From assembly GCF_008642235.1 (NCBI RefSeq), contig NZ_SJEV01000001.1:868001-932000 (forward strand): DNA of 64,000 nt, in the 5' to 3' direction. This stretch comes from Planctomonas psychrotolerans (GTDB taxonomy: Bacteria; Actinomycetota; Actinomycetes; Actinomycetales; Microbacteriaceae). A program made the position numbers and the translations under genes. Positions 1-64,000 of this stretch are shown piece after piece (positions within the stretch are counted from its first letter, which is position 1; every line of letters starts with the position of its first letter). Under the pieces are notes generated by a model that was not told the DNA's origin, searched no databases, and was given only the letters and a program-made list of their open reading frames with translations.

Positions 1-1
1 G

Positions 2-1123
2 TCCCGGGTGGGGCGCGAGGACCGCGCACTGCACGGCGAACCGCACGCCGGCCGGCAGGAGCTGCTACCCGGCCGACACACGATGCCACCCTGGATCTCC
101 CCCTTCGTCGACGACCCGAGCGGTGAACGCCCGGGCGCCGTGCTGCCGCAGATCCGCACGGAGCCGATGGTCGACGTCGGTGCGGGCGACGGTGGCGTCA
201 TGTCCTACGGCTTCCGCCTGTGTCTCACCACTGCCGCGGACCGGGTCCCGTTCACCCGCCGGGACGGCTACGACGAGGCGCACTGGGAACTCGGCCGCAG
301 AGTGTTCGCGACCTGGGCGGCGACGGGAGTGGAGCCGCGAGCCGGTCGCCTGCTCGGGTTGGAGCAGAACCTGCCGAACGGAAAGGCCGACGGGAACTCG
401 CTCGGTCCGTTCTCGCTGAGCGTGCTCGATGGATCGGCGTGGGAGTATCCGGAGGCGGGTCCCCCGCGCAGGGAGGAGCTGAGGCTGCGCCACCTGCAGC
501 ACGCGCAGGACTTCCTCTGGTTCCTCTCCAACGACCCCGCCGTGCCCGCGTCGGTGCGCGCCGAGCTGGGACGCTGGGGCCTCGCCGCCGACGAATTCCC
601 GGACACCGATCATTACCCGCACCAGCTCTACGTGCGAGAGGCCCGCCGGATGATCGGCGCCACCGTGGTCACCGAGCACGACCTGATGGGGGCGCACAGC
701 CAGCCCGATGTCATCGCGATGGGCTCGTACCACATCGACGTGCGCGAAGTGCAGCGCGCGTGGCGGTTCGTTCCCGAGCATCCGCGGCCCATCGGCATGG
801 TCTTCACCGAGGGATACCTGTCGGTGCCCGTTCCCCCGTATCCCATCCCCTACCGCGCGCTGCTGCCCCGGCCGGAGCACTGCCGCAACCTGCTCGTGCC
901 CGTGTGCGTGTCGGCGTCGCACGTAGCGTTCGCGTCGATCCGGATGGAGGTGCAGTACCAGATGATGGGCGCGGCGGCCGGGCTCGCCGCGGCGATGTCG
1001 CTGACCGGACCGGTCGGGGCCGGTGGCGCATCGCGCGGCTTCTCCCCCGGCGACGTGCACGCCGTCGATGTCGGAATCCTGCAGGATCGATTGAGGGACG
1101 CCGGGCAGATCCTGGCGCTGTGA
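2..1123 (+). CDS. FAD-dependent oxidoreductase, C-terminal part (5' end outside window)
   Basis: The frame is open from the window edge, so the N-terminus and the Rossmann FAD-binding motif are missing. The visible part has the look of the FAD_oxidored family C-terminal region: a QNLPNGKADGNS stretch near residue 120, HYPHQLYVREARRMIG, and a late segment with IPYRALLPRPEHCRNLLVPVCVSASHVAFASIRMEVQYQMMG that fits the conserved FAD-contact region. The substrate cannot be told. It lies on the plus strand upstream of the mannosidase gene set and probably belongs to the same catabolic island, but no operator is visible for it here. Family confidence is good, function low. Confidence 0.8.
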   Translation, partial: SRVGREDRALHGEPHAGRQELLPGRHTMPPWISPFVDDPSGERPGAVLPQIRTEPMVDVGAGDGGVMSYGFRLCLTTAADRVPFTRRDGYDEAHWELGRRVFATWAATGVEPRAGRLLGLEQNLPNGKADGNSLGPFSLSVLDGSAWEYPEAGPPRREELRLRHLQHAQDFLWFLSNDPAVPASVRAELGRWGLAADEFPDTDHYPHQLYVREARRMIGATVVTEHDLMGAHSQPDVIAMGSYHIDVREVQRAWRFVPEHPRPIGMVFTEGYLSVPVPPYPIPYRALLPRPEHCRNLLVPVCVSASHVAFASIRMEVQYQMMGAAAGLAAAMSLTGPVGAGGASRGFSPGDVHAVDVGILQDRLRDAGQILAL

Positions 1124-1133
1124 GTCCGCGCCG

Positions 1134-1709
1134 TTATCGGGTATCGGTGAGGTGGGCGACGATATCGCGCACGACGTCGAGCTGCGCCGCCGCCGAGCGG
1201 TGCCACCCGGCACCGGGGATTTCCAGACTGTGGTTGCCCTCCGGTACCTCGATGACGTTCGGGGAGGTGGGGAGGGTGCCCTCGGGCCGCCACAGCGGGT
1301 CCGCGGTCCCTCCGACGAAGAGGTGACGGGTCGACGCCCGCTGAGCCGCCGCGGCTACCCGCGGATCGGTCAGGATGGGCGTCAGCCAGGCACCTCGCAC
1401 GTTGTGCTCGAGGAAGAACGGCAGCGCGAACGAGCCGACCGACTTGCCGATCACCGCGGAGGGAGCGCTCGGCAGCTCCCGGATCGCCTGCACCAGCGCA
1501 TCCTTCACGAAGCGCGCCGGATCCTGGCGGCCGGCCGCTCGGATGTCGGCGTGCCAGTCCACCGACCAGACGTCCCAGCCGGCCTCCGTCAACGCGAGCG
1601 CGGACCAGTAGAGCAGAGGCGCCTGCACCGTGTACCCGGCGCCGGGGAGCACCAGTGCAATCGGAGCGTTCGAGGGAACACCCGAGTTCAGTCTGATCGT
1701 CGACGGCAT
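1134..1709 (-). CDS. alpha/beta-hydrolase family protein
   Basis: A 191-residue protein that looks like a small alpha/beta hydrolase. Early strands read PIALVLPGAGY; a nucleophile-elbow-like GKSVGS lies near residue 88; an acid-loop-like VGGTADPLW and a C-terminal EGNHSLE supply possible Asp and His partners. The ATG at 1709 was chosen because the longer open frame above it runs antisense through the metallo-beta-lactamase gene and is clearly non-coding. The gene converges on the FAD oxidoreductase (10-base gap) and is divergent from the next gene, sharing a short control region with an operator at 1808-1825. No signal peptide is seen. Substrate unknown; esterase or peptidase are equally possible. 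Confidence 0.75.
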   Translation of the reverse strand: MPSTIRLNSGVPSNAPIALVLPGAGYTVQAPLLYWSALALTEAGWDVWSVDWHADIRAAGRQDPARFVKDALVQAIRELPSAPSAVIGKSVGSFALPFFLEHNVRGAWLTPILTDPRVAAAAQRASTRHLFVGGTADPLWRPEGTLPTSPNVIEVPEGNHSLEIPGAGWHRSAAAQLDVVRDIVAHLTDTR

Positions 1710-1807
1710 GGGCTCTAGGGTATTCCCCGGTCGACAGGAGTCTGCGCGCGATCGCCGCAGCGCCGCAGCGCCGCATGCCCGAAATCCCGAGAGGCGCTGA
1801 TCTTCTC

Positions 1808-1825
1808 TCTGGGATCGATGCCAGA
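1808..1825. promoter_or_regulatory. LacI-type operator, site 1 of 4
   Basis: The 18-mer TCTGGGATCGATGCCAGA is a near-perfect palindrome (8 of 9 base pairs) centred on CG, the usual geometry for LacI-family operators. It matches 15 of 18 positions with the palindrome core at 8209-8226. It sits about 105 bases before the start of the metallo-beta-lactamase gene. The longer frame of that gene would begin inside this operator, which supports the later start at 1932. Confidence 0.65.
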
Positions 1826-1931
1826 TACGATTTTCACCCAGGCTCAGAGACGCGCCGCCTCGTCGAGAACGCGGCGACCCGCTCCGGGCCCTCCACGATC
1901 GAGCGCCAGGAGGCGAAGTCCTATCCCGAAC

Positions 1932-3827
1932 ATGACAGCCCTCCGGGCGGACGCGGGTGCGGTCGAGGAGGTGGCACCCGGCATCTTCCGCGTGCGCGAC
2001 ACCTGCAACGTGTACGTGCTCGTGGCCGACCCGGATGCGGACGGCAGGCGCACCGCCATCACCATCGACTTCGGCTCCGGGATGGTGCTCGACCTGCTCG
2101 ACGAGCTGGGCATCGACCGGGTGACCGACGTGCTGATGACGCATCACCACCGCGACCAAGGGCAGGGCCTGCCGCGGGCCGTCGACGAGGGCATCGCCAT
2201 CCACGTCCCGCCCGTGGAGGTCGACCTGTTCGCCAAGGTCAACGACATGTGGGCGACGCGACCGCTCGACAACGACTACAACGTGCGCCAGGACCGCTTC
2301 TCCCTGCTCGACGCGGTTCCGGTCACGAGCACCGTGCGCGAGTACCGCACCACGGACTACGGCGGCATCCCGATCCGGGTGCTGCCGACCCCCGGCCACA
2401 CCGTGGGCTCGGTCACCTATGTCGTGCAGCGGAACGGCGGCGCGCTCGCGTTCTCCGGCGACCTCATCTACGCGCCCGGCAAGGTCTGGTCGCTGGCCTC
2501 CACCCAGTGGTCGTACACCAACAGCGAGGGCCCGGCGATGACCGTGATCAGCTGCCTGCTGCTGCAGCGCGAGCACCTCGACCTGCTGCTGCCCTCCCAC
2601 GGCGACCCCATGTCCGCACCCGACGACGCGCTCGGCCTGCTGGCGGAGCGCATGCAGACCCTGGTCGATTCGCAGCGCTGGTACGCGTGGGACCTCCGGG
2701 ACCGCCTGGCGCATCCGTACACCCGCATCACCGAGCACCTGCTGATCAACCGGTCGAGCATGTCGACCGGCTACGTGCTGCTGTCGAACACCGGTGAGGC
2801 GCTCTTCATCGACTTCGGCTACGACATGACCACCGGTCTGCCCACCGGCTCGGACCGTGCGGCGCGGCGCCCGTGGCTGGCGTCGCTACCGGCCCTCCGG
2901 GAGCAGTTCGGTGTGACCCGCATCTCGGCGGCGCTCGCCACTCACTACCACGACGACCACGTGGCGGGGCTGCCGATACTGCGCGAGGTGGAGGGGACGG
3001 AGGTGTGGACGCCGGCCAACGTGGCACCCATCCTCGACGACCCGCTGCAGCACGACCTGCCCTGCCAGTGGTACGAGCCCATCCGGTCCGACCGCGTGCT
3101 CCCCCTCGGCGAGGCAGTGCAGTGGAACGAGTACTCCATCACGGTGCACGAACTGCCCGGCCACACGCTGTTCGCGGCGGCGTTCGAGGTGGTCGTCGAC
3201 GGCGTGCGGGTGCTCTTCACCGGCGACCAGCAGGAGGGCCTCGGAGTGCGCGGCGACCGTCGCGAGATCCTCAACTACCAGTACCGCAACCGCTTCCGCA
3301 TCGACGACTACCGCCACAGCGCCAGGCTCTACAAGCGTGTCGCACCCGGTCTCCTCGCCAGCGGACACTGGGACGCGCGCTGGGTGGACGAGGGCTACCT
3401 CGACTACCTGGACTACGCGGGCGAGGATCTCATCGAGATGCACCACGCGCTCCTGCCCCTCGACGAACTCGACCTCGGAGCGGACAGCGTGCTGGCTCGT
3501 CTCTCGCCCTACCGGTGCACGAGCCCGGCGGGTTCGACCGTGCGCTACACCGTCACGGTGCGGAACCCGCACGCCGGCGCAGCCCTCGCGCGGATCGTGC
3601 CCGTGGTGCCGGCCGGATGGCGGGCGGAGCCCACGGTGCTCGAACGCATGCTGACCCCGGGTGAGGAGGCGGCGCTCTCCTACGACGTGCTCGTGGGTGG
3701 CGCGTTCTCCCGGCGGGAACGACTGGCCGTCGACGTCACGATCGGATCGCTGCGGCTGGGACAGCATGCCGAGGCGCTCCTCACCGTCGGCACCGTCTCC
3801 TTGCCTTCCCCCGCTCCGCGCGCCTAG
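1932..3827 (+). CDS. tandem-domain metallo-beta-lactamase-fold hydrolase
   Basis: A 631-residue cytosolic-looking protein with two complete MBL folds followed by a beta-rich tail. Domain 1 (about residues 1-270) carries THHHRDQ, PTPGHTVGS and a GDLIYAP metal ligand segment. Domain 2 (about 290-540) carries THYHDDHVAG, LPGHTLF, FTGDQQ and SGHWD. In domain 1 the final His of the HxHxDH metal motif is Gln, while domain 2 keeps HYHDDH, so the first centre is probably altered. The last 100 residues resemble an Ig-like NEW3-type module. The start at 1932 is preferred because the upstream ATG at 1818 lies in an operator and the extra residues are Arg/Pro-rich. It heads the ROK-SIS-GH38 gene series. 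Substrate unknown. Confidence 0.8.
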   Translation: MTALRADAGAVEEVAPGIFRVRDTCNVYVLVADPDADGRRTAITIDFGSGMVLDLLDELGIDRVTDVLMTHHHRDQGQGLPRAVDEGIAIHVPPVEVDLFAKVNDMWATRPLDNDYNVRQDRFSLLDAVPVTSTVREYRTTDYGGIPIRVLPTPGHTVGSVTYVVQRNGGALAFSGDLIYAPGKVWSLASTQWSYTNSEGPAMTVISCLLLQREHLDLLLPSHGDPMSAPDDALGLLAERMQTLVDSQRWYAWDLRDRLAHPYTRITEHLLINRSSMSTGYVLLSNTGEALFIDFGYDMTTGLPTGSDRAARRPWLASLPALREQFGVTRISAALATHYHDDHVAGLPILREVEGTEVWTPANVAPILDDPLQHDLPCQWYEPIRSDRVLPLGEAVQWNEYSITVHELPGHTLFAAAFEVVVDGVRVLFTGDQQEGLGVRGDRREILNYQYRNRFRIDDYRHSARLYKRVAPGLLASGHWDARWVDEGYLDYLDYAGEDLIEMHHALLPLDELDLGADSVLARLSPYRCTSPAGSTVRYTVTVRNPHAGAALARIVPVVPAGWRAEPTVLERMLTPGEEAALSYDVLVGGAFSRRERLAVDVTIGSLRLGQHAEALLTVGTVSLPSPAPRA

Positions 3828-3878
3828 GCTATGGGAACGATGCCAGAACGGTCGCTGGGGCGGCGGGAAGCGAGCGAC

Positions 3879-4862
3879 ATGGCGGGCACGAGACGCGCCG
3901 TGCTGGCGCTCGACATCGGTGGCACCAAGCTCGCCGTCGCCGTGGTCACCGACGACGGGCGGACGCACGCGTTCCTCGTGGAGCCCACCCGGCGGGCCGA
4001 GGGTCCGGACGCCATCCTGCGACGTCTGTTCGACCTCGGTTCGGAGTCCATCCGCCAGGCGACGGCCTCGGGGGCCGTCGAGGGAATCGACGCCGTCGGC
4101 ATCTCCTGCGGCGGACCGCTCGACGCGCGAGCCGGGATCCTGCTCGGCCCCCTGCACCTCCCCGGGTGGGACGCCGTTCCGATCGTCGATCTGGCGTCGG
4201 CCGAGTTCGGCGTGCCCGCCGCTCTGGAAAACGACGCGAGCGCCGCGGCCTGGGGCGAGTACCGGTTCGGCGCGGGCGACGGCGTCGAATCCATGCTCTA
4301 CCTCACGGTGTCCACCGGGATCGGGGGCGGCGCGATCCTCGGCGGCGCACTCCGACGCGGCGCGGCCGGCAACGGTGGAGAGTTCGGACACATCCTGGTG
4401 CACACCAACGGTCGCGCATGCCGGTGCGGCCGACGGGGCTGCCTGGAGAGCGTGGCGTCGGGCACCTCCATCGCCGAGCGGGCGGACGAGGCACTCCGCG
4501 CGTCGTCCGACCCGTCATCGCTCCGCGACCTCGCCGAGGTCCGTGCGGAGGACGTGTCCGCTGCTGCCGCCTCGGGTGACCCGATCGCCTCCGCCGTCTG
4601 GCGGGAAGCGACCGATGCGCTCTCCAGCGCCATCACCGACCTCGTCAACGTCTTCGAGCCCGACCTGGTTGTACTGGGAGGCGGGGTGACGCGCTCCGGC
4701 GATGCGTTGCTCGACCCCGTGCGCTCGGCCGTACTCGCCGCAGCCATGCCCCCCGCCGCACGCGCCGTGCGCATCCGCCTCTCCGCCCTGGGCGACGAGG
4801 TGGGCGTCGTCGGCGCCGGAGCGGTCGCCCTCGACCTGACGAAGGAGCACGCCCATGCCTGA
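3879..4862 (+). CDS. ROK family sugar kinase
   Basis: A 327-residue kinase-type ROK protein without a DNA-binding domain. It has the phosphate-binding DIGGTKLAVAVV at the N-terminus, a GISCGGPLD turn, the sugar/catalytic ENDASAAAWGEYRFG, STGIGGGAILGG, and the CRCGRRGCLES zinc-type motif, and ends with the adenosine-region VVLGGGVT. It likely phosphorylates a hexose or amino sugar released by the mannosidase downstream. ATG at 3879 was chosen for its GGGAAG ribosome site and the family start just before the first strand; upstream ATGs at 3831 and 3840 are possible. It overlaps the SIS gene by 8 bases, so the two are translationally coupled. The exact sugar is inferred only. Confidence 0.85.
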   Translation: MAGTRRAVLALDIGGTKLAVAVVTDDGRTHAFLVEPTRRAEGPDAILRRLFDLGSESIRQATASGAVEGIDAVGISCGGPLDARAGILLGPLHLPGWDAVPIVDLASAEFGVPAALENDASAAAWGEYRFGAGDGVESMLYLTVSTGIGGGAILGGALRRGAAGNGGEFGHILVHTNGRACRCGRRGCLESVASGTSIAERADEALRASSDPSSLRDLAEVRAEDVSAAAASGDPIASAVWREATDALSSAITDLVNVFEPDLVVLGGGVTRSGDALLDPVRSAVLAAAMPPAARAVRIRLSALGDEVGVVGAGAVALDLTKEHAHA

Positions 4863-5475
4863 CACCGACCTGCCGCATGCGCCGTCCGCCGTCGCACCCG
4901 ACTGGATGACCGAGCAGCTCCGGGACCACATCGGAGCGGCGGAGGCGATGTCGGCTCTGCTGCCGGCCGTGCACTCCGTCGCTGCCCTGCTCGTCTCCGC
5001 GTTCGAGCGCGGCAACTTCCTGCTCACCTTCGGCAACGGGGGCAGCGCCGCGGACGCGCAGCACTTCACCGGGGAGATCCTCGGGCACTACAAGAGGGAC
5101 CGGCGAGCGCTCGGGGCGGTCACGCTCAGCACCGATCCCACCACCATGACCTGCATCGCCAACGACTACTCCTTCGACGACGTCTTCTCCCGGCAGGTGT
5201 CCGGGCTCGCGCGACCGGGCGACATCGTCGCCGCGTTCACCACGAGTGGCACGTCCCCGAACATCGTGAGCGCCCTCCGCACCGCGCAGGAGCGCGGGGC
5301 GACGACGGTGCTGTTCGGTGGCGGCGACGGCGGACCCGCAGCGCGGTACGCCGATGTGGCACTGCTCGCTCCGTCGAGCACGACCCCGAGAATCCAGGAG
5401 ATGCACACGTTCATGCTGCACGCGATCAGTGAGTACGTCGACGCCTGGGCCGCCGGAGACGAGGCCTTCGCATGA
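4855..5475 (+). CDS. SIS-domain sugar-phosphate isomerase, GmhA-like
   Basis: A 206-residue single SIS-domain protein. FGNGGSAADAQHFTGE near residues 61-76 is the phosphosugar-binding signature of sedoheptulose-7-phosphate isomerase-like proteins, followed by FTTSGTSPNIV near 125 and the C-terminal helix with QEMHTFMLHAISE, matching the GmhA catalytic His region. No other heptose genes are present, so an aldose-ketose isomerase acting on the ROK kinase product is as likely as GmhA itself. It overlaps the kinase by 8 bases and the mannosidase by 4 (ATGA), which ties all three into one operon. Confidence 0.82.
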   Translation: MPDTDLPHAPSAVAPDWMTEQLRDHIGAAEAMSALLPAVHSVAALLVSAFERGNFLLTFGNGGSAADAQHFTGEILGHYKRDRRALGAVTLSTDPTTMTCIANDYSFDDVFSRQVSGLARPGDIVAAFTTSGTSPNIVSALRTAQERGATTVLFGGGDGGPAARYADVALLAPSSTTPRIQEMHTFMLHAISEYVDAWAAGDEAFA

Positions 5476-8180
5476 GCGCGGCGCCCATGTCCAATGCCCC
5501 GTCCGGGCTCGGCTCGCGCGACCTCCCGCCCGTACCCCGGCCGGTGGCGACGCCCGATCGCACCCTGTACATGATCGGCAACGCGCACCTCGATCCCGTG
5601 TGGTTGTGGCCGTGGCAGGAGGGCTACCAGGAGGCCCGCGCGACGTTCTGGTCGGCGATCTCCCGCATGGACGAGTATCCCGACTTCGTGTTCACCTGCG
5701 ACCAGATGGTGTTGCTCAGCTGGGTGGAGGAGTCGGACCCCGAGCTGTTCGAGCGCATCCGCGAGCGCGTGGCCGAGGGCCGCTGGGTCAACACCGGCGG
5801 CTGGTGGGTGGAGCCGGACTGCAACATGCCGATGGGCGAGAGCTTCGTGCGGCAGGGGCTGTACGGTCAGCGCTACCTGCGGTCCCGCTTCGGCCGGATG
5901 GCATCGGTCGGCATGAACGTCGACCCGTTCGGCCACAACGCCATGCTGCCGCAGATCCTCCGCGGCCAGGGCCTGGACTCGTACGTGTTCCTGCGTCCCG
6001 GCCCGCACGAGAGCGACTTCGCCGACACCCTCTTCTGGTGGGAGGCGCCCGACGGCAGCCGGGTGCTCGGATACCGCATCCCGTACGAGTACGGGAGCCC
6101 GCCCGGCGCAGTGGACGGCCAGGTCGACAAGGCGCTCGGGCAGCTCGACCGGTCGCTCGGCAACCTCATGGTCTTCTACGGGGTGGGCAACCACGGCGGC
6201 GGCCCGACCAAGGCCAACATCGAGTCGATCCACCGGTACGACCGCATGGGTTCTTTCGGAAGGATGACGATGGCCTCCCCCCGGCACTACTTCGACGAGG
6301 TGATCGCGCGCGGGAACCGATTCCTCGACGCACTGCCCGTGCGCCGGGACGACCTGCAGCATCACGCGCCCGGGTGCTACTCCGCGCACTCCGGCATCAA
6401 GGCGTGGCAGAAGCGGGCGCAGTTCGCCCTCCTCTCCGCCGAGCGGTGGGCGGCGATCGTGGCTCTCCGCGACGACGTGGAGTATCCGCGCGCCGAGTTC
6501 GAGACGGCCTGGAAGCAGGTGCTGTTCAACCAGTTCCACGACGTGCTGCCGGGGTCCGCCATCGAGCCCTCGTACGACGACGCCCGCGACCAGTTGGGCG
6601 AGGCGGTGTCGATCGCCAAGCGCATTCTCGTGCGTGCCCACAACATCCTCGCCCGCCAGGTGAACGTGCCACTGGAGGAGGGCACCCAGCCGGTACTCGT
6701 CTTCAACCAGCACCCGTGGCCGGTGACGACGACGGTCGAGATGCAGTACGGGGCGCAACGCGGCGGCGTGCACATGGTCGATGCCGACGGCACGCCCGTC
6801 CCCTGCCAGTACACCCAGTCCACCGCCACCACGGGGGACACCACCCGCGGCGCCATCGCGTTCCGCGCGGAGCTTCCGCCGCTCGGCTACCGCCTCTACC
6901 GCATGCGGCCGGGGCCCACGCCCGCCGACTCGGCGGCCGCGCGATCGGTGCTGGCCGTGAGCGAGACGGTGCTGGAAAACGACCTGGTGCGCATCGAACT
7001 CGACGCCGACACAGGATGGATCCGCTCGTATCTCGACAAGCGGTCCGGCGCCGATCTCATGACCGGCGTCGACGGGCGGTCGCACACCCAGGTCTGCGAG
7101 GACCCGACCGACACCTGGGGGCACCGGGTCGTGTCGTACGCGTGGCCCGGCGACACCATGGCCCTGAAGCGCATCGTGCTCCGCGAGTCGGGGCCGCTCC
7201 GATCCCGTGTGCGCGTGGAACGCACCTGGGGCGCGTCGACACTCTCCGAGGAGTTCGAACTGGATGCGGACAGCGCCGTGCTGCGCGTGACCGCGACGCT
7301 CGACTGGCGGGAGCAGGCGCATCTGCTGAAACTGCGGGTTCCGACCGCGCTCCGGGATGTTCGCGCCACCTACGAGATCCCGTTCGGGTCGATCGAACGG
7401 CCGGTCGACGGAGCGGAGGAGCCCGCGCAGGCCTGGGTCGACCTCACCGGCACCATCGACGGTGATGCCGCCGGACTCACCGTGATCACCACGAACAAGC
7501 ACGGGTTCGACACCTCCCCCGGCGACGAACCGAGCGTGGGCATCACGGCCACGCGCAGTCCGGTCTACTCGTGGCACGACCCGCGCCTGCTCGACCCCGA
7601 CGGCTTCTACAGCTTCCAGGATCAGGGCGTGCAGCGCTTCAGCTACGAACTCGCGCCGCACACCGGGGACTGGCGGGAGAACTCCCCCACCCGTCGCGCG
7701 ACCGTGCTGGGGTCGCCGGTGCGGGCCATGCTCGAGTCGTTCCACGGCGGCGCCCTGCCGTCGCAGCACTCGTTCGCCTCGGACGGCGGTGAGGGGATCC
7801 TCCTGACCGCTCTGAAGGGCAGCGAGGATGCCGTCACCGATCCGGGCACCGGCGGGGCAGACCTCATCGTGCGCGCGGTCGAGCTGCGCGGGGAACGCAC
7901 GACCGCGAGGATCGAGCTCCCGCTCGTGGACCGGGTGCTCGAGGAGACGTTCGGCCCCAGCCAGATCCGCACGTTCCGGGTGCCGCGCGATCCTGGCAGA
8001 CCGGTCGCCGAGGTGAATCTGCTCGAGGACGCGATCGAAGCCGTCGCCGGGAAGTCCGCTCCGGGCGCCGCACCGGAGACCGGTACCACGGAACCGATCG
8101 GTTCCCCGGCCGAGCCCGCCGCGGAGGATCAGGCCAATGCGTCGCTCCCCGAGGGCGCGGATCCGTCCGATCCGGGCTGA
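5472..8180 (+). CDS. GH38 alpha-mannosidase
   Basis: A 902-residue glycoside hydrolase family 38 enzyme with no signal peptide, so probably cytoplasmic. The zinc-binding N-terminal motif NAHLDPVWLWPWQEG is at about residues 36-50, and the catalytic nucleophile Asp lies in NVDPFGHNAMLPQIL near residue 152; HHAPGCYSAHSGIK and FNQFHDVLPGS are further GH38 landmarks, followed by the beta-sandwich C-terminal half. It probably cleaves terminal alpha-mannosyl residues from imported oligosaccharides. The last 45 residues are Ala/Pro/Glu-rich and look disordered. It is the last gene of the plus-strand operon and is followed by a large palindrome. The linkage cleaved cannot be predicted. Confidence 0.9.
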   Translation: MSAAPMSNAPSGLGSRDLPPVPRPVATPDRTLYMIGNAHLDPVWLWPWQEGYQEARATFWSAISRMDEYPDFVFTCDQMVLLSWVEESDPELFERIRERVAEGRWVNTGGWWVEPDCNMPMGESFVRQGLYGQRYLRSRFGRMASVGMNVDPFGHNAMLPQILRGQGLDSYVFLRPGPHESDFADTLFWWEAPDGSRVLGYRIPYEYGSPPGAVDGQVDKALGQLDRSLGNLMVFYGVGNHGGGPTKANIESIHRYDRMGSFGRMTMASPRHYFDEVIARGNRFLDALPVRRDDLQHHAPGCYSAHSGIKAWQKRAQFALLSAERWAAIVALRDDVEYPRAEFETAWKQVLFNQFHDVLPGSAIEPSYDDARDQLGEAVSIAKRILVRAHNILARQVNVPLEEGTQPVLVFNQHPWPVTTTVEMQYGAQRGGVHMVDADGTPVPCQYTQSTATTGDTTRGAIAFRAELPPLGYRLYRMRPGPTPADSAAARSVLAVSETVLENDLVRIELDADTGWIRSYLDKRSGADLMTGVDGRSHTQVCEDPTDTWGHRVVSYAWPGDTMALKRIVLRESGPLRSRVRVERTWGASTLSEEFELDADSAVLRVTATLDWREQAHLLKLRVPTALRDVRATYEIPFGSIERPVDGAEEPAQAWVDLTGTIDGDAAGLTVITTNKHGFDTSPGDEPSVGITATRSPVYSWHDPRLLDPDGFYSFQDQGVQRFSYELAPHTGDWRENSPTRRATVLGSPVRAMLESFHGGALPSQHSFASDGGEGILLTALKGSEDAVTDPGTGGADLIVRAVELRGERTTARIELPLVDRVLEETFGPSQIRTFRVPRDPGRPVAEVNLLEDAIEAVAGKSAPGAAPETGTTEPIGSPAEPAAEDQANASLPEGADPSDPG

Positions 8181-8202
8181 CGCCCTCGGCACGCCCGGCA
8201 CA

Positions 8203-8232
8203 CCGTCGTGTGGCATCGATGCCACACGACGG
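8203..8232. promoter_or_regulatory. 30-bp perfect palindrome; LacI-type operator site 2, possible terminator
   Basis: Every base pairs in this 30-base inverted repeat, which has no spacer (centre GCATCGATGC). The inner 18 bases TGTGGCATCGATGCCACA match the other three putative operators of this island at 14-15 of 18 positions. It lies 23 bases after the mannosidase stop and about 200 bases before the binding-protein gene. As RNA it would also form a 13-pair hairpin, but there is no T-tract after it, so operator is preferred over terminator. Confidence 0.6.
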
Positions 8233-8428
8233 CGGATGCCCGCGGATCCGCGTGCCCGCCGGGCGATAACAGTTCCGCCACCGATCAGCACTTCAGGCCG
8301 CGCGACCCTTGTCGGGGGCGTCCGGCTCAGTTACGTTGCAGTGTGGAAAGGATTCCAGCCTCCGCTCGAATCCACCCACCCGTGGACGGCGATGGAGCCG
8401 CCGCGTTGTCACTCCGAAGGGAACACAG

Positions 8429-9790
8429 ATGAGAAAACGGCAGCAAACCCTTCTCGCGATCACCATGACGGCATCCGTCGCAGTGCTCGCCGGATGTGCG
8501 GGAGGAGGCGCGGAAACCAACGAAGCGACGTTCTCCGATGAGCCGACCGGCACGCTGAACGCCTGGGGCTTCGACAACGCCGACGAGGTCGGCACCTCGC
8601 GCCTCGACTACGCGGAGGAGCAGCTCTCCGACGTCACTGTCGAGATCGACGCAACCGGGTTCGATGCCCAGAAGTTCACCACCCGTGCCGCCAGCGGCCA
8701 GGTACCCGACGTCGTGCAGATGGACCGCCAGTTCGTGGCGACCTACGCCGCCCAGGACCTCATCCAGCCGCTCGACGACTGCTTCAGCGGAAACGATGTG
8801 GACCCGGCCGAACGCTACTACCAGTCGGTCGTCGACGACGTCACCTATGACGGCAACATCTGGGCCGTGCCGCAGTTCTACCAGCCGCCGGCGATCATGC
8901 TGAACAAGCGCGTCATGGACGCCGCGGGCGTGACGGCGGACCAGATCGACACGTCCCAGCCCGAGGTGCTGCTCGAGGCCGCGACCAAGATGTACCAGGA
9001 GTCGGGCGGCAACCCCGCGATTCTCGGTTTCGATCCGGTCGCCGTGAATCAGGCGGGTCTGTGGCTGCTCGGCTATGGCGGACAGCTCATGGACGACGAG
9101 GGCGTGCCCGCGCTCGACACCCCGGAGAACGCGCAGGCGATCGCCTACCTCAAGGAGCTGATGGACGCCCAGGGCGGATACGCGAAGGTCAAGAGCTTCG
9201 TCGACTCCTTCGATGTCTTCGGTGACGCCAACCCGTACACCGCCGACCAGGTGGCCGCGCAGGTGAACCCGCAGTGGTACGTGAACGTGTTGACCCCCTA
9301 CGTGGAGGAGGTGCAGATCGAGGCGGTGCCGTTCAGGAACCAGGACGGTGAGCCCTTCACCGTCGCCAGCGGCACGTCGTTCGTCATCCCGGTGGGCGCG
9401 GCGAATCCCGCGGCGGCCTGCGACTGGATGCTCGCCCTCACCTCGCAGGAAGCCTGGATGGCTGCCGGTGAGGCCCGTGCCGAGACCATCGCGAGCACGC
9501 CGGGCGCGATCAACACCGGCCTCTTCACCGGTTCCCCGGAGGCCGACCAGGCGATCCGCGAGGAGTTCGTGACGGAGAGCGGCAACGCCGGCTTCGACCA
9601 GACCATCGGCACCTACTACGACGTGGTGAGTGAGGGTGTGTCGTTCGGTGCGTCCCCCGCCGGCCAGGAGATCCAGTCCGAGCTGAAGAACGCGGTCACC
9701 TCCGCGCTCCTCGGCGACAAGACCCCGGAGGAGGCTCTGACCGACGCGCAGGAAGCGTCGATGCGGGCATACGACCAGGCAGTGGGCTAA
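8429..9790 (+). CDS. sugar ABC transporter substrate-binding lipoprotein
   Basis: A 453-residue family-1 solute-binding protein. MRKRQQTLL, a hydrophobic stretch and a lipobox VLAGC give lipidation at Cys23, so it is anchored outside the membrane. The mature part has the usual features: VPDVVQMDRQF, IWAVPQFYQPPAIMLNK and a C-terminal ANPAAACDWMLALTSQEAW segment. The start at 8429 has AAGGGA nine bases ahead; the longer frame upstream is not a secretion signal. It converges on the two permease genes, which are on the opposite strand, an unusual split for one transporter; the common operator type ties them together. A strong terminator follows. Ligand probably an oligosaccharide processed by the mannosidase. 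Confidence 0.88.
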   Translation: MRKRQQTLLAITMTASVAVLAGCAGGGAETNEATFSDEPTGTLNAWGFDNADEVGTSRLDYAEEQLSDVTVEIDATGFDAQKFTTRAASGQVPDVVQMDRQFVATYAAQDLIQPLDDCFSGNDVDPAERYYQSVVDDVTYDGNIWAVPQFYQPPAIMLNKRVMDAAGVTADQIDTSQPEVLLEAATKMYQESGGNPAILGFDPVAVNQAGLWLLGYGGQLMDDEGVPALDTPENAQAIAYLKELMDAQGGYAKVKSFVDSFDVFGDANPYTADQVAAQVNPQWYVNVLTPYVEEVQIEAVPFRNQDGEPFTVASGTSFVIPVGAANPAAACDWMLALTSQEAWMAAGEARAETIASTPGAINTGLFTGSPEADQAIREEFVTESGNAGFDQTIGTYYDVVSEGVSFGASPAGQEIQSELKNAVTSALLGDKTPEEALTDAQEASMRAYDQAVG

Positions 9791-9813
9791 TCCTCCCGGG
9801 AATGCCAACCGGG

Positions 9814-9852
9814 AACGGGCGATCCTCGCGACAAGCGGGGGTCGCCCGTTTT
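9814..9852 (+). terminator. rho-independent terminator after the binding-protein gene
   Basis: Nine-pair stem AACGGGCGA / TCGCCCGTT with a 19-base GC-rich loop region, followed by TTTCG, 24 bases after the stop codon at 9790. Confidence 0.75.
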
Positions 9853-10078
9853 CGTTCGCGCGGGGGCTCTGCGACAGGGGGCTCTCGCTCTCGGTCCCGC
9901 GGGTGCGGGCGACGCCGCGACGTGGGGTCCTTCCGCCTTCCGCCCGGCGCGCGGTGGCTGGTTCGGCACCGCGCGATCTCCGGCGTGGCTGACCGTGTGG
10001 GCTGGCGGTCCCCCGCCGGGGTGAGGGAACCATCTCGCCCGGCGGCCCCGGGTCGCCCCGACCGTCGCAGCCGAGAAC
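9853..10078. other. gene-free GC-rich spacer between convergent genes
   Basis: About 225 bases between two hairpins. The frames through it are Arg/Ser/Pro-rich and have no plausible ribosome site, and I see no promoter, repeat or RNA gene here. Confidence 0.6.
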
Positions 10079-10118
10079 GATGAAGCGGCGGACGCCCTGA
10101 GGCGTCCGCCGCTTCATC
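10079..10118 (-). terminator. 18-bp hairpin terminator of the permease operon
   Basis: Perfect 18-base inverted repeat (GATGAAGCGGCGGACGCC and its complement) with a CTGA loop, 43 bases past the stop of the minus-strand permease gene. The T-tract is poor on both strands, but position and stem strength support termination, perhaps bidirectional. Confidence 0.7.
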
Positions 10119-10161
10119 GCTCAGCCGGTCCGGCCTGAGGGGCCGACGCGGGTTCGGCTGA

Positions 10162-11109
10162 TCAGCCCTTGCGTCCCTGGGTCGCGATCCCCTCGATGAA
10201 GAACCGTTGCCCGAACGCGAAGATCAACAGCATCGGCAGCGTGATTACGAGCGACGCCACCATCACGTACTGATAGTCGCCCTGGCCACCCGCGGACGGG
10301 CTGTACTTGGTCATCGCGTAGGCGATGCCGAGCGGGGCGGTGAAGTCCTCGACGCTACCGGCGTTGAGGTAAATGAGGGCGGCCTGGAGATTGTTCCAGC
10401 TGGCCTGCAGCTCGAAGATGAACACGATGATGAACGACGGGATGGAGAGCGGCATCGCGATGCGCCGGAACATTCCCCAGTAGGTGCAGCCGTCGATCCG
10501 CGCCGCCTCGAACAGCTCGCGCGGCAGCCCGAGGAAGAACTGGCGCTGGAGGAAGATGTAGAACGCGGAGCCGAAGAGGTTCATACCCCAGAGCGGCACC
10601 CAGGTGCCCAGCAGGCCGATCTGCTTCCAGATCAGGTACTGCGGGATGAGCGTCACCGCGCCGGGCAGCATCATCGTCGCGAGCACGAGGCCGAAGAGCA
10701 AGTTGCGTCCCGGGAACTTGAAGTACGCGAAGCCGAACGCGACGACGGAGCTCGAGATCGCCACCGCGCCCGCGGCGAGGAACGCGATGGCGATGCTGTT
10801 GAACATCCAGCTGATGAGCGGGAGCTGGTCCCAGACCTCGAGGTAGTTGCTGAACAGCACCGTGTCCGGGATCAACGCGTTGTCGAAGACTTGGCCGCGG
10901 GGCTTGAGGCTCGCCGCCAGGAGCCAGGCGAACGGATACATAAAGAGGATCGCGAAGCCCACGAGCACGACCCACAGCACGATGCGCGCCACGATGCTCT
11001 TCGGCTTGTACCAGCGGTTCTTGACCGGATCGGTGGTGCGCACCTTCTGCACACCGTTCTCGCGGTTCTTGACGCCCACGGCCGCGGGGGCCGACGAAGT
11101 GACTGCCAT
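10162..11109 (-). CDS. sugar ABC transporter permease, MalG-type
   Basis: A 315-residue inner-membrane permease. After a polar N-terminus of about 40 residues come six predicted membrane segments, starting with IVLWVVLVGFAILFMYPFAW. The EAA loop that contacts the ATPase is ELFEAARIDGCTYWGMF near residue 205. It shares one base with the stop/start junction of the MalF-type gene upstream, so they are co-translated. No ATP-binding subunit lies nearby; a shared MsiK-type ATPase encoded elsewhere is the usual arrangement in actinobacteria (inference). It works with the lipoprotein at 8429-9790. Confidence 0.88.
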   Translation of the reverse strand: MAVTSSAPAAVGVKNRENGVQKVRTTDPVKNRWYKPKSIVARIVLWVVLVGFAILFMYPFAWLLAASLKPRGQVFDNALIPDTVLFSNYLEVWDQLPLISWMFNSIAIAFLAAGAVAISSSVVAFGFAYFKFPGRNLLFGLVLATMMLPGAVTLIPQYLIWKQIGLLGTWVPLWGMNLFGSAFYIFLQRQFFLGLPRELFEAARIDGCTYWGMFRRIAMPLSIPSFIIVFIFELQASWNNLQAALIYLNAGSVEDFTAPLGIAYAMTKYSPSAGGQGDYQYVMVASLVITLPMLLIFAFGQRFFIEGIATQGRKG

Positions 11110-12095
11110 CAGTCCTTGTCTCCTTCGTAGTAGACGAACCGGTTACCGAACTTCACCTGCACGAACGTGATGATCATGATGATCATGAAGAGCAGCCAGG
11201 CCATCGCCGCAGCGACGCCGAAGTTGAACTGACGGAACGCCTGGATGTAGAGGTACACCGCGTAGAACAGCGAGGACTCGGGCGAGGCGTTGGACTGGTC
11301 GCGCCAGAAGAGCAGGTACGCCTGGTCGAACGTCTGCAGGGCGGCGATGGTGAGCACGATCACGTTGAAGAAGATCGCCCCGGAGATCATCGGGATGGTG
11401 ATGGTGCGGAACTGCCGCACCGGGCCTGCACCGTCGAGCGACGCCACCTCGTAGAGGTCGCGCGGCACGTTCTTCAACGCCGCCAGGAAGATGATCATGG
11501 TGCCGCTGACCCCCCACAGGGTCATCAGCACGATGGAGGGTTTGACCCAGTCGGGGTCGACGAGCCACTGCGGCCCCTGGATGCCGATGAGGGCGAGGCC
11601 CTCGTTGATGGCGCCGGTGTTGCCGTTGAGCAGCAGGAGAAACACCGCGGCGGTCGCGACGGAGGGCGTCATCTTCGGCAGGTAATACACCGTGCGGAAG
11701 AAGCCGGCACCCCGGCCCACGCGGTTGAGAAGCATCGCCAGGACGAGAGCGAAGGCGATCTCGAGCGGAACCGCGAGGGTGGCGTAGAACAGCGTGTTCG
11801 ACAGCGACACCATGACCTTGGGGTCGTCGAACAGTTCCGCGTAGTTGGCGACGCCGGCCGGCGTCGCGGTGTTCGTGACCAGGCGGTAGTTGCTGAACGA
11901 GATGTAGAGGCTGAAGATCATCGCGCCGAAGGTGAAGACCATGAAGCCGATGATCCAGGGGGCGATGAACATGTACCCGGCGATCGCCTCGCGACGGTTG
12001 TACTTGACCTTCTGCCGGGGCTTGCCCGCTCCCCCCTTCTTCTTGCCGGGGTGCGACGCGAGCGGAGCGGCGTCGCGTATGGCGTCAGTGGTCAT
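11109..12095 (-). CDS. sugar ABC transporter permease, MalF-type
   Basis: A 328-residue permease with a basic N-terminal tail, a first membrane segment GYMFIAPWIIGFMVFTFGAMIF, the typical NYAELFDDPKVMVSLSNTLFYA segment, and an EAA loop DLYEVASLDGAGPVRQF near residue 220. It is the first gene of the permease operon; the divergent LacI gene starts 180 bases away and the spacer holds an operator at 12181-12198. Together with the MalG-type partner it forms the channel for the mannoside-island importer. Confidence 0.88.
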   Translation of the reverse strand: MTTDAIRDAAPLASHPGKKKGGAGKPRQKVKYNRREAIAGYMFIAPWIIGFMVFTFGAMIFSLYISFSNYRLVTNTATPAGVANYAELFDDPKVMVSLSNTLFYATLAVPLEIAFALVLAMLLNRVGRGAGFFRTVYYLPKMTPSVATAAVFLLLLNGNTGAINEGLALIGIQGPQWLVDPDWVKPSIVLMTLWGVSGTMIIFLAALKNVPRDLYEVASLDGAGPVRQFRTITIPMISGAIFFNVIVLTIAALQTFDQAYLLFWRDQSNASPESSLFYAVYLYIQAFRQFNFGVAAAMAWLLFMIIMIITFVQVKFGNRFVYYEGDKD

Positions 12096-12180
12096 CGCTG
12101 GCCTCCGTGCGGGATAGCGCCGCTGCCGGGTTCGTCATTCTCACAACTACCCCTTCAGAGGAGCCGAACAGTTTCCTAGG

Positions 12181-12198
12181 TATGGCATCGTTGTCATA
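12181..12198. promoter_or_regulatory. LacI-type operator, site 3 of 4
   Basis: TATGGCATCGTTGTCATA pairs at 7 of 9 positions around a central CG and agrees with the 8209-8226 site at 14 of 18 bases. It lies between the divergent permease operon and the LacI gene, where it could control both transporter synthesis and autoregulation. Confidence 0.65.
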
Positions 12199-12274
12199 CA
12201 GTGGCGACTATAGGCCGACACTTCGGCTAAGGCAAGGACAACAGCGTCCGACTCGGCGTCGTGGAGGTAACGGC

Positions 12275-13312
12275 ATGGAGGAGACTTTCCCGCGCTCGAC
12301 TCCGCCCCGGCGAGCGACTTTGAAAGACGTGGCCCGCGCCGCCGGTGTGTCCCAGTCCACGACCTCCCGGGCCCTCAGCGGGGAGGGCTACGTGGCCGCC
12401 GCCGCCCGCGACCGTATCGTCGCCGCGGCCGACGAGCTGGGCTACGTTCCGCACGCGATGGCGCGCAGCCTGCGCAAGCAAGTGAGCAGATCGGTCGGGG
12501 TACTGGTGTCGGACCTGCGCAACACCTTCTATGCCGACCTCGCCGCCGGTATCGCCGGGCGGGCGCGCAGTCGCGGGTACACCATGATGCTCGTCGACGA
12601 CCAGGGCCTTCTCGATCAGGAGCTGCATGCCGCGCAGGCGTTCGTGGCCACGCGCGCGGCCGGCGTGATCGTCACACCGCTGTCCGCGGACGTCTCGACA
12701 TATCTGCTCCGCCAGCGCATTCCGGTGGTGGAGGTCGACCGCCGATTCTCCGCCGGCGCGTGCGATGCCGTCGTCATCGACAACGCGAGCGTCGCGCGCC
12801 GCATGACCGATCACCTCATCGCGCTCGGCCACCGGCGCATCGCGCTCTTGATCGACGAGACCGACTGGACCACCGGGAGCGAGCGGTTCGCCGGGTACAC
12901 GCGGTCGCTGGCCGATTCCGGCATCCCCGACGACCCCTCGCTCGTCGTGTCCGCGGGCTGGGATGTGGGCGGGGCCCGGAAGGCCGCCGTCGGGATCCTC
13001 ACCCGCCGCGATGCGCCGACCGCAGTGTTCGCGGCGAACAACCTCCTCGCGGAGGGGGTGTGGCGCGCCGCGAGCGATCTAGGGCTGCGCATCCCCGACG
13101 ACCTCAGCATCGTCTCGTTCGATGACGCCCAGTGGATGAGCATGGTCAGCCCCGGCGTGACGGCCATCGCGCAGGACGCGGTCGCGCTCGGTGAGGCGGC
13201 GATGGACCGGCTGCTCGATCGCATCGAGGACCCGGACGCCGCCGCGACGACCACGGTGCTCGAGGCGCAGATCCTCCCCCGCGGCTCCACGTCCGCACCC
13301 CGTCCGGCCTGA
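12275..13312 (+). CDS. LacI family transcriptional regulator of the mannoside island
   Basis: A 345-residue repressor. The N-terminal helix-turn-helix TLKDVARAAGVSQSTTSRAL (about residues 14-33) is followed by the hinge region YVPHAMARSLRKQ and a periplasmic-binding-like effector domain with VVEVDRRF, DNASVARRMTDHLIALGHRRIALL and SIVSFDDAQW. ATG at 12275 has GGAGG eight bases before it. Neighbouring transporter, mannosidase and oxidoreductase genes all carry similar palindromes, so this is the likely regulator of the whole 1.8-15.5 kb set. The inducer is probably an imported sugar or its phosphate (inference). Confidence 0.9.
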   Translation: MEETFPRSTPPRRATLKDVARAAGVSQSTTSRALSGEGYVAAAARDRIVAAADELGYVPHAMARSLRKQVSRSVGVLVSDLRNTFYADLAAGIAGRARSRGYTMMLVDDQGLLDQELHAAQAFVATRAAGVIVTPLSADVSTYLLRQRIPVVEVDRRFSAGACDAVVIDNASVARRMTDHLIALGHRRIALLIDETDWTTGSERFAGYTRSLADSGIPDDPSLVVSAGWDVGGARKAAVGILTRRDAPTAVFAANNLLAEGVWRAASDLGLRIPDDLSIVSFDDAQWMSMVSPGVTAIAQDAVALGEAAMDRLLDRIEDPDAAATTTVLEAQILPRGSTSAPRPA

Positions 13313-13327
13313 ACCGCCCCCGGTTCC

Positions 13328-14356
13328 TCAGCCGGCGAGAGCCGGGTGATCGCTCGCCCTCATCACCGGTACGGTGCGCTTGCTCCGAGCCGACTCGTAC
13401 GCACCCAGGATGATGCCGAGCACCTCGATCCCCTCCTTATGGCTGTGCAGCGGTCGCGTGCCGTTGCGGATGCTGTCGGCGAAATGGCCGATCTCGGCGG
13501 CGAACTCGTGCACCGGGTCGAAGGACAGCACCTCGGCGCGGCCGTCCCGAAGGGAATAGCTGAGGGTGGTGCCGTCGCTGAAGAGCGAACCGAGCTCTCC
13601 CACGACCGAGAAGCGCTCGGTGGTGTCGGAGGCGGCGTAGGCCCAACTCGTGACGATGCTGCCGAGCACGCCGTTGTCGAAGCGCACCAGCACCTGGGCG
13701 GAGTCCTCGCCCTCCATGAAGGTGAGGCGATGCGTGCTCAGCATCGCGGTGGTTTCCACCGGCACACCCCCGGCGAGGTGGAGCAGCAGGTACGTCGGGT
13801 GGTAACCGGTGTCGATGAGCTCCCCTCCCCCGCTGGTCTTCGCGTGCGCGCGCCAGCCCATCGTGTCCGGATTGAAGTCGTTGAAGAAGCTGTCGGTCGT
13901 GCGCACCTCGTAGACGGTGCCGAGGAGACCGGAGTCGAGCAGTTCCTTCGCCTTGGCGACGGCCGGCAGGAACAGTTGATTGTGGGCGCACATCACCGTG
14001 ATGCCCGACGCCTCCACCGCGTCGGTGACCTCGCGTGCCTCCTCCACGGTCAGACACAGCGGCTTCTCGCAGAGCACGTGCTTCCCGGCGCGGGCGGCGG
14101 CCACGATCGCGTCCCTGTGCAGATGGTGCGGCAGGCAGATGTCCACCGCATCGATGTCGGCCTCGGCGAGCATGGTGGCGTAGTCGGCGAACACGGCCGC
14201 ACCGAATTCAGCGGCGCGTTGCTCGGCCGACTCGGCGACCGGATCGGCGACCGCCGCGAGCACGATCGTGTCGGTGTTGAGTCGGTAGCCGGCCACGTGG
14301 GCGGTGGCGATACCGCCGGCTCCGATCAGGCCGATGCGGACGGGTGAGTCGGACAT
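13328..14356 (-). CDS. Gfo/Idh/MocA family oxidoreductase (first of pair)
   Basis: A 342-residue NAD(P)-dependent sugar or cyclitol dehydrogenase-type protein. N-terminal Rossmann motif IGLIGAGGIATAHV, the family CEKPL at about residue 97, and the C-terminal catalytic-type GGGELIDTGYHPTYLLLH with the His typical of the family. The ATG at 14356 follows GGAAGAAGA; the longer frame is Arg/Pro-rich and rejected. It lies 67 bases after a second family member in the same operon. Together they could oxidise and re-reduce a sugar carbon, for example through a 3-keto intermediate, but substrate is not readable from sequence. Confidence 0.88.
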   Translation of the reverse strand: MSDSPVRIGLIGAGGIATAHVAGYRLNTDTIVLAAVADPVAESAEQRAAEFGAAVFADYATMLAEADIDAVDICLPHHLHRDAIVAAARAGKHVLCEKPLCLTVEEAREVTDAVEASGITVMCAHNQLFLPAVAKAKELLDSGLLGTVYEVRTTDSFFNDFNPDTMGWRAHAKTSGGGELIDTGYHPTYLLLHLAGGVPVETTAMLSTHRLTFMEGEDSAQVLVRFDNGVLGSIVTSWAYAASDTTERFSVVGELGSLFSDGTTLSYSLRDGRAEVLSFDPVHEFAAEIGHFADSIRNGTRPLHSHKEGIEVLGIILGAYESARSKRTVPVMRASDHPALAG

Positions 14357-14423
14357 GGGGATCTTCTTCCGTTGGGTGGTGCTGCGAGGAGATGGTTGGG
14401 GCCGGGAGCCGGCGGACGGGCGC

Positions 14424-15422
14424 TCAGGGCGCGGGATAGCGGACGACGACACCCTGTTCCGCGGATTCGTTCGCGGCGGCGACGAGTCGGGTGAGCTCGA
14501 CCGCCGCCCGCAGGTTCTCGGTGGCGACCGTGCCGGTGCGGATGGCGTCGACCCACACCGCGAACGGCTCGGGTGCCGCCTCCGGCTCGTCGACCACGCT
14601 CCAGTCGTTCCCCGGGAATGCGGTCCCTTTCGCGCGCAGGTCGTCGTTCCCGAATCCGTGCAGGAGACTGCCCTCGGTGCCGCGGACCTCGATCGAGAAT
14701 GCCCCGGGCGTGGTCACGAAACTCGCCTCGAAGACGCCGAGGGCGCCGGAGGGGTAGGTGGTCGTCACCACGGCGTTGTCCTCCACGGCCCGTCCGCTCG
14801 AGGCGGTGTAGCTCGCGCTCACGGTCGACGGATGCGACCCGAGGAACAGCTGGGTGAGGTAGGCCGGATGACAGCCCAGATCGGCGAGCGCGCCGCCCAG
14901 CGCCTCGGCGCGGTTGCCGAAGCGCTCCGGGAGCCAGTCGTGCGCCCAGCCGTCGTGCGCCAGCCGCACCCGCGTGTAGGTGATGTCGCCGAGCGATCCG
15001 CCGTCGAGAATGCGCTTCACCGCAAGCGGGATGGGCTCCGCGAGGCGCGGCAGGGAGACGACGACCTTCACGTCGCGGCGCTCGGCCTCGTGCAGGATGC
15101 TCTCGGCCTCGGCTACCGTTCCCGCGAGCAGCTTCTCCGTGAAGATGTGCTTGCCGGCTGCGGCCGCGCGCATCAGCACGTCGGGGTGCTGGTCGGTCGA
15201 CGTCGTGACGACCACGGCGTCGAGGTCGTCCCGGGCGAGCAGGGCATCCAGATCGGCCTCGAAGGGCACGTCGAACTCGGCGGCTCCGGCGCGGCCCCGG
15301 TCGGCATCCGGGTCCCAGGCCGCCACGAGCTCGGTGTCGGGATGCGCCAGCACGGAGCGCGCGTAGTCACCGGCGTGCACGTGCCAGAAACCGAGGAGTG
15401 CGACGGAGAGGGGACGGGGCAT
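14424..15422 (-). CDS. Gfo/Idh/MocA family oxidoreductase (second of pair)
   Basis: A 332-residue protein with a divergent cofactor loop (ALLGFWHVHAGDYARS instead of the usual GxGxxG) followed by VVTTSTDQHPDVLMRAAAAGKHIFTEKLL, where TEKLL replaces the common EKP. The C-terminal domain keeps GGALADLGCHPAYLT. The altered dinucleotide motif marks a distinct subgroup that may bind its nucleotide differently. It is promoter-proximal in the operon, and an operator-like palindrome is 32 bases upstream of the start. ATG at 15422 was chosen from family length. Confidence 0.85.
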   Translation of the reverse strand: MPRPLSVALLGFWHVHAGDYARSVLAHPDTELVAAWDPDADRGRAGAAEFDVPFEADLDALLARDDLDAVVVTTSTDQHPDVLMRAAAAGKHIFTEKLLAGTVAEAESILHEAERRDVKVVVSLPRLAEPIPLAVKRILDGGSLGDITYTRVRLAHDGWAHDWLPERFGNRAEALGGALADLGCHPAYLTQLFLGSHPSTVSASYTASSGRAVEDNAVVTTTYPSGALGVFEASFVTTPGAFSIEVRGTEGSLLHGFGNDDLRAKGTAFPGNDWSVVDEPEAAPEPFAVWVDAIRTGTVATENLRAAVELTRLVAAANESAEQGVVVRYPAP

Positions 15423-15453
15423 GAGGGGCGCTTCTTTCCCGGTTCGGGACCGA

Positions 15454-15471
15454 TGTGGGAACGTTGTCAGA
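15454..15471. promoter_or_regulatory. LacI-type operator, site 4 of 4
   Basis: TGTGGGAACGTTGTCAGA agrees with the 12181-12198 site at 14 of 18 positions, including the whole CGTTGTCA right half. It is 32-49 bases upstream of the Gfo/Idh operon on the minus strand, just downstream of a TATGGT-like -10 element at about 15486-15491. Confidence 0.55.
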
Positions 15472-15623
15472 AGAGGGTGTGCAACCATAACTTCTGCTTC
15501 TCGGGTAGCGCCACTACTCCGGCGCGGCGCGTTCGACCGGGCCGCCCTGCGGGACGCGGTTGTGTGCGAATCGGGCGCCATGACACACTTGCCGCTGCAC
15601 ACCGGCCCGAAGCGAGGCACGAC

Positions 15624-16097
15624 ATGACCCCCACGTCCGAGTCCGGCCGCCCGGCCGGAACGGGCGCCCTGCCCGGATGGCGGTCGCTCGCTCTCGTGGC
15701 TCTCGGCGGGACCGTCGGCACCGCCCTGCGCGAGGCGGTCGCCCTGACCGTGCCGCCGCTCGCCGGCGTGCCCGTCGCCACGGCGGGCATCAACGTGTCG
15801 GGGGCGTTCCTGCTCGGGCTGCTGCTGGAAGTCCTGACCTGCTCGCGGGACGGAGACGCACGGTCGGCCGACCTCGGACTCCTGCTCGGCACGGGACTGC
15901 TCGGAGGCTTCACCACCTACAGCGCACTGGCCGTCGACGCGAACCTGCTCCTCGCCGCGGGGCAGCCCGGCCTGTCGGTCATCTACGCGGTGGGCACGCT
16001 CGCGCTCGGCGCGTTGGCCGCCTTCCTCGGCATCCTGGCGGGCGCCGCGGCGCGCCACCGCCGTTCCCGCAACGTCACTGCCGGTTCGCAACGATGA
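15624..16097 (+). CDS. crcB: fluoride efflux channel subunit CrcB/Fluc (first copy)
   Basis: A 157-residue four-helix membrane protein. LGGTVGTALREAVAL, the INVSGAFLLGLLLE motif near residue 57 and GTGLLGGFTTYSALAVD near 93 (with the Phe-Thr-Thr polar track) are diagnostic of Fluc channels. Actinobacteria often encode two different subunits that form a heterodimer in place of the single-gene homodimer; the 4-base ATGA overlap with the next crcB supports that here. I looked for a fluoride riboswitch in the 200 bases upstream and do not see the conserved bases. It has a longer Arg-rich C-terminus than its partner. Confidence 0.92.
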   Translation: MTPTSESGRPAGTGALPGWRSLALVALGGTVGTALREAVALTVPPLAGVPVATAGINVSGAFLLGLLLEVLTCSRDGDARSADLGLLLGTGLLGGFTTYSALAVDANLLLAAGQPGLSVIYAVGTLALGALAAFLGILAGAAARHRRSRNVTAGSQR

Positions 16098-16486
16098 CGC
16101 CGCTCCTGTTCGCGGGCATCGCGGTGGCCGGCGGACTCGGCGCGGCCTGCCGGCTGTTCGTCGACGCTCTCGTGCGGTCGCGCATCCGCACCCGGTTCCC
16201 GGTCGGCACCCTGCTCATCAACGTGACCGGCTCGTTCCTCCTGGGACTCGTCGTGACGGCGGTGATCGGCCAGGCGCTGCCCGCCGGATGGGGACTCGTG
16301 CTCGGCACCGGGCTGCTCGGCGGCTACACGACCTTCAGCACCGCGAGCGTGGAGACGGTGCGGTTGATGACGGACCGGCGGTACGGCCTCGCCCTGGGCA
16401 GCAGCGTCGGAATGCTGATCGCGGGGATGGGCGCGGGAGCCCTCGGACTCTGGCTCGGCGCGATCGGGGCATCCGCACTCCCGTGA
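16094..16486 (+). CDS. crcB: fluoride efflux channel subunit CrcB/Fluc (second copy)
   Basis: A 130-residue CrcB homologue starting in the stop codon of the first copy. It has AGGLGAACRLFVDALV, LLINVTGSFLLGLVV and GTGLLGGYTTFSTASVE, the same three landmarks with slightly different residues, as expected for the second half of a heterodimeric fluoride channel in the cytoplasmic membrane. Nothing in the sequence shows how it is controlled. Confidence 0.92.
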   Translation: MTPLLFAGIAVAGGLGAACRLFVDALVRSRIRTRFPVGTLLINVTGSFLLGLVVTAVIGQALPAGWGLVLGTGLLGGYTTFSTASVETVRLMTDRRYGLALGSSVGMLIAGMGAGALGLWLGAIGASALP

Positions 16487-16517
16487 CGGAAGCGCCCCGC
16501 GCGGCACTCGAGTTCGC

Positions 16518-16808
16518 TCAGGCGGGCGGGTAGATCTTCACCGTGCCGGTCGGCGGGCTGTGACGGTCCTCGGCCGGCACGGGTGCCGCGTACGGTCGGC
16601 CGGTCGCGGGCCCGAGGATGGGCGTGACGCCCACGGTTCCCGTCCGTTCCCGCGACTCCGGCGGGAGCTGGGCCGCCACGCTTCTCGTCAGCGCGACCAG
16701 TCGGGCGGTGACGGCCACGAGCAGGCCGGTGGACAGTGCTGCCAGGGAGAGTGCGGACCAGACGGCGATCCCCTCGACCTTGCTGGACATTCGACCATTT
16801 CCCGCCAC
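16518..16808 (-). CDS. small single-span membrane protein of unknown function
   Basis: A 96-residue protein with one hydrophobic segment (AVWSALSLAALSTGLLVAVTARLVAL, about residues 16-41) and a Pro-rich polar tail ending VKIYPPA. GTG at 16808 is chosen because GAGGAG lies six bases before it; an internal ATG at 16790 lacks a ribosome site. I do not recognise the family. It follows the sucrase/ferredoxin-like gene on the same strand after 114 bases, so it may or may not share its transcript. Confidence 0.6.
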   Translation of the reverse strand: MAGNGRMSSKVEGIAVWSALSLAALSTGLLVAVTARLVALTRSVAAQLPPESRERTGTVGVTPILGPATGRPYAAPVPAEDRHSPPTGTVKIYPPA

Positions 16809-16922
16809 GGCGTCTCCTCTCGCTCGGCGCAACGTTACTCCCCGCCCGGGAGGGAGCGCACCGGGTTGCGCATCCGGCACTTTGGGGACGGAGCTCAGCG
16901 GTCGGAGCTCAGCGGTCGGATC

Positions 16923-17825
16923 TCAGGCGGCGGTTGCGATCGAGGTGAGAACGAACTGACGCACCGGCGCAGCCCGGGAGGCGGAGCAGGTGCTGAGCAT
17001 CGGCTCCGAGAGCGATTCGGCGAGGCATACCGTGACGGCGGTTCCGTCGTGATCGAGAACCACCGTCCACAGGTCCCCGTCCTTGCTGGAGCTGACCGGG
17101 TGGAAGCTGTCGATGCGGTAGTCGTGGGACGCGCTTCGCGCGTAACCCTGGGCGGCCTGCACCACATTGGGCAGAGCGCTGCGGCCGCGGAAGTAGCGGG
17201 CGTCGATCGTGCCGGTGCGGCTGCGGTCGACCACGTCCTCCGCATGCTCGGGCAGAACCCTGCCGTAGTACAACCCGTGGGGGAAGACGATCATGGTGGC
17301 CGCGAAGCGGTCACCGCCGAGGTGCGAGCACTCCCACGTGTGTTCGGGCAGCGCCTTGGCGAGGGCGGACACCACAGGGCGACCCTTCACGGCGCAGCAC
17401 TGGTCGTGACGTGCGTGGGTGCAGACGCACACGACCGGCTGCGTGGACGGCTCCCCCGCGGTTCCGTCGAGCGGAACCTCGAGCAGCTTCTCCGGATCGT
17501 CGACGGAGCCCCACCGCACCTCCTCGCGCCCGGGCCGCGCGTCGACGTAGGCCCAGCGCCAGCGCGACTGGTGACGGCGCTCATCGGCACGGCGACCGGT
17601 GCGCCGGATGGCGAGCGGACGCATCCCCTCACCCTCCACACGGCGAACGAGACGGCGGCCGAGCGCCGGGTCGAGCCGGGACTGCAGGAACGCGTGCGTC
17701 CCCCAGGCGCCATCGATCTCCACGAGGAACCAGCGCTCGCCATAACCGGCGGTGCCGGTCAGCGGATCCTGGCGTTCCTCGGAGCGGTCGCTGCAGGGAC
17801 GCCAGCCCTCACTCGACGGGGTCAT
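16923..17825 (-). CDS. sucrase/ferredoxin-like family protein
   Basis: A 300-residue Suc_Fer-like protein. The cysteine cluster CVCTHARHDQCC (Cys133, 135, 143, 144) and CSHLGGDRFAAT (Cys166) match the thioredoxin-like ferredoxin fold of this family, which is expected to bind a [2Fe-2S] cluster; Cys11 is additional. The name sucrase is historical and does not imply sugar cleavage. The ATG at 17825 overlaps the stop of the JmjC oxygenase gene, so the two are translationally coupled. In this context it may supply electrons or keep the oxygenase iron reduced; that is inference. The C-terminus (residues 200-300) is a helical tail with a conserved-looking SHDYRIDSFHPVSS. Confidence 0.82.
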   Translation of the reverse strand: MTPSSEGWRPCSDRSEERQDPLTGTAGYGERWFLVEIDGAWGTHAFLQSRLDPALGRRLVRRVEGEGMRPLAIRRTGRRADERRHQSRWRWAYVDARPGREEVRWGSVDDPEKLLEVPLDGTAGEPSTQPVVCVCTHARHDQCCAVKGRPVVSALAKALPEHTWECSHLGGDRFAATMIVFPHGLYYGRVLPEHAEDVVDRSRTGTIDARYFRGRSALPNVVQAAQGYARSASHDYRIDSFHPVSSSKDGDLWTVVLDHDGTAVTVCLAESLSEPMLSTCSASRAAPVRQFVLTSIATAA

Positions 17826-19060
17826 CGCACCACCAGCACGCCCTCGCGCACGAGTCGGCGGGCCACGACCAGTGAGGAATCGGCATCGAGGTCGGCGAGT
17901 TCCCCCGCGCGTTCGATCCGACCGTCCCTGATGCGGTCGAGAGCCGCCGCGCACTCGAGCGGCAGGCTCACCGTCTTGCTGCCGAGCACGATGCGCACGC
18001 CCGAGTCATCCTGTTCCACGCGAGCCGAGAGCCCGCCGCGCCACTGCACACGGGTCGATGCGATCATGGCCCCGAGCGCGTCGATGGTGGCCAGGGGGCG
18101 CACCGGCTCCGGTCGGATCGAGTCCCTCAGCCGCCGGTCGAGGCGCTGCGCCACCGTCGACTCGAGGTCGCCGGGGGCGGACAGCTGCTGCTGCAGCGCG
18201 CGCACCGTGTCCCCGACGATCGACTCGAGCTCCGGCGACGACGCGTCGAACCCGAGCGGCAGCGACTGCCGGAGCCCCGGTTCCTGCGCCGCCGCTGCGA
18301 GCACGCGCTCGACGATCTCGTAGCGGGTGAGGGCGGCCACGCCGAGGGTCAAGTGGATGGAGGTGTCGCCGAGGGCGGTCGCGGAGTGGATCCAGCCCCG
18401 GGGAAGATAGAGCACATCGCCCGGCCGGAGCGTGGCATCGATGGCGGGCTGCTCGAGCGCCCGCGTGGCGACCGCATCGCGGTGGTCGGTCCACGGCTGG
18501 TCGGAGAGCGGGTCCTGATGCACCGGCGCGTGAATGGTCCAGTGCTTCTCGCCGTGCACCTGCACGACGAAGACGTCGTGCACGTCGTAGTGGGGGTCGA
18601 AGCCGCGCGAGGCGGCGGGAGTGATGTAGGCGTTCACCTGGCACGGGTGCCGCAGGTCGGCGACGAGTTGGCGGGTGAAGGTGGCGAGCGGCTCCCAGGT
18701 GCGGTGGAGACCCTGCAGCACGAGGGTCGACCCCGCGGCGTACTCCTCGAGCACCTTCTCCGAGCTCAGCTGGTCGCCGATTTCCGCGCCGAAGCCGCCG
18801 GAGGCGGTGTACCGGGAGGACGTGAGCACGGTGCCCTCGTTCGCCATGCGCACGAACGGTGTGCGGATCGCCCGTTCGGCGACCAGTTCATCCACCGCGT
18901 CCGCGCTGAAGAGATCGGAGAAGTCCTCGCCGAGCTCGTCGGAACGGCTGAGGAGCGGCCCGACGGACCAGTACCTGGCACCGAAGTCGTCGGCCGCGGC
19001 ACCGACCAGACGGGAGAGCGCGGGCCGGCGAACCGACCCGCGCTCGTCACGTGCTGACAT
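17822..19060 (-). CDS. JmjC/cupin-type 2-oxoglutarate oxygenase (ribosomal-oxygenase-like)
   Basis: A 412-residue protein of the RoxA/NO66/MINA type. The iron triad is visible: His157-Tyr-Asp159 in FDPHYDVHD and distal His225 in PRGWIHSA, with VFVVQVHGEKHWTIHAP between them supplying the 2-oxoglutarate lysine region. The N-terminal jelly-roll, middle dimerisation helices and a C-terminal winged-helix-like part fit the family length. Known relatives hydroxylate Arg or His side chains of ribosomal proteins. Here the gene starts inside the stop codon of a His-containing Asp/Gly repeat peptide gene and ends overlapping the ferredoxin-like gene, so the peptide is the obvious candidate substrate (inference). 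TTG at 19063 is a less likely start. Confidence 0.85.
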   Translation of the reverse strand: MSARDERGSVRRPALSRLVGAAADDFGARYWSVGPLLSRSDELGEDFSDLFSADAVDELVAERAIRTPFVRMANEGTVLTSSRYTASGGFGAEIGDQLSSEKVLEEYAAGSTLVLQGLHRTWEPLATFTRQLVADLRHPCQVNAYITPAASRGFDPHYDVHDVFVVQVHGEKHWTIHAPVHQDPLSDQPWTDHRDAVATRALEQPAIDATLRPGDVLYLPRGWIHSATALGDTSIHLTLGVAALTRYEIVERVLAAAAQEPGLRQSLPLGFDASSPELESIVGDTVRALQQQLSAPGDLESTVAQRLDRRLRDSIRPEPVRPLATIDALGAMIASTRVQWRGGLSARVEQDDSGVRIVLGSKTVSLPLECAAALDRIRDGRIERAGELADLDADSSLVVARRLVREGVLVVR

Positions 19061-19317
19061 CAAGCGGAACCGTCGGCGCCGCCGTCGTGGCCGTCAGCGT
19101 TCGCGCCGCCGTCAGCGGTGCCCTCGCCGGCATCGGCAGATCCGTCGGCGCCGCCGTCGTGGCCGTCGGCGTTGGCGCCGCCGTCGGCGAGGCCCTCACC
19201 GGCGTCGGCGGTGCCGTCTGCTCCGCCGTCGTGGCCCTCGGGGTTCGCCCCGCCGTCCGCGGTGCCCTCGTCCTTCGAGGAGATGTTCGTGGTGATGTCG
19301 TCGTCGTTAATGCTCAT
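19060..19317 (-). CDS. Asp/Gly-rich repeat peptide, candidate modified-peptide precursor
   Basis: An 85-residue acidic peptide. Residues 1-18 (MSINDDDITTNISSKDEG) look like a leader; residues 19-85 are two full and one 19-residue copy of a 24-residue unit containing DGGANADGHDGGADG and ADAGEG. Each unit has exactly one His, and the repeats otherwise use almost only Asp, Gly, Ala, Asn, Glu, Thr and Ser. There is no Cys, signal peptide or membrane segment. GGAGG stands seven bases before the ATG. The stop overlaps the start of the JmjC oxygenase by four bases. Leader-plus-repeat layout and coupling to a side-chain oxygenase suggest a ribosomally made, post-translationally hydroxylated peptide. 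Function is unknown; a metal-binding acidic repeat protein is the alternative. Confidence 0.75.
   Translation of the reverse strand: MSINDDDITTNISSKDEGTADGGANPEGHDGGADGTADAGEGLADGGANADGHDGGADGSADAGEGTADGGANADGHDGGADGSA
19063..19263 (-). repeat. 72-bp coding tandem repeat inside the peptide gene
   Basis: Two full 72-base units (19192-19263, 19120-19191) and a 57-base partial unit (19063-19119). Units differ by only a few bases, so the array grew by recent duplication in frame with the 24-residue peptide unit. Confidence 0.9.
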
Positions 19318-19661
19318 GCTGAACCTCCGAAGTTGTTCCGAACGTCGTATGCCGCTCGTTCCCCAGCGTACTTCGCCTCCCCGTCGCGTGTCCGGTCCGC
19401 CCGCCTGCGCCCCCTGAGCGTGTCGAAGGGAGGCTCCGTCACTCGCGCGCCTTCGACCCGCACGCTCCCTCACGCTCCCTGAGCTCCTCGAAGGGAGGTT
19501 ACGTTACGTCCCTTCGACAGGCTCAGGGACCGCCCTTCGACAGGCTCAGGGACCGCCCTTCGACAGGCTCAGGGACCGTGTGGCTGAGGGACCGCCCTTC
19601 GACAGGCTCAGGGACCGTGGGGCTCAGGGACAGCCCTTCGACAGGCTCAGGGACCGTGGGC
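19318..19661. repeat. spacer holding five copies of a 23-bp dispersed repeat
   Basis: Copies start at 19510, 19533 and 19556 (directly adjacent), then 19597 and 19634; the core is CCCTTCGACAGGCTCAGGG followed by ACCG. Diverged reverse copies lie near 19411 and 19474, and partial units GGCTCAGGGAC fill the rest. The outer CCCT/AGGG ends pair, so single copies can form small hairpins. No gene is supported in this spacer; the only frames are products of the repeat. Confidence 0.85.
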
Positions 19662-20885
19662 TCAGGGAACGGGAGGGGCGACGGCGCGCGGGTTGGCGAG
19701 GATGTCGGCGAAGGCGAGTTCCGCCGCACCCACCATCAGGATGTCGCGGCCGAGGCGCGCGCGTTCGATGCGCACGTCATCACGCGGGCCGCGCATGGCC
19801 TGACCGCGCATCGCCCGGTCGAGCGCCACCGGTGCCACGGCGTGGAGCAATCCGAGGAAGCCGCCCAGCACGATGACCCCCGGGTTGAGCAGGTTCACGG
19901 CGTTGCGCAGCGCGATGCCGAGAAAACCGACCTGTGCATCCACCACCCGGGCGAGAGCGGCCGGCGGCGCATCCGACGCGTACGCCGCTCCCAGTTCGTC
20001 CTCCAGTCGCTCCGATTCGCCTGGCGCGAGGCCCAGCGCATCGAGCAGCGGCGCGCGCGACACCTCCGTCTCGAGACACCCGTTCGCCCCGCAGTGACAC
20101 AGGGCACCACCGCTCGAGACGAGTGTGTGGCCCAGCTCGCCGGCGTAGCCCGCGGCACCCGTGAGCAGCGCTCCGCCGCTGATGACGCCGCCTCCGATAC
20201 CGCTGGCACCACCGTTCAGGTAGAGGATGTTGTCCGCCCCGCGGCCCGCACCGAAGACCTTCTCGGCGTTGGCGCCGAGGCTCGCGTCGTTCGCAGCGCG
20301 CACCGGGAAGCCGGTGGCCTCGCGCAGCAACTGGGCGATGGGTTCGTCGTTCCACTCGAGGTGCGGCGCGTAGGTGACCATGCCGTCCTCCGCGCGGGTG
20401 AGCCCGGGCACCGCCACCCCGACGCCGACGATGCGCGGTGCACCGGGGCGCGAGCGGATGTCGTGGACGATGGCGGCGGAGATGTCGACCACCTCCCGCG
20501 CGGAGGGGATGGCGGGCGTCTCGTGCCGCACCCGGTGCAGCATGCCGCCGCCGAGCCCGACCAGTCCGACCGTGATGGCGTCGATCTCGGGGTTGATGGC
20601 GATCGCCGCCGTGCTCGCATCCGCATGCACGGTCGGACTCGGCCTGCCGATCGCGTTGCTGCCCATCGGCGCGGCCTCGTAGGCGAGACCGAGTTCGGCG
20701 AGCTGGGTGGCAAGAGTGGCGATCGTGGAGCGGTTGAGACCGGTGGCACGGGTGAGTTCGGCCCGCGAGTGCGGCCCGTCGTGGTGCACCAACGACAGCA
20801 CGGTTGCGAGGTTGGAGCGCCGCGCGGAATCACCCGCGCCCCCACTCGCACCCGTGCCCGCCGGGGTCGGGCGTGCCTCGGTCAC
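19662..20885 (-). CDS. ROK family transcriptional repressor, XylR-like
   Basis: A 407-residue ROK protein with an N-terminal winged helix (SNLATVLSLVHHDGPHSRAELTRATGLNRSTIATLATQL, about residues 24-62) and a sugar-kinase-like effector domain: ANDASLGANAEKVFGAG, SGIGGGVISGG and the CHCGANGCLE zinc motif near residue 270. The usual DxGGT phosphate loop is replaced by AINPEIDAITVG, so it probably binds sugar without phosphorylating it. GTG at 20885 has GGAAGG in front. It lies 41 bases after the epimerase gene on the same strand and close to xylA/xylB, so it is the likely xylose repressor acting on the palindrome at 23392-23408. Confidence 0.85.
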   Translation of the reverse strand: MTEARPTPAGTGASGGAGDSARRSNLATVLSLVHHDGPHSRAELTRATGLNRSTIATLATQLAELGLAYEAAPMGSNAIGRPSPTVHADASTAAIAINPEIDAITVGLVGLGGGMLHRVRHETPAIPSAREVVDISAAIVHDIRSRPGAPRIVGVGVAVPGLTRAEDGMVTYAPHLEWNDEPIAQLLREATGFPVRAANDASLGANAEKVFGAGRGADNILYLNGGASGIGGGVISGGALLTGAAGYAGELGHTLVSSGGALCHCGANGCLETEVSRAPLLDALGLAPGESERLEDELGAAYASDAPPAALARVVDAQVGFLGIALRNAVNLLNPGVIVLGGFLGLLHAVAPVALDRAMRGQAMRGPRDDVRIERARLGRDILMVGAAELAFADILANPRAVAPPVP

Positions 20886-20926
20886 GGTCCTTCCCCGACG
20901 GTCGAGTCAGTCAACGCGAGCGCTGG

Positions 20927-21931
20927 TCACCGAGTGCTGAACGCGGCGTCGAACGACGCCGTGGGCGGGTCGAACGCGAGGCTGCGCACGAACTCGAGGG
21001 CCTCCGGCGCTCCCACCAGACGGTCCATACCGGCATCCTCCCACTCCACGGAGATCGGGCCGTCGTAGCCGATGGTGTTCATCATGCGGAAGCACTTCTC
21101 CCACGGCACGTCGCCGTGGCCGGTCGAGACGAAGTCCCAGCCGCGTCGCGGGTCGGACCAGGCGAGGTGGGAACCGAGAATGCCGTTCCGCCCGTTGCCG
21201 GTGTTGAGCTTGGCGTCCTTGCAGTCCACGTGGAAGATCTTGTCGCGGAACTCGTACATGAAGTCGGCCGCGTCGAGGTTCTGCCAGACGAAGTGGCTCG
21301 GGTCCCAGTTGAGACCGAAGGCCTCGCGGTGGCCGATCGCCTCGAGCGCCGCGTGGGTGCTCCAGTAGTCGTAGGCGATCTCACTCGGGTGCACCTCGTG
21401 GGCGAAGCGCACCCCCACCTCGTCGAAGACGTCGAGGATCGGGTTCCAGCGGTCGGCGAAGTCCTTGTAGCCGGCGTCGATCAGGTCCTGCGACACGGGC
21501 GGGAACATCGCGATGTACTTCCAGATGGACGACCCGGTGAAACCGATCACGGTCTTCACGCCGAGTCGGGCCGCCGTGCGTGCGGTGTTCTTCATCTCCT
21601 CGGCCGCACGCTGCCGCACGCCCTCCGGGTCGCCGTCGCCCCAGACGCTGTCGGGCAGGATGTCGCGGTGCCGCTGGTCGATCGGATCGTCGCAGACCGC
21701 CTGGCCCTTCAGGTGGTTGGAGATCGCCCACACCTTGAGGTTGTACTTCTCGAGCAGGGCGAGCTTCTCGGCGATGTAGTCGTCGTCGGTCGCTCCGCGG
21801 TTCACGTCGAGGTGGTCGCCCCAGCAGGCGATCTCGAGTCCGTCGTATCCCCATTCGGAGGCGAGGCGCGCGACCTCCTCGAAGGGGAGGTCGGCCCACT
21901 GGCCGGTGAAGAGAGTGATCGGACGTGCCAT
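20927..21931 (-). CDS. xylose-isomerase-like TIM-barrel sugar epimerase/isomerase
   Basis: A 334-residue AP-endonuclease-2-type TIM barrel. Metal-site residues are visible in [35 protein letters not shown] and [12 protein letters not shown]. An excellent AGGAGG site precedes ATG at 21931. It is transcribed with the Gfo/Idh oxidoreductase gene 50 bases upstream, a common pairing in inositol, keto-sugar and glycoside pathways. Probable role is interconversion of a keto-sugar produced by that dehydrogenase; the substrate is not evident. Confidence 0.87.
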
Positions 21932-21981
21932 GGTCGTTCCTCCTGTGGATTCGTTGGGGTCGGGATGTCGTGGGGAGCGGG

Positions 21982-23151
21982 TCAGCTGGTCGCGGTCCAG
22001 GCGCTGCCGTTGTCGGAGCTGGCCTCGACGGCGTCCAGCACCTGCTGCACCTGGAGCCCGTCGGCGAACGACGGTGTGGGCTGCGTGCCGCCCGCGATGG
22101 CCTCCAAAAAGTCCTTCGCCTGGTGGGAGAAGCCGTGCTCGTAGCCGATCATGTGACCGGTGGGCCACCAGGCGGACATGTAGGGGTGGTCGGGTTCGGT
22201 CACGTAGATCTTCTTGAAGCCGAGCTCGGTGTCCGGCGCGGTCGCGTCGTAGTAGTCGAGCGAGTTCATGTCCTCGAGGTCGAAGGAGATCGCGCCCTTC
22301 GATCCGGAGACCTCGATGCGCAGGGCATTCTTCCGCCCGGTGCTGAAGCGCGTGGCCTCGAACGAACCGACGCCGCCGCCCTCGAACCGGCCGGTGAACA
22401 GCGCCAGGTCGTCGACGGTGACCTCGCCGCGCTCCTCCGACGCCGTGCCGGACAGGCCCCGGCCCGCCGCGAGCAGGGGCCGCTCCTTCACGAGCGTCTC
22501 GAGGATGCCCGACACGCTGGTGAGGCGACGCCCGGTGATGAACTGGGCCAGGTCGATGGCGTGGGCGCCGATGTCGCCGAGGGCCCCTGAGCCGGCGAGC
22601 TCCTTCTTCATGCGCCACGTGAGCGGCGCTTCGGGGTCGACCAGCCAGTCCTGCAGATAGTTGGCACGCACCTGGCGGATCTCGCCGATCTTGCCGGCGG
22701 CCACGAGGTCGCGGGCGAAGGTGGCGGCCGGGACCCGGCGGTAGGTGAATCCGACCATCGCATACACGCCCTTGGCCGCGGCCCGCTCGGCGGCCTCTGC
22801 CATGGCGCGCGCCTCCTCGACCGTGTTGGCCAGCGGCTTCTCGCACATCACGTGCTTGCCGGCATCCAATGCCGCGATCGCGATCTCGGCGTGCGAGTCA
22901 CCGGGCGTGACGATGTCGATGATGTCGATGTCGTCGCGTTCGATGGCGCGGCGCCAATCGGTGTCGCTCTCCTGCCAGCCCCACTTGGTGGCTGCCTCGG
23001 ACACGGCCTCCGCATTGCGGCCGACGACGAGGGTCATTTCGGGCGAAACGGGCAGATCGAAGAACCGGGGCGCGACGCGCCAGCCTTGCGAATGCGCGGC
23101 TCCCATGAAGCCGTATCCGATCATTCCGACGCGCAGTGGGGAGGCTGACAT
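21982..23151 (-). CDS. Gfo/Idh/MocA family oxidoreductase at the xylose locus
   Basis: A 389-residue NAD(P)-dependent dehydrogenase of the Gfo/Idh/MocA class. [17 protein letters not shown] is the dinucleotide loop, MCEKPLANT near residue 102 the family motif, and [16 protein letters not shown] near 190 the substrate-side segment. The C-terminus ([24 protein letters not shown]) resembles ThuB/LacA-like glycoside 3-dehydrogenases. AAGGAAAA precedes the ATG. It is divergent from xylA; the shared 289-base spacer holds a full operator for xylA and a matching half-site close to this gene's probable -10 region. Confidence 0.88.
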
Positions 23152-23309
23152 GGTGGCTTTTCCTTCTCTTCGTGTATCGGTGGCTCGTCCGGGACCGACG
23201 AGGACGTCGGTGCGGAGCACGCCTCCGCCGGACGGCGGGGCACGGCCTCCGCGGCACGTTCCTCGCGTGAGCCGTGCTCGACGAGAGTCCGCGTCAACGG
23301 TGACGTTTC

Positions 23310-23318
23310 CTGCAACAT
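23310..23318 (-). promoter_or_regulatory. operator half-site and possible -10 of the Gfo/Idh-epimerase operon
   Basis: On the minus strand ATGTTGCAG matches the left arm ATGTTGTAG of the xylA operator at 8 of 9 bases. It overlaps a TATGTT hexamer that could be the -10 box for the gene starting at 23151. Confidence 0.4.
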
Positions 23319-23391
23319 AACAGAGCCGCACCCGGCCGTGCGGATCGCGGAAGCCGCGTTCCGACCGGGACACTGGTCTCCTTCCAGAATA

Positions 23392-23408
23392 TGTTGTAGC
23401 CTTCAACA
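23392..23408. promoter_or_regulatory. xylA operator for a ROK/XylR-type repressor
   Basis: TGTTGTAGCCTTCAACA is a 17-base odd palindrome with seven of eight pairs matched (TGTTG-N-AG / CT-N-CAACA). It is 33-49 bases upstream of the xylA start and overlaps a TATGTT -10-like hexamer at 23390-23395, a position suited to repression. Confidence 0.65.
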
Positions 23409-23440
23409 AATCGAGTCCCAATGACGTGAAAGAAGTGATG

Positions 23441-24631
23441 ATGAGCGTGCAACCCACTCGCGAGGACAAGTTCTCCTTCGGCCTCTGGACCATCGGCTAC
23501 AACGGCACCGACCCGTTCGGTGGCCCCACCCGCCCCGAGCTCGACGTCGTGGAGGCGGTCACTCGCCTCAGCGAACTGGGTGCCTACGGCCTGACCTTCC
23601 ATGACGACGACCTCTTCGCCTTCGGATCCACCGACGCCGAGCGCCAGAAGCAGATCGACCGCCTCAAGCAGGCCCTGTCCGACACCGGCCTCGTCGTGCC
23701 GATGGTCACGACCAACCTGTTCAGCGCCCCCGTCTTCAAGGACGGCGGTTTCACCTCGAACGACCGTGCCGTGCGCCGCTTCGCACTCCGCAAGGTGCTC
23801 CGCAACATCGACCTCGCCGCCGAGCTCGGCGCGAAGACGTTCGTCATGTGGGGCGGCCGTGAGGGCAGCGAGTACGACGCGGCCAAGGACATCCAGGGCG
23901 CCCTCGAGCGCTACCGCGAGGCCGTCAACCTCATGGGCGACTACGTGACCGACAAGGGCTACGACATCCGCTTCGCCATCGAGCCGAAGCCGAACGAGCC
24001 GCGCGGTGACATCCTGCTGCCGACGCTCGGCCACGCCCTCGCGTTCATCGAGACGCTGGAGCGCCCCGAGCTCGTCGGCATCAACCCCGAGGTCGGCCAC
24101 GAGCAGATGGCCGGGCTGAACTTCACCCACGGCATCGCCCAGGCGCTGTACCAGGGCAAGCTCTACCACATCGATCTCAACGGGCAGCGCGGCATCAAGT
24201 ACGACCAGGACCTCGTGTTCGGTCACGGCGACCTGCAGAACGCGTTCTCGCTCGTCGACCTGCTCGAGAACGGCGGCCCGAACGGTGGCCCCGCCTACGA
24301 CGGTCCGCGCCACTTCGACTACAAGCCGAGCCGCACCGAGGACATCACCGGAGTCTGGGACTCCGCTGCCGCCAACATGCGCATGTACCTGCTGCTCAAG
24401 GAGCGCGCCGCGGCCTTCCGCGCCGACCCCGAGGTGCAGGAGGCGCTCACGGCGTCGCGCGTGGACGAGATCCGCACCAACACGCTGAACGACGGCGAAA
24501 GCTACGACGACCTGCTCGCCGACTCGAGCGCGTACGAGGACTTCGACGCGAGCGCGTACTTCGGCGGCAAGGGCTTCGGCTTCGTCCGCCTGCAGCAGCT
24601 GGCCCTCGAGCACCTGCTCGGCGCCCGCTGA
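23441..24631 (+). CDS. xylA: xylose isomerase
   Basis: A 396-residue class I (actinobacterial) xylose isomerase converting D-xylose to D-xylulose in the cytoplasm. With the start at 23441 ([11 protein letters not shown]) the catalytic residues fall at the classic positions: His54 in FHDDDL, Glu181 in [11 protein letters not shown] and His220 in [12 protein letters not shown]; metal-binding [20 protein letters not shown] follows. [15 protein letters not shown] is the sugar-binding signature. ATG at 23438 and GTG at 23426 are alternative starts. It begins the xylAB operon, with a structured spacer before xylB. Confidence 0.97.
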
Positions 24632-24635
24632 TGTC

Positions 24636-24701
24636 CCGCCGAACTGCCCACCTCGGTGGGTCCTTCGTCGGCCCGATGAGCCGGAGCGGGCAGTTCGGCG
24701 G
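24636..24701 (+). promoter_or_regulatory. long-range RNA hairpin between xylA and xylB
   Basis: A perfect 14-base inverted repeat (CCGCCGAACTGCCC at 24636-24649 and its complement at 24688-24701) encloses two smaller hairpins, CCCACC-TCGGTGGG and CGGCCCG-ATGAGCCG, so the RNA can form a three-way junction. Its 3' arm ends seven bases before the xylB GTG and covers the only purine-rich stretch there, so it could tune xylB translation or protect xylA mRNA. Confidence 0.6.
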
Positions 24702-24707
24702 CGCGCG

Positions 24708-26165
24708 GTGACGCTCGTCGCGGGGGTCGACTCCTCCACCCAGAGCTGCAAGGTCGTCATCCGGGATGCGGACAGCGGCGCCCTGGTGCGATCGGGGCGC
24801 GCGAGCCACCCCGACGGCACGGAGGTCGACCCGGTCGCCTGGCTGACCGCCCTGCAGTCCGCGATCGGCGACGCCGGAGGCATCGACGATGTGGCCGCGA
24901 TCTCGATCGCCGGCCAGCAGCACGGCATGGTCGTGCTCGACTCGGCCGGACGGGTGATCCGGAACGCGCTCCTGTGGAACGACACGCGGAGCGCGCAGGC
25001 GGCCGCCGACCTGATCGACGAGGTCGGTGCTGCCGCGTACGCCCGCCGCAGCGGATCGGTTCCGGTCGCATCCTTCACCGCCACGAAGCTGCGGTGGCTG
25101 CGGGACGCGGAACCGGACAACGCCGCGCGCGTCGCCGCGGTCGCACTCCCCCACGACTGGCTGACCTGGCGTCTTCGCGGCTACGGTCCGGAGGGGGAGA
25201 GCCCCCTCGGACCCGTGCTCGAGGAGTTGACCACCGACCGCTCCGACGCGAGCGGCACCGGGTACTGGAACCCCGCGCGCGGCGAGTACGACCTCGACCT
25301 GTTCGCCCTCGCGCTCGGACGGCCGGGCCGCGAGGCGGTCGGGAACGAGGCGGGTGCGGTCGCGGACGACACCGATGCGGTGCTGCTGCCCAAGGTGCTC
25401 GGCCATGCCGACCGCGCGGGCAGCCTGCCCGACCGGCCCGACGTGGTCGTCGGCGTGGGCGCGGGAGACAACGCGGGCGCCGCACTCGGCATCGGTGCCG
25501 CAGCCGGCGACGTGGTGGTGTCCATCGGCACGAGCGGCACCGTGTTCGCGGTCGCCGAGGACCTCACCCCCGACGAGACCGGGTCGGTGGCGGGCTTCGC
25601 CGATGCGAGCGGGCTCTATCTGCCGCTCGTCGCCACCCTGAACGCAGCGCGCATCCTCACCTCCATCGGCGGTGTGCTCGGCGTGGATCACGACGAGTTC
25701 GCGCGACTCGCGCTCGAGGCGGAGCCCGGCTCCGGTGGCGCGGTGCTCGTGCCCTACTTCGAGGGCGAGCGCACGCCCAACCTGCCGAACGCCACCGCCA
25801 GCCTGCACGGGTTGACGATCGCGTCGACCACTCGCGGCAACCTGGCGCGCGCCGCCATCGAGGGGATGCTGTGCGGCCTCGCCGCGGGGCTCGACGCCGT
25901 GCGCGTACTCGGAGTGCGCGATACGCGCATCCTGCTGATCGGCGGAGCGGCCCAGAACGCCGCGGTGCAGCACATCGCGGCGCAGGTGTTCGACTCGCCG
26001 GTGGCGATCCCCGCGCCCGGCGAGTACGTCGCCGACGGTGCGGCGGTGCAGGCGGCGTGGGCGCTCACCGGCACTCGGCCGACCTGGTCGACGGAGATCG
26101 TCGCGACCCCCGAATCCGACACCCGACCCGTCATCCGCGAGCAGTACGCGCGGCACGCCGGCTGA
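24708..26165 (+). CDS. xylB: xylulokinase
   Basis: A 485-residue FGGY-family kinase phosphorylating D-xylulose to xylulose 5-phosphate. The N-terminal [19 protein letters not shown] phosphate loop, [14 protein letters not shown] near residue 70, LLWNDTRS near 90, [12 protein letters not shown] near 272 and [19 protein letters not shown] near 410 are all xylulokinase landmarks. GTG at 24708 is the family-length start but lacks a clear ribosome site; the adjoining hairpin may govern its use. It follows xylA by 76 bases. Confidence 0.93.
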
Positions 26166-26217
26166 CCCGTCCGGTCCCTCAGCTCGTCGGGCACTGGGCT
26201 CGTCGGGGGCGTTGGGT

Positions 26218-26299
26218 CCCTTCGACAGGCTCAGGGACCGTGGGCGGCTCAGGGACCGTGGGCGGCTCAGGGACCGTGGGCGGCTCCGGGACCGTGGGT
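26218..26299. repeat. dispersed 23-bp repeat followed by an 18-bp tandem array
   Basis: One full copy of the window's dispersed repeat at 26218-26240 is followed by three 18-base units TGGGCGGCTCAGGGACCG (26241-26294, last with one change). It fills the space between the convergent xylB and glycerate kinase genes; no gene is seen here. Confidence 0.85.
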
Positions 26300-26301
26300 G
26301 G

Positions 26302-27408
26302 TCAGGGCCGGTGTGACAGCGCGAGGGCGCGACCGGCCTCCTCCAGCCAGCGCAGCGGGTTCGCCAGCGCGGCGTCGAGGCCACCGGCCGCCTGCACGAG
26401 GGAGACAGCGGCGGCGAAGCCGTCGGTCGGTGCAGCGATGCTGCCCGCGACGAGCATCGCCCGACCACCCGCTGCGGCGCCGAGCTCCGCCACGTAGCTC
26501 GGCACCTTGCCCTCCGAGGACTGGGCGTCGAACCGGCCCTCCCCCGTGATCGCCACATCCGCCTCGGCGAGCACCTCCGGCAGGCCGAGCGCCTCCCCGA
26601 CCGCGGCCGCACCCGGCGCCATGGCGGCGCCCCAGGCGAGGAGTCCGAAGCCCGTTCCCCCCGCCGCACCGGTGCCGGGCGCAACAGGATCCGCGCGCAG
26701 CTGACGGGCCAGCACTGCCAGTCCCGCCTCCAGTTCGGCGACCGTGTCCGGGTCTGCGCCCTTCTGCGGGCCGAAGACCGCTGCGGCACCGCTCGGACCG
26801 AGTAGTGGGCTGATGACGTCGCTGAGGATGCGCACCCCGCCACGGGGAAGCGCCCGGAGCCGGGACGTGTCCACCCGGCGGAGCGAAGCGAGGCCGCGCC
26901 CGCCCGACGCGATCGGATGCTCGTCCGCGTCGAGGAACCGTGCGCCGAGCGCCGAGAGAGCACCGACCCCGCCGTCGGTGGACGAGCTGCCGCCGATGGC
27001 GAGGAGCAGGCGCCGCACTCCGGTGTCGAGGGCGTGCGCGATCGCCTCGCCGAATCCCTCGGTGTGCGCGTCGAGCGGGCGCAGCGGGTCGAGCAGGGTG
27101 ATGCCGCTGGTCGACGCGAGCTCGACCACGCCCGTGCCGTCGGGTAGCGCCAGCCAGCTCGAGTCGACCGGCCGGTCGTCCGGCCCGGTGACGCGCACCG
27201 GCACCCGCACCGAGCCGGGAACGGCGAGCTCGAAGGCGTCGAGCGTGCCCTCCCCGCCGTCCGCCATGGGCATGAGTCGGAGGAGGTCCTGCGGCCGTAC
27301 CGCGGCCCAGCCCCGGGCGATGGCACGCGCCACCTCGGTCGCTGCTGCACTGCCCTTGAACGAATCGGGGGCGAGAACCACTCGCTGGGGCACTTCGGCG
27401 CTGTCCAC
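26302..27408 (-). CDS. glycerate kinase
   Basis: A 368-residue glycerate 2-kinase of the GlxK/GckA type. It has the start-of-protein APDSFKGSAAATEVA, ADGGEGTLDAF, the LAIGGSSSTDGGVGALSALG active-site loop near residue 140 and ITGEGRFDAQSSEGKVP near 290, all hallmark motifs. GTG at 27408 is preferred; GGGA lies a few bases before it, and the longer upstream frame is antisense-like. The enzyme makes phosphoglycerate from D-glycerate in glyoxylate or sugar-acid catabolism. It is not clearly co-transcribed with its neighbours. Confidence 0.92.
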   Translation of the reverse strand: MDSAEVPQRVVLAPDSFKGSAAATEVARAIARGWAAVRPQDLLRLMPMADGGEGTLDAFELAVPGSVRVPVRVTGPDDRPVDSSWLALPDGTGVVELASTSGITLLDPLRPLDAHTEGFGEAIAHALDTGVRRLLLAIGGSSSTDGGVGALSALGARFLDADEHPIASGGRGLASLRRVDTSRLRALPRGGVRILSDVISPLLGPSGAAAVFGPQKGADPDTVAELEAGLAVLARQLRADPVAPGTGAAGGTGFGLLAWGAAMAPGAAAVGEALGLPEVLAEADVAITGEGRFDAQSSEGKVPSYVAELGAAAGGRAMLVAGSIAAPTDGFAAAVSLVQAAGGLDAALANPLRWLEEAGRALALSHRP

Positions 27409-27452
27409 GATCCCAGCGTGGCAGACGCGCTCCGCGGCCGCGAACCGATTCG

Positions 27453-27965
27453 TCAGCCGAGGGCGCGCTCCGCCAGACCGCGAACGTACGACGCCTGCCC
27501 GGCGTGCTGCAGGTCGTCGGAAAGGATGCTGATGAGGCGCACTGCGAGCGTCACCGGCGGATCCCATGCCCGGTCGACCACCGCGTCGAAGTCCTCGTCG
27601 CGAAGCCCGGACAGATAGCGCATGGTGCGCTCGTGCACCGCGTCGTAATACCCGGCGAGGAGTTCGGCATCCGGCCGCACGGCCGCCACCTCGTCGGGGT
27701 CCTGTCCGTAGCCGGTGGCGTCCCGGTCGAACGGCAGCGCGAACCGGTCGACCCACGCCTCGGAGATCCATACCTCGTCCTCGCCCACGAGTTCGGCGAT
27801 GTGGTTGTCCTGCACACGGCTGAGGTGCCAGATCAGCCAGGCGACGGTGTTCGCCTCGGCATCGGGACGAAAGCCGAGCACATCCGGCGACGCCTGCGAG
27901 GTCACGCCTCGCACGACGTCCCGGATGCGCTCGAAACCATCACCGAGCAGGTCGACGGATCTCAC
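27453..27965 (-). CDS. DinB/DUF664-type mycothiol transferase-like protein
   Basis: A 170-residue four-helix protein of the DinB superfamily. Metal-ligand histidines are visible in WLIWHLSRVQDNHIAEL (near residue 52) and ILSDDLQHAGQASYVRGL (near 158), the typical three-His pattern of mycothiol-dependent enzymes. The GTG start shares its first G with the TAG stop of the membrane protein gene upstream, so translation is coupled. The thiol-transfer substrate is unknown. Confidence 0.85.
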   Translation of the reverse strand: MRSVDLLGDGFERIRDVVRGVTSQASPDVLGFRPDAEANTVAWLIWHLSRVQDNHIAELVGEDEVWISEAWVDRFALPFDRDATGYGQDPDEVAAVRPDAELLAGYYDAVHERTMRYLSGLRDEDFDAVVDRAWDPPVTLAVRLISILSDDLQHAGQASYVRGLAERALG

Positions 27966-28525
27966 TAGCCGCGCGAGAGCCAGCCGAGCTTGGAGTTCTG
28001 CAACCAGCCGGCAACCGGTCGCTGCTGCTCGCCCTGCTGTGCGGCGAGAATGACCATGCCCAGGGTGAACAGCGGGATGAGCCACTGCAGAACCTTCTGC
28101 TGCTTCTGCGCGCTGGCCAGCGACTTCGACGAGGTGGCCGACGGCTCGGTGACTCCCGACCCGCCCTCGTCGGCGTGCTCCGCCATCTTCTTGCCCACGA
28201 GGCCCGAGTAGAACGACGTGGCGATGGCCGCACCGGTGAGCGCGAGTTTGACGTTCGTGTTCGTGCGGCTTTCGGGCTGGTTCTTCAGGCGCTCCTTGTT
28301 GCCGAGGATGAGACCGATGCCGCCGATGCCATGGATCACCATCGCGCCGAGCTGCACCGGTGCCCACTTGGCCCAGCCGATCGACGAGAGGCGCAGGCGC
28401 TCCTTCGGGTCGCGGGCCGCGGCGGTGCCGCCGTTCAGGCCCACGGCTCCCATCAGGGACCCACCGAACCAGGCGGCCAAACCGACGTCGTGCATGCTGC
28501 GGACGAGCGTATTGCGTTGTGACAC
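27965..28525 (-). CDS. conserved membrane protein of unknown function
   Basis: A 186-residue protein with membrane segments around residues 12-30, 55-75, 95-115 and 150-168, a GGSLMGAVGLNGG turn, and a polar Ser/Ala loop before the last helix. GTG at 28525 has AAGGAG eight bases ahead, stronger than the upstream in-frame candidate at 28564. It ends coupled to the DinB-type gene. I recognise it as a hypothetical membrane protein seen in actinobacteria, without a known role. Confidence 0.78.
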   Translation of the reverse strand: MSQRNTLVRSMHDVGLAAWFGGSLMGAVGLNGGTAAARDPKERLRLSSIGWAKWAPVQLGAMVIHGIGGIGLILGNKERLKNQPESRTNTNVKLALTGAAIATSFYSGLVGKKMAEHADEGGSGVTEPSATSSKSLASAQKQQKVLQWLIPLFTLGMVILAAQQGEQQRPVAGWLQNSKLGWLSRG

Positions 28526-28668
28526 GGTGTACTCCTTCTGTGTCCGGGCGAGACGATCCCGCACCGGGGTCGTACTGGGGCGGCGTGCTCGCTCGGAGGG
28601 TTCGGTCCGAGAGTGCGATCACGCCGTGTTCGGGGTGGCGTTCCTCAACGCCGTCGCTGCACCGGAAC

Positions 28669-28839
28669 TCAGGCGGGTCCGCCGGAGGCGGTGTCCTCTT
28701 CGGTCTCGGCGTCGTCGTTGTCCATCTGGGAGCCGGTAGACGAGGGCTCGAGGTCGTCGTCCTCGTCGATCGCGTCCGATCCGACGGCGTCCTCTTCCTC
28801 GATGTCGTTTCCGCCCACCAGGTCCTCATTGTTCGTCAT
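28669..28839 (-). CDS. small highly acidic protein
   Basis: A 56-residue peptide, MTNNEDLVGGNDIEEEDAVG onward, almost half Asp/Glu, with no hydrophobic core, so probably disordered. The ATG at 28839 has only a weak pyrimidine-rich upstream region, which lowers confidence, but codon use follows the coding pattern. Function unknown; small acidic proteins of this style are common in actinobacteria. Confidence 0.5.
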   Translation of the reverse strand: MTNNEDLVGGNDIEEEDAVGSDAIDEDDDLEPSSTGSQMDNDDAETEEDTASGGPA

Positions 28840-28944
28840 GGGGGAAACGTACGCTTCGCATCGTGCGCTGCACAGAGGCTTGCGCTCGGTGTTCATCAGG
28901 GAGTCGCCCGTTCGATGGGAACCCGTCGAGAGCCGCGCACGCGA

Positions 28945-28973
28945 AACGCCCCGGCCGAAAGGGCCGGGGCGTT
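28945..28973 (-). terminator. terminator of the arabinose operon
   Basis: A 12-base stem AACGCCCCGGCC / GGCCGGGGCGTT with a five-base loop, 22 bases past the stop of the permease gene; on the minus strand it is followed by TTTCGCG. Confidence 0.8.
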
Positions 28974-28994
28974 CCGTTGCGATGGGTGCGGGTG

Positions 28995-30188
28995 TCAGCG
29001 CGCCGCGCTCGAGGAGCGACGCTTGTTGTAGACGTCGAACGCCACCGCGAGCAGCAGCACCAGGCCCTTGATGAACTGCTGGTAGTCCGTGCTCACCCCG
29101 AGCAGGGACATGCCGTTGTTCAGCACGCCGACGATGAGTCCACCCGTGATGGCGCCGACCACCGTGCCGATACCACCGGTGACCGCAGCGCCACCGATGA
29201 ACGAGGCCGCGATGGCGTCGAGCTCGAACAGGTTTCCTGCGCCCGGACCGGCCGAGTTGAGACGACCGGTGAACACGATGCCGGCGAGTGCGGCGAGCAC
29301 GCCGATGTTCACGAACAGGTAGAAGTCCACGCGCTTGGTGTTGATGCCGGACAGCTGAGCGGCGTGCAGGTTGCCGCCGCGAGCGTAGATGTGGCGACCG
29401 AAGACGCTGTTGCTCATCACCGCGCTGTAGACCACCACGAGCACGCCGAGCACCACGAGCACGATCGGCGTTCCGCGGGTCTGCGACAGCAGGTAGGTGA
29501 CGCCGAGCACGAGGACGGCGGTGAACAGCAGCTTCGTCAGGAACCACGCGAACGGCTCGTCCTCGAGGTCGAGCTTCACCCGCGCGCGCCGTCCGCGCAC
29601 CTGCTGGAGCACGAGCATGATGGTCGCGAGCACACCGAGACCGACGGTGATCCACTCGTACGGCGCCACGGAGGCGGGGAACACCGACGGGAAGAGCGTG
29701 CCGCTACCGAGCTGGCGGTACTCGTTGGGGAACGGGGTGATCTGCTGGTTGCCGAGCACGATCTGGGTGAGACCGCGGAATATCAGCATGCCCGCGAGCG
29801 TCACGATGAACGCCGGAATGCCGATATAGGCCACCCAGAATCCCTGCCACGCCCCGACCAGCGCTCCGATGACGAGTCCGGCGAGGATGGCGACCCACCA
29901 GGGCTGACCCCAGTCGACCGCGATCACGCCGGTCATCGCTCCCACGAACGCCGCCACGGATCCCACCGACAGGTCGATGTGCCCGGCGATGATGATCATC
30001 ACCATGCCGATGGCGAGGATCAGGATGTAGCTGTTCTGCACGATGATGTTCGACACGTTCGCCGGGCGGAGCAGGGCACCGTCGGTCAGGATCTGGAAGA
30101 GCACCACGATGACGAGAAGTGCGACGAAGATGCCGATCTGGCGCAGCTGGCTCGCCAGGAACCCCCCGACGTCTTTGATTGAGGCCAT
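28995..30188 (-). CDS. pentose ABC transporter permease, XylH/MmsB/AraH-type
   Basis: A 397-residue permease with about ten membrane segments (BPD_transp_2 family). SYILILAIGMVMIIIAGHIDLSVGS is the family signature, followed by GIPAFIVTLAGMLIFRGL and, near the end, GAAVTGGIGTVVGAITGGL. It is the last gene of the arabinose operon, five bases after the ATPase gene. The segment pattern and the two-domain ATPase partner indicate a monosaccharide importer, probably for arabinose and/or xylose. Confidence 0.92.
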   Translation of the reverse strand: MASIKDVGGFLASQLRQIGIFVALLVIVVLFQILTDGALLRPANVSNIIVQNSYILILAIGMVMIIIAGHIDLSVGSVAAFVGAMTGVIAVDWGQPWWVAILAGLVIGALVGAWQGFWVAYIGIPAFIVTLAGMLIFRGLTQIVLGNQQITPFPNEYRQLGSGTLFPSVFPASVAPYEWITVGLGVLATIMLVLQQVRGRRARVKLDLEDEPFAWFLTKLLFTAVLVLGVTYLLSQTRGTPIVLVVLGVLVVVYSAVMSNSVFGRHIYARGGNLHAAQLSGINTKRVDFYLFVNIGVLAALAGIVFTGRLNSAGPGAGNLFELDAIAASFIGGAAVTGGIGTVVGAITGGLIVGVLNNGMSLLGVSTDYQQFIKGLVLLLAVAFDVYNKRRSSSAAR

Positions 30189-30193
30189 GCGAG

Positions 30194-31723
<1,530 letters not shown>

Positions 31724-31761
31724 GAACTGCCTCACTTTTCGTTCAGTGTGTTGATGGGAAT

Positions 31762-31793
31762 CGGTCCGGCGGGAGTCGCCTCCCGCCGGACCG
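31762..31793 (-). promoter_or_regulatory. intercistronic hairpin between binding protein and ATPase genes
   Basis: A 14-base perfect stem (CGGTCCGGCGGGAG and complement) with a TCGC loop, 15 bases after the binding-protein stop. Such hairpins protect the upstream mRNA from 3' decay or partly terminate, giving excess binding protein over membrane subunits. Confidence 0.7.
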
Positions 31794-31807
31794 GTCGTGC
31801 GGAGGTG

Positions 31808-32926
31808 TTACTGGAGCTCTTCAGCGGTGTAGTACCCGCTGTCGACCAGGACCTCTTCGTAGTTGTCCACCGTGACGATCGTCGACTCGAGCAGGTACGA
31901 GGGCACGACCTTCACGCCGTTGTCGTACGTCTCCTCGTCGTTCACCTCGGGCTCCTCGCCGTTCAGCAGGTCGTCCACCATGGTGACCGCGCGCTCGCCG
32001 AGCTCGCGGGTGTCCTTGAAGATGGTCGAGTACTGCTCGCCGGCGATGATCGACTTCACGGAGCCGACCTCGGCGTCCTGACCGGTGATGACCGGCAGGT
32101 CGTCGGCGGAGTATCCGCCGGAGGTCAGCGCCGAGATGATGCCGATCGAGAGGCCGTCGTAGGGCGAGAGCACGCCGTCGAGACGGGCGCCGCCACCGAC
32201 GGTGATGAGGTTCTCCATGCGGGCCTGCGCCGTGGCTGGGAGCCAGCGCAGAATAGCCGCCTGCTCGAAGTCGGTCTGGCCGCTCGGAACGACGAGCACA
32301 CCACTGTCGAGGTAGGGCTGCAGGGTGTCGATCGCGCCGTCCCAGAAGAAGTTGGCGTTGTTGTCGTCGGGGCTACCGGCGAACAGCTCGACGTTGAACG
32401 GGCCGGCCTCGCCGGTCTCGTTGCCCTCGGCGTCGACCACGCCGAGACCCTGGAGCAGCGAGGTCGCCTGCTGCACGCCCACCTGGTAGTTGTCGAACGT
32501 CGTGTAGTAGTCGACGTTCTCCGTGCCGTTGATGAGGCGGTCGTAGGCGATCACCGGGATGCCGGCGTCCGCGGCGGACTGCAGCACGTCGGTGAGCGTC
32601 GTTCCGTCGATCGAGGCGACGATCAGGGCGTTGACGCCCGTGGAGATCATGTTCTCGATCTGGGAGATCTGCGTGGGGATGTCGTCGTTGGCGTACTGCA
32701 GGTCGACGTTGTAGCCGAGCTCCTCGAGCGAGGCCTCGACGTTCTCACCATCGGCGATCCAGCGCTCCGACTGCTGCGTCGGCATCGCGACGCCGACGGT
32801 CAGGTCCTCGGGGGCGGCATCCTCGACGGCTTCCTGGCCGCCGCCGCGGCCACCGCCGGAGCAGGCGGTGAGCGACAATGCGAGGCTCGCGGCTGCGATG
32901 CCGGCGAACACCTTTCGTGAATTCAC
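31808..32926 (-). CDS. pentose-binding protein of ABC transporter, ChvE/XylF-like
   Basis: A 372-residue secreted or lipid-anchored sugar-binding protein. GTG at 32926 (VNSRKVFAG) follows AAAGGA; the hydrophobic [13 protein letters not shown] contains a lipobox with Cys at about residue 21. [41 protein letters not shown] and VIAYDRLI are type-1 periplasmic-binding landmarks, and the C-terminus [11 protein letters not shown] is typical of ChvE-type multiple-sugar binders. It is encoded between araA and the ATPase. Ligand likely L-arabinose or D-xylose. Confidence 0.92.
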
Positions 32927-33049
32927 TGTGTTTCCTTTCGTCGTGCTGCTGGACTGACTGTGGAGCAAAGGGTGCTCGAGGTTCCGGCCGCGTCCATGGC
33001 CGAACCTGGGTTCCCGCCGATCGTTCGGGTGATCGACAAGTCGGTGGGT

Positions 33050-34570
33050 CTAGAAGCCCTGCGCCAGGCGGTAGTACGCCTGATTCCAGCGCACCTCCTT
33101 GGAGAACTCCTTGAGGGTGGTGCTCTCGTCGATGACCAGCAGCTCGGTGCGGGCGATCTCGGCGAAGTCCTCGAACACCTCCGCGCCGATCTGCGTGCTC
33201 ATCACCGTGTGGTGGGCGGCACCGGCGATCAGCCAGGCCGCGGCCGAGGTCGCGAAGTCGGGCGCGGGCTTCCACACCGCACGGGCGACGGGCAGGTTCG
33301 GCAGCGGCTCATCGAGCGGCACGACCTCGACCACGTTCGCGGTGAGGCGGAAGCGGTCGCGCATGTCGGAGAGTGCCACGACGATGCCGGGGCCGGGGTC
33401 GGTGTCGAAGACGAGACGCACGGGGTCCTCGCGGCCGCCGATGCCGAGCGGGTGCACCTCGAGGGTCGGCCTCGAGGTCGTGAGGCTCGGGCACACTTCG
33501 AGCATGTGCGCACCGAGGATCTTCTCCTCGCCCGGGGTGAGGTGGTAGGTGTAGTCCTCCATCAGCGAGGCGCCGCCGGGGAGGCCCGCGCCCATGACCT
33601 TCGCCGCCCGGATGAGCACGGCCGTCTTCCAGTCGCCCTCGGCGCCGAAGCCGTACCCCTCGGCCATGAGCCGCTGCACAGCGAGTCCGGGCAGCTGGCG
33701 GAGCCCGCCGAGGTCTTCGAAGCTCGTGGTGAACGCGCCGAAGCCGCCCTCCTCGAGGAAGGAACGCAGCCCGATCTCGATCTTCGCGCCGTAGCGGAGC
33801 GAGTCGTGCCGCACGGCGCCGCGCTGCAGTTCAGGGGCGATGTCGTACAGGCGCTCGTACTCGTCGATCAGGGCGTCGACCTCGGCGTCGGTCGCGGCAT
33901 CGACCCGCTCGACCAGGTCGTTGACGCCCCAGGTGTTGACGGAGACGCCGAACCGCAGCTCGGCCTCGGTCTTGTCCCCCTCGGTGACGGCGACGTAGCG
34001 CATGTTGTCACCGAACCGGGCGATCTTGAGCTCGTGCGTGGCGGCCCAGCCCGCGGCGGCACGCGTCCAGGCGCCGATCTTCGCGGTCACGTCGGGGTTG
34101 GAGACGTGGCCCACCACGGTCTTGCGGGCGACTCCGAGACGCGACTGGATGTAGCCGAACTCCCGGTCGCCGTGCGCCGCCTGGTTGAGGTTCATGAAGT
34201 CGAAGTCGATCTCCGACCACGGCAGGGCCACGTTGGCCTGCGTGTGCAGGTGCAGGAAGGGCTTCGTGAGGGCGTCGAGGCCGGAGATCCACATCTTGGC
34301 CGGCGAGAAGGTGTGCATCCAGGCGATCAAGCCGATGGTGCTGTCGCTGGCGTTCGCCTCGAGGGCGAGTCGGCGGATGGAGTCGGAGTCCTTGAGTACC
34401 GGCTTCCAGACCACGCGCACGGGGATGTTGCTCGACTCCTCGAGCTGACGCACCACCTCCTGCGACTGCTCGGCGACCTGACGCAGGGTCTCCTCGCCGT
34501 AGAGGTTCTGGCTGCCGGTGACGAACCAGACCTCGTAGGAATCGAGGGACGTGACGAGGGGGGTGCTCAA
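33050..34570 (-). CDS. araA: L-arabinose isomerase
   Basis: A 506-residue cytoplasmic enzyme converting L-arabinose to L-ribulose. [15 protein letters not shown] at the start, [18 protein letters not shown] near residue 92, [34 protein letters not shown] near 305 (with the catalytic Glu) and MEDYTYHL are diagnostic. The start is TTG at 34570, supported by AAGGAG seven bases before and by overlap with the araD stop. The downstream gap of 123 bases contains a modest hairpin (32979-33007). Confidence 0.96.
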
Positions 34571-35277
34571 CGAAGTGCTCCTTGGGGTGCTTGTCCGTAG
34601 ACGTTCTGGTAGCGGTCGAACAGCGAGTCGATCGCCGCGGGGTCGATGGGCAGGGGGGTGCCGAGCTGGCGGGTGATGTGCACCGTGCGGGCGACGTCCT
34701 CGACCATGACGGCGGCCTTCACCGCGTCCTTCGCGTCCTTGCCGATGGTGAAGGGGCCGTGGTTCTGCATCAGCACGGCACGCGAGCGATGCCCGGTGAG
34801 CGTCTCGACGATGCCGCGACCGATCGAGTCGTCGCCGATGATGGCGAACGGGCCGATGGGGATCTCGCCGCCGAACTCGTCCGCCATGGCGGTGATCACG
34901 CACGGGATCGCCTCACCACGGGCGGCCCACGCGGTGGCGTAGGTGGAGTGCGTGTGCACCACTCCGCCCACGTCGGGCATGTTCCGGTACACGTAGGCGT
35001 GCGCGGCCGTGTCGCTGGAGGGCGAGCGGTCGGATCCCGGGGTGTCGGCGACGACGGTGCCGTCGAGGTTGCAGAGGATCATGTTCTCGGGGCCGAGGTC
35101 GTCGTACATCACGCCGCTCGGCTTGATGACGAAGAGGTCGGCACCGGGCACGCGGCCCGACACGTTCCCCCCGGTCCAGACGACGAGACCGTATCGGGTC
35201 AATTCACCGTGCAGGCGGGCGACGTCGGCGCGCACGCGCGCGATCGCCACCTCGGTCTCTGGGCTGTAGCTGCTCAC
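34567..35277 (-). CDS. araD: L-ribulose-5-phosphate 4-epimerase
   Basis: A 236-residue class II aldolase-family epimerase giving D-xylulose 5-phosphate. [12 protein letters not shown] and [11 protein letters not shown] are the phosphate site; [16 protein letters not shown] supplies two zinc histidines and QNHGPFTIG the third. GTG at 35277 has GGAAGG nine bases before it. It is the first gene of the araD-araA-importer operon. L-ribulokinase (araB), normally encoded with it, is missing from this window. Confidence 0.95.
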
Positions 35278-35638
35278 TCGTTGGCCTTCCTTGTCGTGTC
35301 GTCGAATCGGCGCGTTCCGTCGTTCGATCCGCGGCCGGAGTGGTTCTGCGCGCACCGGGCGCGGGCGGCCGCGTCCGGTACCGTGCCTGCGGCGGGCCGG
35401 ATGCGGTGGGCCGGGGCGACGGGGACGTCGTTCGGTCGCGCGGTCAAGAGAGCGAAGGTCATGAGGCCGAGCTCGGCACGATGCGCGCGGCGGAGGTCGA
35501 CTCGCCCGGAGGACGCGACACGATCGACACCGAGAACGTGCGTCCTCCTCGTCGCCGGAGCTGGCGCGGCTGAACTCAACGGTGTCGACTCCCTCGTCAG
35601 AAATAGCTGCGGGTGGCGATCTTACGCTCACCGCACAG
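35278..35638. other. long untranslated leader of the araD operon
   Basis: About 360 bases between the likely transcription start and the araD GTG. Frames are Arg-rich and without ribosome sites, and no gene is supported on either strand. It may be a true 5' leader or the scar of a lost gene. Confidence 0.5.
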
Positions 35639-35656
35639 AATGTGAACGGTCACATT
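35639..35656. promoter_or_regulatory. AraR-type operator at the araD promoter
   Basis: AATGTGAACGGTCACATT is palindromic at 8 of 9 pairs around a central CG, and close to the operator upstream of the regulator gene (TGTGCACGTTCACA). It sits just after the probable -10 box on the minus strand, so binding would block transcription of the arabinose operon. Confidence 0.75.
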
Positions 35657-35665
35657 GGCTTAGTC

Positions 35666-35696
35666 ACTTTACCCCCGCATCCGCCGCGACTGTCAA
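35666..35696 (-). promoter_or_regulatory. promoter of the araD operon
   Basis: On the minus strand a consensus TTGACA (35691-35696) is followed after 19 bases by TAAAGT (35666-35671). The operator begins ten bases downstream. The spacing is slightly long, which may suit regulated expression. Confidence 0.6.
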
Positions 35697-35840
35697 GCGC
35701 GGATTATCTCGATCGGGTAACCGCGCCGATCCGCCCCGCAGCATCCGTCGCGGCACGCCTTCCTCACCCGCGGCAGGCGGAACTCCGCGTGCCGGGAGTG
35801 CGGGATACGTGCCGCGAGCGGCATGTAGTGGCGGGAGGGG

Positions 35841-36878
35841 TCAGCGGGAGGGGGCGGCCGTGGACTGGCGCACCACGAGTTCCGGCATCACGTTGCCGCG
35901 GTAGGCGCCGCCCCCGCCCCCGGCGCCGTGCATGCCGCCCAGGCCGTCGAGCAGCAGGGACATGCACCGCCGTCCGAGCTCGGCGAAGTCCTGGCGAACG
36001 GTCGTGAGCGGCGGCCAGAAGTGGGCCGCCTCGGGAATGTCGTCGAAACCCACCACACTGATGTCGCGCGGCACGTCGAGGCCGGCCTCTCGGATGGCGT
36101 GGATGAGACCCAGCGCCATCTGGTCGTTGGAGGAGAAGATCGCGGTGAAGTCCCGCAGTCGCAGCATCTCCCGGCCCACGTAGTAGCCGAACTCCGACGA
36201 CCAGTCGCCGAGGATCGGCGCCGTCGTCGGTACGTCCTGCGCCGACATCTCCTCGAGGAATCCGCGCATGCGCGCCTCCGCCTCGATCCAGTCCTGCGGG
36301 CCGGCCAGGTGGTAGATGTCGCGATGACCGAGCTCGATGAGGTGCCGGGTGGCGAGGCGCGCGCCGGCGATCTGATCCACCGACAGTTCGTGGTCGTCGA
36401 GGCGCCCGGTCGATTGCATGGTCACGAAGGGGATGTCGAGTGACAGCTCGGCGAGCGCGTCGAACACTCTCACCTGCGGCGCGATGATGACGAGCCCCTC
36501 CACGTCCTGCTCCATGAGGTGCGCGAGGGCCTCACGAATGGAGTCGGAGTCCTTCGCCAGGATGTTCGCGGTGAGCACGAGGTACCCGCCCTCGCGCGCC
36601 GCCTCCTCGATGGCCTGGATGCTCGACGCCGGGCCGTACTGGGCGCTGCGCGAGGTGAGAACGCCGATGGTGCGGGAGCGGCTCGTGACGAGCGCGCGGG
36701 CGGCGCGGTTCGGCCGGTACTGCAGTTCCTGCATCACGTCGAGCACCCGCTGACGGGTGGAGTCGCGCAGGCTCGGGTGCTCGTTGAGCACCCGCGACAC
36801 CGTCTGGTGGGACACCCCGGCGACGCGTGCCACGTCGCGAATGCTGGGTGCTCGACCCCTCGCTGACTCCGTCGACAC
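35841..36878 (-). CDS. araR: LacI family regulator, probable arabinose repressor
   Basis: A 345-residue LacI-type regulator. SIRDVARVAGVSHQTVSRVL is the recognition helix-turn-helix at about residues 12-31, with NRAARALVTSRSRTIGVL as the hinge and an effector domain containing HLIELGHRDIYHLAGPQDW and SVVGFDDIPEAAHFWPPLTTVRQD. A Gly-rich loop near residue 325 is unusual. GTG at 36878 is used. It lies directly upstream of the arabinose operon in the same direction, and both carry TGTG-N-ACGT-N-CACA-type operators, so it likely represses that operon and itself. The name is by context, not proof. Confidence 0.85.
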   Translation of the reverse strand: MSTESARGRAPSIRDVARVAGVSHQTVSRVLNEHPSLRDSTRQRVLDVMQELQYRPNRAARALVTSRSRTIGVLTSRSAQYGPASSIQAIEEAAREGGYLVLTANILAKDSDSIREALAHLMEQDVEGLVIIAPQVRVFDALAELSLDIPFVTMQSTGRLDDHELSVDQIAGARLATRHLIELGHRDIYHLAGPQDWIEAEARMRGFLEEMSAQDVPTTAPILGDWSSEFGYYVGREMLRLRDFTAIFSSNDQMALGLIHAIREAGLDVPRDISVVGFDDIPEAAHFWPPLTTVRQDFAELGRRCMSLLLDGLGGMHGAGGGGGAYRGNVMPELVVRQSTAAPSR

Positions 36879-36902
36879 GTCGATTTCCGCTCTTCTGCTG
36901 CG

Positions 36903-36916
36903 TGTGCACGTTCACA
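36903..36916. promoter_or_regulatory. AraR-type operator at the regulator gene
   Basis: TGTGCACGTTCACA pairs at 6 of 7 positions and lies 25 bases upstream of the regulator GTG, supporting autoregulation. A second inverted repeat, ATGGG and CCCAT ten bases apart around AACGTT, follows at 36916-36935. Confidence 0.65.
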
Positions 36917-37015
36917 TGGGGAACGTTGCTCCCATTATGCACGGGCGCCCCGACGCTCCCCCGGCCTCGGCCTCCACCCTCACCGGGTGCGGTGAGAGAT
37001 GAGGGCGGCGTGCGG

Positions 37016-38185
37016 TTACTTGCTGCGCTTGGGCGACTTGGCGAGGGCCGCATCCACGTCGGCGATCAGGTCCTCCACCGACTCGATGCCCACGGAGAGC
37101 CGCACGATGTTGTCGGGAACCTCGAGCACCGTGCCCCGCACGGATGCGTGGGTCATCTCGGCCGGGTAGTTCACAAGCGACTCCACCCCGCCGAGCGACT
37201 CCGCGAGCAGGAACACCCGCGTCGACTCGGCGAATCTCCGCGCCGCCTTCGCGCCACCCCGCATCGCGATCGACACCATGCCGCCGAATGCGCTCATCTG
37301 CTGACGCGCGAGCTCGTGCCCGGGCGAGTCCGGCAGGCCCGGGTAGTAGACCTGCTCGACGGCGGGGTTGCCCATCAGGTACTCGGCAAGCGCCTGCGCA
37401 TTGCTGCTGTGCCGTTCCATGCGCACCGCGAGGGTCTTGATGCCGCGCGAGGTGAGCCAGGCGTCCATCGGCCCGGACACGGCGCCCGCCGCGAACTGCA
37501 CGAAGCGCACCTTCTCTGCGAGTTCCTCATCGTTGAGCACGAGCGCTCCGCCGAGCACGTCGGAGTGCCCGCCGAGGTACTTGGTGGTCGAGTGCACCAC
37601 CACGTCGGCGCCGAGCGAGAGCGGGCGCTGCAACGCCGGGGAGGCGAACGTGTTGTCCACCACGATGATCGCGCCGGCCTGGCGTCCGATGTCGGACAGC
37701 TCGGCGATGTCGCTGATCTTCATCATCGGGTTGCTGGGGGTCTCGACCCAGAGGATCTTGGTCGAGCCCTTCTTGAGCGCCTTCTCCACCTCGAAGAGGT
37801 TCGACATGTCGACCACCGTGTTCGTGACGCCCCAGGCGCCGTGCACGCGGTTGATCAAGCGGTGCGTGCCGCCGTACACGTCGTTGCCGAGCACCACGTG
37901 GTCGCCGGGCTTCAGCACGGCGCGGAGGAGGGCATCCTCCGCGGCCAGCCCCGACGAGAACGACATGCCGAAACGCCCGCCCTCGAGCGCGGCGAGCTGC
38001 TGCTCCAGCGCGTCGCGCGTGGGGTTGCCGGCGCGGGTGTATTCGTAGCCTCCGCGCAGGTCTCCGACGCTCTTCTGCACGAAGGTGCTCGTGAGGTAGA
38101 GGGGCGGGATGACCGCGCCGGTGGTCGGATCGAAATCCTGACCGGCGTGCACGGCGCGGGTATCGAAGCCCTGGTCCTTCTTCAT
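37016..38185 (-). CDS. metB: cystathionine gamma-synthase/lyase
   Basis: A 389-residue PLP enzyme of the Cys/Met metabolism family. TRAVHAGQDFDPTTGAV, YEYTRAGNPTRDALEQQLA (substrate and PLP-phosphate contacts), SSGLAAEDALLRA, VVDNTFASPALQRPL and VHSTTKYLGGHSD with the Schiff-base Lys near residue 205 are visible. It is 15 bases after a cystathionine beta-synthase gene on the same strand, a standard actinobacterial pair for moving sulfur between cysteine and homocysteine. Synthase and lyase activities cannot be separated by sequence here. Confidence 0.93.
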   Translation of the reverse strand: MKKDQGFDTRAVHAGQDFDPTTGAVIPPLYLTSTFVQKSVGDLRGGYEYTRAGNPTRDALEQQLAALEGGRFGMSFSSGLAAEDALLRAVLKPGDHVVLGNDVYGGTHRLINRVHGAWGVTNTVVDMSNLFEVEKALKKGSTKILWVETPSNPMMKISDIAELSDIGRQAGAIIVVDNTFASPALQRPLSLGADVVVHSTTKYLGGHSDVLGGALVLNDEELAEKVRFVQFAAGAVSGPMDAWLTSRGIKTLAVRMERHSSNAQALAEYLMGNPAVEQVYYPGLPDSPGHELARQQMSAFGGMVSIAMRGGAKAARRFAESTRVFLLAESLGGVESLVNYPAEMTHASVRGTVLEVPDNIVRLSVGIESVEDLIADVDAALAKSPKRSK

Positions 38186-38200
38186 GGTGTTCTCTTCCTG

Positions 38201-39565
38201 CTACTCGGTGAGGAATGTGAGGAGGTCGTGCCGGGTGATCACGCCGACGGGCTTGCCGCCGTCGCTCACCAGGAGCGCATCGGCCGAGCCGAGCGCGCGC
38301 CACGCTTCCGACACCGGCGCGGTGACGCCGATGAGGTCGAGCGGCGGACCGACGAAACCGCGCACGTGATCGGTGAGCTGAGCCTTGCCGCTGAATACGG
38401 ATTCGAGGAGCGAACGAGCCGTGACGGCCCCGATGACCTCGCCCATCACGACGGGCGGTTCCGCGTTCAGGATCGGCACCGTGTCGACGTCGTAGCTGGT
38501 GAGGATGTGGATGGCGTCGCGCACGGTGTCGGACGGGTGGGCGTGCACGAGATCGGGGAGGGAACCGGTCTTGGCGCTCATCACGTCGCGCACGGTGCGC
38601 ACCGAGGGAACGGGCGCGAAGCCGTACGACTGCATCCATTTCTCGTTGAAGATCTTGCCGAGGTAGCCGCGGCCACCGTCGGGCAGCAGCACCACCATCA
38701 CGGCGGATGCGGGCAGCGTGCGCGCCACCTTGAGCGCGGAGGCGACGGCCATGCCGCTCGACCCGCCCACCAGCAGCCCCTCCTCGCGGGCGAGGCGCAG
38801 CGTCATCTCGAACGACTCGCGGTCGCTCGATGCGACCACCTCGTCGACCACGGACGGGTCGTAGGCGGCGGGCCAGAAGTCCTCGCCCACGCCCTCGACG
38901 AGGTAGGGCCGGCCGGTCCCGCCCGAGTACACCGATCCCTCGGGGTCGGCGCCGATGATGCGCACCCGCGCCTCGGACACCTCCCGGAGGTACCGACCGA
39001 CGCCGCTGATGGTGCCCCCGGTTCCCACGCCCGCCACGAAGTGCGTGATCTCGCCCTCGGTGTCCCGCCAGATCTCCGGCCCGGTGGTCTCGTAGTGGCT
39101 GAGCGGACCGTTGGGGTTCGAGTACTGGTCGGGCTTGTAGGCGCCGGGGATCTCGGCGGCCAGGCGGTCGGACACGGAGTAGTAGGAGGCGGGGTCGTCC
39201 GGTGCGACCGCCGTGGGGGTGACGACGATCTCCGCGCCGTACGCGGTGAGCACGTTGCGCTTGTCCTCGCCCACCTTGTCGGGCAGGACGAAGACGCACC
39301 GGTAGCCGCGCTGCTGGGCGACGAGGGCCAGCCCGACACCGGTGTTGCCGGAGGTGGGCTCGACGATGGTGCCTCCCGGCCGCAGCTTGCCCTCCGCTTC
39401 GGCGGCGTCGATGATGCGGGTGGCGATGCGGTCCTTGGCGGAGCCGCCCGGGTTGAACGACTCCATCTTGACGAGCACGGTCGCCGCCACACCCTCGGTC
39501 ACCCGGTTGAGCTTGACCAGCGGGGTGTCGCCCACGAGGTCGAGGATGGTGTTCGCGTATTTCAT
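38201..39565 (-). CDS. cystathionine beta-synthase
   Basis: A 454-residue PLP enzyme with two C-terminal CBS domains. LVGDTPLVKLNRV, the PLP-lysine loop NPGGSAKDRIATRII near residue 44, EPTSGNTGVGLALVAQQRGY and VGTGGTISGVGRYLRE define the catalytic core. CBS domains lie at about 335-390 and 395-454. AGAGGTAG precedes the ATG at 39565. It condenses serine (or O-acetylserine) with homocysteine, feeding the metB product next to it. Two copies of CTCTGGTAGGTC (39574-39585 and 39589-39600) lie just upstream. Confidence 0.93.
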   Translation of the reverse strand: MKYANTILDLVGDTPLVKLNRVTEGVAATVLVKMESFNPGGSAKDRIATRIIDAAEAEGKLRPGGTIVEPTSGNTGVGLALVAQQRGYRCVFVLPDKVGEDKRNVLTAYGAEIVVTPTAVAPDDPASYYSVSDRLAAEIPGAYKPDQYSNPNGPLSHYETTGPEIWRDTEGEITHFVAGVGTGGTISGVGRYLREVSEARVRIIGADPEGSVYSGGTGRPYLVEGVGEDFWPAAYDPSVVDEVVASSDRESFEMTLRLAREEGLLVGGSSGMAVASALKVARTLPASAVMVVLLPDGGRGYLGKIFNEKWMQSYGFAPVPSVRTVRDVMSAKTGSLPDLVHAHPSDTVRDAIHILTSYDVDTVPILNAEPPVVMGEVIGAVTARSLLESVFSGKAQLTDHVRGFVGPPLDLIGVTAPVSEAWRALGSADALLVSDGGKPVGVITRHDLLTFLTE

Positions 39566-39860
39566 TCCACTACCTCTGGTAGGTCGGGCTCTGGTAGGTC
39601 CGGCGCGGTCCGCTTCCCGGCACGTTCCGACTTCCGGCACGGCCCCCGCACCGAGCGCATCGGAGCACGCGGACTCCCGCAGCCCCGCAGAGAACGGGCC
39701 AGTCGGCCCGGGCCTCAGACTACCAGCGGGTCTTCCGGCGTCACTGGACGCGCGGGCACCCGGTGGACGGATGGAAGAATGGGAGCACGGCTCTCACCCA
39801 TGGTTCAGATCCCGCTGCAAGAGTGGGGCTGTTCCCCGCCCTCATCGACAGGACTCCTCT

Positions 39861-40631
39861 GTGGCTCGACGCGACGACATCCCGCCCGCTTCCGACTCCG
39901 GTGCCCGCACGCCGGGTTCCGCGCGGCCGGTCCCGCCCACCGCGAAGCAGCAGGCGAAGGATCTGACGGTCAAGCAGCAGCGCGAGGCGCGTCGTGCCGA
40001 GAAGGTCGCCGCACTGAAGAAGCAGCAGGCGCGACAGAAGCGCAACCGCATCCTCGGCATCTCGATCGCAAGCCTGCTCGCCCTCGGCGCCGTCGTCGCC
40101 ATCATCTCGTTCGTCATCGCGAGCGCGAAGCCGCCGATCATCGACCCGGACCGCGACCCGGCGGCCATCAGCATCGAGGGCGTCGAGGAGTTCACCGGAA
40201 TCGCCGGCACGCACGTGGAGCCGCAGCCCGTGGATTACGAGGCGCAGTACGGCATGACGCCTCCCGCGGGCGGCGAGCACTGGAGCCAGTGGCTCAACTG
40301 CGGCGTCTACGAGCAGCCCGTGCCGAACGAGAACGCGGTGCACGCGCTCGAGCACGGCGCCGTCTGGACCACCTACGACCCCGACGTCGTGAGCGGCGAC
40401 GACCTGGAGCAGCTCCGCGACTCCCTCCCCGGCACGTACTCGGTGCTGTCACCGTTCCCCGGCCTCCCCGCACCCGTCGTCATGTCGGGCTGGGGCGTGC
40501 AGGTGCAGCTCGACGGTGTGGACGACCCGCGCATCAGCGACTTCCTCAACAAGTACTGGCAGTCGGCCACCGTGCCCGAGCCGGGAGCGCTCTGCACCGG
40601 GGCCCTGGACGCCCCCGGCAAGGTGTCGTGA
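39861..40631 (+). CDS. DUF3105 membrane-anchored protein
   Basis: A 256-residue protein with a charged cytosolic N-terminus (Lys/Arg/Gln-rich coiled coil, residues 20-62), one membrane anchor ILGISIASLLALGAVVAIISFVIA, and an extracytoplasmic domain with HVEPQPVDYEAQYGMTPPAGGEHW, WLNCGVYEQPV and HALEHGAVW, the DUF3105 signature with conserved His and Cys residues. GTG at 39861 is in step with family length. It overlaps the DUF305 gene by four bases (GTGA). Function unknown; the Cys and His residues outside the cell suggest metal or redox work. Confidence 0.88.
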   Translation: MARRDDIPPASDSGARTPGSARPVPPTAKQQAKDLTVKQQREARRAEKVAALKKQQARQKRNRILGISIASLLALGAVVAIISFVIASAKPPIIDPDRDPAAISIEGVEEFTGIAGTHVEPQPVDYEAQYGMTPPAGGEHWSQWLNCGVYEQPVPNENAVHALEHGAVWTTYDPDVVSGDDLEQLRDSLPGTYSVLSPFPGLPAPVVMSGWGVQVQLDGVDDPRISDFLNKYWQSATVPEPGALCTGALDAPGKVS

Positions 40632-41350
40632 CCGAAGTCCGCACCGAGGCGTCTCCCTCGACCGAGGCTTCCCCTGAGGCTTCGGCGACGTTCGACCGGC
40701 GCACCCGGCTGACGATCTCGGCCATCCTCGCGGGAACGGTCATCCTCCTCCTCGGGTTCGGCGCCGGGTGGCTCGCCCGCCCGCAGCCCGCCTCGGCCGC
40801 TCTCCCCACGACGACCAGCGCGGAGGCCGGGTTCGCCCGCGACATGCAGGTGCACCACCAGCAGGCGGTGGAGATGTCGGTACTGCTGCGGGACCGGTCC
40901 GAGAACGAGGAGGTCCGCACCCTCGCGCTCGACATCCTGACCGGGCAGGGGCAGCAGGCCGGGCAGATGTACGGCTGGCTGGCGATGTGGGGACTGCCGC
41001 AGGCGCCGGCGGAGCCCCGGATGACCTGGATGATGCGGCCCCCGCTGGCCGGCGCGGGGAACCACGAGCACGGGTCCTCCGACGGCGCGATGGCGGACCA
41101 CGTGCCGGGGGAACCGATGCCCGGTCTCGCGAGCCCGGAGGACATCGCCCGGCTGACGGCCGCATCCGGTAGCGCCGCCGACCGCCTGTACCTGGAACTC
41201 ATGATCGAGCACCACCGCGGCGGGGTGACCATGGCGGATGCGGTGCTCGACCGCTCGGCGAACCGCACCGTGACCGATCTCGCTTCCAGCATGACCGCCG
41301 CGCAGCAGGCGGAGATCGACTACATGACCGACCTGCTCGGTCGCGTCTGA
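40628..41350 (+). CDS. DUF305 family protein
   Basis: A 240-residue membrane-anchored protein: anchor LTISAILAGTVILLLGFGAGWLA near residues 29-50, then two ferritin-like repeats with FARDMQVHHQQAVEMSVLL and LYLELMIEHHRGGVTMADAVL. The paired His and Met residues are the DUF305 hallmark; the family is linked to copper or other metals in several bacteria. A NHEHGSSDGAMADH loop adds more His and Met residues. Coupled to the DUF3105 gene, it probably works with it at the cell surface. Confidence 0.88.
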   Translation: MTEVRTEASPSTEASPEASATFDRRTRLTISAILAGTVILLLGFGAGWLARPQPASAALPTTTSAEAGFARDMQVHHQQAVEMSVLLRDRSENEEVRTLALDILTGQGQQAGQMYGWLAMWGLPQAPAEPRMTWMMRPPLAGAGNHEHGSSDGAMADHVPGEPMPGLASPEDIARLTAASGSAADRLYLELMIEHHRGGVTMADAVLDRSANRTVTDLASSMTAAQQAEIDYMTDLLGRV

Positions 41351-41423
41351 TCGATCGCGTCTGATCGATCGCGACTGATCGATCGCGACTGATCGGTCGC
41401 GTCTGATCGATCGCGTTTGGTCC
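41342..41423. repeat. 14-bp tandem repeat
   Basis: Five units of CGCGTCTGATCGAT (T/A and A/G variants) and a partial sixth, beginning inside the DUF305 stop region and ending just before the convergent kinase gene. Each unit contains GATCGATCGCG, an almost self-complementary stretch. Confidence 0.9.
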
Positions 41424-41424
41424 G

Positions 41425-42351
41425 CTAGCGCTGCATCGCCTTCACGACGGTCACGGACGACGTGATCCACTCGTCGAGTTCCGTGCCGCCGGCGCGGGAA
41501 CCGGAGTCCCGCACCGTCAGCGCCTCGAGCACATTCACCATCTCTCGCACGATCACCCAGTCCCGCACGCGGTCCTCGTCCCAGCCGGTGATCTCGAGCA
41601 CGGTGTACAGCCGATCGAGGATCGCGTGCCTCGGTGTCGGTGAGGCGACCACCTCGTCCCAGCGATTCCAGAGCAGGGGCGCGACCTCGTAGGCCGGGTC
41701 ACCCGACAGCGGTTTCGGATCGATGACCAACCAGGGTTCGCGGTCGGCCGCGAGCACGTTCTCGTAGTGCAGGTCGGTGTGCAGCAGGATGCCGTCGGTT
41801 CCGTCGTCCGTGGCGAAGGCACGGGCCAGGGATGCCGCCTGCTCCACCTGGCGCCGCGGTACCCGCCGGTCGTTCCGAAGGTGCGCCAGGCGCTCCGCCC
41901 ACTCCCCGCTCATCGTGGACAACCGGGCGAGCTGCGGTACGGCCGGCCGATGAATGCGGCCGTAGAGTCGGGCGACCACCTCGCACGCCTCGCGCACGGG
42001 CAGCCTGCCGAGATTGCGGCCGCCGTGGGCGCGCTCGAGGAGAAGCACCGATCGACGTGGATCCGCGCGCAGTAGTCGCACGGCGCCGTTCCCCGCCCAG
42101 GCTCGGAGGGCGAGGTGCTCGTGCTCCGCTTCCGGGTGCGGCCACCCGAGTTTCAGGGCGGCGGGGACCCCCGAATCGGTGACCATCGGAAACACGATGG
42201 CGGCGCTGCCGGTGCTCGGCGGCCCGTCTTCGGTGAGGGACCAGTCGGTGGTCACGTCCTGCAGCAGCCGAGGCAGCCGCTCGAGCCACTCTGCCCAGTC
42301 GGCACCGCGCTCGGCGTTCCGCAGGAACGCGGAGGGGATCCCGGAGGTCAG
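41425..42351 (-). CDS. APH/hydroxyurea-type phosphotransferase, probable CTG start
   Basis: A kinase-fold protein of the APH_6_hur type that modifies aminoglycosides or a related small molecule. LLHTDLHYENVLAAD is the catalytic loop (HxDxxxxN) and WLVIDPKPLSGDPAYEVAPLLWNRWDE the Mg-binding and C-lobe segment. The first ordinary start is GTG at 42255 (276 residues), but the 32 codons before it read IPSAFLRNAERGADWAEWLERLP and on, which fits the family N-terminus. The frame opens at CTG 42351, which overlaps the ABC transporter stop as CTGA. I therefore extend to it, giving 308 residues; the GTG start remains possible. Real resistance is not demonstrated. Confidence 0.75.
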   Translation of the reverse strand: MTSGIPSAFLRNAERGADWAEWLERLPRLLQDVTTDWSLTEDGPPSTGSAAIVFPMVTDSGVPAALKLGWPHPEAEHEHLALRAWAGNGAVRLLRADPRRSVLLLERAHGGRNLGRLPVREACEVVARLYGRIHRPAVPQLARLSTMSGEWAERLAHLRNDRRVPRRQVEQAASLARAFATDDGTDGILLHTDLHYENVLAADREPWLVIDPKPLSGDPAYEVAPLLWNRWDEVVASPTPRHAILDRLYTVLEITGWDEDRVRDWVIVREMVNVLEALTVRDSGSRAGGTELDEWITSSVTVVKAMQR

Positions 42352-44240
42352 AGGGCCGCGCTCCTCTGCTCGGAGTAGAGCGTGGAGTAGGTGCCACCGG
42401 AGCGCAGGAGTTCGTCGTGGGTGCCGCGCTCCACGATCCGGCCGCCGTCCACCACGAAGATGACGTCGGCGTCCACCACGGTCGAGAGGCGGTGGGCGAT
42501 CGACACGGTGGTGCGGCCGCGGGCGGCGGTGTCGAGCGCCTTCTGCACGATCCGTTCCGAGATGGCGTCGAGGGCGCTCGTCGCCTCGTCGAGGATCAGC
42601 ACCTCGGGGTCCTTGAGGAGTACGCGCGCGATCGCGATGCGCTGCTTCTCCCCTCCCGACAACCGGTAGCCGCGCTCACCGACCACCGTGTCGTACCCGT
42701 CGGCGAACGAGGCGATGGTGTCGTGGATATTCGCGGCCTTCGCGGCGGCGACCAGTTCGTCGGGCGTGGCATCCGGCTTGGCGTAGCGGAGATTGTCGGC
42801 GATGGATGCGTGGAAGAGGTAGGTCTCCTGGCTCACGATGCCCACATGACCGAGCAGCGACTCGTGCCGGAGGTTCCGCACGTCGACCCCGGCGAAGGTC
42901 ACCCGACCGGCCGACACGTCGTAGAACCGGGGAACGAGGTACGACACCGTGGTCTTGCCCGCTCCCGACGGGCCGACGAACGCGGCGAACTGGCCGGGTT
43001 CGATCGTGAGCGACACATCGTCGAGGGTGGGGCGCGAGTCCGGCCCGGCATCGGGATACCGGAACGTCACGTGCTCGAGGGTGATCCGACCGCGCTCGCC
43101 ATCTACCGGAACGTCGCGAGCGCCCGGGCGGTCGGTGATCGCCGGACGCAGGTCGAGGTACTCGAAGATCCGTGCGAAGAGCGCGCCCGAGGTCTGCAGG
43201 TCGAGGGCGACCCGCATCAGCGCCATGAGCGGGAAGAGCAACCGGGCCTGCACGGTCGTGAACGCCACGATCGTGCCCGGCGTGATGTCCGGTGCACCGC
43301 CGACGAGGAGGAACCCGGCAGCCAGGTACACGATGGCGGGGATGCTGGAGAGGAAGATCCCCACCAGGGCGAAGAACCACTGCCCGCTCATCTGCTGCTG
43401 CACCTGCAACCGGATCTGCGTGCGGTTCTCGTCGGCGTAGCGATCGGTCTCGGCGGCCTGACGACTGAAGCTCTTCGACAGCAGGATGCCCGACACGCTC
43501 AGTGTCTCCTGCGTGATCGCCGTCATGTCGGAGAGCGACTCCTGCGTCTTGGTGGCGATGCGCGCCCGCACCTGCCCCACCCTGCGCTGCGCGACGACGA
43601 GGATCGGCATGAGCACGAGGGCGATGATCGTCAGCTGCCAGTTCAGCAGCAGCATGGCCACGAAGGCGGCGATCACGGTGACGGTGTTCCCGAGCACGCT
43701 CGACACGGTGTTGGTGAGCACACCGGCCACCCCGCCGACGTCGTTGGAGAGACGCGACTGGATGACACCGGTCTTGGTGCGGGTGAAGAAGCTCAGTTCC
43801 ATCGCCTGCAGGTGCGTGAACATCCGCACCCGAAGCGCGCCCATCACCCTGTTGCCGACCGTGGCGGTGAGGTAGGTCTGCCACACGCCGAGCAGGGTGG
43901 AGAGCACGTAGATGGCGATCATGAGCCCGACGAGGGTCGCCAACCGGCCGAGGTTCGGGGTCCCGTCGGGCGGGAAGAGCCCCTCGTCGAAGGCGCGCTG
44001 GGTGAGGAGCGGCGGGATGACGCTGAAGCCGGCGGCCACGATGATCAGCACCGCGGTGAGCGCGAGCTTGGGGCGGTACGGGCGGAACAGCTGCACGATG
44101 CGCTGGAACAGGTGGTCGATCTTCGGCGCTTCGGCGTTGAGAGCGCGTTGCGCCGCTTCGTCGCTGCCACTCACCCGGGATCCTCCTCCGCGGCCCCGGC
44201 GCATGGCGCCGCCCGCGGTCACGTCTCCCATCCTGCTCAC
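42348..44240 (-). CDS. ABC transporter, fused permease and ATP-binding domains
   Basis: A 630-residue half-transporter of the exporter type. Six membrane helices (first LALTAVLIIVAAGFSVIPPLL) occupy about residues 55-345, including QTYLTATVGNRVMGALRVRMF. The ATPase follows with Walker A GPSGAGKTTVSYLVP near residue 425, signature YRLSGGEKQRIAIARVL and LILDEATSALD, then the switch His in SIAHRLSTV. GTG at 44240 or ATG at 44231 could be used. It would act as a homodimer exporting a lipid or drug-like substrate. It is coupled to the kinase gene downstream. Confidence 0.9.
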   Translation of the reverse strand: MSRMGDVTAGGAMRRGRGGGSRVSGSDEAAQRALNAEAPKIDHLFQRIVQLFRPYRPKLALTAVLIIVAAGFSVIPPLLTQRAFDEGLFPPDGTPNLGRLATLVGLMIAIYVLSTLLGVWQTYLTATVGNRVMGALRVRMFTHLQAMELSFFTRTKTGVIQSRLSNDVGGVAGVLTNTVSSVLGNTVTVIAAFVAMLLLNWQLTIIALVLMPILVVAQRRVGQVRARIATKTQESLSDMTAITQETLSVSGILLSKSFSRQAAETDRYADENRTQIRLQVQQQMSGQWFFALVGIFLSSIPAIVYLAAGFLLVGGAPDITPGTIVAFTTVQARLLFPLMALMRVALDLQTSGALFARIFEYLDLRPAITDRPGARDVPVDGERGRITLEHVTFRYPDAGPDSRPTLDDVSLTIEPGQFAAFVGPSGAGKTTVSYLVPRFYDVSAGRVTFAGVDVRNLRHESLLGHVGIVSQETYLFHASIADNLRYAKPDATPDELVAAAKAANIHDTIASFADGYDTVVGERGYRLSGGEKQRIAIARVLLKDPEVLILDEATSALDAISERIVQKALDTAARGRTTVSIAHRLSTVVDADVIFVVDGGRIVERGTHDELLRSGGTYSTLYSEQRSAAL

Positions 44241-44329
44241 GAAACGAATCTAGGCCAGCGCCCCACCTCCTACCGGCTGTTCCGCCCACGGCGCAACGCC
44301 GCCCGGTCGACGGGATTACCGTGTTGTAC

Positions 44330-44566
44330 ATGCCCGACTCCTCGACCTACACCGCCTTCCTGCTGATCCCCGGACGGGAGTCCGAGGGCAAGGTGACCGG
44401 ACCCCACCCACTGCAGGACGGGAAGCCCGCGCCGAGCATCCGCGAGATCCGCACGACCGCCGACGGGGAGCGCCGGGTCGCGACCTACGACCTCAGCGAA
44501 TCCATCGGTGCGCCGTCGTTGTACGAGTACACCCTGGTGTCCGACGAGCCCACCACCTCCGGCTGA
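44330..44566 (+). CDS. small hypothetical protein
   Basis: A 78-residue soluble protein (MPDSSTYTAFLLIPGRESEG onward) with a short beta-strand pattern and no recognised motif. The ATG at 44330 is favoured, with a GTG at 44321 as alternative; ribosome site weak. It is divergent from the ABC transporter gene and precedes another hypothetical gene. Unknown function. Confidence 0.6.
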   Translation: MPDSSTYTAFLLIPGRESEGKVTGPHPLQDGKPAPSIREIRTTADGERRVATYDLSESIGAPSLYEYTLVSDEPTTSG

Positions 44567-44625
44567 TCCCGATGCGTCGATCCGCCGCCAGCGACTCGCG
44601 ACCCGCGCCCGGAATCGGGATGTAG

Positions 44626-45207
44626 ATGGCACCCCTCGGTCGTCGACGGGCGCGGCGTTCCGCGCCCTACGAGCCACCGCCGATACTGCCGGTGGCTCCG
44701 ATCGAACGCGTGGTCGACGAGGGTGCGCTCATCTCGGCGACCACCGTGCGGATGGCGATGAAGAATCGGCTCATCGTCGATGCGCTGCGTGACGGCAGAC
44801 GCTTCGACGCCGACGTGCTGCGGGCTGCGGCCCGGGCGCAGTTCCTCGTGCTCGCCCGCGAGAATGACGAGACGGCCGTCCGGGTCGACCGGCTCGACCT
44901 GCCGGACGATGCGAGCGCCGAGCATCGGCGGAGGCCCGAGGTGCACCGGATGCTCGCGGCGGCCCTCCGGGCGGCGGCCGACGACCCCGAGCGGTTGACC
45001 GCCATCGTCTGCGCGGCTCGGGACGACGCACTGCAGGAGGTCGTCGACGAGTTGACGACGCGGCTGGTGCTGCGGGATCGGCCTCCCACCGGCGGGCCGG
45101 ACGACGAGTTCGAGCGGTTCCATCGCCTGCGCGACTTCATCGAGATCGACCTCGCAGCCCTCGAAGCTCAGGCGCGGCGGAACGCGCCGCCCGGCGACCG
45201 GAGCTGA
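44626..45207 (+). CDS. hypothetical helical protein
   Basis: A 193-residue, strongly helical and charged protein with a basic Pro-rich N-terminus and heptad-like stretches (ADDPERLTAIVCAARDDALQ, EVVDELTTRLVLRD). It has no signal peptide or membrane segment. A single Cys is in the middle. It is downstream of the 78-residue gene by 59 bases on the same strand. I do not recognise the family and give no function. Confidence 0.68.
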   Translation: MAPLGRRRARRSAPYEPPPILPVAPIERVVDEGALISATTVRMAMKNRLIVDALRDGRRFDADVLRAAARAQFLVLARENDETAVRVDRLDLPDDASAEHRRRPEVHRMLAAALRAAADDPERLTAIVCAARDDALQEVVDELTTRLVLRDRPPTGGPDDEFERFHRLRDFIEIDLAALEAQARRNAPPGDRS

Positions 45208-45300
45208 GCGCCCCGGACCGGGACCGGGAGCGGGCCGGTCGGTCGGCACATCCCGGCCGGTCGAGCAGGCACGCCTGATCGGCCGTGCACGCCCGACCGG

Positions 45301-46086
45301 TCAGTCGATGGCGGCCAGCAGGGCGTTGGCCCAGGTGGAATACACGCCGGAGACCTGCGCGGAATCGGGGCGGCGCAGGTCGGGCAACCGTTCCGGCGGG
45401 AACGGCACCGAGATGCACCCGGGTCGGGTGGTCACCAACCCTCGCGTCGCCTCATTGAACCGTCGCACCTGTCGCCCGGCGCGGGCGCGCACCGCTCGGG
45501 GCAGGTACGGGTACTCGTCGAGCGGTGGCGCTTCCGCGACGATGATCCGGGCGTCCGGTGACAGCTGGGACCTGAGAGTATCGAGCGCCACCCCGAGGAG
45601 CCGCGTCCACACGCGCACGGGGGTGCTCCGAACCGCGTCGCCGATGCCGAGCATGACCACGACCACGTCCGCGTCCACGAATACCGCGGGATCCGACACC
45701 ACCGCCGACGCGGTGTGCACGGTCAGGTCGGGGAACGGCGCGGTCGACCACACCACGCCCTGACCGTGCCGGGTGGCGAGCTGGCGGGCGAGGTGGCCGG
45801 CGATGCTGAGCTCACCGAGCAGCGTGCCGTAGCCGATCGAGGTGGCTTCTCCGATCACCACGAGGTGGTGGGGATGCGCCCCGGGAATGGTGCCCCCGAC
45901 CCGGCCGGGCGGGAACGCACTGGCGCGCATCACCTGCCGTTGCACGAGGTAGTTCACGAAGTGCAGGGGCCGCGCTGCCGCGCGGAGTGCGGCACGCCCC
46001 GCTCCCCCCGCCCTCGGCCCGCCGCGGTACGTCATCCGACGTCGGCGCCCTCGGCGCACCAGGAAAAATGCCTGCTCATGCCGCAC
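45301..46086 (-). CDS. SGNH/GDSL-type hydrolase
   Basis: A 261-residue protein resembling SGNH hydrolases. Block I is modified to VVIGEATSIGYG near residue 77 (usual GDS changed, with Ser present), and VVVMLGIGDAVRSTP near 145 corresponds to the block III Asn/Asp region; IIVAEAPPLDEYPYLPRAVRA follows. A catalytic His near the C-terminus is not obvious. GTG at 46086 has GGGGGT before it; ATG at 46035 is an alternative. Possible esterase acting on cell-surface acyl groups, but the weak motifs leave doubt. Confidence 0.65.
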   Translation of the reverse strand: MRHEQAFFLVRRGRRRRMTYRGGPRAGGAGRAALRAAARPLHFVNYLVQRQVMRASAFPPGRVGGTIPGAHPHHLVVIGEATSIGYGTLLGELSIAGHLARQLATRHGQGVVWSTAPFPDLTVHTASAVVSDPAVFVDADVVVVMLGIGDAVRSTPVRVWTRLLGVALDTLRSQLSPDARIIVAEAPPLDEYPYLPRAVRARAGRQVRRFNEATRGLVTTRPGCISVPFPPERLPDLRRPDSAQVSGVYSTWANALLAAID

Positions 46087-46119
46087 ATGCTACCCCCGGG
46101 GGTCCCGCCGGCAACACGA

Positions 46120-46157
46120 CGAAGCCCCGGTGCGGCATTGACCGCACCGGGGCTTCG
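46120..46157 (-). terminator. 16-bp hairpin terminator of the alpha-glucoside-type importer operon
   Basis: CGAAGCCCCGGTGCGG and its full complement around a CATTGA loop, about 34 bases after the permease stop on the minus strand, and before the start of the SGNH gene. Confidence 0.8.
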
Positions 46158-46190
46158 AACGCACCCGACCGCGGGAGCGTGTCGGTCGAT

Positions 46191-47180
46191 CTATCCCTTC
46201 GTGGATCCGGCGAGCAGTCCTCGAACGAAGTACCGCTGCAGGCTGAAGAACACGATCAGCGGAATGACGAGCGACACGAAGGCCGCGGCGGTGAGGCGCT
46301 GCCATTCCTGCCCGCGCGACCCGGTGAGTTCGGCGAGCCTCTGGGTGAGGGGCGCGACGTCCGGGGTTCCGCCCGAGAACACCAGGGCGACGAGGAGATC
46401 GTTCCAGACCCAGAGGAACTGGAAGATGCCGAATGAGGCGATGGCCGGCAGCGCGAGCGGGATGATGATCCGGAAGAACACCTGTCCGTGACCGGCGCCG
46501 TCCACCCGAGCCGCCTCGATCACCTCACCCGGGATCTCCGAGATGAAGTTGTGCAGCAGGAAGATGGCGAGCGGCAGCGCGAAGATCGTGTGCGCGATCC
46601 AGACCTGGGCGTAGTTACCGGCGGGGAGTCCGGGCAGGATCTGCGTCTCGCCGAACCGGAGCCCGAGGGAGAACATCTGCAGCAGCGGGATCAGGGCCAT
46701 CTGCAGCGGCACGATCTGGAGCGCGAAGACCAGGATGAAGAGCGCGTTGCTGCCCTTGAACTTGATCCACGCGAAGGCGTACGCCGCGAGCGACGCCAGC
46801 ACGAGCGGGAACAGCGTGCCGGGGATCGCGATCGCGAGCGAGTTCACGAAGTACGAGCCGAGTTGCGGCGACGACGCCGACGACGACAGGAGCACGTCCT
46901 GGTAGTTGGCCAGCGTGAACCCCGGGTTCTGGAAGATCGTCCACCAGCCGTTGTTGCGGATCTCGTCCTCGGGGCGAAACGACGACACGAACAGGCCGAA
47001 GGTGGGCAGGGTCCACACCACCGCGATGATGAGCGCCGCGATGGTCGCTCCGCGCGAGGTGAGGCGCTGCTTGACCCGCTTGGTCTTGGTGGCCCCCTCC
47101 TGCGCCAGTTCGTACGACGTGTCGTCGCGGTCCGAACGACCGGGGACGGGGAGGTCTGCTGGGGCGACGCTGCTGCTCAT
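46191..47180 (-). CDS. sugar ABC transporter permease, MalG/AglG-type
   Basis: A 329-residue permease with a 45-residue polar N-terminus, six membrane segments, and the EAA loop EIPGEVIEAARVDGAGHGQVF near residue 220. VFALQIVPLQMALIPLLQMF and LWVWNDLLVALVFSGG are typical of oligosaccharide importers. It overlaps the MalF-type gene by four bases and is last in the operon. No ATPase gene is present locally, as for the importer at 8-12 kb. Confidence 0.88.
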   Translation of the reverse strand: MSSSVAPADLPVPGRSDRDDTSYELAQEGATKTKRVKQRLTSRGATIAALIIAVVWTLPTFGLFVSSFRPEDEIRNNGWWTIFQNPGFTLANYQDVLLSSSASSPQLGSYFVNSLAIAIPGTLFPLVLASLAAYAFAWIKFKGSNALFILVFALQIVPLQMALIPLLQMFSLGLRFGETQILPGLPAGNYAQVWIAHTIFALPLAIFLLHNFISEIPGEVIEAARVDGAGHGQVFFRIIIPLALPAIASFGIFQFLWVWNDLLVALVFSGGTPDVAPLTQRLAELTGSRGQEWQRLTAAAFVSLVIPLIVFFSLQRYFVRGLLAGSTKG

Positions 47181-48148
47181 CGGATCTCCCTCTGCTGGCG
47201 CAGGATGCGCACGTTGTAGATGACGATCGGGAGCACCATGATGAACAGGATCAGCGCCAACGCCGATCCGCGTCCGGGTGCCTGCGACCGGAATGCCTGG
47301 TTGTACATCTCGTTCGCCACGACGCTCGTGCCGAAGTTTCCGGCGGTCATCGTCTGCACGATGTCGAAGACCTTGAGGGTGGCGATGGAGATGGTGGTGA
47401 CCACCACCACGAGCGACCCGCGGATACCGGGGACCGTCACGTTGCGGAAGCGCTGCCAGGCGTTGGTTCCGTCGAGCTGCGCCGCCTCGAGCTGCTCGGT
47501 GGGCACGCCCTTGATCGCGGCGGAGAGCACCACCATCGCGAATCCGGTCTGCACCCAGATCATGACGACGATGAGGAGAAGCGTGTTGATGGGGTCGGAC
47601 TGCAGCCAGAGCACGGGTTCGGCGCCGAACCAGACGAGGATCTGGTTGAGCGCACCGATCTGCTCGCGGCCCTCCGGGCGGTACTCGTAGACGAAGCGCC
47701 AGATGATCGACGCCCCGACGAAGGAGATCGCCATCGGCATGAACACGAGCGCCTTGAAGATGCGCTCCCCGCGGGCCTTGTCGATGAACACCGCGTAGGC
47801 GAGGCCGATGATCGTGGACACCAGCGGCACGAGTACGACCCAGACGACGGTGTTCGCGAGCGTGCGCAAGGCGTCGGGCTGGGTGAACATCCAGACGAAG
47901 TTGTCGAGGCCGATGAAGTTGCCGGTGTTGTCGGCGAACGCGGCGATGCTGGTGCGTACGGCCGGGTAGATCAGACCGATGCCGAGCAGGAGGAGGGCGG
48001 GCGCGAGGAACGCGACGAGCTGGAAGCCGTCACGCCCCCTCTTGGGCGCCTTGTCGATGAGGAACAGGATCAGTCCGATGACCGCCGCGAAGATGGCGAG
48101 CGCCGCGGCAACCTGGACGATCTTGTTGATGAGGTCTGCAGTCGTCAC
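47177..48148 (-). CDS. sugar ABC transporter permease, MalF/AglF-type
   Basis: A 323-residue permease. It starts with two membrane segments (VAAALAIFAAVIGLILFLI and FLAPALLLLGIGLIYPAV), then the usual TM core with NFVWMFTQPDALRTLANTVVW and the EAA loop VPTEQLEAAQLDGTNAWQRF near residue 225. It lies between the binding-protein gene and the MalG-type gene. Its relatives serve alpha-glucosides. Confidence 0.88.
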   Translation of the reverse strand: MTTADLINKIVQVAAALAIFAAVIGLILFLIDKAPKRGRDGFQLVAFLAPALLLLGIGLIYPAVRTSIAAFADNTGNFIGLDNFVWMFTQPDALRTLANTVVWVVLVPLVSTIIGLAYAVFIDKARGERIFKALVFMPMAISFVGASIIWRFVYEYRPEGREQIGALNQILVWFGAEPVLWLQSDPINTLLLIVVMIWVQTGFAMVVLSAAIKGVPTEQLEAAQLDGTNAWQRFRNVTVPGIRGSLVVVVTTISIATLKVFDIVQTMTAGNFGTSVVANEMYNQAFRSQAPGRGSALALILFIMVLPIVIYNVRILRQQREIR

Positions 48149-48185
48149 TGACGAACAACCTTCCGCTTGGGGGGAGAGGGGAAAG

Positions 48186-48219
48186 CAGGGGCCGTTCGGA
48201 TCTCTCCGAACGGCCCCTG
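48186..48219 (-). promoter_or_regulatory. intercistronic hairpin between binding protein and permease genes
   Basis: A 15-base perfect stem (CAGGGGCCGTTCGGA and complement) with a TCTC loop, 32 bases after the binding-protein stop and 37 bases before the permease start. It would favour a surplus of binding protein. Confidence 0.7.
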
Positions 48220-48250
48220 GAACGGGCGCAGGGAACGCCAGTCCGTGCTG

Positions 48251-49603
48251 TTACGAGGCGGGCCAGCTGCCTTCGATGAAGGTTGCGACCTGCTCCGAGC
48301 TGTCACCACCGATCCAGTCGACCATCCCCTTGAAGAAGGAGTTGGCGCCGACCGCGGCCGGCATGAGGTCGGAGGCGTCGAAGCGGAACACGGTGTTCTC
48401 GCTCTGCAGCGTCTCGACGGCGGAGGACAGCAGGTCGCTCGACGCGTTGGCCGGGTCGAGGCCGCTGTTGGCGCTGATCACACCGCCGAGGGAGACGCGG
48501 TTGTTGGCCCACGTGTCGCTCGACAGGAAGGTCTGCACCGCGACGACCTCTTCGCTGTCCGTGAAGGCGCCGACGATCTCGCCACCGCCGGTCACGGCGT
48601 TCTCGCCACCGGCCTCGGCCGGCGGGGTGAGGAATGCCCACACGTCACCGTCCTCGGCGACGTTGGTGTCCTCGGGCCAGAAGCCCTCGTAGAACGTGGC
48701 CTGGTGGTGCATGGCGCACTCGTTGTCGAGGATGGGCAGACCGCCCTCGCCGAAGGGCAGGGAGACGATGGACTCGACACCGCCGTGTCCGCCGTTCACG
48801 TACTCCGGGTTCTTCAGGATGTCGCCCGCCGCGTCGAAGGCCTCGACGATCTGCGGGTCGTTGAAGGGGATCTCGTGCGCGACCCACTGGTCGTACACCT
48901 CGGGCCCGGAGAGGCGGAGGACCATGTCCTCGACCCAGTCGGTGCCCGGCCATCCGGTCGCGGCGTCCGATGCGAAGCCGGCGCACCACGGCGTAACGCC
49001 GTCGTCCGCGATCTGCTGGGTGAGGGTCATCAGCTCGTCGAGCGACTCGGGCTGCTCGTAGCCGTTCTCTTCGAAGAAGCTGGGGCTGTACCAGATGTAG
49101 CCCTTGATGCTCGCCATCAGCGGCGCACCGTAGAACTCGTCCTCGACGGTCCCGTAGGCCTTCCAGTCCGCGGACCAGAACTCGTCGACGTTGGACTCGA
49201 CCGCCTCGGGGGCGGGCTGGAGGTAGCCGTCGCGGGCGAGCGAGGCGAACAGGCCGGGCTGCGGGATGATCGCGAGGTCGGGCGGGTTGCCGCCCTGGGC
49301 GCGCACGTTGATCTGGGTCTCGAACTGCTGCGAGCCCTCGTAGACCACGTCGATCCCGGTGCAGGTCTCGAAGTCGATCCAGGATTCGTTGAGGCGGTCG
49401 GCCTCCACCTCGACGATGGTGCCGTATACGTTCACCTCAGGGCTGTCGGCGGTGAAGTCGCCGTAGGCCTCGTAGTCGGAACAGTCAGCGTCTCCCGCGT
49501 TCTCGGCAGCAATATCGCCCGTGCACCCGGCAAGGGTGAGGGCGACGGCGCTTGCTGCTGCGAGCGGGAAGACGAGACGACGACGGTGCAGGGTAGAACT
49601 CAT
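48251..49603 (-). CDS. sugar-binding lipoprotein, AglE-like
   Basis: A 450-residue binding protein with a lipoprotein signal (basic start, ASAVALTLAGC with Cys27). The mature part has NPPDLAIIPQPGLFASLARDGYL, WYSPSFFEENGYEQPESLDEL and GWPGTDWVEDMVLRLSGPEVY, and CAMHHQATFYEGFWPE, consistent with the alpha-glucoside (AglE) type. GAGGAGGAG lies nine bases before ATG 49603. It heads the operon and is preceded by a palindromic operator. Ligand assignment to alpha-glucosides such as trehalose or maltose is by resemblance only. Confidence 0.85.
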   Translation of the reverse strand: MSSTLHRRRLVFPLAAASAVALTLAGCTGDIAAENAGDADCSDYEAYGDFTADSPEVNVYGTIVEVEADRLNESWIDFETCTGIDVVYEGSQQFETQINVRAQGGNPPDLAIIPQPGLFASLARDGYLQPAPEAVESNVDEFWSADWKAYGTVEDEFYGAPLMASIKGYIWYSPSFFEENGYEQPESLDELMTLTQQIADDGVTPWCAGFASDAATGWPGTDWVEDMVLRLSGPEVYDQWVAHEIPFNDPQIVEAFDAAGDILKNPEYVNGGHGGVESIVSLPFGEGGLPILDNECAMHHQATFYEGFWPEDTNVAEDGDVWAFLTPPAEAGGENAVTGGGEIVGAFTDSEEVVAVQTFLSSDTWANNRVSLGGVISANSGLDPANASSDLLSSAVETLQSENTVFRFDASDLMPAAVGANSFFKGMVDWIGGDSSEQVATFIEGSWPAS

Positions 49604-49663
49604 GGATGTCTCCTCCTCTTCGAGTCGAACCGGTGCTCGCTGTGCCGCGCAGACGCGCGGTCG

Positions 49664-49675
49664 GGAACCGGTTCC
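49664..49675. promoter_or_regulatory. LacI-type operator before the importer operon
   Basis: GGAACCGGTTCC is a perfect 12-base palindrome 61 bases upstream of the binding-protein start. It shares GGAACCG-TTCC with the site at 49807-49822 next to the divergent regulator gene. Confidence 0.7.
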
Positions 49676-49806
49676 ACAGGTCAACGTACGGCACGCCCCC
49701 ACGCGATGCAAGGCGGGAACATAACGAAACGGTATTCCTGCACACCGTCAGAACTCGGGAGGAGAGGACGGGAGCTCGGGTATTCGCCTGGTGAAACGCT
49801 TCGATC

Positions 49807-49822
49807 GTGGAACCGATTCCAC
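49807..49822. promoter_or_regulatory. LacI-type operator before the regulator gene
   Basis: GTGGAACCGATTCCAC is palindromic at 7 of 8 pairs. Its place 87 bases upstream of the LacI gene, and its likeness to 49664-49675, fit combined control of importer and repressor. Confidence 0.7.
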
Positions 49823-49908
49823 ATGCGGTCGTTCCGCGCTACGCTGTGTTCGACACGGGGTCCCGTCGCACCGGGAACCGGAACTCGGCCCAATGAGGGG
49901 ATGCCGGC

Positions 49909-50931
49909 ATGAGCGCTCTTGCGGACGTCGCACGTCTCGCCGGCGTGTCCAAGGCGACGGCCTCCCGCGCGCTCAGCGGTCGCGGGTACGTCTCCGAGCA
50001 CACCCGGGACGCGGTCGCCCGCGCCGCGGCGCAGATCGGTTACGTCGTGAGCTCGAACGCCTCGAGCCTCGTCACGGGTCAGACCAAGAACGTCGGCGTG
50101 GTCATCCCGTTCCTCAACCGGTGGTTCTTCGCCGAACTGCTCGAGGGGATCGAGTCGGCCCTGCTCGAGGCGGGCTACGACCTCACCCTGTACCGCCTGA
50201 CCGACGACGTCGAGCAGCGCCGCATGATCTTCGAGTACTTCCTCGTGCGCAAGCGGGTGGACGCCGTGATCGCCGTGAGCGTGGCGCTCACCGATGCCGA
50301 GGTGATCCGCCTGCAGTCGCTCGGTAAGCCGCTCGTGGGCGTCGGCGGCCCGGTCGACGGCATGACGACCCTGAGCATCGACGACGTGGCTGTCGCCCAA
50401 TTGGCCACCGAGCACCTGCTGAGCCTGGGGCACCGCCACATCGTGCACCTCGGGGGATCGCCGGAGGATGAGATGGACTTCTCCGTGCACGAGAAGCGCC
50501 TCTCCGGCTACCGGGTCGCCATGACGAACGCGGGGCTCGGCGATCACGGCGCATTCGCCCCTGCACCGTTCTCCATCGAGGGCGGCTACCGCGCCGCCCT
50601 CGCCCTGCTCTCCGATCCCCGGTCCCGGCCGACCGCCGTATTCGCCGCGTCCGATGAGATCGCCATCGGGTTGATCATCGCCGCCCGTCAGCTCGGTATC
50701 CGGGTTCCGCAGGACCTCTCCGTCGTCGGCATCGACGGTCACGAGCTGTCGGACATGTTCGGGCTCACCACGCTTCAACAGCATCCCAAGCACCAGGGCC
50801 GCCTCGCCGTCGACCTCGTGCTGCGGGGGCTTGCGGGCGGCGGCGCAGACACCGGCGGCAGCGTGTCGGTGCCGGTGGACTTCGCCGCCCGGTCGAGCAC
50901 CACCGCACCGGCCCGCTCGACCGTCGCCTGA
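49909..50931 (+). CDS. LacI family regulator of the AglE-like importer
   Basis: A 340-residue LacI repressor. SALADVARLAGVSKATASRAL is the DNA-binding helix pair at residues 2-22, YVVSSNASSLVTGQTKNVGVV the hinge, and the effector domain has LSIDDVAVAQLATEHLLSLGHRHIVHLGG and SVVGIDGHELSDMFGLTTLQQ. GAGGGGA precedes ATG 49909. It is divergent from the importer; both sides of the 305-base spacer carry GGAACCG-TTCC palindromes, so it likely senses the imported sugar and represses both. Confidence 0.9.
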   Translation: MSALADVARLAGVSKATASRALSGRGYVSEHTRDAVARAAAQIGYVVSSNASSLVTGQTKNVGVVIPFLNRWFFAELLEGIESALLEAGYDLTLYRLTDDVEQRRMIFEYFLVRKRVDAVIAVSVALTDAEVIRLQSLGKPLVGVGGPVDGMTTLSIDDVAVAQLATEHLLSLGHRHIVHLGGSPEDEMDFSVHEKRLSGYRVAMTNAGLGDHGAFAPAPFSIEGGYRAALALLSDPRSRPTAVFAASDEIAIGLIIAARQLGIRVPQDLSVVGIDGHELSDMFGLTTLQQHPKHQGRLAVDLVLRGLAGGGADTGGSVSVPVDFAARSSTTAPARSTVA

Positions 50932-50947
50932 CGTCGCGCACGGACGA

Positions 50948-50984
50948 CGAAAGGCGCCACCTCGAGGAGAGGTGGCGCCTTTCG
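50948..50984. terminator. bidirectional terminator between lacI-type gene and rplL
   Basis: A 16-base stem CGAAAGGCGCCACCTC and complement with a five-base loop; T-rich ends (CTTTCG) on both strands serve both converging genes. Confidence 0.85.
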
Positions 50985-51014
50985 GCTGGTGCGGGTTGTG
51001 ACCGGTGCGGGTCG

Positions 51015-51398
51015 TTACTTGAGGGTAACGGTGGCGCCGGCGGCCTCGAGCTGAGCCTTGGCCTTGTCGGCGGCTTCCTTGCTCGCGCCCTCGAGCACGG
51101 CCTTGGGGGCGCCGTCGACGAGCGCCTTCGCCTCACCCAGACCGAGGCTGGTGAGCGCGCGCACCTCCTTGATGACCTGGATCTTCTTGTCACCGGCGGC
51201 CTCGAGCACGACGTCGAACGCCGTCTGCTCCTCGACCTCTTCGGCGGGAGCAGCTGCTCCACCCGCGGCCGCAGCAGCGACCGGAGCGGCAGCCGTGACC
51301 TCGAAGACCTCTTCGAACTTCTTGACGAAGTCGCTCAGCTCGATGAGGGTGAGCTCCTTGAAGGCGTCGATGAGCTCGTCGTTTGACAGCTTTGCCAT
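51015..51398 (-). CDS. rplL: 50S ribosomal protein L7/L12
   Basis: A 127-residue stalk protein. The N-terminal dimerisation region [16 protein letters not shown], Ala-rich hinge (residues 38-53) and C-terminal domain with [40 protein letters not shown] and [15 protein letters not shown] are unmistakable. AAGGAG is before the ATG. It recruits translation factors to the ribosome. It follows rplJ by 72 bases and converges on the LacI gene, so rpoB is not next to it. Confidence 0.98.
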
Positions 51399-51470
51399 GA
51401 TTTTCTCCTTGTGTTCTTGACGTGTGTCTACCGCTTGCGAAGCACTCCGCCCCGGACGGGGCGGACAGTA

Positions 51471-51986
51471 CTAGGAGGCGGAATCCTGCTTCTCGCGCAG
51501 CGCTTCGACGGTGCGAACCGCCTTCGCGAGCGGTGCGTTGAACAGATATGCGGCACCGAACAGCGAAGCCTTGAAGGCGCCGGCAAGCTTGCCGAGCAGA
51601 ACTTCACGGGATTCGAGGTCGGCGAGCTTGCGTACCTCGTCGGCAGTCAGGGCGTTACCGTCGAAGTAACCACCCTTGATGACGAGCTGAGGATTTGCCT
51701 TGGCGAAGTCGCGCAGACCCTTCGCGACGGCGACAGGGTCTCCGTGCACGAATGCGATGGCGGACGGACCGACGAGTTCCTCGTCGAACGACGAGATTCC
51801 CGCCTGGTTTGCCGCGATCTTGGTCAGCGTGTTCTTCACCACGGCGTAGGTTGCGTGCTCACTGATCGAACCGCGCAGCTGCTTGAGCTGTGCGACAGTG
51901 AGACCGCGATACTCGGTCAGCAGAACGGCGCTCGAGTTGCGGAAAGAATCCGCGAGCTCGGCAACCGTAGCTTCCTTGTTCGCCAT
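51471..51986 (-). CDS. rplJ: 50S ribosomal protein L10
   Basis: A 171-residue protein: [53 protein letters not shown] and a C-terminal helix that anchors L7/L12 dimers. AAGGAG lies nine bases ahead of ATG 51986. A leader with a rho-independent attenuator (52048-52078) precedes it, the usual autogenous control site for L10 synthesis. Confidence 0.97.
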
Positions 51987-52150
51987 GGCGCTCCTTTTTA
52001 CCTGGGGTCCTGCTCTCGCAGGTGCCGGCAGCCCCGGGCGCGCACACAGAAAAAGCTCCGGCGCAGGAGGCCGGAGCTGAGAGAAACGCGCAATTGCGCG
52101 GTACTTCTACTTCGATCACCTACGCGGGCCTTCGCAACGGATGCCCCATG
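51987..52150 (-). promoter_or_regulatory. rplJ leader (L10-leader-like)
   Basis: The minus-strand leader contains GGTGATCGAAGTAGAAG, a short self-complementary CGCGCAATTGCGCG and an attenuator hairpin. The order resembles the ribosomal protein L10 leader, in which L10(L12)4 binds upstream of the terminator. Boundaries are approximate. Confidence 0.5.
52048..52078 (-). terminator. attenuator in the rplJ leader
   Basis: Stem AGCTCCGGC / GCCGGAGCT with a seven-base loop followed by TTTTTCTG on the minus strand, 61 bases before the rplJ start; a textbook intrinsic terminator inside the leader. Confidence 0.85.
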
Positions 52151-52300
52151 ACGGGACACATCGTTCGTGCGAACCTTCGACCGATGCCCCCGGATCACTC
52201 CGAGCACACCGGTAACCAGCGGTCTTTGGCTTCGATCAGGGTACGGGCGATCTCGGCCCGATGCAAATCGGGACGCATCGTCCCGCAATCGTCCGTCCGC

Positions 52301-53278
52301 TCAGAAGCCTTCGGGTGCGTGCGGCACGTAGGCGCTCTCCAGCATGGTGATCTCCTCGGCGGTGAGCGACACGTCGAGCGACGACAGGGCGTCGTCGAGA
52401 TGGGCCTCCGTGGTCACCCCCACGATCGGCGCGGTGACCACCGGATTGCGCGACACCCACGCCAGCGCCACCTGGGCCCGCGGGATTCCGCGACCCTCGG
52501 CCACGTTCGCCACCGCCGCTGCGACGCGCCGGTCGCTCTCCTCGGCCTGGCGGTACAGCACCTTGCCGAACTCGTCGGTGCCGCTGCGCGCGGTGGCGGC
52601 GTCCCAGTCGCGGGTGAGGCGACCGCGGGCGAGCGGGCTCCACGGCAGCACACCGATGCCCTCCGCCTCGCAGAGCGGATACATCTCCCGCTCCTCCTCG
52701 CGGTAGATCAGGTTGTACTGGTCCTGCATGGTCACGAACCGCGCCCAGCCGTTGGCCGCCTGCATCGAGAGGGCCTTCTCGAACTGCCACGCCCACATCG
52801 ACGAGGCGCCGAGGTAGCGCACCTTGCCGCTCCGGACGAGGGAGTCGAGCGTCTCCAGGGTCTCCTCGACCGGCGTCGCATCGTCCCAGCGGTGGATCTG
52901 GTACAGGTCGATGTAGTCCGTGCCCAGACGCCGCAGGCTCTCGTCGATCTGCCAGAGGATGTGCTTGCGACTGAGGCCGGCGCCGTTCGGTCCGTCCGCC
53001 ATGCGTCCGTTCACCTTCGTGGCGAGCACCACGTCCTCCCGGGAGGCGAAATCGGCGATCGCGCGCCCCGTGATCTCCTCGCTGGAGCCCAGCGAGTACA
53101 CGTTCGCGGTGTCGAAGAAGGTGATGCCGGCTTCGAGGGCACGTCGGATGAGGGGTCGCGATGCGTCCTCGTCCAGGGTCCACTCGTGCGACCCGCGAGC
53201 GGGGTCCCCGAAGCTCATGCAGCCCAGCGCGAGCGCTGAGACCTGTGTTCCGGTGGTGCCGAGTCGGACGTACCGCAT
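52301..53278 (-). CDS. aldo/keto reductase
   Basis: A 325-residue NADPH-dependent reductase. VRLGTTGTQVSALALGCMSFG starts the barrel; the catalytic set is Asp and Tyr in FFDTANVYSLGSSEE, Lys in VLATKVNG and His in YQIHRWDD. LPWSPLARGRLT and the C-terminal IVGVTTEAHLDDAL bind the cofactor. The start at 53278 has an AGGAGG site. It is 41 bases after the NAD epimerase gene, so both probably share a transcript from the divergent promoter region near 54.2 kb. Substrate unknown. Confidence 0.93.
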   Translation of the reverse strand: MRYVRLGTTGTQVSALALGCMSFGDPARGSHEWTLDEDASRPLIRRALEAGITFFDTANVYSLGSSEEITGRAIADFASREDVVLATKVNGRMADGPNGAGLSRKHILWQIDESLRRLGTDYIDLYQIHRWDDATPVEETLETLDSLVRSGKVRYLGASSMWAWQFEKALSMQAANGWARFVTMQDQYNLIYREEEREMYPLCEAEGIGVLPWSPLARGRLTRDWDAATARSGTDEFGKVLYRQAEESDRRVAAAVANVAEGRGIPRAQVALAWVSRNPVVTAPIVGVTTEAHLDDALSSLDVSLTAEEITMLESAYVPHAPEGF

Positions 53279-53319
53279 GCAGATCCTCCTGGTGCCTGTC
53301 GCGGGTGGGGTTTGGTCCC

Positions 53320-54165
53320 TTAGACGTGCGAGCGCCAGGTGTGCTGCGGCTGGTAGCCGAGCAGGCGCTTGGCCTTGTCGATGGACAGCAGCGTCTCGTG
53401 CTCGCCGAGCTCGCGGGTGACGGGAACGTCGGGGAAGATCTCGGCGGCGAGAGACGCGCTCGAGCGGGTCATCACGGTGTCGTCCTCGGCGATGATGAAC
53501 ACCTCGTACCCCGTGCCCTCCCACTCCAGTGCCTTGAGAATGGCCTGCGCGCCGTCACGACCGTCGATGTAGCCCCACAGGTTCCACCGCCGGCTCGACG
53601 CGTCGGAGTCGAAGGAGGGGAACTTCTCGTAGTCCTCGGGATTCATGACGTTGGAGAAACGCAGTCCGGCCACCTTGAGTTCCGGGTCCCAGCGCACCAG
53701 CTCCTTCACCATGGTCTCCTCGAGGTGCTTGACCAACGAGTAGGTGCTGTTCGGCTGGGCCGCGTATTCCTCGTCGACCGGGATGTAGGGCGGCGGCACC
53801 TCGAACGGCAGCCCCAGTACGGTCTCGCTCGACGCGTGCACGATGTTCTTGATGCCGGCGCGCGATGCCGCCTTGAACACGTTGAAGCTCGACAGGATGT
53901 TGTTCTGGAACGTGGCGATGTCGCTCATGATCGCGGGAGCCGGGATGGCGGCGAGATGCACGATCGCGTCGAAGCCGTCATGGGAGTCATCGACACCGAA
54001 GATCGCATCGATCACCTGCCCGTAGTCGGTGAGGTCGACGCGCACGAAGCCGGGTCCGCGCTCTCCGTTGACGTCGAGGTTCACGACGTCGTGACCCGCG
54101 TCCTTCAGGTAGGTAACGACGGTGCGTCCCAGTTTTCCGCTTCCACCGGTGACGGCAATTCTCAT
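53320..54165 (-). CDS. NAD-dependent epimerase/dehydratase
   Basis: A 281-residue extended short-chain dehydrogenase. RIAVTGGSGKLGRTVV binds NAD; VRVDLTDYGQV and HLAAIPAPA follow; Ser and the YSLVKHLEE Tyr-Lys pair near residue 145 form the active site. GAAGGAGC precedes ATG 54165. Divergent from the fusion gene and 41 bases from the aldo/keto reductase. Sugar-lactone or hexuronate dehydrogenase activity is possible, but not provable here. Confidence 0.9.
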   Translation of the reverse strand: MRIAVTGGSGKLGRTVVTYLKDAGHDVVNLDVNGERGPGFVRVDLTDYGQVIDAIFGVDDSHDGFDAIVHLAAIPAPAIMSDIATFQNNILSSFNVFKAASRAGIKNIVHASSETVLGLPFEVPPPYIPVDEEYAAQPNSTYSLVKHLEETMVKELVRWDPELKVAGLRFSNVMNPEDYEKFPSFDSDASSRRWNLWGYIDGRDGAQAILKALEWEGTGYEVFIIAEDDTVMTRSSASLAAEIFPDVPVTRELGEHETLLSIDKAKRLLGYQPQHTWRSHV

Positions 54166-54322
54166 GGGTCGCTCCTTCGCGTCGCGGCGATCCGCGCGGC
54201 GCCCGTTCGGCTCGGCATCCGGATCACACCTGCCCCAGTCTGCACCGTCGAGCCGTTTCGTGAGGCCCTTGGTAGGGTCGAATCGCAGCATTCGTTGTGG
54301 AGCAGAACAAACGAGGACGTTG

Positions 54323-56332
54323 ATGACTGAGACAACTATTCGCTGGGGCATCCTGGGCGCAGGCGGAATCGCCCGCACGTTCGCGAAGGCCCTGCCGTCG
54401 AGTCGCACCGGGGTTCTGCAGGCGGTCGCCGCCCGGGACGCCGACCGTGCCGCCGGATTCGCGCGGGAGTTCGGCGGTGCCACCTCGTACGGAAGCTACG
54501 ACGAGCTACTGGCGGACGACAGTGTGGACGCCGTGTACATCTCCACCGTGCACACCACGCACGCCTCGCTCGCGGTGCGCGCGGCCGAGGCCGGCAAGCA
54601 CGTGCTGTGCGAGAAGCCGATGACGATGAACGCTGCCGAGACCATGGCCGTGGTCGAAGCGGCTCGGCGCACGGGCGTGATCCTGATCGAGGCGTTCGCC
54701 TACCGCTTCCTGCCCCAGACCACCGCTCTGCTGGACCTGGTGCGATCGGGCGCGATCGGGGACGTCCGGTCCATCGAGGTGTCCCGCACGTTCAACGCCG
54801 ACTACGACCCCGAGGGGCGTCTCTTCGACCCGGCGGTCGGCGGTGGCGCGATGCTCGACATCGGGTGCTATCCGGCATCGTTGGTGCGCATCGTGGCCGG
54901 TGCCGCACTCGATCGGCCCTTCGCCGATCCGGTCACCGTCGAGGCGAGCGGCGTGCTCGGCGACACGGGTGTCGACGAGTTCTCCGTCGCGAGCCTCACC
55001 TTCGGCGGCGGCATCACCGCCTCGATCGGCGCCGGCATCCGGGTGGAGGGCGACGCCAACCTGCGCGTCCTCGGCTCGCGCGGCATCCTCGACCTGCCCG
55101 ACCCGTGGCTCGTGAACCCCGGCGTCGCGACGATCCGCGTGTCGAAGCTCGGGCACCCGACGGAGACGATCGAGATCGAGCAGGGCAACGGTTACGCCGC
55201 CGAGGCGGATGCCATTGCCGACGCGTTGGCGGGCGACAGCATCGCTCCCGAAGCACCCGAGATGCTGTGGGCGGACTCGATCGGCAACGCGCGACTGCTC
55301 GACTCCTGGCGGGAGGCGCTGGGACTCGAGTACCCGACTGAGCGCGCCGACGCCGACATCCCTTCGATCAGCGGCGCTCCGCTGCGCCGTGCCGACGACG
55401 CCGTGATGCCGTACGGCCGCATCGCCGACATCGGCAAGGACATCTCGCGGCTCATCCTGGGCTGCGACAACCAGCGGACACTCCCCCACGCCACGGTCAT
55501 GTTCGATGACTTCTTCACCCGGGGCGGCAACGCGTTCGACACCGGCTACATCTACGGCGGCGGACTCATGGAGCGCCTGCTCGGCCAGTGGGTCGCGAAC
55601 CGAAACATCCGGGACGACGTGGTGATCATCGGCAAGGGCGCCCACACGCCGCACTGCAATCCCGAAGCCCTCTCCGCGCAGCTCCTCGAGTCGCTCGACC
55701 GGTTGCAGACCGACCACCTCGACCTGTACCTGATGCACCGGGACAACACCGACATCCCCGTCGCCGACTTCGTGGACGTGCTCGACGAGCATCAGCGCGC
55801 CGGTCGCGTGCGCGCCTTCGGCGGATCGAACTGGACGATCGACCGCTACGAAGAGGCCAACCGCTACGCGCGACGCACCGGCAAGCACGGCTTCGTGGCG
55901 CTGAGCAACCACTTCGGCCTGGCCCGCGCGCACGACGTGCCGTGGGCGGGCTGCGAGCACGTGACCGATCCCGCGTCCCGCGCGTGGCTCGAGCGCAACG
56001 ACGTGCCCCTGCTGCCCTGGTCGTCCCAGGCGCGCGGCTTCTTCACCGGCCGCGCTCGACCCGACGACACGTCGGATGCCGAGCTGGTGCGGTGCTACTA
56101 CAGCGACGAGAACTTCGAACGGCTCCGCCGCGCGCGCGAGTTGGGCGAGCAGCGCGGGGTGCAGGCCACGGCGATCGCTCTCGCCTACGTGCTCTCGCAG
56201 TCGTTCCCGACGTTCGCCCTGTTCGGCCCGCGTTCGCTCGACGAGACCCGCGTGTCGATGGAAGGTCTGCGCGTGTCGCTGAGCGAAGCCGAACGGGACT
56301 GGCTCGACCTGCGGGCCGACACCCTCGGCTAG
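54323..56332 (+). CDS. fusion of Gfo/Idh/MocA oxidoreductase and aldo/keto reductase
   Basis: A single 669-residue open frame with two complete oxidoreductase modules. Residues 1-340 are Gfo/Idh/MocA (WGILGAGGIARTFAKAL, CEKPM near 95, GGGAMLDIGCYPASLVR). After a linker near 345-365 comes an aldo/keto reductase barrel with the full tetrad: Asp and Tyr in FDTGYIYGGG, Lys in VIIGKGAH and His in YLMHRDN. GAGGA precedes the ATG. The fused enzyme could perform oxidation and reduction in turn on one sugar. I see no frameshift or stop at the junction. Confidence 0.9.
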   Translation: MTETTIRWGILGAGGIARTFAKALPSSRTGVLQAVAARDADRAAGFAREFGGATSYGSYDELLADDSVDAVYISTVHTTHASLAVRAAEAGKHVLCEKPMTMNAAETMAVVEAARRTGVILIEAFAYRFLPQTTALLDLVRSGAIGDVRSIEVSRTFNADYDPEGRLFDPAVGGGAMLDIGCYPASLVRIVAGAALDRPFADPVTVEASGVLGDTGVDEFSVASLTFGGGITASIGAGIRVEGDANLRVLGSRGILDLPDPWLVNPGVATIRVSKLGHPTETIEIEQGNGYAAEADAIADALAGDSIAPEAPEMLWADSIGNARLLDSWREALGLEYPTERADADIPSISGAPLRRADDAVMPYGRIADIGKDISRLILGCDNQRTLPHATVMFDDFFTRGGNAFDTGYIYGGGLMERLLGQWVANRNIRDDVVIIGKGAHTPHCNPEALSAQLLESLDRLQTDHLDLYLMHRDNTDIPVADFVDVLDEHQRAGRVRAFGGSNWTIDRYEEANRYARRTGKHGFVALSNHFGLARAHDVPWAGCEHVTDPASRAWLERNDVPLLPWSSQARGFFTGRARPDDTSDAELVRCYYSDENFERLRRARELGEQRGVQATAIALAYVLSQSFPTFALFGPRSLDETRVSMEGLRVSLSEAERDWLDLRADTLG

Positions 56333-56530
56333 CGGGCGGCGCGGATCTCGTCAGAGGGACTCGTCGGTCCCTGAGCCTGTCGAAGGGACGCAACGGCACG
56401 CGGACCGGAATGTCCCTTCGACGGGCTCAAGGACCGTGGGAGCTCAGGAACCGTCGGGACCGGAACTTCCCTTCGACAGGCTCAGGGACCGTGGGAGCTC
56501 AGGAACCGTGGGAGGGTCAGGGACCGTAGA
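56333..56530. repeat. dispersed 23-bp repeat cluster
   Basis: Copies at 56365-56387 (reverse), 56414-56436 and 56469-56491, with GTGGGAGCTCAGGAACC units between and after. It lies between the convergent fusion gene and Stealth gene and holds no gene. Confidence 0.85.
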
Positions 56531-56535
56531 CGACG

Positions 56536-58122
56536 CTACGTGCCGGGCTTCTCCCACGGCGCACGGATCGGGAAGTACCGCTCGAGGAATTCCCGGATGC
56601 GCTCCGCGCGCTCCGGACCGGCCACCTCGGGGAAGCTGCCGTCGTTCAGGCAGAACACGTCATCCGTCCTGCGCTCCAGCAGACCGGCCAGACTGTCCAG
56701 ACCGGCGTACGAGGTGGTGTCGACATACCCCACCCGAACGGTCTCATTGCGAATGGCGCGACCGGTGAGCATCGCGTAGTAGTGGTACAGGGCGCCGGTC
56801 ACCGAGATGTCGGTGCGGTTGCGGAAGGCGCTGCCGCGGGTGCGCTCGAAGTCCTCGGGCCACTCGTCTTCCATTTCGAGCAGAACGCTCTTGCGCAGCG
56901 GCTGCGGCACGTGCGCGATGTGCCGTGTCGCCATTTTGCCAAAGCGCTTCTGCAGCAGCTCCCGATTCACGCGAGCGGCGTTCTCGTAACCGCTCCTCTC
57001 CGGGTTGTTGGTGCCGAGGCCGATCCGCAACGAGGACTCCACGAAGGAGCTGATGCCGCCCGGCGAGAAGAACATGTCGGGTTCGATGGGCCGGCCGAAG
57101 AACACGTCGTCGTTGGAGTAGAGGAAGTGCTCGCTGATGCCGGGGATGTGGTGGAGTTGCGATTCGATGGCGTGGGAATTGTAGACGGGCAGCACGTCGG
57201 GGTCGACGAAGTAGTCTGCATGGCGCAGCACGGTGACCTTCGACGATTCGCCGAGCCACTCGGGAATGGGCGAGTCGGTCACCACGAAGATGCGGCGCAC
57301 CCAGGGCGCGAACATGTGGATCGAGCGGAGCGCGTACCGCAGTTCATCCACCTGGCGGAAGCGCGCCTCCGAGTCATCGCCCTCGCCCACCACGTACGAC
57401 TTCATGTGCTCGGCGACCGCGCGCTGCCAGTCGGGGTCGGATCCGTCCACCCAGGAGAAGACGATGTCGATGTCGAAGGTGATGTCGGTGACGTGGTCGT
57501 CGAACATCCCCTCGAGCGTGCGCCAGGTGACGCCGTGGCGCTCGATCGGCACCTCGACCGCCTCACTGACCGGCAGAACCCGACGCATGATGGCGTTCTG
57601 CACCGGGGCGAGGATGTCGGACGGCGTGTAGGTCCAGAACTCGAGCTGAACGGCGAAGGCGGCCCCGTAGCGCAGACCACCGTTCGGCTCGACCCGCGGC
57701 CGGAAGATGCGCAGCACCTGTGCGGCGTGATCATTGCTTAACGCCCCCGATGACACGAGCACCCGCGTGGAGTCGTCGCTACCGACGGTCTTCGAGTAGA
57801 ACGGCTCCCCCGCTGCAGCGGTCGCCAGGGCCCGGGTTGCGGCATCGCGCAACCGGGAGTCGATCGACAGCACCGGCCGACGATCCTCGCCTCGCACCAG
57901 GAGATGCGGGATACCGGCGTGTTCGAGCGCCGAATGCACGAACAGCAGGTCCTCGATCATCGCTTCCGCGGGCGTGAGGGACTCGTTGATCAGGGACGTG
58001 TACTTCTTGCCCGCCACCACATCGTGCCGACTGAACGCCCGGGACCGGTGCTGTGCGGAATCGGCACCCGAGTCACCGGAGAGGGAGTTCGCCGACGAAA
58101 CGTCTGCAGCGATGTGCTCGAT
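56536..58122 (-). CDS. Stealth family sugar-phosphate transferase, possible ATC start
   Basis: A Stealth-type protein, the class of hexose-1-phosphate transferases that build cell-wall and capsule polymers. Conserved regions in order: CR1 DIDIVFSWVDGSDPDWQ, CR2 RFRQVDELRYALRSIHMFAP, CR3 HAIESQLHHIPGISEHFLYS followed by NDDVFFGR, and the CR4-type YVDTTSYAGLDSL region. The first ordinary start is GTG at 58020 (494 residues), but the frame stays open 34 codons more to an ATC (58120-58122) that has AGGAGG five bases ahead, and the extra residues (ending SRAFSRHDVVAGKK) suit the family. I extend to it provisionally. No partner glycan genes are next to it. Confidence 0.78.
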   Translation of the reverse strand: MEHIAADVSSANSLSGDSGADSAQHRSRAFSRHDVVAGKKYTSLINESLTPAEAMIEDLLFVHSALEHAGIPHLLVRGEDRRPVLSIDSRLRDAATRALATAAAGEPFYSKTVGSDDSTRVLVSSGALSNDHAAQVLRIFRPRVEPNGGLRYGAAFAVQLEFWTYTPSDILAPVQNAIMRRVLPVSEAVEVPIERHGVTWRTLEGMFDDHVTDITFDIDIVFSWVDGSDPDWQRAVAEHMKSYVVGEGDDSEARFRQVDELRYALRSIHMFAPWVRRIFVVTDSPIPEWLGESSKVTVLRHADYFVDPDVLPVYNSHAIESQLHHIPGISEHFLYSNDDVFFGRPIEPDMFFSPGGISSFVESSLRIGLGTNNPERSGYENAARVNRELLQKRFGKMATRHIAHVPQPLRKSVLLEMEDEWPEDFERTRGSAFRNRTDISVTGALYHYYAMLTGRAIRNETVRVGYVDTTSYAGLDSLAGLLERRTDDVFCLNDGSFPEVAGPERAERIREFLERYFPIRAPWEKPGT

Positions 58123-58274
58123 GGAATCCTCCTAAGGGTGTGGGCAACCAGCCGATTTTACCCTGTCGCGCACCTCACCTCCCCGCCGACGCTTCTTCGC
58201 TCGACAAGGGGCCCCCGGGCGCGCATTCGGACGGGGTCCCGGTTCGCGTGTCGACGGGCGACCGACCGGCGGGC

Positions 58275-58291
58275 TCAGGGTTTTCCCAAGA
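58275..58291 (+). promoter_or_regulatory. candidate regulator site, copy 1
   Basis: TCAGGGTTTTCCCAAGA is 22 bases before the gene at 58313 and matches 15 of 17 positions with 62208-62224 ahead of the multicopper oxidase gene. The GGGTTTTCCC core is a perfect inverted repeat of GGG/CCC arms. Confidence 0.35.
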
Positions 58292-58312
58292 GCGGACAGC
58301 CATCGTGCCCGC

Positions 58313-58888
58313 ATGAGCGATACGCGTTCCCTGCCCGAGTCGAAGCAGGACACCGCGTCCGGCGCTTCCCCCGGGCGCAGACCCCCGGGATTCCGGTCCC
58401 GGCGGATGACCGTCGGGCTCGCCGTGCTTGCGCTCCTGCTCGGCAGCGCGGGAATCGGTGTGCTCGTGCTGCCCGATGCCGCGCCGCCGAGCACCCCGCT
58501 CGGCGCGGCGGCGGACCTGCCGGGCGGCCTGGCCCGAGTTCATGGCGTCATCCCGCTCGAAGAGGACGGCTGGCTGCCCCCGGAGGGTGCAGCCGAAATC
58601 CTCGAGTCCCCCGCTCCGCGCAGCCACCGGGTGCGGATCCTGGTGGAATTGACGGCGATCGAGGCTCGCGGACTGGAGTATTCCGCTGACCAGTTCGCCA
58701 TTACGGGACTCGTATCCGGTGAGAGCCGTCTGGTGTGGGCCGATCCCGCGACCCGATCGCTGGTCCAGGGCGACACCCTGGCCGCGACGCTGGTCTTCGA
58801 GATCCCGAACGAGCGGATTCCCCTCGCCCTCGAGCACACCAGCGGAATGCGACTGGCCCTGGGCGCCGGACACCACGTCCCGAGCTGA
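58313..58888 (+). CDS. membrane-anchored hypothetical protein
   Basis: A 191-residue protein with a basic polar N-terminus, one membrane anchor TVGLAVLALLLGSAGIGVLVL (residues 33-53), and a beta-rich external domain (VRILVELTAIEARGLEYSAD, LAATLVFEIPNERIPL). No known family was recognised. The ribosome site is weak. It lies upstream of the regulator cassette and is followed by a short-unit tandem repeat. Confidence 0.68.
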   Translation: MSDTRSLPESKQDTASGASPGRRPPGFRSRRMTVGLAVLALLLGSAGIGVLVLPDAAPPSTPLGAAADLPGGLARVHGVIPLEEDGWLPPEGAAEILESPAPRSHRVRILVELTAIEARGLEYSADQFAITGLVSGESRLVWADPATRSLVQGDTLAATLVFEIPNERIPLALEHTSGMRLALGAGHHVPS

Positions 58889-58894
58889 CGCACG

Positions 58895-58988
58895 GAGCAC
58901 AGAGCACAGAGCACAGAGCACCCAAGTACCCAAGCACCCAAGCACCCAAGCACCCGAGCACCCGAGCACCCGAGCACCCGAGCACCCA
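58895..58988. repeat. 7-bp then 8-bp tandem repeat
   Basis: The run begins with three to four GAGCACA heptamers and passes into about nine octamers AAGCACCC and then GAGCACCC, lying just after the stop at 58888. No gene is present between it and 59106. Confidence 0.9.
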
Positions 58989-59105
58989 ATTTTGGGGTGC
59001 CGCATACCCCCCAGCTAGGGCTGTGTGACCCTCCGTAGCTCGGGCATCATGGCGTCGGAGGAATCAACGAGGATCCCTCACTTTTACCCTTACCCGAGGT
59101 CAACG

Positions 59106-60080
59106 ATGACGCACGCACCCGCCCGAACGGAGAACAATCACTCGCAACCGGATGGTGATCGACTAGCGGTGACCGTCATCGGGCCGCTCACCGTTCGCCG
59201 AGGGGCGGTCGTCCTCGATGCACACAGTCTCGGCGGCCCCAAGCCGAGACAGATCTTCGAAATCCTCCTCCTCAACATCGGCTTGCCCGTCTCCAAGGCG
59301 CGACTCATCGACCTCCTGTGGGGTGATGCGCCGCCACGGGAGGCGCTGACATCACTCGAGAGCTACGTGAGCGTGTTACGCCGGCACCTGCAGCCGGGGC
59401 ACGGCAGATCCGGTCCGCTGCGCACGGCCACCGGTGGCTACCTGATCGATCGGGCGGCCGTCGACCTCGATCTCGTGCGATTCGAGACCCTGGTGCACGA
59501 GGCTCAAGGTCTCGAGCCCGCGGGCGCCTTTCGCCTGCTGAGCTCGGCACTCGCGCTGGTGACCGGGCCGTTGCTGGGGGACGAGCTGCGGTCGGCGTGG
59601 GCCGAAGAGGAACGCCGCCGCCATGCCGTCACGGTCGCCGCCGTTCGGGTCGTCGCCGCGGAAGCCGCGATGGCGTTGGGGAGATTCGACGAAGCGATCC
59701 GGTGGTCCGAAGAGGTGCTCGCCGGGGATCCCTTGAACGAGCGGGCGTGGCTGTCCCTTCTCTCGAGTCTGGAGCGGAACGGACACCACGCCGAGGGACT
59801 TCGGGCATTCGCCGAGTGCCGGGCGATCCTGAACCGCGAGTTGGGTTGCGCGCCGAATCCCGCGCTCCGTCAGGTCCACGCACGCCTGCTCACCATCACC
59901 GCCGCCGATCAGAGCGACCTCTCCGAAGCCGTAGCGGCGCTCCTGATCCTCAATGACCGCCTGGCGCGGACGTCGGGCGGCACACCGGCCGACTCCGACG
60001 CCCCCCAGTCGCTCGAGGCCATCCGTCATGCCGGACTCGTGCTCTCCTCCTTCCTCCAGCGTGTGAGCGAAGCGGCCTGA
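59106..60080 (+). CDS. BTAD-domain regulator (SARP-like)
   Basis: A 324-residue regulator with an OmpR-type winged helix (VTVIGPLTVRRGAVVLDAHS onward, residues 18-108, with GGPKPRQIFEILLLN) and a BTAD helical domain (about 112-265: RFETLVHEAQGLEPAGAFRLL, SAWAEEERRRHAVTVAAVRV, NERAWLSLLSSLERNGHHAEGL). There is no NB-ARC domain, unlike large SARPs. GAGG lies seven bases before ATG 59106. It is 92 bases before the response regulator gene. Targets unknown; neighbours suggest a cell-surface or oxidase programme. Confidence 0.87.
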   Translation: MTHAPARTENNHSQPDGDRLAVTVIGPLTVRRGAVVLDAHSLGGPKPRQIFEILLLNIGLPVSKARLIDLLWGDAPPREALTSLESYVSVLRRHLQPGHGRSGPLRTATGGYLIDRAAVDLDLVRFETLVHEAQGLEPAGAFRLLSSALALVTGPLLGDELRSAWAEEERRRHAVTVAAVRVVAAEAAMALGRFDEAIRWSEEVLAGDPLNERAWLSLLSSLERNGHHAEGLRAFAECRAILNRELGCAPNPALRQVHARLLTITAADQSDLSEAVAALLILNDRLARTSGGTPADSDAPQSLEAIRHAGLVLSSFLQRVSEAA

Positions 60081-60172
60081 TGCACGCGCCGAAGGGGTCC
60101 CTAAAATCCCCCGTTGGCGGCATAATGTGCAGCACCAGTTCCACTCGCGGGGGTGACCGTTGGGATCGCAGC

Positions 60173-60841
60173 ATGACCTACCCCCGGACCGGTGTGGCGA
60201 CGATCCGTGTGCTTGTTGTCGATGACCACACCACCTTCGCCGAGCTGCTGACCGGAGCGCTCGACCGCGAGTCGGACCTGTGCTGCGTCGGTACCGCGCG
60301 GAGCGTGGCGGACGCGGTCGGCCAGTTCGAATCCATCGAACCCGACGTGGTCGTGATGGACTATCACCTCGCCGGCGGCAACGGGCTGGATGCGGCCGAT
60401 CGCATATTGGCCCGGAATCCCCACGTGCGCGTGTTGATGCTCACCGGTAATCCCACCCAGGAGGCTCTCGAGCGGGCCGCCGCCATCGGAATCTGCGCGT
60501 TCCTTCCCAAGGACGGTTCGCTGGCGACGGTTCTCGACGCGCTCCGCCATGCCAGACGGGGAAGCATCATGGTGGATCCGGCCCTGCTGTCGCAGCTGAC
60601 GACCGGGAGAGCCATCCCCCCTCCCGAGACCGCGCTCCTGACCTCGCGGGAGCTGAACGTGCTCCGGTTGATGGCCGACGGCAATGACGTGCGAACGAAC
60701 GCGCGGCTCCTCGGCATCTCCGAGAGCACCTGCCGTGGCCATGTGAAATCGATCCTCGCAAAACTCCACGCACACTCGCAGCTCGAGGCCGTGGCCGTGG
60801 CCACACGCCGCGGCCTGATCGGAGGGGACGCAGATGATTAG
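60173..60841 (+). CDS. NarL/FixJ-type response regulator
   Basis: A 222-residue regulator. Receiver domain: VLVVDDHTTFAELL, phospho-acceptor Asp63 in VVMDYHLAGG, Thr in MLTGNP and Lys in FLPKDGS. C-terminal LuxR helix-turn-helix: LTSRELNVLRLMADGNDVRT and ARLLGISESTCRGHVKSILAK. ATG at 60173 matches the family start. It overlaps the sensor kinase gene by eight bases, so they form one two-component system. Confidence 0.93.
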   Translation: MTYPRTGVATIRVLVVDDHTTFAELLTGALDRESDLCCVGTARSVADAVGQFESIEPDVVVMDYHLAGGNGLDAADRILARNPHVRVLMLTGNPTQEALERAAAIGICAFLPKDGSLATVLDALRHARRGSIMVDPALLSQLTTGRAIPPPETALLTSRELNVLRLMADGNDVRTNARLLGISESTCRGHVKSILAKLHAHSQLEAVAVATRRGLIGGDADD

Positions 60842-62234
60842 TCGCGCTTCGGCCGCACAGAGCGCTTCGCAGGTGAAAGCTTTCGCTCGACTCACCCAGG
60901 ATCGGCGATCGGAGGATCGGTCCGAGGTGCGGTCGGCGGTGGTGCGATTCCTGTTGATGGGGCTCGTCGCCTTACTCGTCATCTCGACACCGGTGGCATT
61001 CTGGATCCTCGCCCAGGCCGAGCGCCACGCGCTGGACAACGCTCGGAGCAGCACGCAACGGCTCGCCGATTTCGCCGTCGGCCCCCTGATCACGAGCGAG
61101 CTGCTGGCGGGAAGCCCGGAAGCCGCCCGCGGCATCGACGAACGGCTGCGACCGTGGATCGACGGTGGTCCCGTGCTGCGCATCAAGGTGTGGGACTCGA
61201 GCGGCCGTATCGTCTACTCCGACGTCGACGAATTGGTGGGTCAGGACTTTCCCCTGCCCGACTGGGCGGAGCAACTGCTCTCGGGCGGGCGGGGATCCGC
61301 GACGATCGAGCGGCAGAACGAACTGGAGAACCGGTTCGAGGCCGATGCGGGCGAGCTCGTCGAGGTGTACGTGCGGTCCGAGGCGGCCACCGGCGACCCT
61401 CTCATCTTCGAGGCCTACTACGACGACGACGACGTGCGCGCCGAGCAGATGGCGGTTCTATGGGACACGGTTCCCGCCCTGCTCGTGTCGCTCGCCGTTC
61501 TCCAGATCGCCCAGCTGGTGCCGGCGGTACGGCTGGCCCGGCGGATACAGGCGCACCAGCAGATGCGCCGGCACCTGCTGCAGCGGGCGATGGAAGCGTC
61601 GGACCTCGAGCGTCGCCGCATCGCGCGAGACCTGCACGACGACGTCATCCAGGATCTCGCGGGGCTCTCCTACGCCATGGAGGCGGAGGAGATGCGATCC
61701 TCCGCGGAGCAGCGACCGCTTTTCACGCAGGCCCACTCCATCCTTTCCGACAACGTGCGCACGCTCAGGGCGATGACGCGCGAGCTGTATCCGAGCAATC
61801 TGGAGCAGATGGGTCTCCCCGCCGCTCTCGATCGGCTGGCCGATCCACTGCGCCAGTCCGGTGTCCACGTGGTGGTGCGAACGTCCGACATCGACGATAT
61901 TCCCCGCGATGCCTCGGCGATGTTCTATCGGGTGGCTCGCGAGGCGCTCGTCAACGTGCAGAAGCACGCACGGGCGACCGCCGTCGAACTGGCCCTGACC
62001 GACGAGGGCGACGACACGGTGCTGTCCATCAGTGATGACGGTCTCGGCTTCAATTCCGCCGCGGGCGCCCCCGACGGGCACGTGGGTCTGCAGATCATGC
62101 GGGACACCATCGAGGACGCCGGCGGGTCCATCGCCGTGGCGTCGCGTCCGGGAGCGGGAACGGTCGTCGAGGCCCGGCTCGGTAACGCGCACCGGTCGCC
62201 CCTGAGGTCAGGGTTTCTCCAAGACGATGCGTGA
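60834..62234 (+). CDS. sensor histidine kinase, NarX-type
   Basis: A 466-residue membrane kinase. Membrane segments FLLMGLVALLVISTPVAFWIL (about 42-62) and VPALLVSLAVLQIAQLVPAV (about 210-229) bracket an extracytoplasmic sensor with IKVWDSSGRIVYSDVDELVG. HisKA_3: DLERRRIARDLHDDVIQDL with the phospho-His near residue 267. The ATPase shows EALVNVQKHARAT, DDGLGF and GHVGLQIMRD boxes. It pairs with the overlapping response regulator. Signal unknown. Confidence 0.93.
   Translation: MISRASAAQSASQVKAFARLTQDRRSEDRSEVRSAVVRFLLMGLVALLVISTPVAFWILAQAERHALDNARSSTQRLADFAVGPLITSELLAGSPEAARGIDERLRPWIDGGPVLRIKVWDSSGRIVYSDVDELVGQDFPLPDWAEQLLSGGRGSATIERQNELENRFEADAGELVEVYVRSEAATGDPLIFEAYYDDDDVRAEQMAVLWDTVPALLVSLAVLQIAQLVPAVRLARRIQAHQQMRRHLLQRAMEASDLERRRIARDLHDDVIQDLAGLSYAMEAEEMRSSAEQRPLFTQAHSILSDNVRTLRAMTRELYPSNLEQMGLPAALDRLADPLRQSGVHVVVRTSDIDDIPRDASAMFYRVAREALVNVQKHARATAVELALTDEGDDTVLSISDDGLGFNSAAGAPDGHVGLQIMRDTIEDAGGSIAVASRPGAGTVVEARLGNAHRSPLRSGFLQDDA
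62208..62224 (+). promoter_or_regulatory. candidate regulator site, copy 2
   Basis: TCAGGGTTTCTCCAAGA lies 49 bases before the multicopper oxidase start, overlapping the last codons of the kinase gene, and mirrors 58275-58291. Confidence 0.3.
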
Positions 62235-62272
62235 ATCCTCGATGGTAAGCCCACATTTTCGAGGAGAATCCC

Positions 62273-63883
62273 ATGACCGTTACACGGCGACAGGTACTGC
62301 TGCTAGGTGGACTTGGTGCCCTGGGTACAGCAGGTGCCATGTCCGTTCCCCTCGGCACCGTCGACGCGAAGTCAGCGAGCGAGCTGGACGACTCTCAGAT
62401 GCCGCTCCCGTACCGAACACCGTTCGTGTCGGCGCCGGTCCTGCAGCCGTACTCCACCGGCATCGATCCGGCTGACGGACAACCGGTCAATCACTACCGG
62501 GTGACCGAGGTCGCCGCCATGGCCAGCATCCTTCCCCGCCTGAAGACGCCGATCCTCGGTTACAACGGGATGTTCCCCGGCCCGACGATCAACCTCGACC
62601 GAGGGACCAAAGCGGTTCTCCGAGTGCGCAATCAGCTGCCCGCCCAGCACGCCCTCGACGGGCACAGGCTGTCGACGTCTACGCACCTGCACGGATCCGC
62701 ATCCCTGCCGCAGTACGACGGATACGCGAGTGACGTGACGTTCCCCGGCTTCTACAAGGACTACCACTTCGCGAACTCCCAGCCGGCACGCACCCTCTGG
62801 TACCACGACCACGGTGTGCACTACACCGCACTTAACGCCTACTCGGGACTCGCCGCCCAGTACCACGTGCACGACCCGGTCGAACGGGCGTTGCTCCCCC
62901 AGGGCCGCTTCGATGTGGCGCTCACGGTCAGCGATGCCATGTTCGCGGAGGACGGCTCGCTCGGCTACGACGACAACGATCATTCCGGCTTGTGGGGCGA
63001 CGTGATCCTCGTCAACGGCAGGCCCTGGCCCGTGATGAAGGTGCAGAAGCGCGTGTACCGGTTCCGCATCCTGAACGCGAGCATCTCGCGTTCACTGCGC
63101 CCCTACCTGAGCACCGGCGACCCCCTCACCGTGGTGGCGACCGACGGGGGGCTCATGCCCACGGCCCGAACGGTGGCGAACTACCGTCACGCGGGTGCCG
63201 AGAGGTACGAGGTTCTCATCGATTTCCGCAAGTACGCCACCGGTAAGCGGGTCGAGCTGCGGAATCTCTCGAACAAGAACAACGTGGACTACGACCACAC
63301 GAACAAGATCATGGCGTTCGACGTGGTCGGTGACCCCGTCGATACATCGGATCCGACGTGGAACCGTATTCCTACGACGCTCGTCGCGAGTGAAGCCATG
63401 AGTCTGACGGCGTCGCAGGCCACGAAGGTGCGTCGCTTCAGAGTGAAGAGGAGCGACACGACCAACCTGTGGTCCATCGACGACGCCACCTGGCAGGACG
63501 TCATCGCCAGCGGCTACCGCAAGGTGATCGCCGACCCGGCCCTGGGTGCGACCGAGATCTGGGAGTTCGAGAACGGCTCGGGCGGGTGGTTCCATCCGAT
63601 GCACATCCACCTGGTGGACTTCCAGATCCTGAGTCGCAACGGCCGAGCGGCCTTCCCCTACGAGATGGGCCCGAAGGACGTCGTCTACGTCGGCGAGGGT
63701 GAGACCGTGCGGCTGCTCATGAAGTTCACCCCTCACCGGGGCAAGTACATGGTGCACTGCCACAACCTGCCCCATGAGGACCACGACATGATGGTGCAGT
63801 TCAGCGTGGGGCTCGGCCCCGACGAGGTCGACGTCAACGACCCCATGACCGCGGCTCCGCCGCAGTGGGACGACGGGGCCTGA
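62273..63883 (+). CDS. multicopper oxidase, Tat-exported
   Basis: A 536-residue laccase/CueO/bilirubin-oxidase-like enzyme. A Tat-type signal TRRQVLLLGGLGALG leads it across the membrane folded. Copper ligands are all present: HLHG near residue 138, WYHDHGVHYT near 177, HPMHIHLVDF near 441 and HCHNLPHEDHDMM near 494, which includes the type 1 Cys-His-Met set. GAGGAGAA precedes the ATG. It lies 38 bases after the kinase gene and may be driven by it or by its own site. Substrate could be Cu(I), Mn(II), or a phenol; undetermined. Confidence 0.92.
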   Translation: MTVTRRQVLLLGGLGALGTAGAMSVPLGTVDAKSASELDDSQMPLPYRTPFVSAPVLQPYSTGIDPADGQPVNHYRVTEVAAMASILPRLKTPILGYNGMFPGPTINLDRGTKAVLRVRNQLPAQHALDGHRLSTSTHLHGSASLPQYDGYASDVTFPGFYKDYHFANSQPARTLWYHDHGVHYTALNAYSGLAAQYHVHDPVERALLPQGRFDVALTVSDAMFAEDGSLGYDDNDHSGLWGDVILVNGRPWPVMKVQKRVYRFRILNASISRSLRPYLSTGDPLTVVATDGGLMPTARTVANYRHAGAERYEVLIDFRKYATGKRVELRNLSNKNNVDYDHTNKIMAFDVVGDPVDTSDPTWNRIPTTLVASEAMSLTASQATKVRRFRVKRSDTTNLWSIDDATWQDVIASGYRKVIADPALGATEIWEFENGSGGWFHPMHIHLVDFQILSRNGRAAFPYEMGPKDVVYVGEGETVRLLMKFTPHRGKYMVHCHNLPHEDHDMMVQFSVGLGPDEVDVNDPMTAAPPQWDDGA

Positions 63884-63926
63884 CCCCCGGTAGGACGGAA
63901 TGCTCTGGCGCGCGTCGAATACCAGG

Positions 63927-63964
63927 ACACCCGCCACCATCGCCTCGGTGATGGTGGCGGGTGT
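63927..63964 (+). terminator. terminator after the multicopper oxidase gene
   Basis: A perfect 15-base stem ACACCCGCCACCATC and complement, eight-base loop, followed by TCTTGG, 44 bases past the stop. A short frame from ATG 63900 runs through this hairpin to the window edge and is not supported as a gene. Confidence 0.75.
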
Positions 63965-64000
63965 TCTTGGTGTGCTCGCCCTGCGGCTGTGGGTCGTCGA

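Follow-up and report, generated by a model that had tools for sequence, protein, structure and literature searches.

The 64,000-nucleotide stretch of Planctomonas psychrotolerans DNA analyzed here (the window) carries a minus-strand operon that, judged by its sequence, seems to represent a so far undescribed type of modified peptide and that occurs in many actinobacteria. The operon encodes a short repeat peptide, a JmjC-type 2-oxoglutarate oxygenase, and a Suc_Fer-like protein (Table 1). By a modest degree, the probable reading is a RiPP-like operon in which the oxygenase would hydroxylate many Asp residues of the peptide core and the leader would be bound by the winged-helix domain of the enzyme. 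A title and abstract search of the open-access literature returned no description of the peptide or the triad, an absence that is weak given that subscription papers fell outside its scope, and the repeat motif strings matched only unrelated Brucella vaccine work in that literature.

Organization of the operon and its repeat peptide

All three genes that the initial annotation had proposed are present at those positions on the minus strand, and the operon is confirmed as real, running from the peptide through the JmjC oxygenase to the Suc_Fer-like gene. The GC3 values of the three genes (0.86, 0.90, and 0.86, respectively) fit coding sequence in a GC-rich genome. A four-base overlap had been claimed at each junction. 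This holds for the JmjC and Suc_Fer-like genes, which overlap at ATGA, but the peptide/JmjC junction reads TGATG and has a single base in common if the oxygenase starts at the ATG, or four only if it starts at a TTG at 19063. Overlaps of 1 or 4 bases between the peptide and oxygenase genes recur in 69 of 79 near loci.

Table 1. Features of the peptide operon, with positions numbered within the window
Feature	Position	Strand	Basis or remark
GGAGG, likely ribosome-binding site of the peptide gene	19324..19328	-	sequence
Repeat peptide gene, candidate RiPP precursor, 85 aa	19060..19317	-	sequence, homologues, pN/pS
Leader, residues 1-16, with DDDI motif (residues 5-8, bases 19294-19305)	19270..19317	-	candidate recognition sequence (putative role)
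Core repeat 1, residues 17-40, 24 aa	19198..19269	-	
Core repeat 2, residues 41-64, 24 aa	19126..19197	-	
Core repeat 3, residues 65-85, 21 aa	19063..19125	-	
ROX-type JmjC (PF08007) 2-oxoglutarate oxygenase, 412 aa	17822..19060	-	Pfam, AlphaFold2 model
Stretch with metal site HxD...H (H157, D159, H225)	18386..18592	-	alignment, motif regexes
C-terminal winged-helix domain, residues 337-412, candidate leader-binding (RRE-like)	17825..18052	-	domain model
Suc_Fer-like (PF06999) thioredoxin-like ferredoxin variant, 300 aa	16923..17825	-	Pfam, adjacency
Candidate cluster motif CX8C (C135, C144) ... HX3D (H168, D172)	17310..17423	-	motif scan of 86 proteins

The peptide has the length and the single His per repeat that had been ascribed to it. 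Its leader is shorter than the 18 residues first assigned, since 16 residues precede the first repeat, and the proposed repeat length of 24 residues applies to the first two repeats and not to the third, which has 21. Pfam returned nothing for the peptide at E values up to 1, none of the three proteins matched NCBIfam at E up to 1, and no RNA family reached its gathering score within the window. Selection acts on the peptide at the protein level (pN/pS = 0.18 among relatives, from 460 non-independent pairs), and the peptide is more than a product of chance. Leader residues D5 and D7 are kept in all 80 near peptides. In the wider set, a lenient regex framed post hoc picks out the leader motif [DE][DES][DEQ][IMV] in 70 of 96 peptides, with some stray matches and some leaders missed. 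Core Asp residues are flanked mostly by Gly, Ala, Ser, or Thr, and the repeated core is probably disordered.

A survey of 80 loci extending up to 6 kb found no conserved gene beyond the triad, and hence no conserved protease, transporter, or immunity gene beside the operon, and the largest other clusters of neighboring genes reach only 12 and 10 of the 80 loci. This survey used a crude ORF caller that grouped 34 Suc_Fer genes, compared to the 69 found by tblastn. Regulation by iron through IdeR/DtxR was considered and rejected, because the best box-like match upstream of the peptide among the 80 loci (12 of 19 positions of the consensus) was no better than the shuffled background (13 of 19).

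Linkage of peptide and oxygenase across the phylum

The linkage between peptide and oxygenase is phylum-wide. Of 80 near loci, 79 have the peptide upstream of the oxygenase, and in the exception (L033) the match starts at base 33 of its contig. The initial annotation had suggested a search for co-occurrence and had named a peptide gene usually found without the oxygenase as grounds for refuting its proposal. Within the family to which the window belongs, 15 of 150 genomes carry the peptide, and the same 15 give a strong match to the oxygenase; in a phylum sample of 296 genomes all seven that carry the peptide have the oxygenase beside it. Thus, the refuting pattern is not seen: in both samples the peptide is found only with an adjoining oxygenase (15/15 and 7/7).

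A broader set drawn from the phylum and class samples comprises 140 loci after the removal of five duplicates (L141-L145), with the window's own genome left out. With the JmjC bit score serving as a proxy for clade membership, and with the peptide rule and the cuts at 200 and 340 bits, like the leader regexes, set after examples had been seen, an Asp-rich, small-residue peptide stands directly upstream of 95 of 99 oxygenases that score at least 200 bits and of none of the 36 sampled JmjC proteins below that score. Only 2 of 7649 control ORFs pass the same rule. One of these two probably represents the genuine peptide of L201, a locus with a cut upstream region. The four high-scoring oxygenases that have no peptide by the rule are L123, L193, L199, and L245, and one locus below 200 bits (L253) has an adjacent Suc_Fer gene and an Asp-rich peptide in its cut upstream region. 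Sixteen of the 127 class-sample genomes (15 with E values of 1.5e-43 or worse, and G375, in which a contig start truncates the match) and most second copies within a genome were left out, which makes the set below 200 bits an incomplete one. Placing the peptide label on a tree takes 5 changes, compared to a mean of 31.1 after shuffling, and none of 500 shuffles gave a value as low. If the pathway is as proposed, the sharp boundary near 200 bits in the sampled loci would help genome mining to separate peptide-linked oxygenases from others.

The oxygenase, its leader-binding candidate, and its probable target

The enzyme had been described as RoxA/NO66-like with an intact HxD...H triad, and both descriptions are borne out. 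It matches PF08007 (JmjC_2, E 8e-29), and its AlphaFold2 model (mean pLDDT 84.3, built from 16 sequences) spans the JmjC core, the middle helical region, and the C-terminal winged helix, which together make up the full ROX architecture. Residues 8-412 of the model superimpose on NO66 4e4h_C (Z 27.9, rmsd 5.8, 384 aligned residues), a further full-length match to NO66 has Z 28.0 (rmsd 6.0, 383 aligned residues), and identity to ROX structures in the structural alignments is 17-23%. The triad is invariant in all 36 aligned sequences, and motif regexes also recover it from each of the 80 near homologues.

Given this complete ROX architecture, the oxygenase might instead act on a ribosomal protein in the manner of RoxA/YcfD, and the peptide might be its regulator, chaperone, or competitive mimic rather than its substrate. 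A very acidic peptide could fit a basic cleft, and the tight overlap of the two genes would suit a regulator as well. However, a system carried by only 15 of 150 family genomes is patchier than expected for a conserved ribosomal modification, and a regulator would have no obvious need for repeats with free Asp spacing. This explanation is therefore considered unlikely.

If the peptide is the substrate, variation among its homologues gives a clue to the residue that may be modified. In the near clade (80 peptides), His and Asn are each kept in 76-80 peptides per position and the repeat Asp in 78-80, so this clade alone cannot choose the target. Within it, His may still serve as the site. A count of repeat units found Asp in 235 of 235, which is no evidence because the search pattern required Asp at those places. 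The initial annotation named His first among the possible residues, and one His per repeat could be hydroxylated as NO66 and MINA53 do in ribosomal proteins. The conservation of the single His per unit in the near peptides agrees with this proposal, as does the identity of the nearest solved structures, which are His hydroxylases, and NO66 residues Asn326 and Tyr328 align with Asn143 and Tyr145 of the oxygenase, which are invariant in 36 sequences. In contrast, Ser421 of NO66, which binds the substrate His (PMC4556315), aligns with Gly240, and Gly is found there in 36 of 36 sequences. The His position itself is also not fixed: it is Arg twice and Asn once among the 235 units, and Gln in L121, L180, L183, and L184.

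The wider comparison covers 96 distinct peptides, with the tail taken as the last 45 residues. His occurs in 43 of 59 tails in the group whose oxygenases score at least 340 bits, but is rare in the lower-scoring group (4 of 37), so that His is missing from 49 of the 96 tails, and His and Asn are both missing from 46. Ser is present in 88 tails and Thr in 77, a point against the Asp reading. The tail of L177 is composed entirely of D, G, and A (45/45), and those of L163, L167, and L182 nearly so (44/45). The distance from one Asp to the next is mainly 4 in the 59 peptides of the higher-scoring group (237 of 398 steps) and mainly 3 or 2 in the other 37 (522 of 561), which indicates that Asp stays while the surrounding frame changes. 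The peptide rule demands Asp, and its presence in all peptides is thus partly a matter of definition; what is informative is what else may be missing. Because His is absent from so many tails, and because some consist almost throughout of D, G, and A, Asp appears to be the best shared target. Asp had been named among the alternatives and fits all peptides under that rule, whereas His is not supported as a general target, and hydroxylation of the His in each repeat seems quite improbable as the overall explanation. Repeat hydroxylation by the oxygenase, most plausibly on Asp, is the best reading that we infer.

The winged helix may bind the leader of the peptide. The domain model (residues 325-412, pLDDT 92.6) matches MINA53 (Z 12.1) and NO66 (Z 9.9) first, and weaker matches include the RRE domains of PqqD (Z 7.2), TbiB1 (Z 7.2), and PbtF (Z 6.7), although fold matches with Z below 8 can be chance arrangements. 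RREs are thus more distant from the domain than the winged helices of ROX enzymes, and searches with a profile of the C-terminal region returned neither a PDB chain (E up to 10) nor a Pfam family that passed its cut-off. ROX enzymes with ribosomal-protein substrates also share a winged helix. PMC12710340 describes fish and algal RRE-like domains fused to a PF08007 JmjC domain, with bacterial homologues (~30% identity) in "RiPP-like genomic contexts." Among the sampled loci, 19 have a short winged-helix segment, and 17 of these have no leader by a post hoc regex that also misses clear leaders in L124, L126, L131, L177, and L245; the other two (L194 and L242) encode truncated proteins. Sixteen of the 17 fall in one 18-row branch with support of 99, and the leader motif is missing from one clade.

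A proposed pathway and its relation to known systems

The third protein matches PF06999 (E 5e-22) and adjoins the oxygenase in 86 of 102 sampled loci; tblastn finds it in 69 of the 80 near loci. The Fe-S-type Cys cluster attributed to it has a candidate motif, with CX8C present in 85 of 86 Suc_Fer-like proteins, but its proposed ferredoxin role is weakened by the 16 loci where it is not adjacent. In one of these (L194) a broken JmjC frame intervenes, and the gene follows 444 bases further along. In addition, of the 15 such genomes that were searched, five have no PF06999 match at all, two of them being only 81% and 93% complete. The protein looks auxiliary to the peptide/oxygenase pair.

Outcomes of 2-oxoglutarate oxygenase reactions are varied, and the core might be further oxidized, desaturated, decarboxylated, or crosslinked, possibly with the Suc_Fer-like protein as a true second enzyme. 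Its frequent adjacency and its unusual HX3D motif are compatible with such a product, but the genomes that have no PF06999 match keep the peptide and oxygenase, and the usual ROX reaction is hydroxylation. A more elaborate product is thus judged very unlikely.

The pathway that is modestly favored, many-fold Asp hydroxylation, would begin with ribosomal synthesis of a peptide consisting of a short acidic leader (DDDI) and the repeated core. The C-terminal winged helix of the oxygenase would bind the leader, and the enzyme, with Fe(II), 2-oxoglutarate, and O2, would hydroxylate many Asp residues of the core, with C-beta as the likeliest position. The Suc_Fer-like protein may serve as a redox partner that re-reduces the oxygenase iron, or may act on the product, which would probably be a cytosolic poly-hydroxyaspartate peptide and, speculatively, could bind a hard metal, for instance iron or calcium. 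A tentative and rather doubtful extension of this scheme is that the operon represents a phylum-wide peptide class, so far undescribed, in which a ROX-family oxygenase that has become a peptide modifier turns the whole core into poly-beta-hydroxyaspartate, the winged helix is a leader-reading RRE, the product buffers hard metals (iron/calcium) inside the cell, and the ferredoxin holds a His/Asp-ligated [2Fe-2S] cluster.

The best-known relatives of these bacterial JmjC enzymes modify ribosomes. If Asp hydroxylation is correct, a large group of them would gain a defined kind of substrate and product, the winged helix of ROX enzymes may prove to share a use with the RiPP recognition element, and the operon would show how a densely hydroxylated acidic peptide can be specified by a simple genetic code. 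Since the system comprises only three genes, co-expression and mass spectrometry should be straightforward.

Several known systems share parts of this arrangement. YcfD/RoxA, NO66, and MINA53 (PF08007) have the same predicted full-length fold with winged helix and HxD...H site, and the NO66 Asn/Tyr pair has its equivalents in the window oxygenase. Unlike ROX enzymes, this oxygenase is encoded with a dedicated repeat peptide, and it differs from NO66 in the Gly that replaces the substrate-binding Ser and in its low identity to ROX structures. The Suc_Fer-like protein shares its family and CX8C with the Apd1/Aim32 bis-His [2Fe-2S] thioredoxin-like ferredoxins. The Aim32 motif is CX8CXnHX3H (PMC8482512), whereas Asp takes the place of the second His in 82 of 86 Suc_Fer-like proteins and Cys in 2, and the pattern was not found in 2.

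As in RRE-containing RiPP systems (PqqD, TbiB1, PbtF, and others), a short candidate precursor with leader and repeated core lies beside, and is conserved with, its putative modifying enzyme, and the C-terminal domain weakly resembles an RRE in fold. The operon differs from those systems in that one clade has no leader motif, its domain has a closer match in the winged helix of ROX enzymes, and no protease or transporter of the kind linked to exported RiPP natural products was found conserved beside it in the 80 loci. The biphenomycin RiPP pathway offers a further parallel: as described in PMC12707348, BipG is a JmjC ornithine hydroxylase, encoded with other tailoring enzymes and a transporter in a nine-gene operon, that targets Orn (from Arg) rather than Asp, but, as is proposed for the oxygenase of the window, it is a JmjC enzyme tied to a ribosomal precursor peptide.

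Operon structure and near relatives

The repeat peptide, oxygenase and Suc_Fer-like genes of the window adjoin without gaps. The peptide and JmjC genes meet in TGATG, with one base common to both if the second begins at its ATG, and the JmjC and Suc_Fer-like genes have the four bases ATGA in common. In the window sequence, the peptide comprises MSINDDDITTNISSKD and then three units, of 24, 24 and 21 residues, and no hydrophobic signal is seen. It has no Pfam match at E values up to 1, and none of the three operon proteins has an NCBIfam match at E values up to 1.

Genes of the operon in the window
Feature	Position	Strand	Remarks
Repeat peptide gene	19317-19060	-	GGAGG box before ATG
JmjC oxygenase gene	19060-17822	-	Pfam PF08007 JmjC_2, 8e-29
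Suc_Fer-like gene	17825-16923	-	Pfam PF06999, 5e-22

The stretch 19497-19677, directly before the operon, holds copies of CCCTTCGACAGGCTCAGGG; the exact 19-mer occurs 234 times in the genome versus 0 for a reversed control pattern, marking a dispersed repeat. Beside the operon on the opposite strand (+), two adjoining CrcB-like (PF02537) genes at 15639-16486 probably encode a two-subunit fluoride channel.

One scan of a genome collection with the window oxygenase gave 139 relatives. The 80 best form the near set; judging by their genera, we take these to be mostly Microbacteriaceae, Cellulomonas, Rhodococcus and relatives. The peptide directly precedes the oxygenase in 79 of the 80 loci, the exception being locus L033, where the match starts at contig base 33, and the two genes share 1 or 4 bases in 69/79 when start codons are picked by our rule. 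In an unselected alignment of the 80 near peptides, window included, 78 to 80 keep each repeat Asp position, and 76 to 80 keep each of the three His and the three Asn positions. A unit pattern with fixed Asp positions, which is therefore uninformative on Asp, finds three units in 75/80 peptides and two in the rest; of the 235 units, 232 contain His, and the others have R (2) or N (1). Its substitution pattern shows that selection acts on the peptide gene at the protein level (pN 0.082, pS 0.462; 460 non-independent pairs). Suc_Fer lies downstream in 69/80 loci, at most 150 bases away in 61. Within flanks of up to 6 kb, no further gene family occurs in more than 12 of the 80 loci, and the search turned up neither an exporter nor a protease that is conserved.

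Distribution and linkage

The distribution of the system is patchy, yet the linkage is tight. The peptide profile matched 7 of 296 unselected genomes in the phylum sample, and in all seven the peptide has the oxygenase as its neighbor. In the Microbacteriaceae, the peptide occurs in 15 of 150 genomes, and exactly those 15 match the oxygenase strongly, at E values of 6e-121 or better; two more genomes have weak JmjC matches only (6e-34 and 5e-29). Oxygenase profile matches are more widespread, in 42/296 phylum genomes (E up to 1e-10) and 127/394 class genomes (E up to 1e-20), and with 16 of the latter 127 left out they yielded 140 distinct loci. A peptide was called when the final 45 residues (the tail) of an ORF ending just upstream were no less than 13% Asp and no less than 65% D/G/A/S/T/N. 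Of the oxygenases of at least 200 bits with upstream sequence, 95/99 have such a peptide, versus 0/36 below that cut; rule and cut were both set after seeing examples. Among the remaining ORFs of these loci, 2 of 7649 fit the rule. An adjoining Suc_Fer gene shows a similar split (86/102 versus 1/36). Placed on a 129-oxygenase tree, the peptide label requires 5 changes, where shuffled labels average 31.1; a single 100-row branch (support 86) takes in all 94 rows that have the peptide.

Several other arrangements were encountered. Two loci of one genus (L123, L193) carry a clade oxygenase with neither repeat peptide nor Suc_Fer neighbor, and their upstream ORF ends instead in a conserved DDPEL-GADL-EDQ-G-GPT-EPGA segment. 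In the related genomes of L101 and L103, the Asp-rich peptide follows a large ORF that resembles an ATP-grasp ligase. The L245 peptide has another repeat, PTEDDENLDAPGEHSQDTGDE twice, after the leader ITDNDITS, and a sub-threshold NCBIfam match to a daptide model. JmjC genes of one family, f89, that score 120-200 bits (loci L202, L208, L210, L214, L219, L222, L225-L230, L234 and L237) are directly preceded by a different peptide of type MDPIEVEVEDLAEVTSRDITAGGDSDGTDSSSDFI, about 35 residues long and highly conserved. Gene and peptide apparently form a second JmjC-peptide pair; the single peptide sequence checked has no Pfam or NCBIfam match. Other short acidic peptides precede JmjC genes in L255-L257, L199 and L207, such as MNSDDLIIAIEQLAVVHDRYDAEYSDSTGTSTGDDGE in L257 and a peptide with DPDPSDDCWIVCNPNYCY at its end in L199. 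Distant JmjC relatives occur in 86 plasmid records, 25 of them Escherichia.

Candidate modified residue and the active site

Near-clade repeats read ADGG...GHDGGADG; with distance they turn into (DGGA)n and further out into DGTDGDATDGDA and DADAADADA. Successive Asp residues are mostly 4 apart (237/398 steps) with oxygenases of at least 340 bits, a cut also set after seeing examples, and mostly 3 or 2 apart (522/561) below. Among the tails of 96 distinct peptides that fit the rule, His occurs in 47 (43/59 in the higher-scoring group, 4/37 in the lower), Asn in 23, Ser in 88 and Thr in 77. If one residue type is modified throughout, these sequences point to Asp as most likely. Because the peptide rule itself demands Asp, the weight rests on tails with little besides it: that of L177 is Asp, Gly or Ala at 45/45 positions, and those of L163, L167 and L182 at 44/45.

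The AlphaFold2 model of the oxygenase (16 sequences, mean pLDDT 84.3) has the complete ROX arrangement and matches NO66 (Z 28.0, rmsd 6.0, 383 aligned), MINA53 (26.0, 6.8, 378) and YcfD (20.0, 5.5, 344). H157, D159 and H225 are invariant in 36/36 aligned family members. NO66 is described as holding its substrate His by Tyr328 and Ser421, with Arg297 contacting the neighboring Asn (PMC4556315). In a profile alignment whose NO66 numbering follows one constant offset that fits Arg297, Asn326, Tyr328 and Ser421, this pocket is only partly kept, since Tyr328 corresponds to Tyr145 but Ser421 to Gly240 and Arg297 to Val114, all three invariant across the 36 sequences.

Leader, third protein and proposed mechanism

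The C-terminal 88 residues of the oxygenase, modeled separately (pLDDT 92.6), have their best fold matches in MINA53 (Z 12.1, rmsd 1.9 over 83 aligned residues) and next in NO66 (Z 9.9). Weaker matches, at Z values below 8 that may reflect common arrangements, include a methyltransferase (7.4), PqqD (7.2, rmsd 2.5, 80 aligned), TbiB1 (7.2), a carbamoyltransferase (7.0) and the PbtF RRE (6.7); several RRE domains also recur in the Foldseek list (best E 0.014). Many distant peptides share a leader of type L-x-D-[DE]-[DE]-[IM]-x-T. By our rules, the leader is missing from 17 loci that are also short of about 7 winged-helix residues, and because 16 of them sit in one 18-row tree branch, this joint loss may be a single event. 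A 2025 survey describes RRE-like domains fused to PF08007 JmjC domains in fish and algae, with bacterial homologs in RiPP-like contexts (PMC12710340).

CX8C is present in 85/86 adjoining Suc_Fer copies, and C11, C135, H140, C143, C144 and H168 are invariant in 26/26 aligned copies (C280 in 25/25). Where Aim32 is described as having HX3H (PMC8482512), these copies instead have HX3D (82/86) or HX3C (2/86), and on this sequence difference the name "bis-His ferredoxin" should not be applied. The protein is probably auxiliary, because 16 loci have no adjoining copy and 5 of 15 such genomes searched have no PF06999 match; the other 10 carry a PF06999 gene elsewhere, and in the sixteenth locus, L194, the JmjC frame is broken and Suc_Fer lies behind it, 444 bases farther along.

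The analysis shows linkage and conservation, together with the active-site motifs, the predicted folds and Asp as the best shared core residue. We propose that the winged helix would read the leader, that the oxygenase would hydroxylate many core Asp residues, probably at C-beta, and that Suc_Fer would supply electrons; more speculatively, the end product might be cytosolic and metal-binding. Text searches of a library of open-access papers found no published description of the peptide or the triad. Overall, the operon is a candidate for a new class of RiPPs based on a ROX oxygenase, and its nearest published kinds are the ROX oxygenases, RRE-guided RiPPs and the JmjC hydroxylase BipG.
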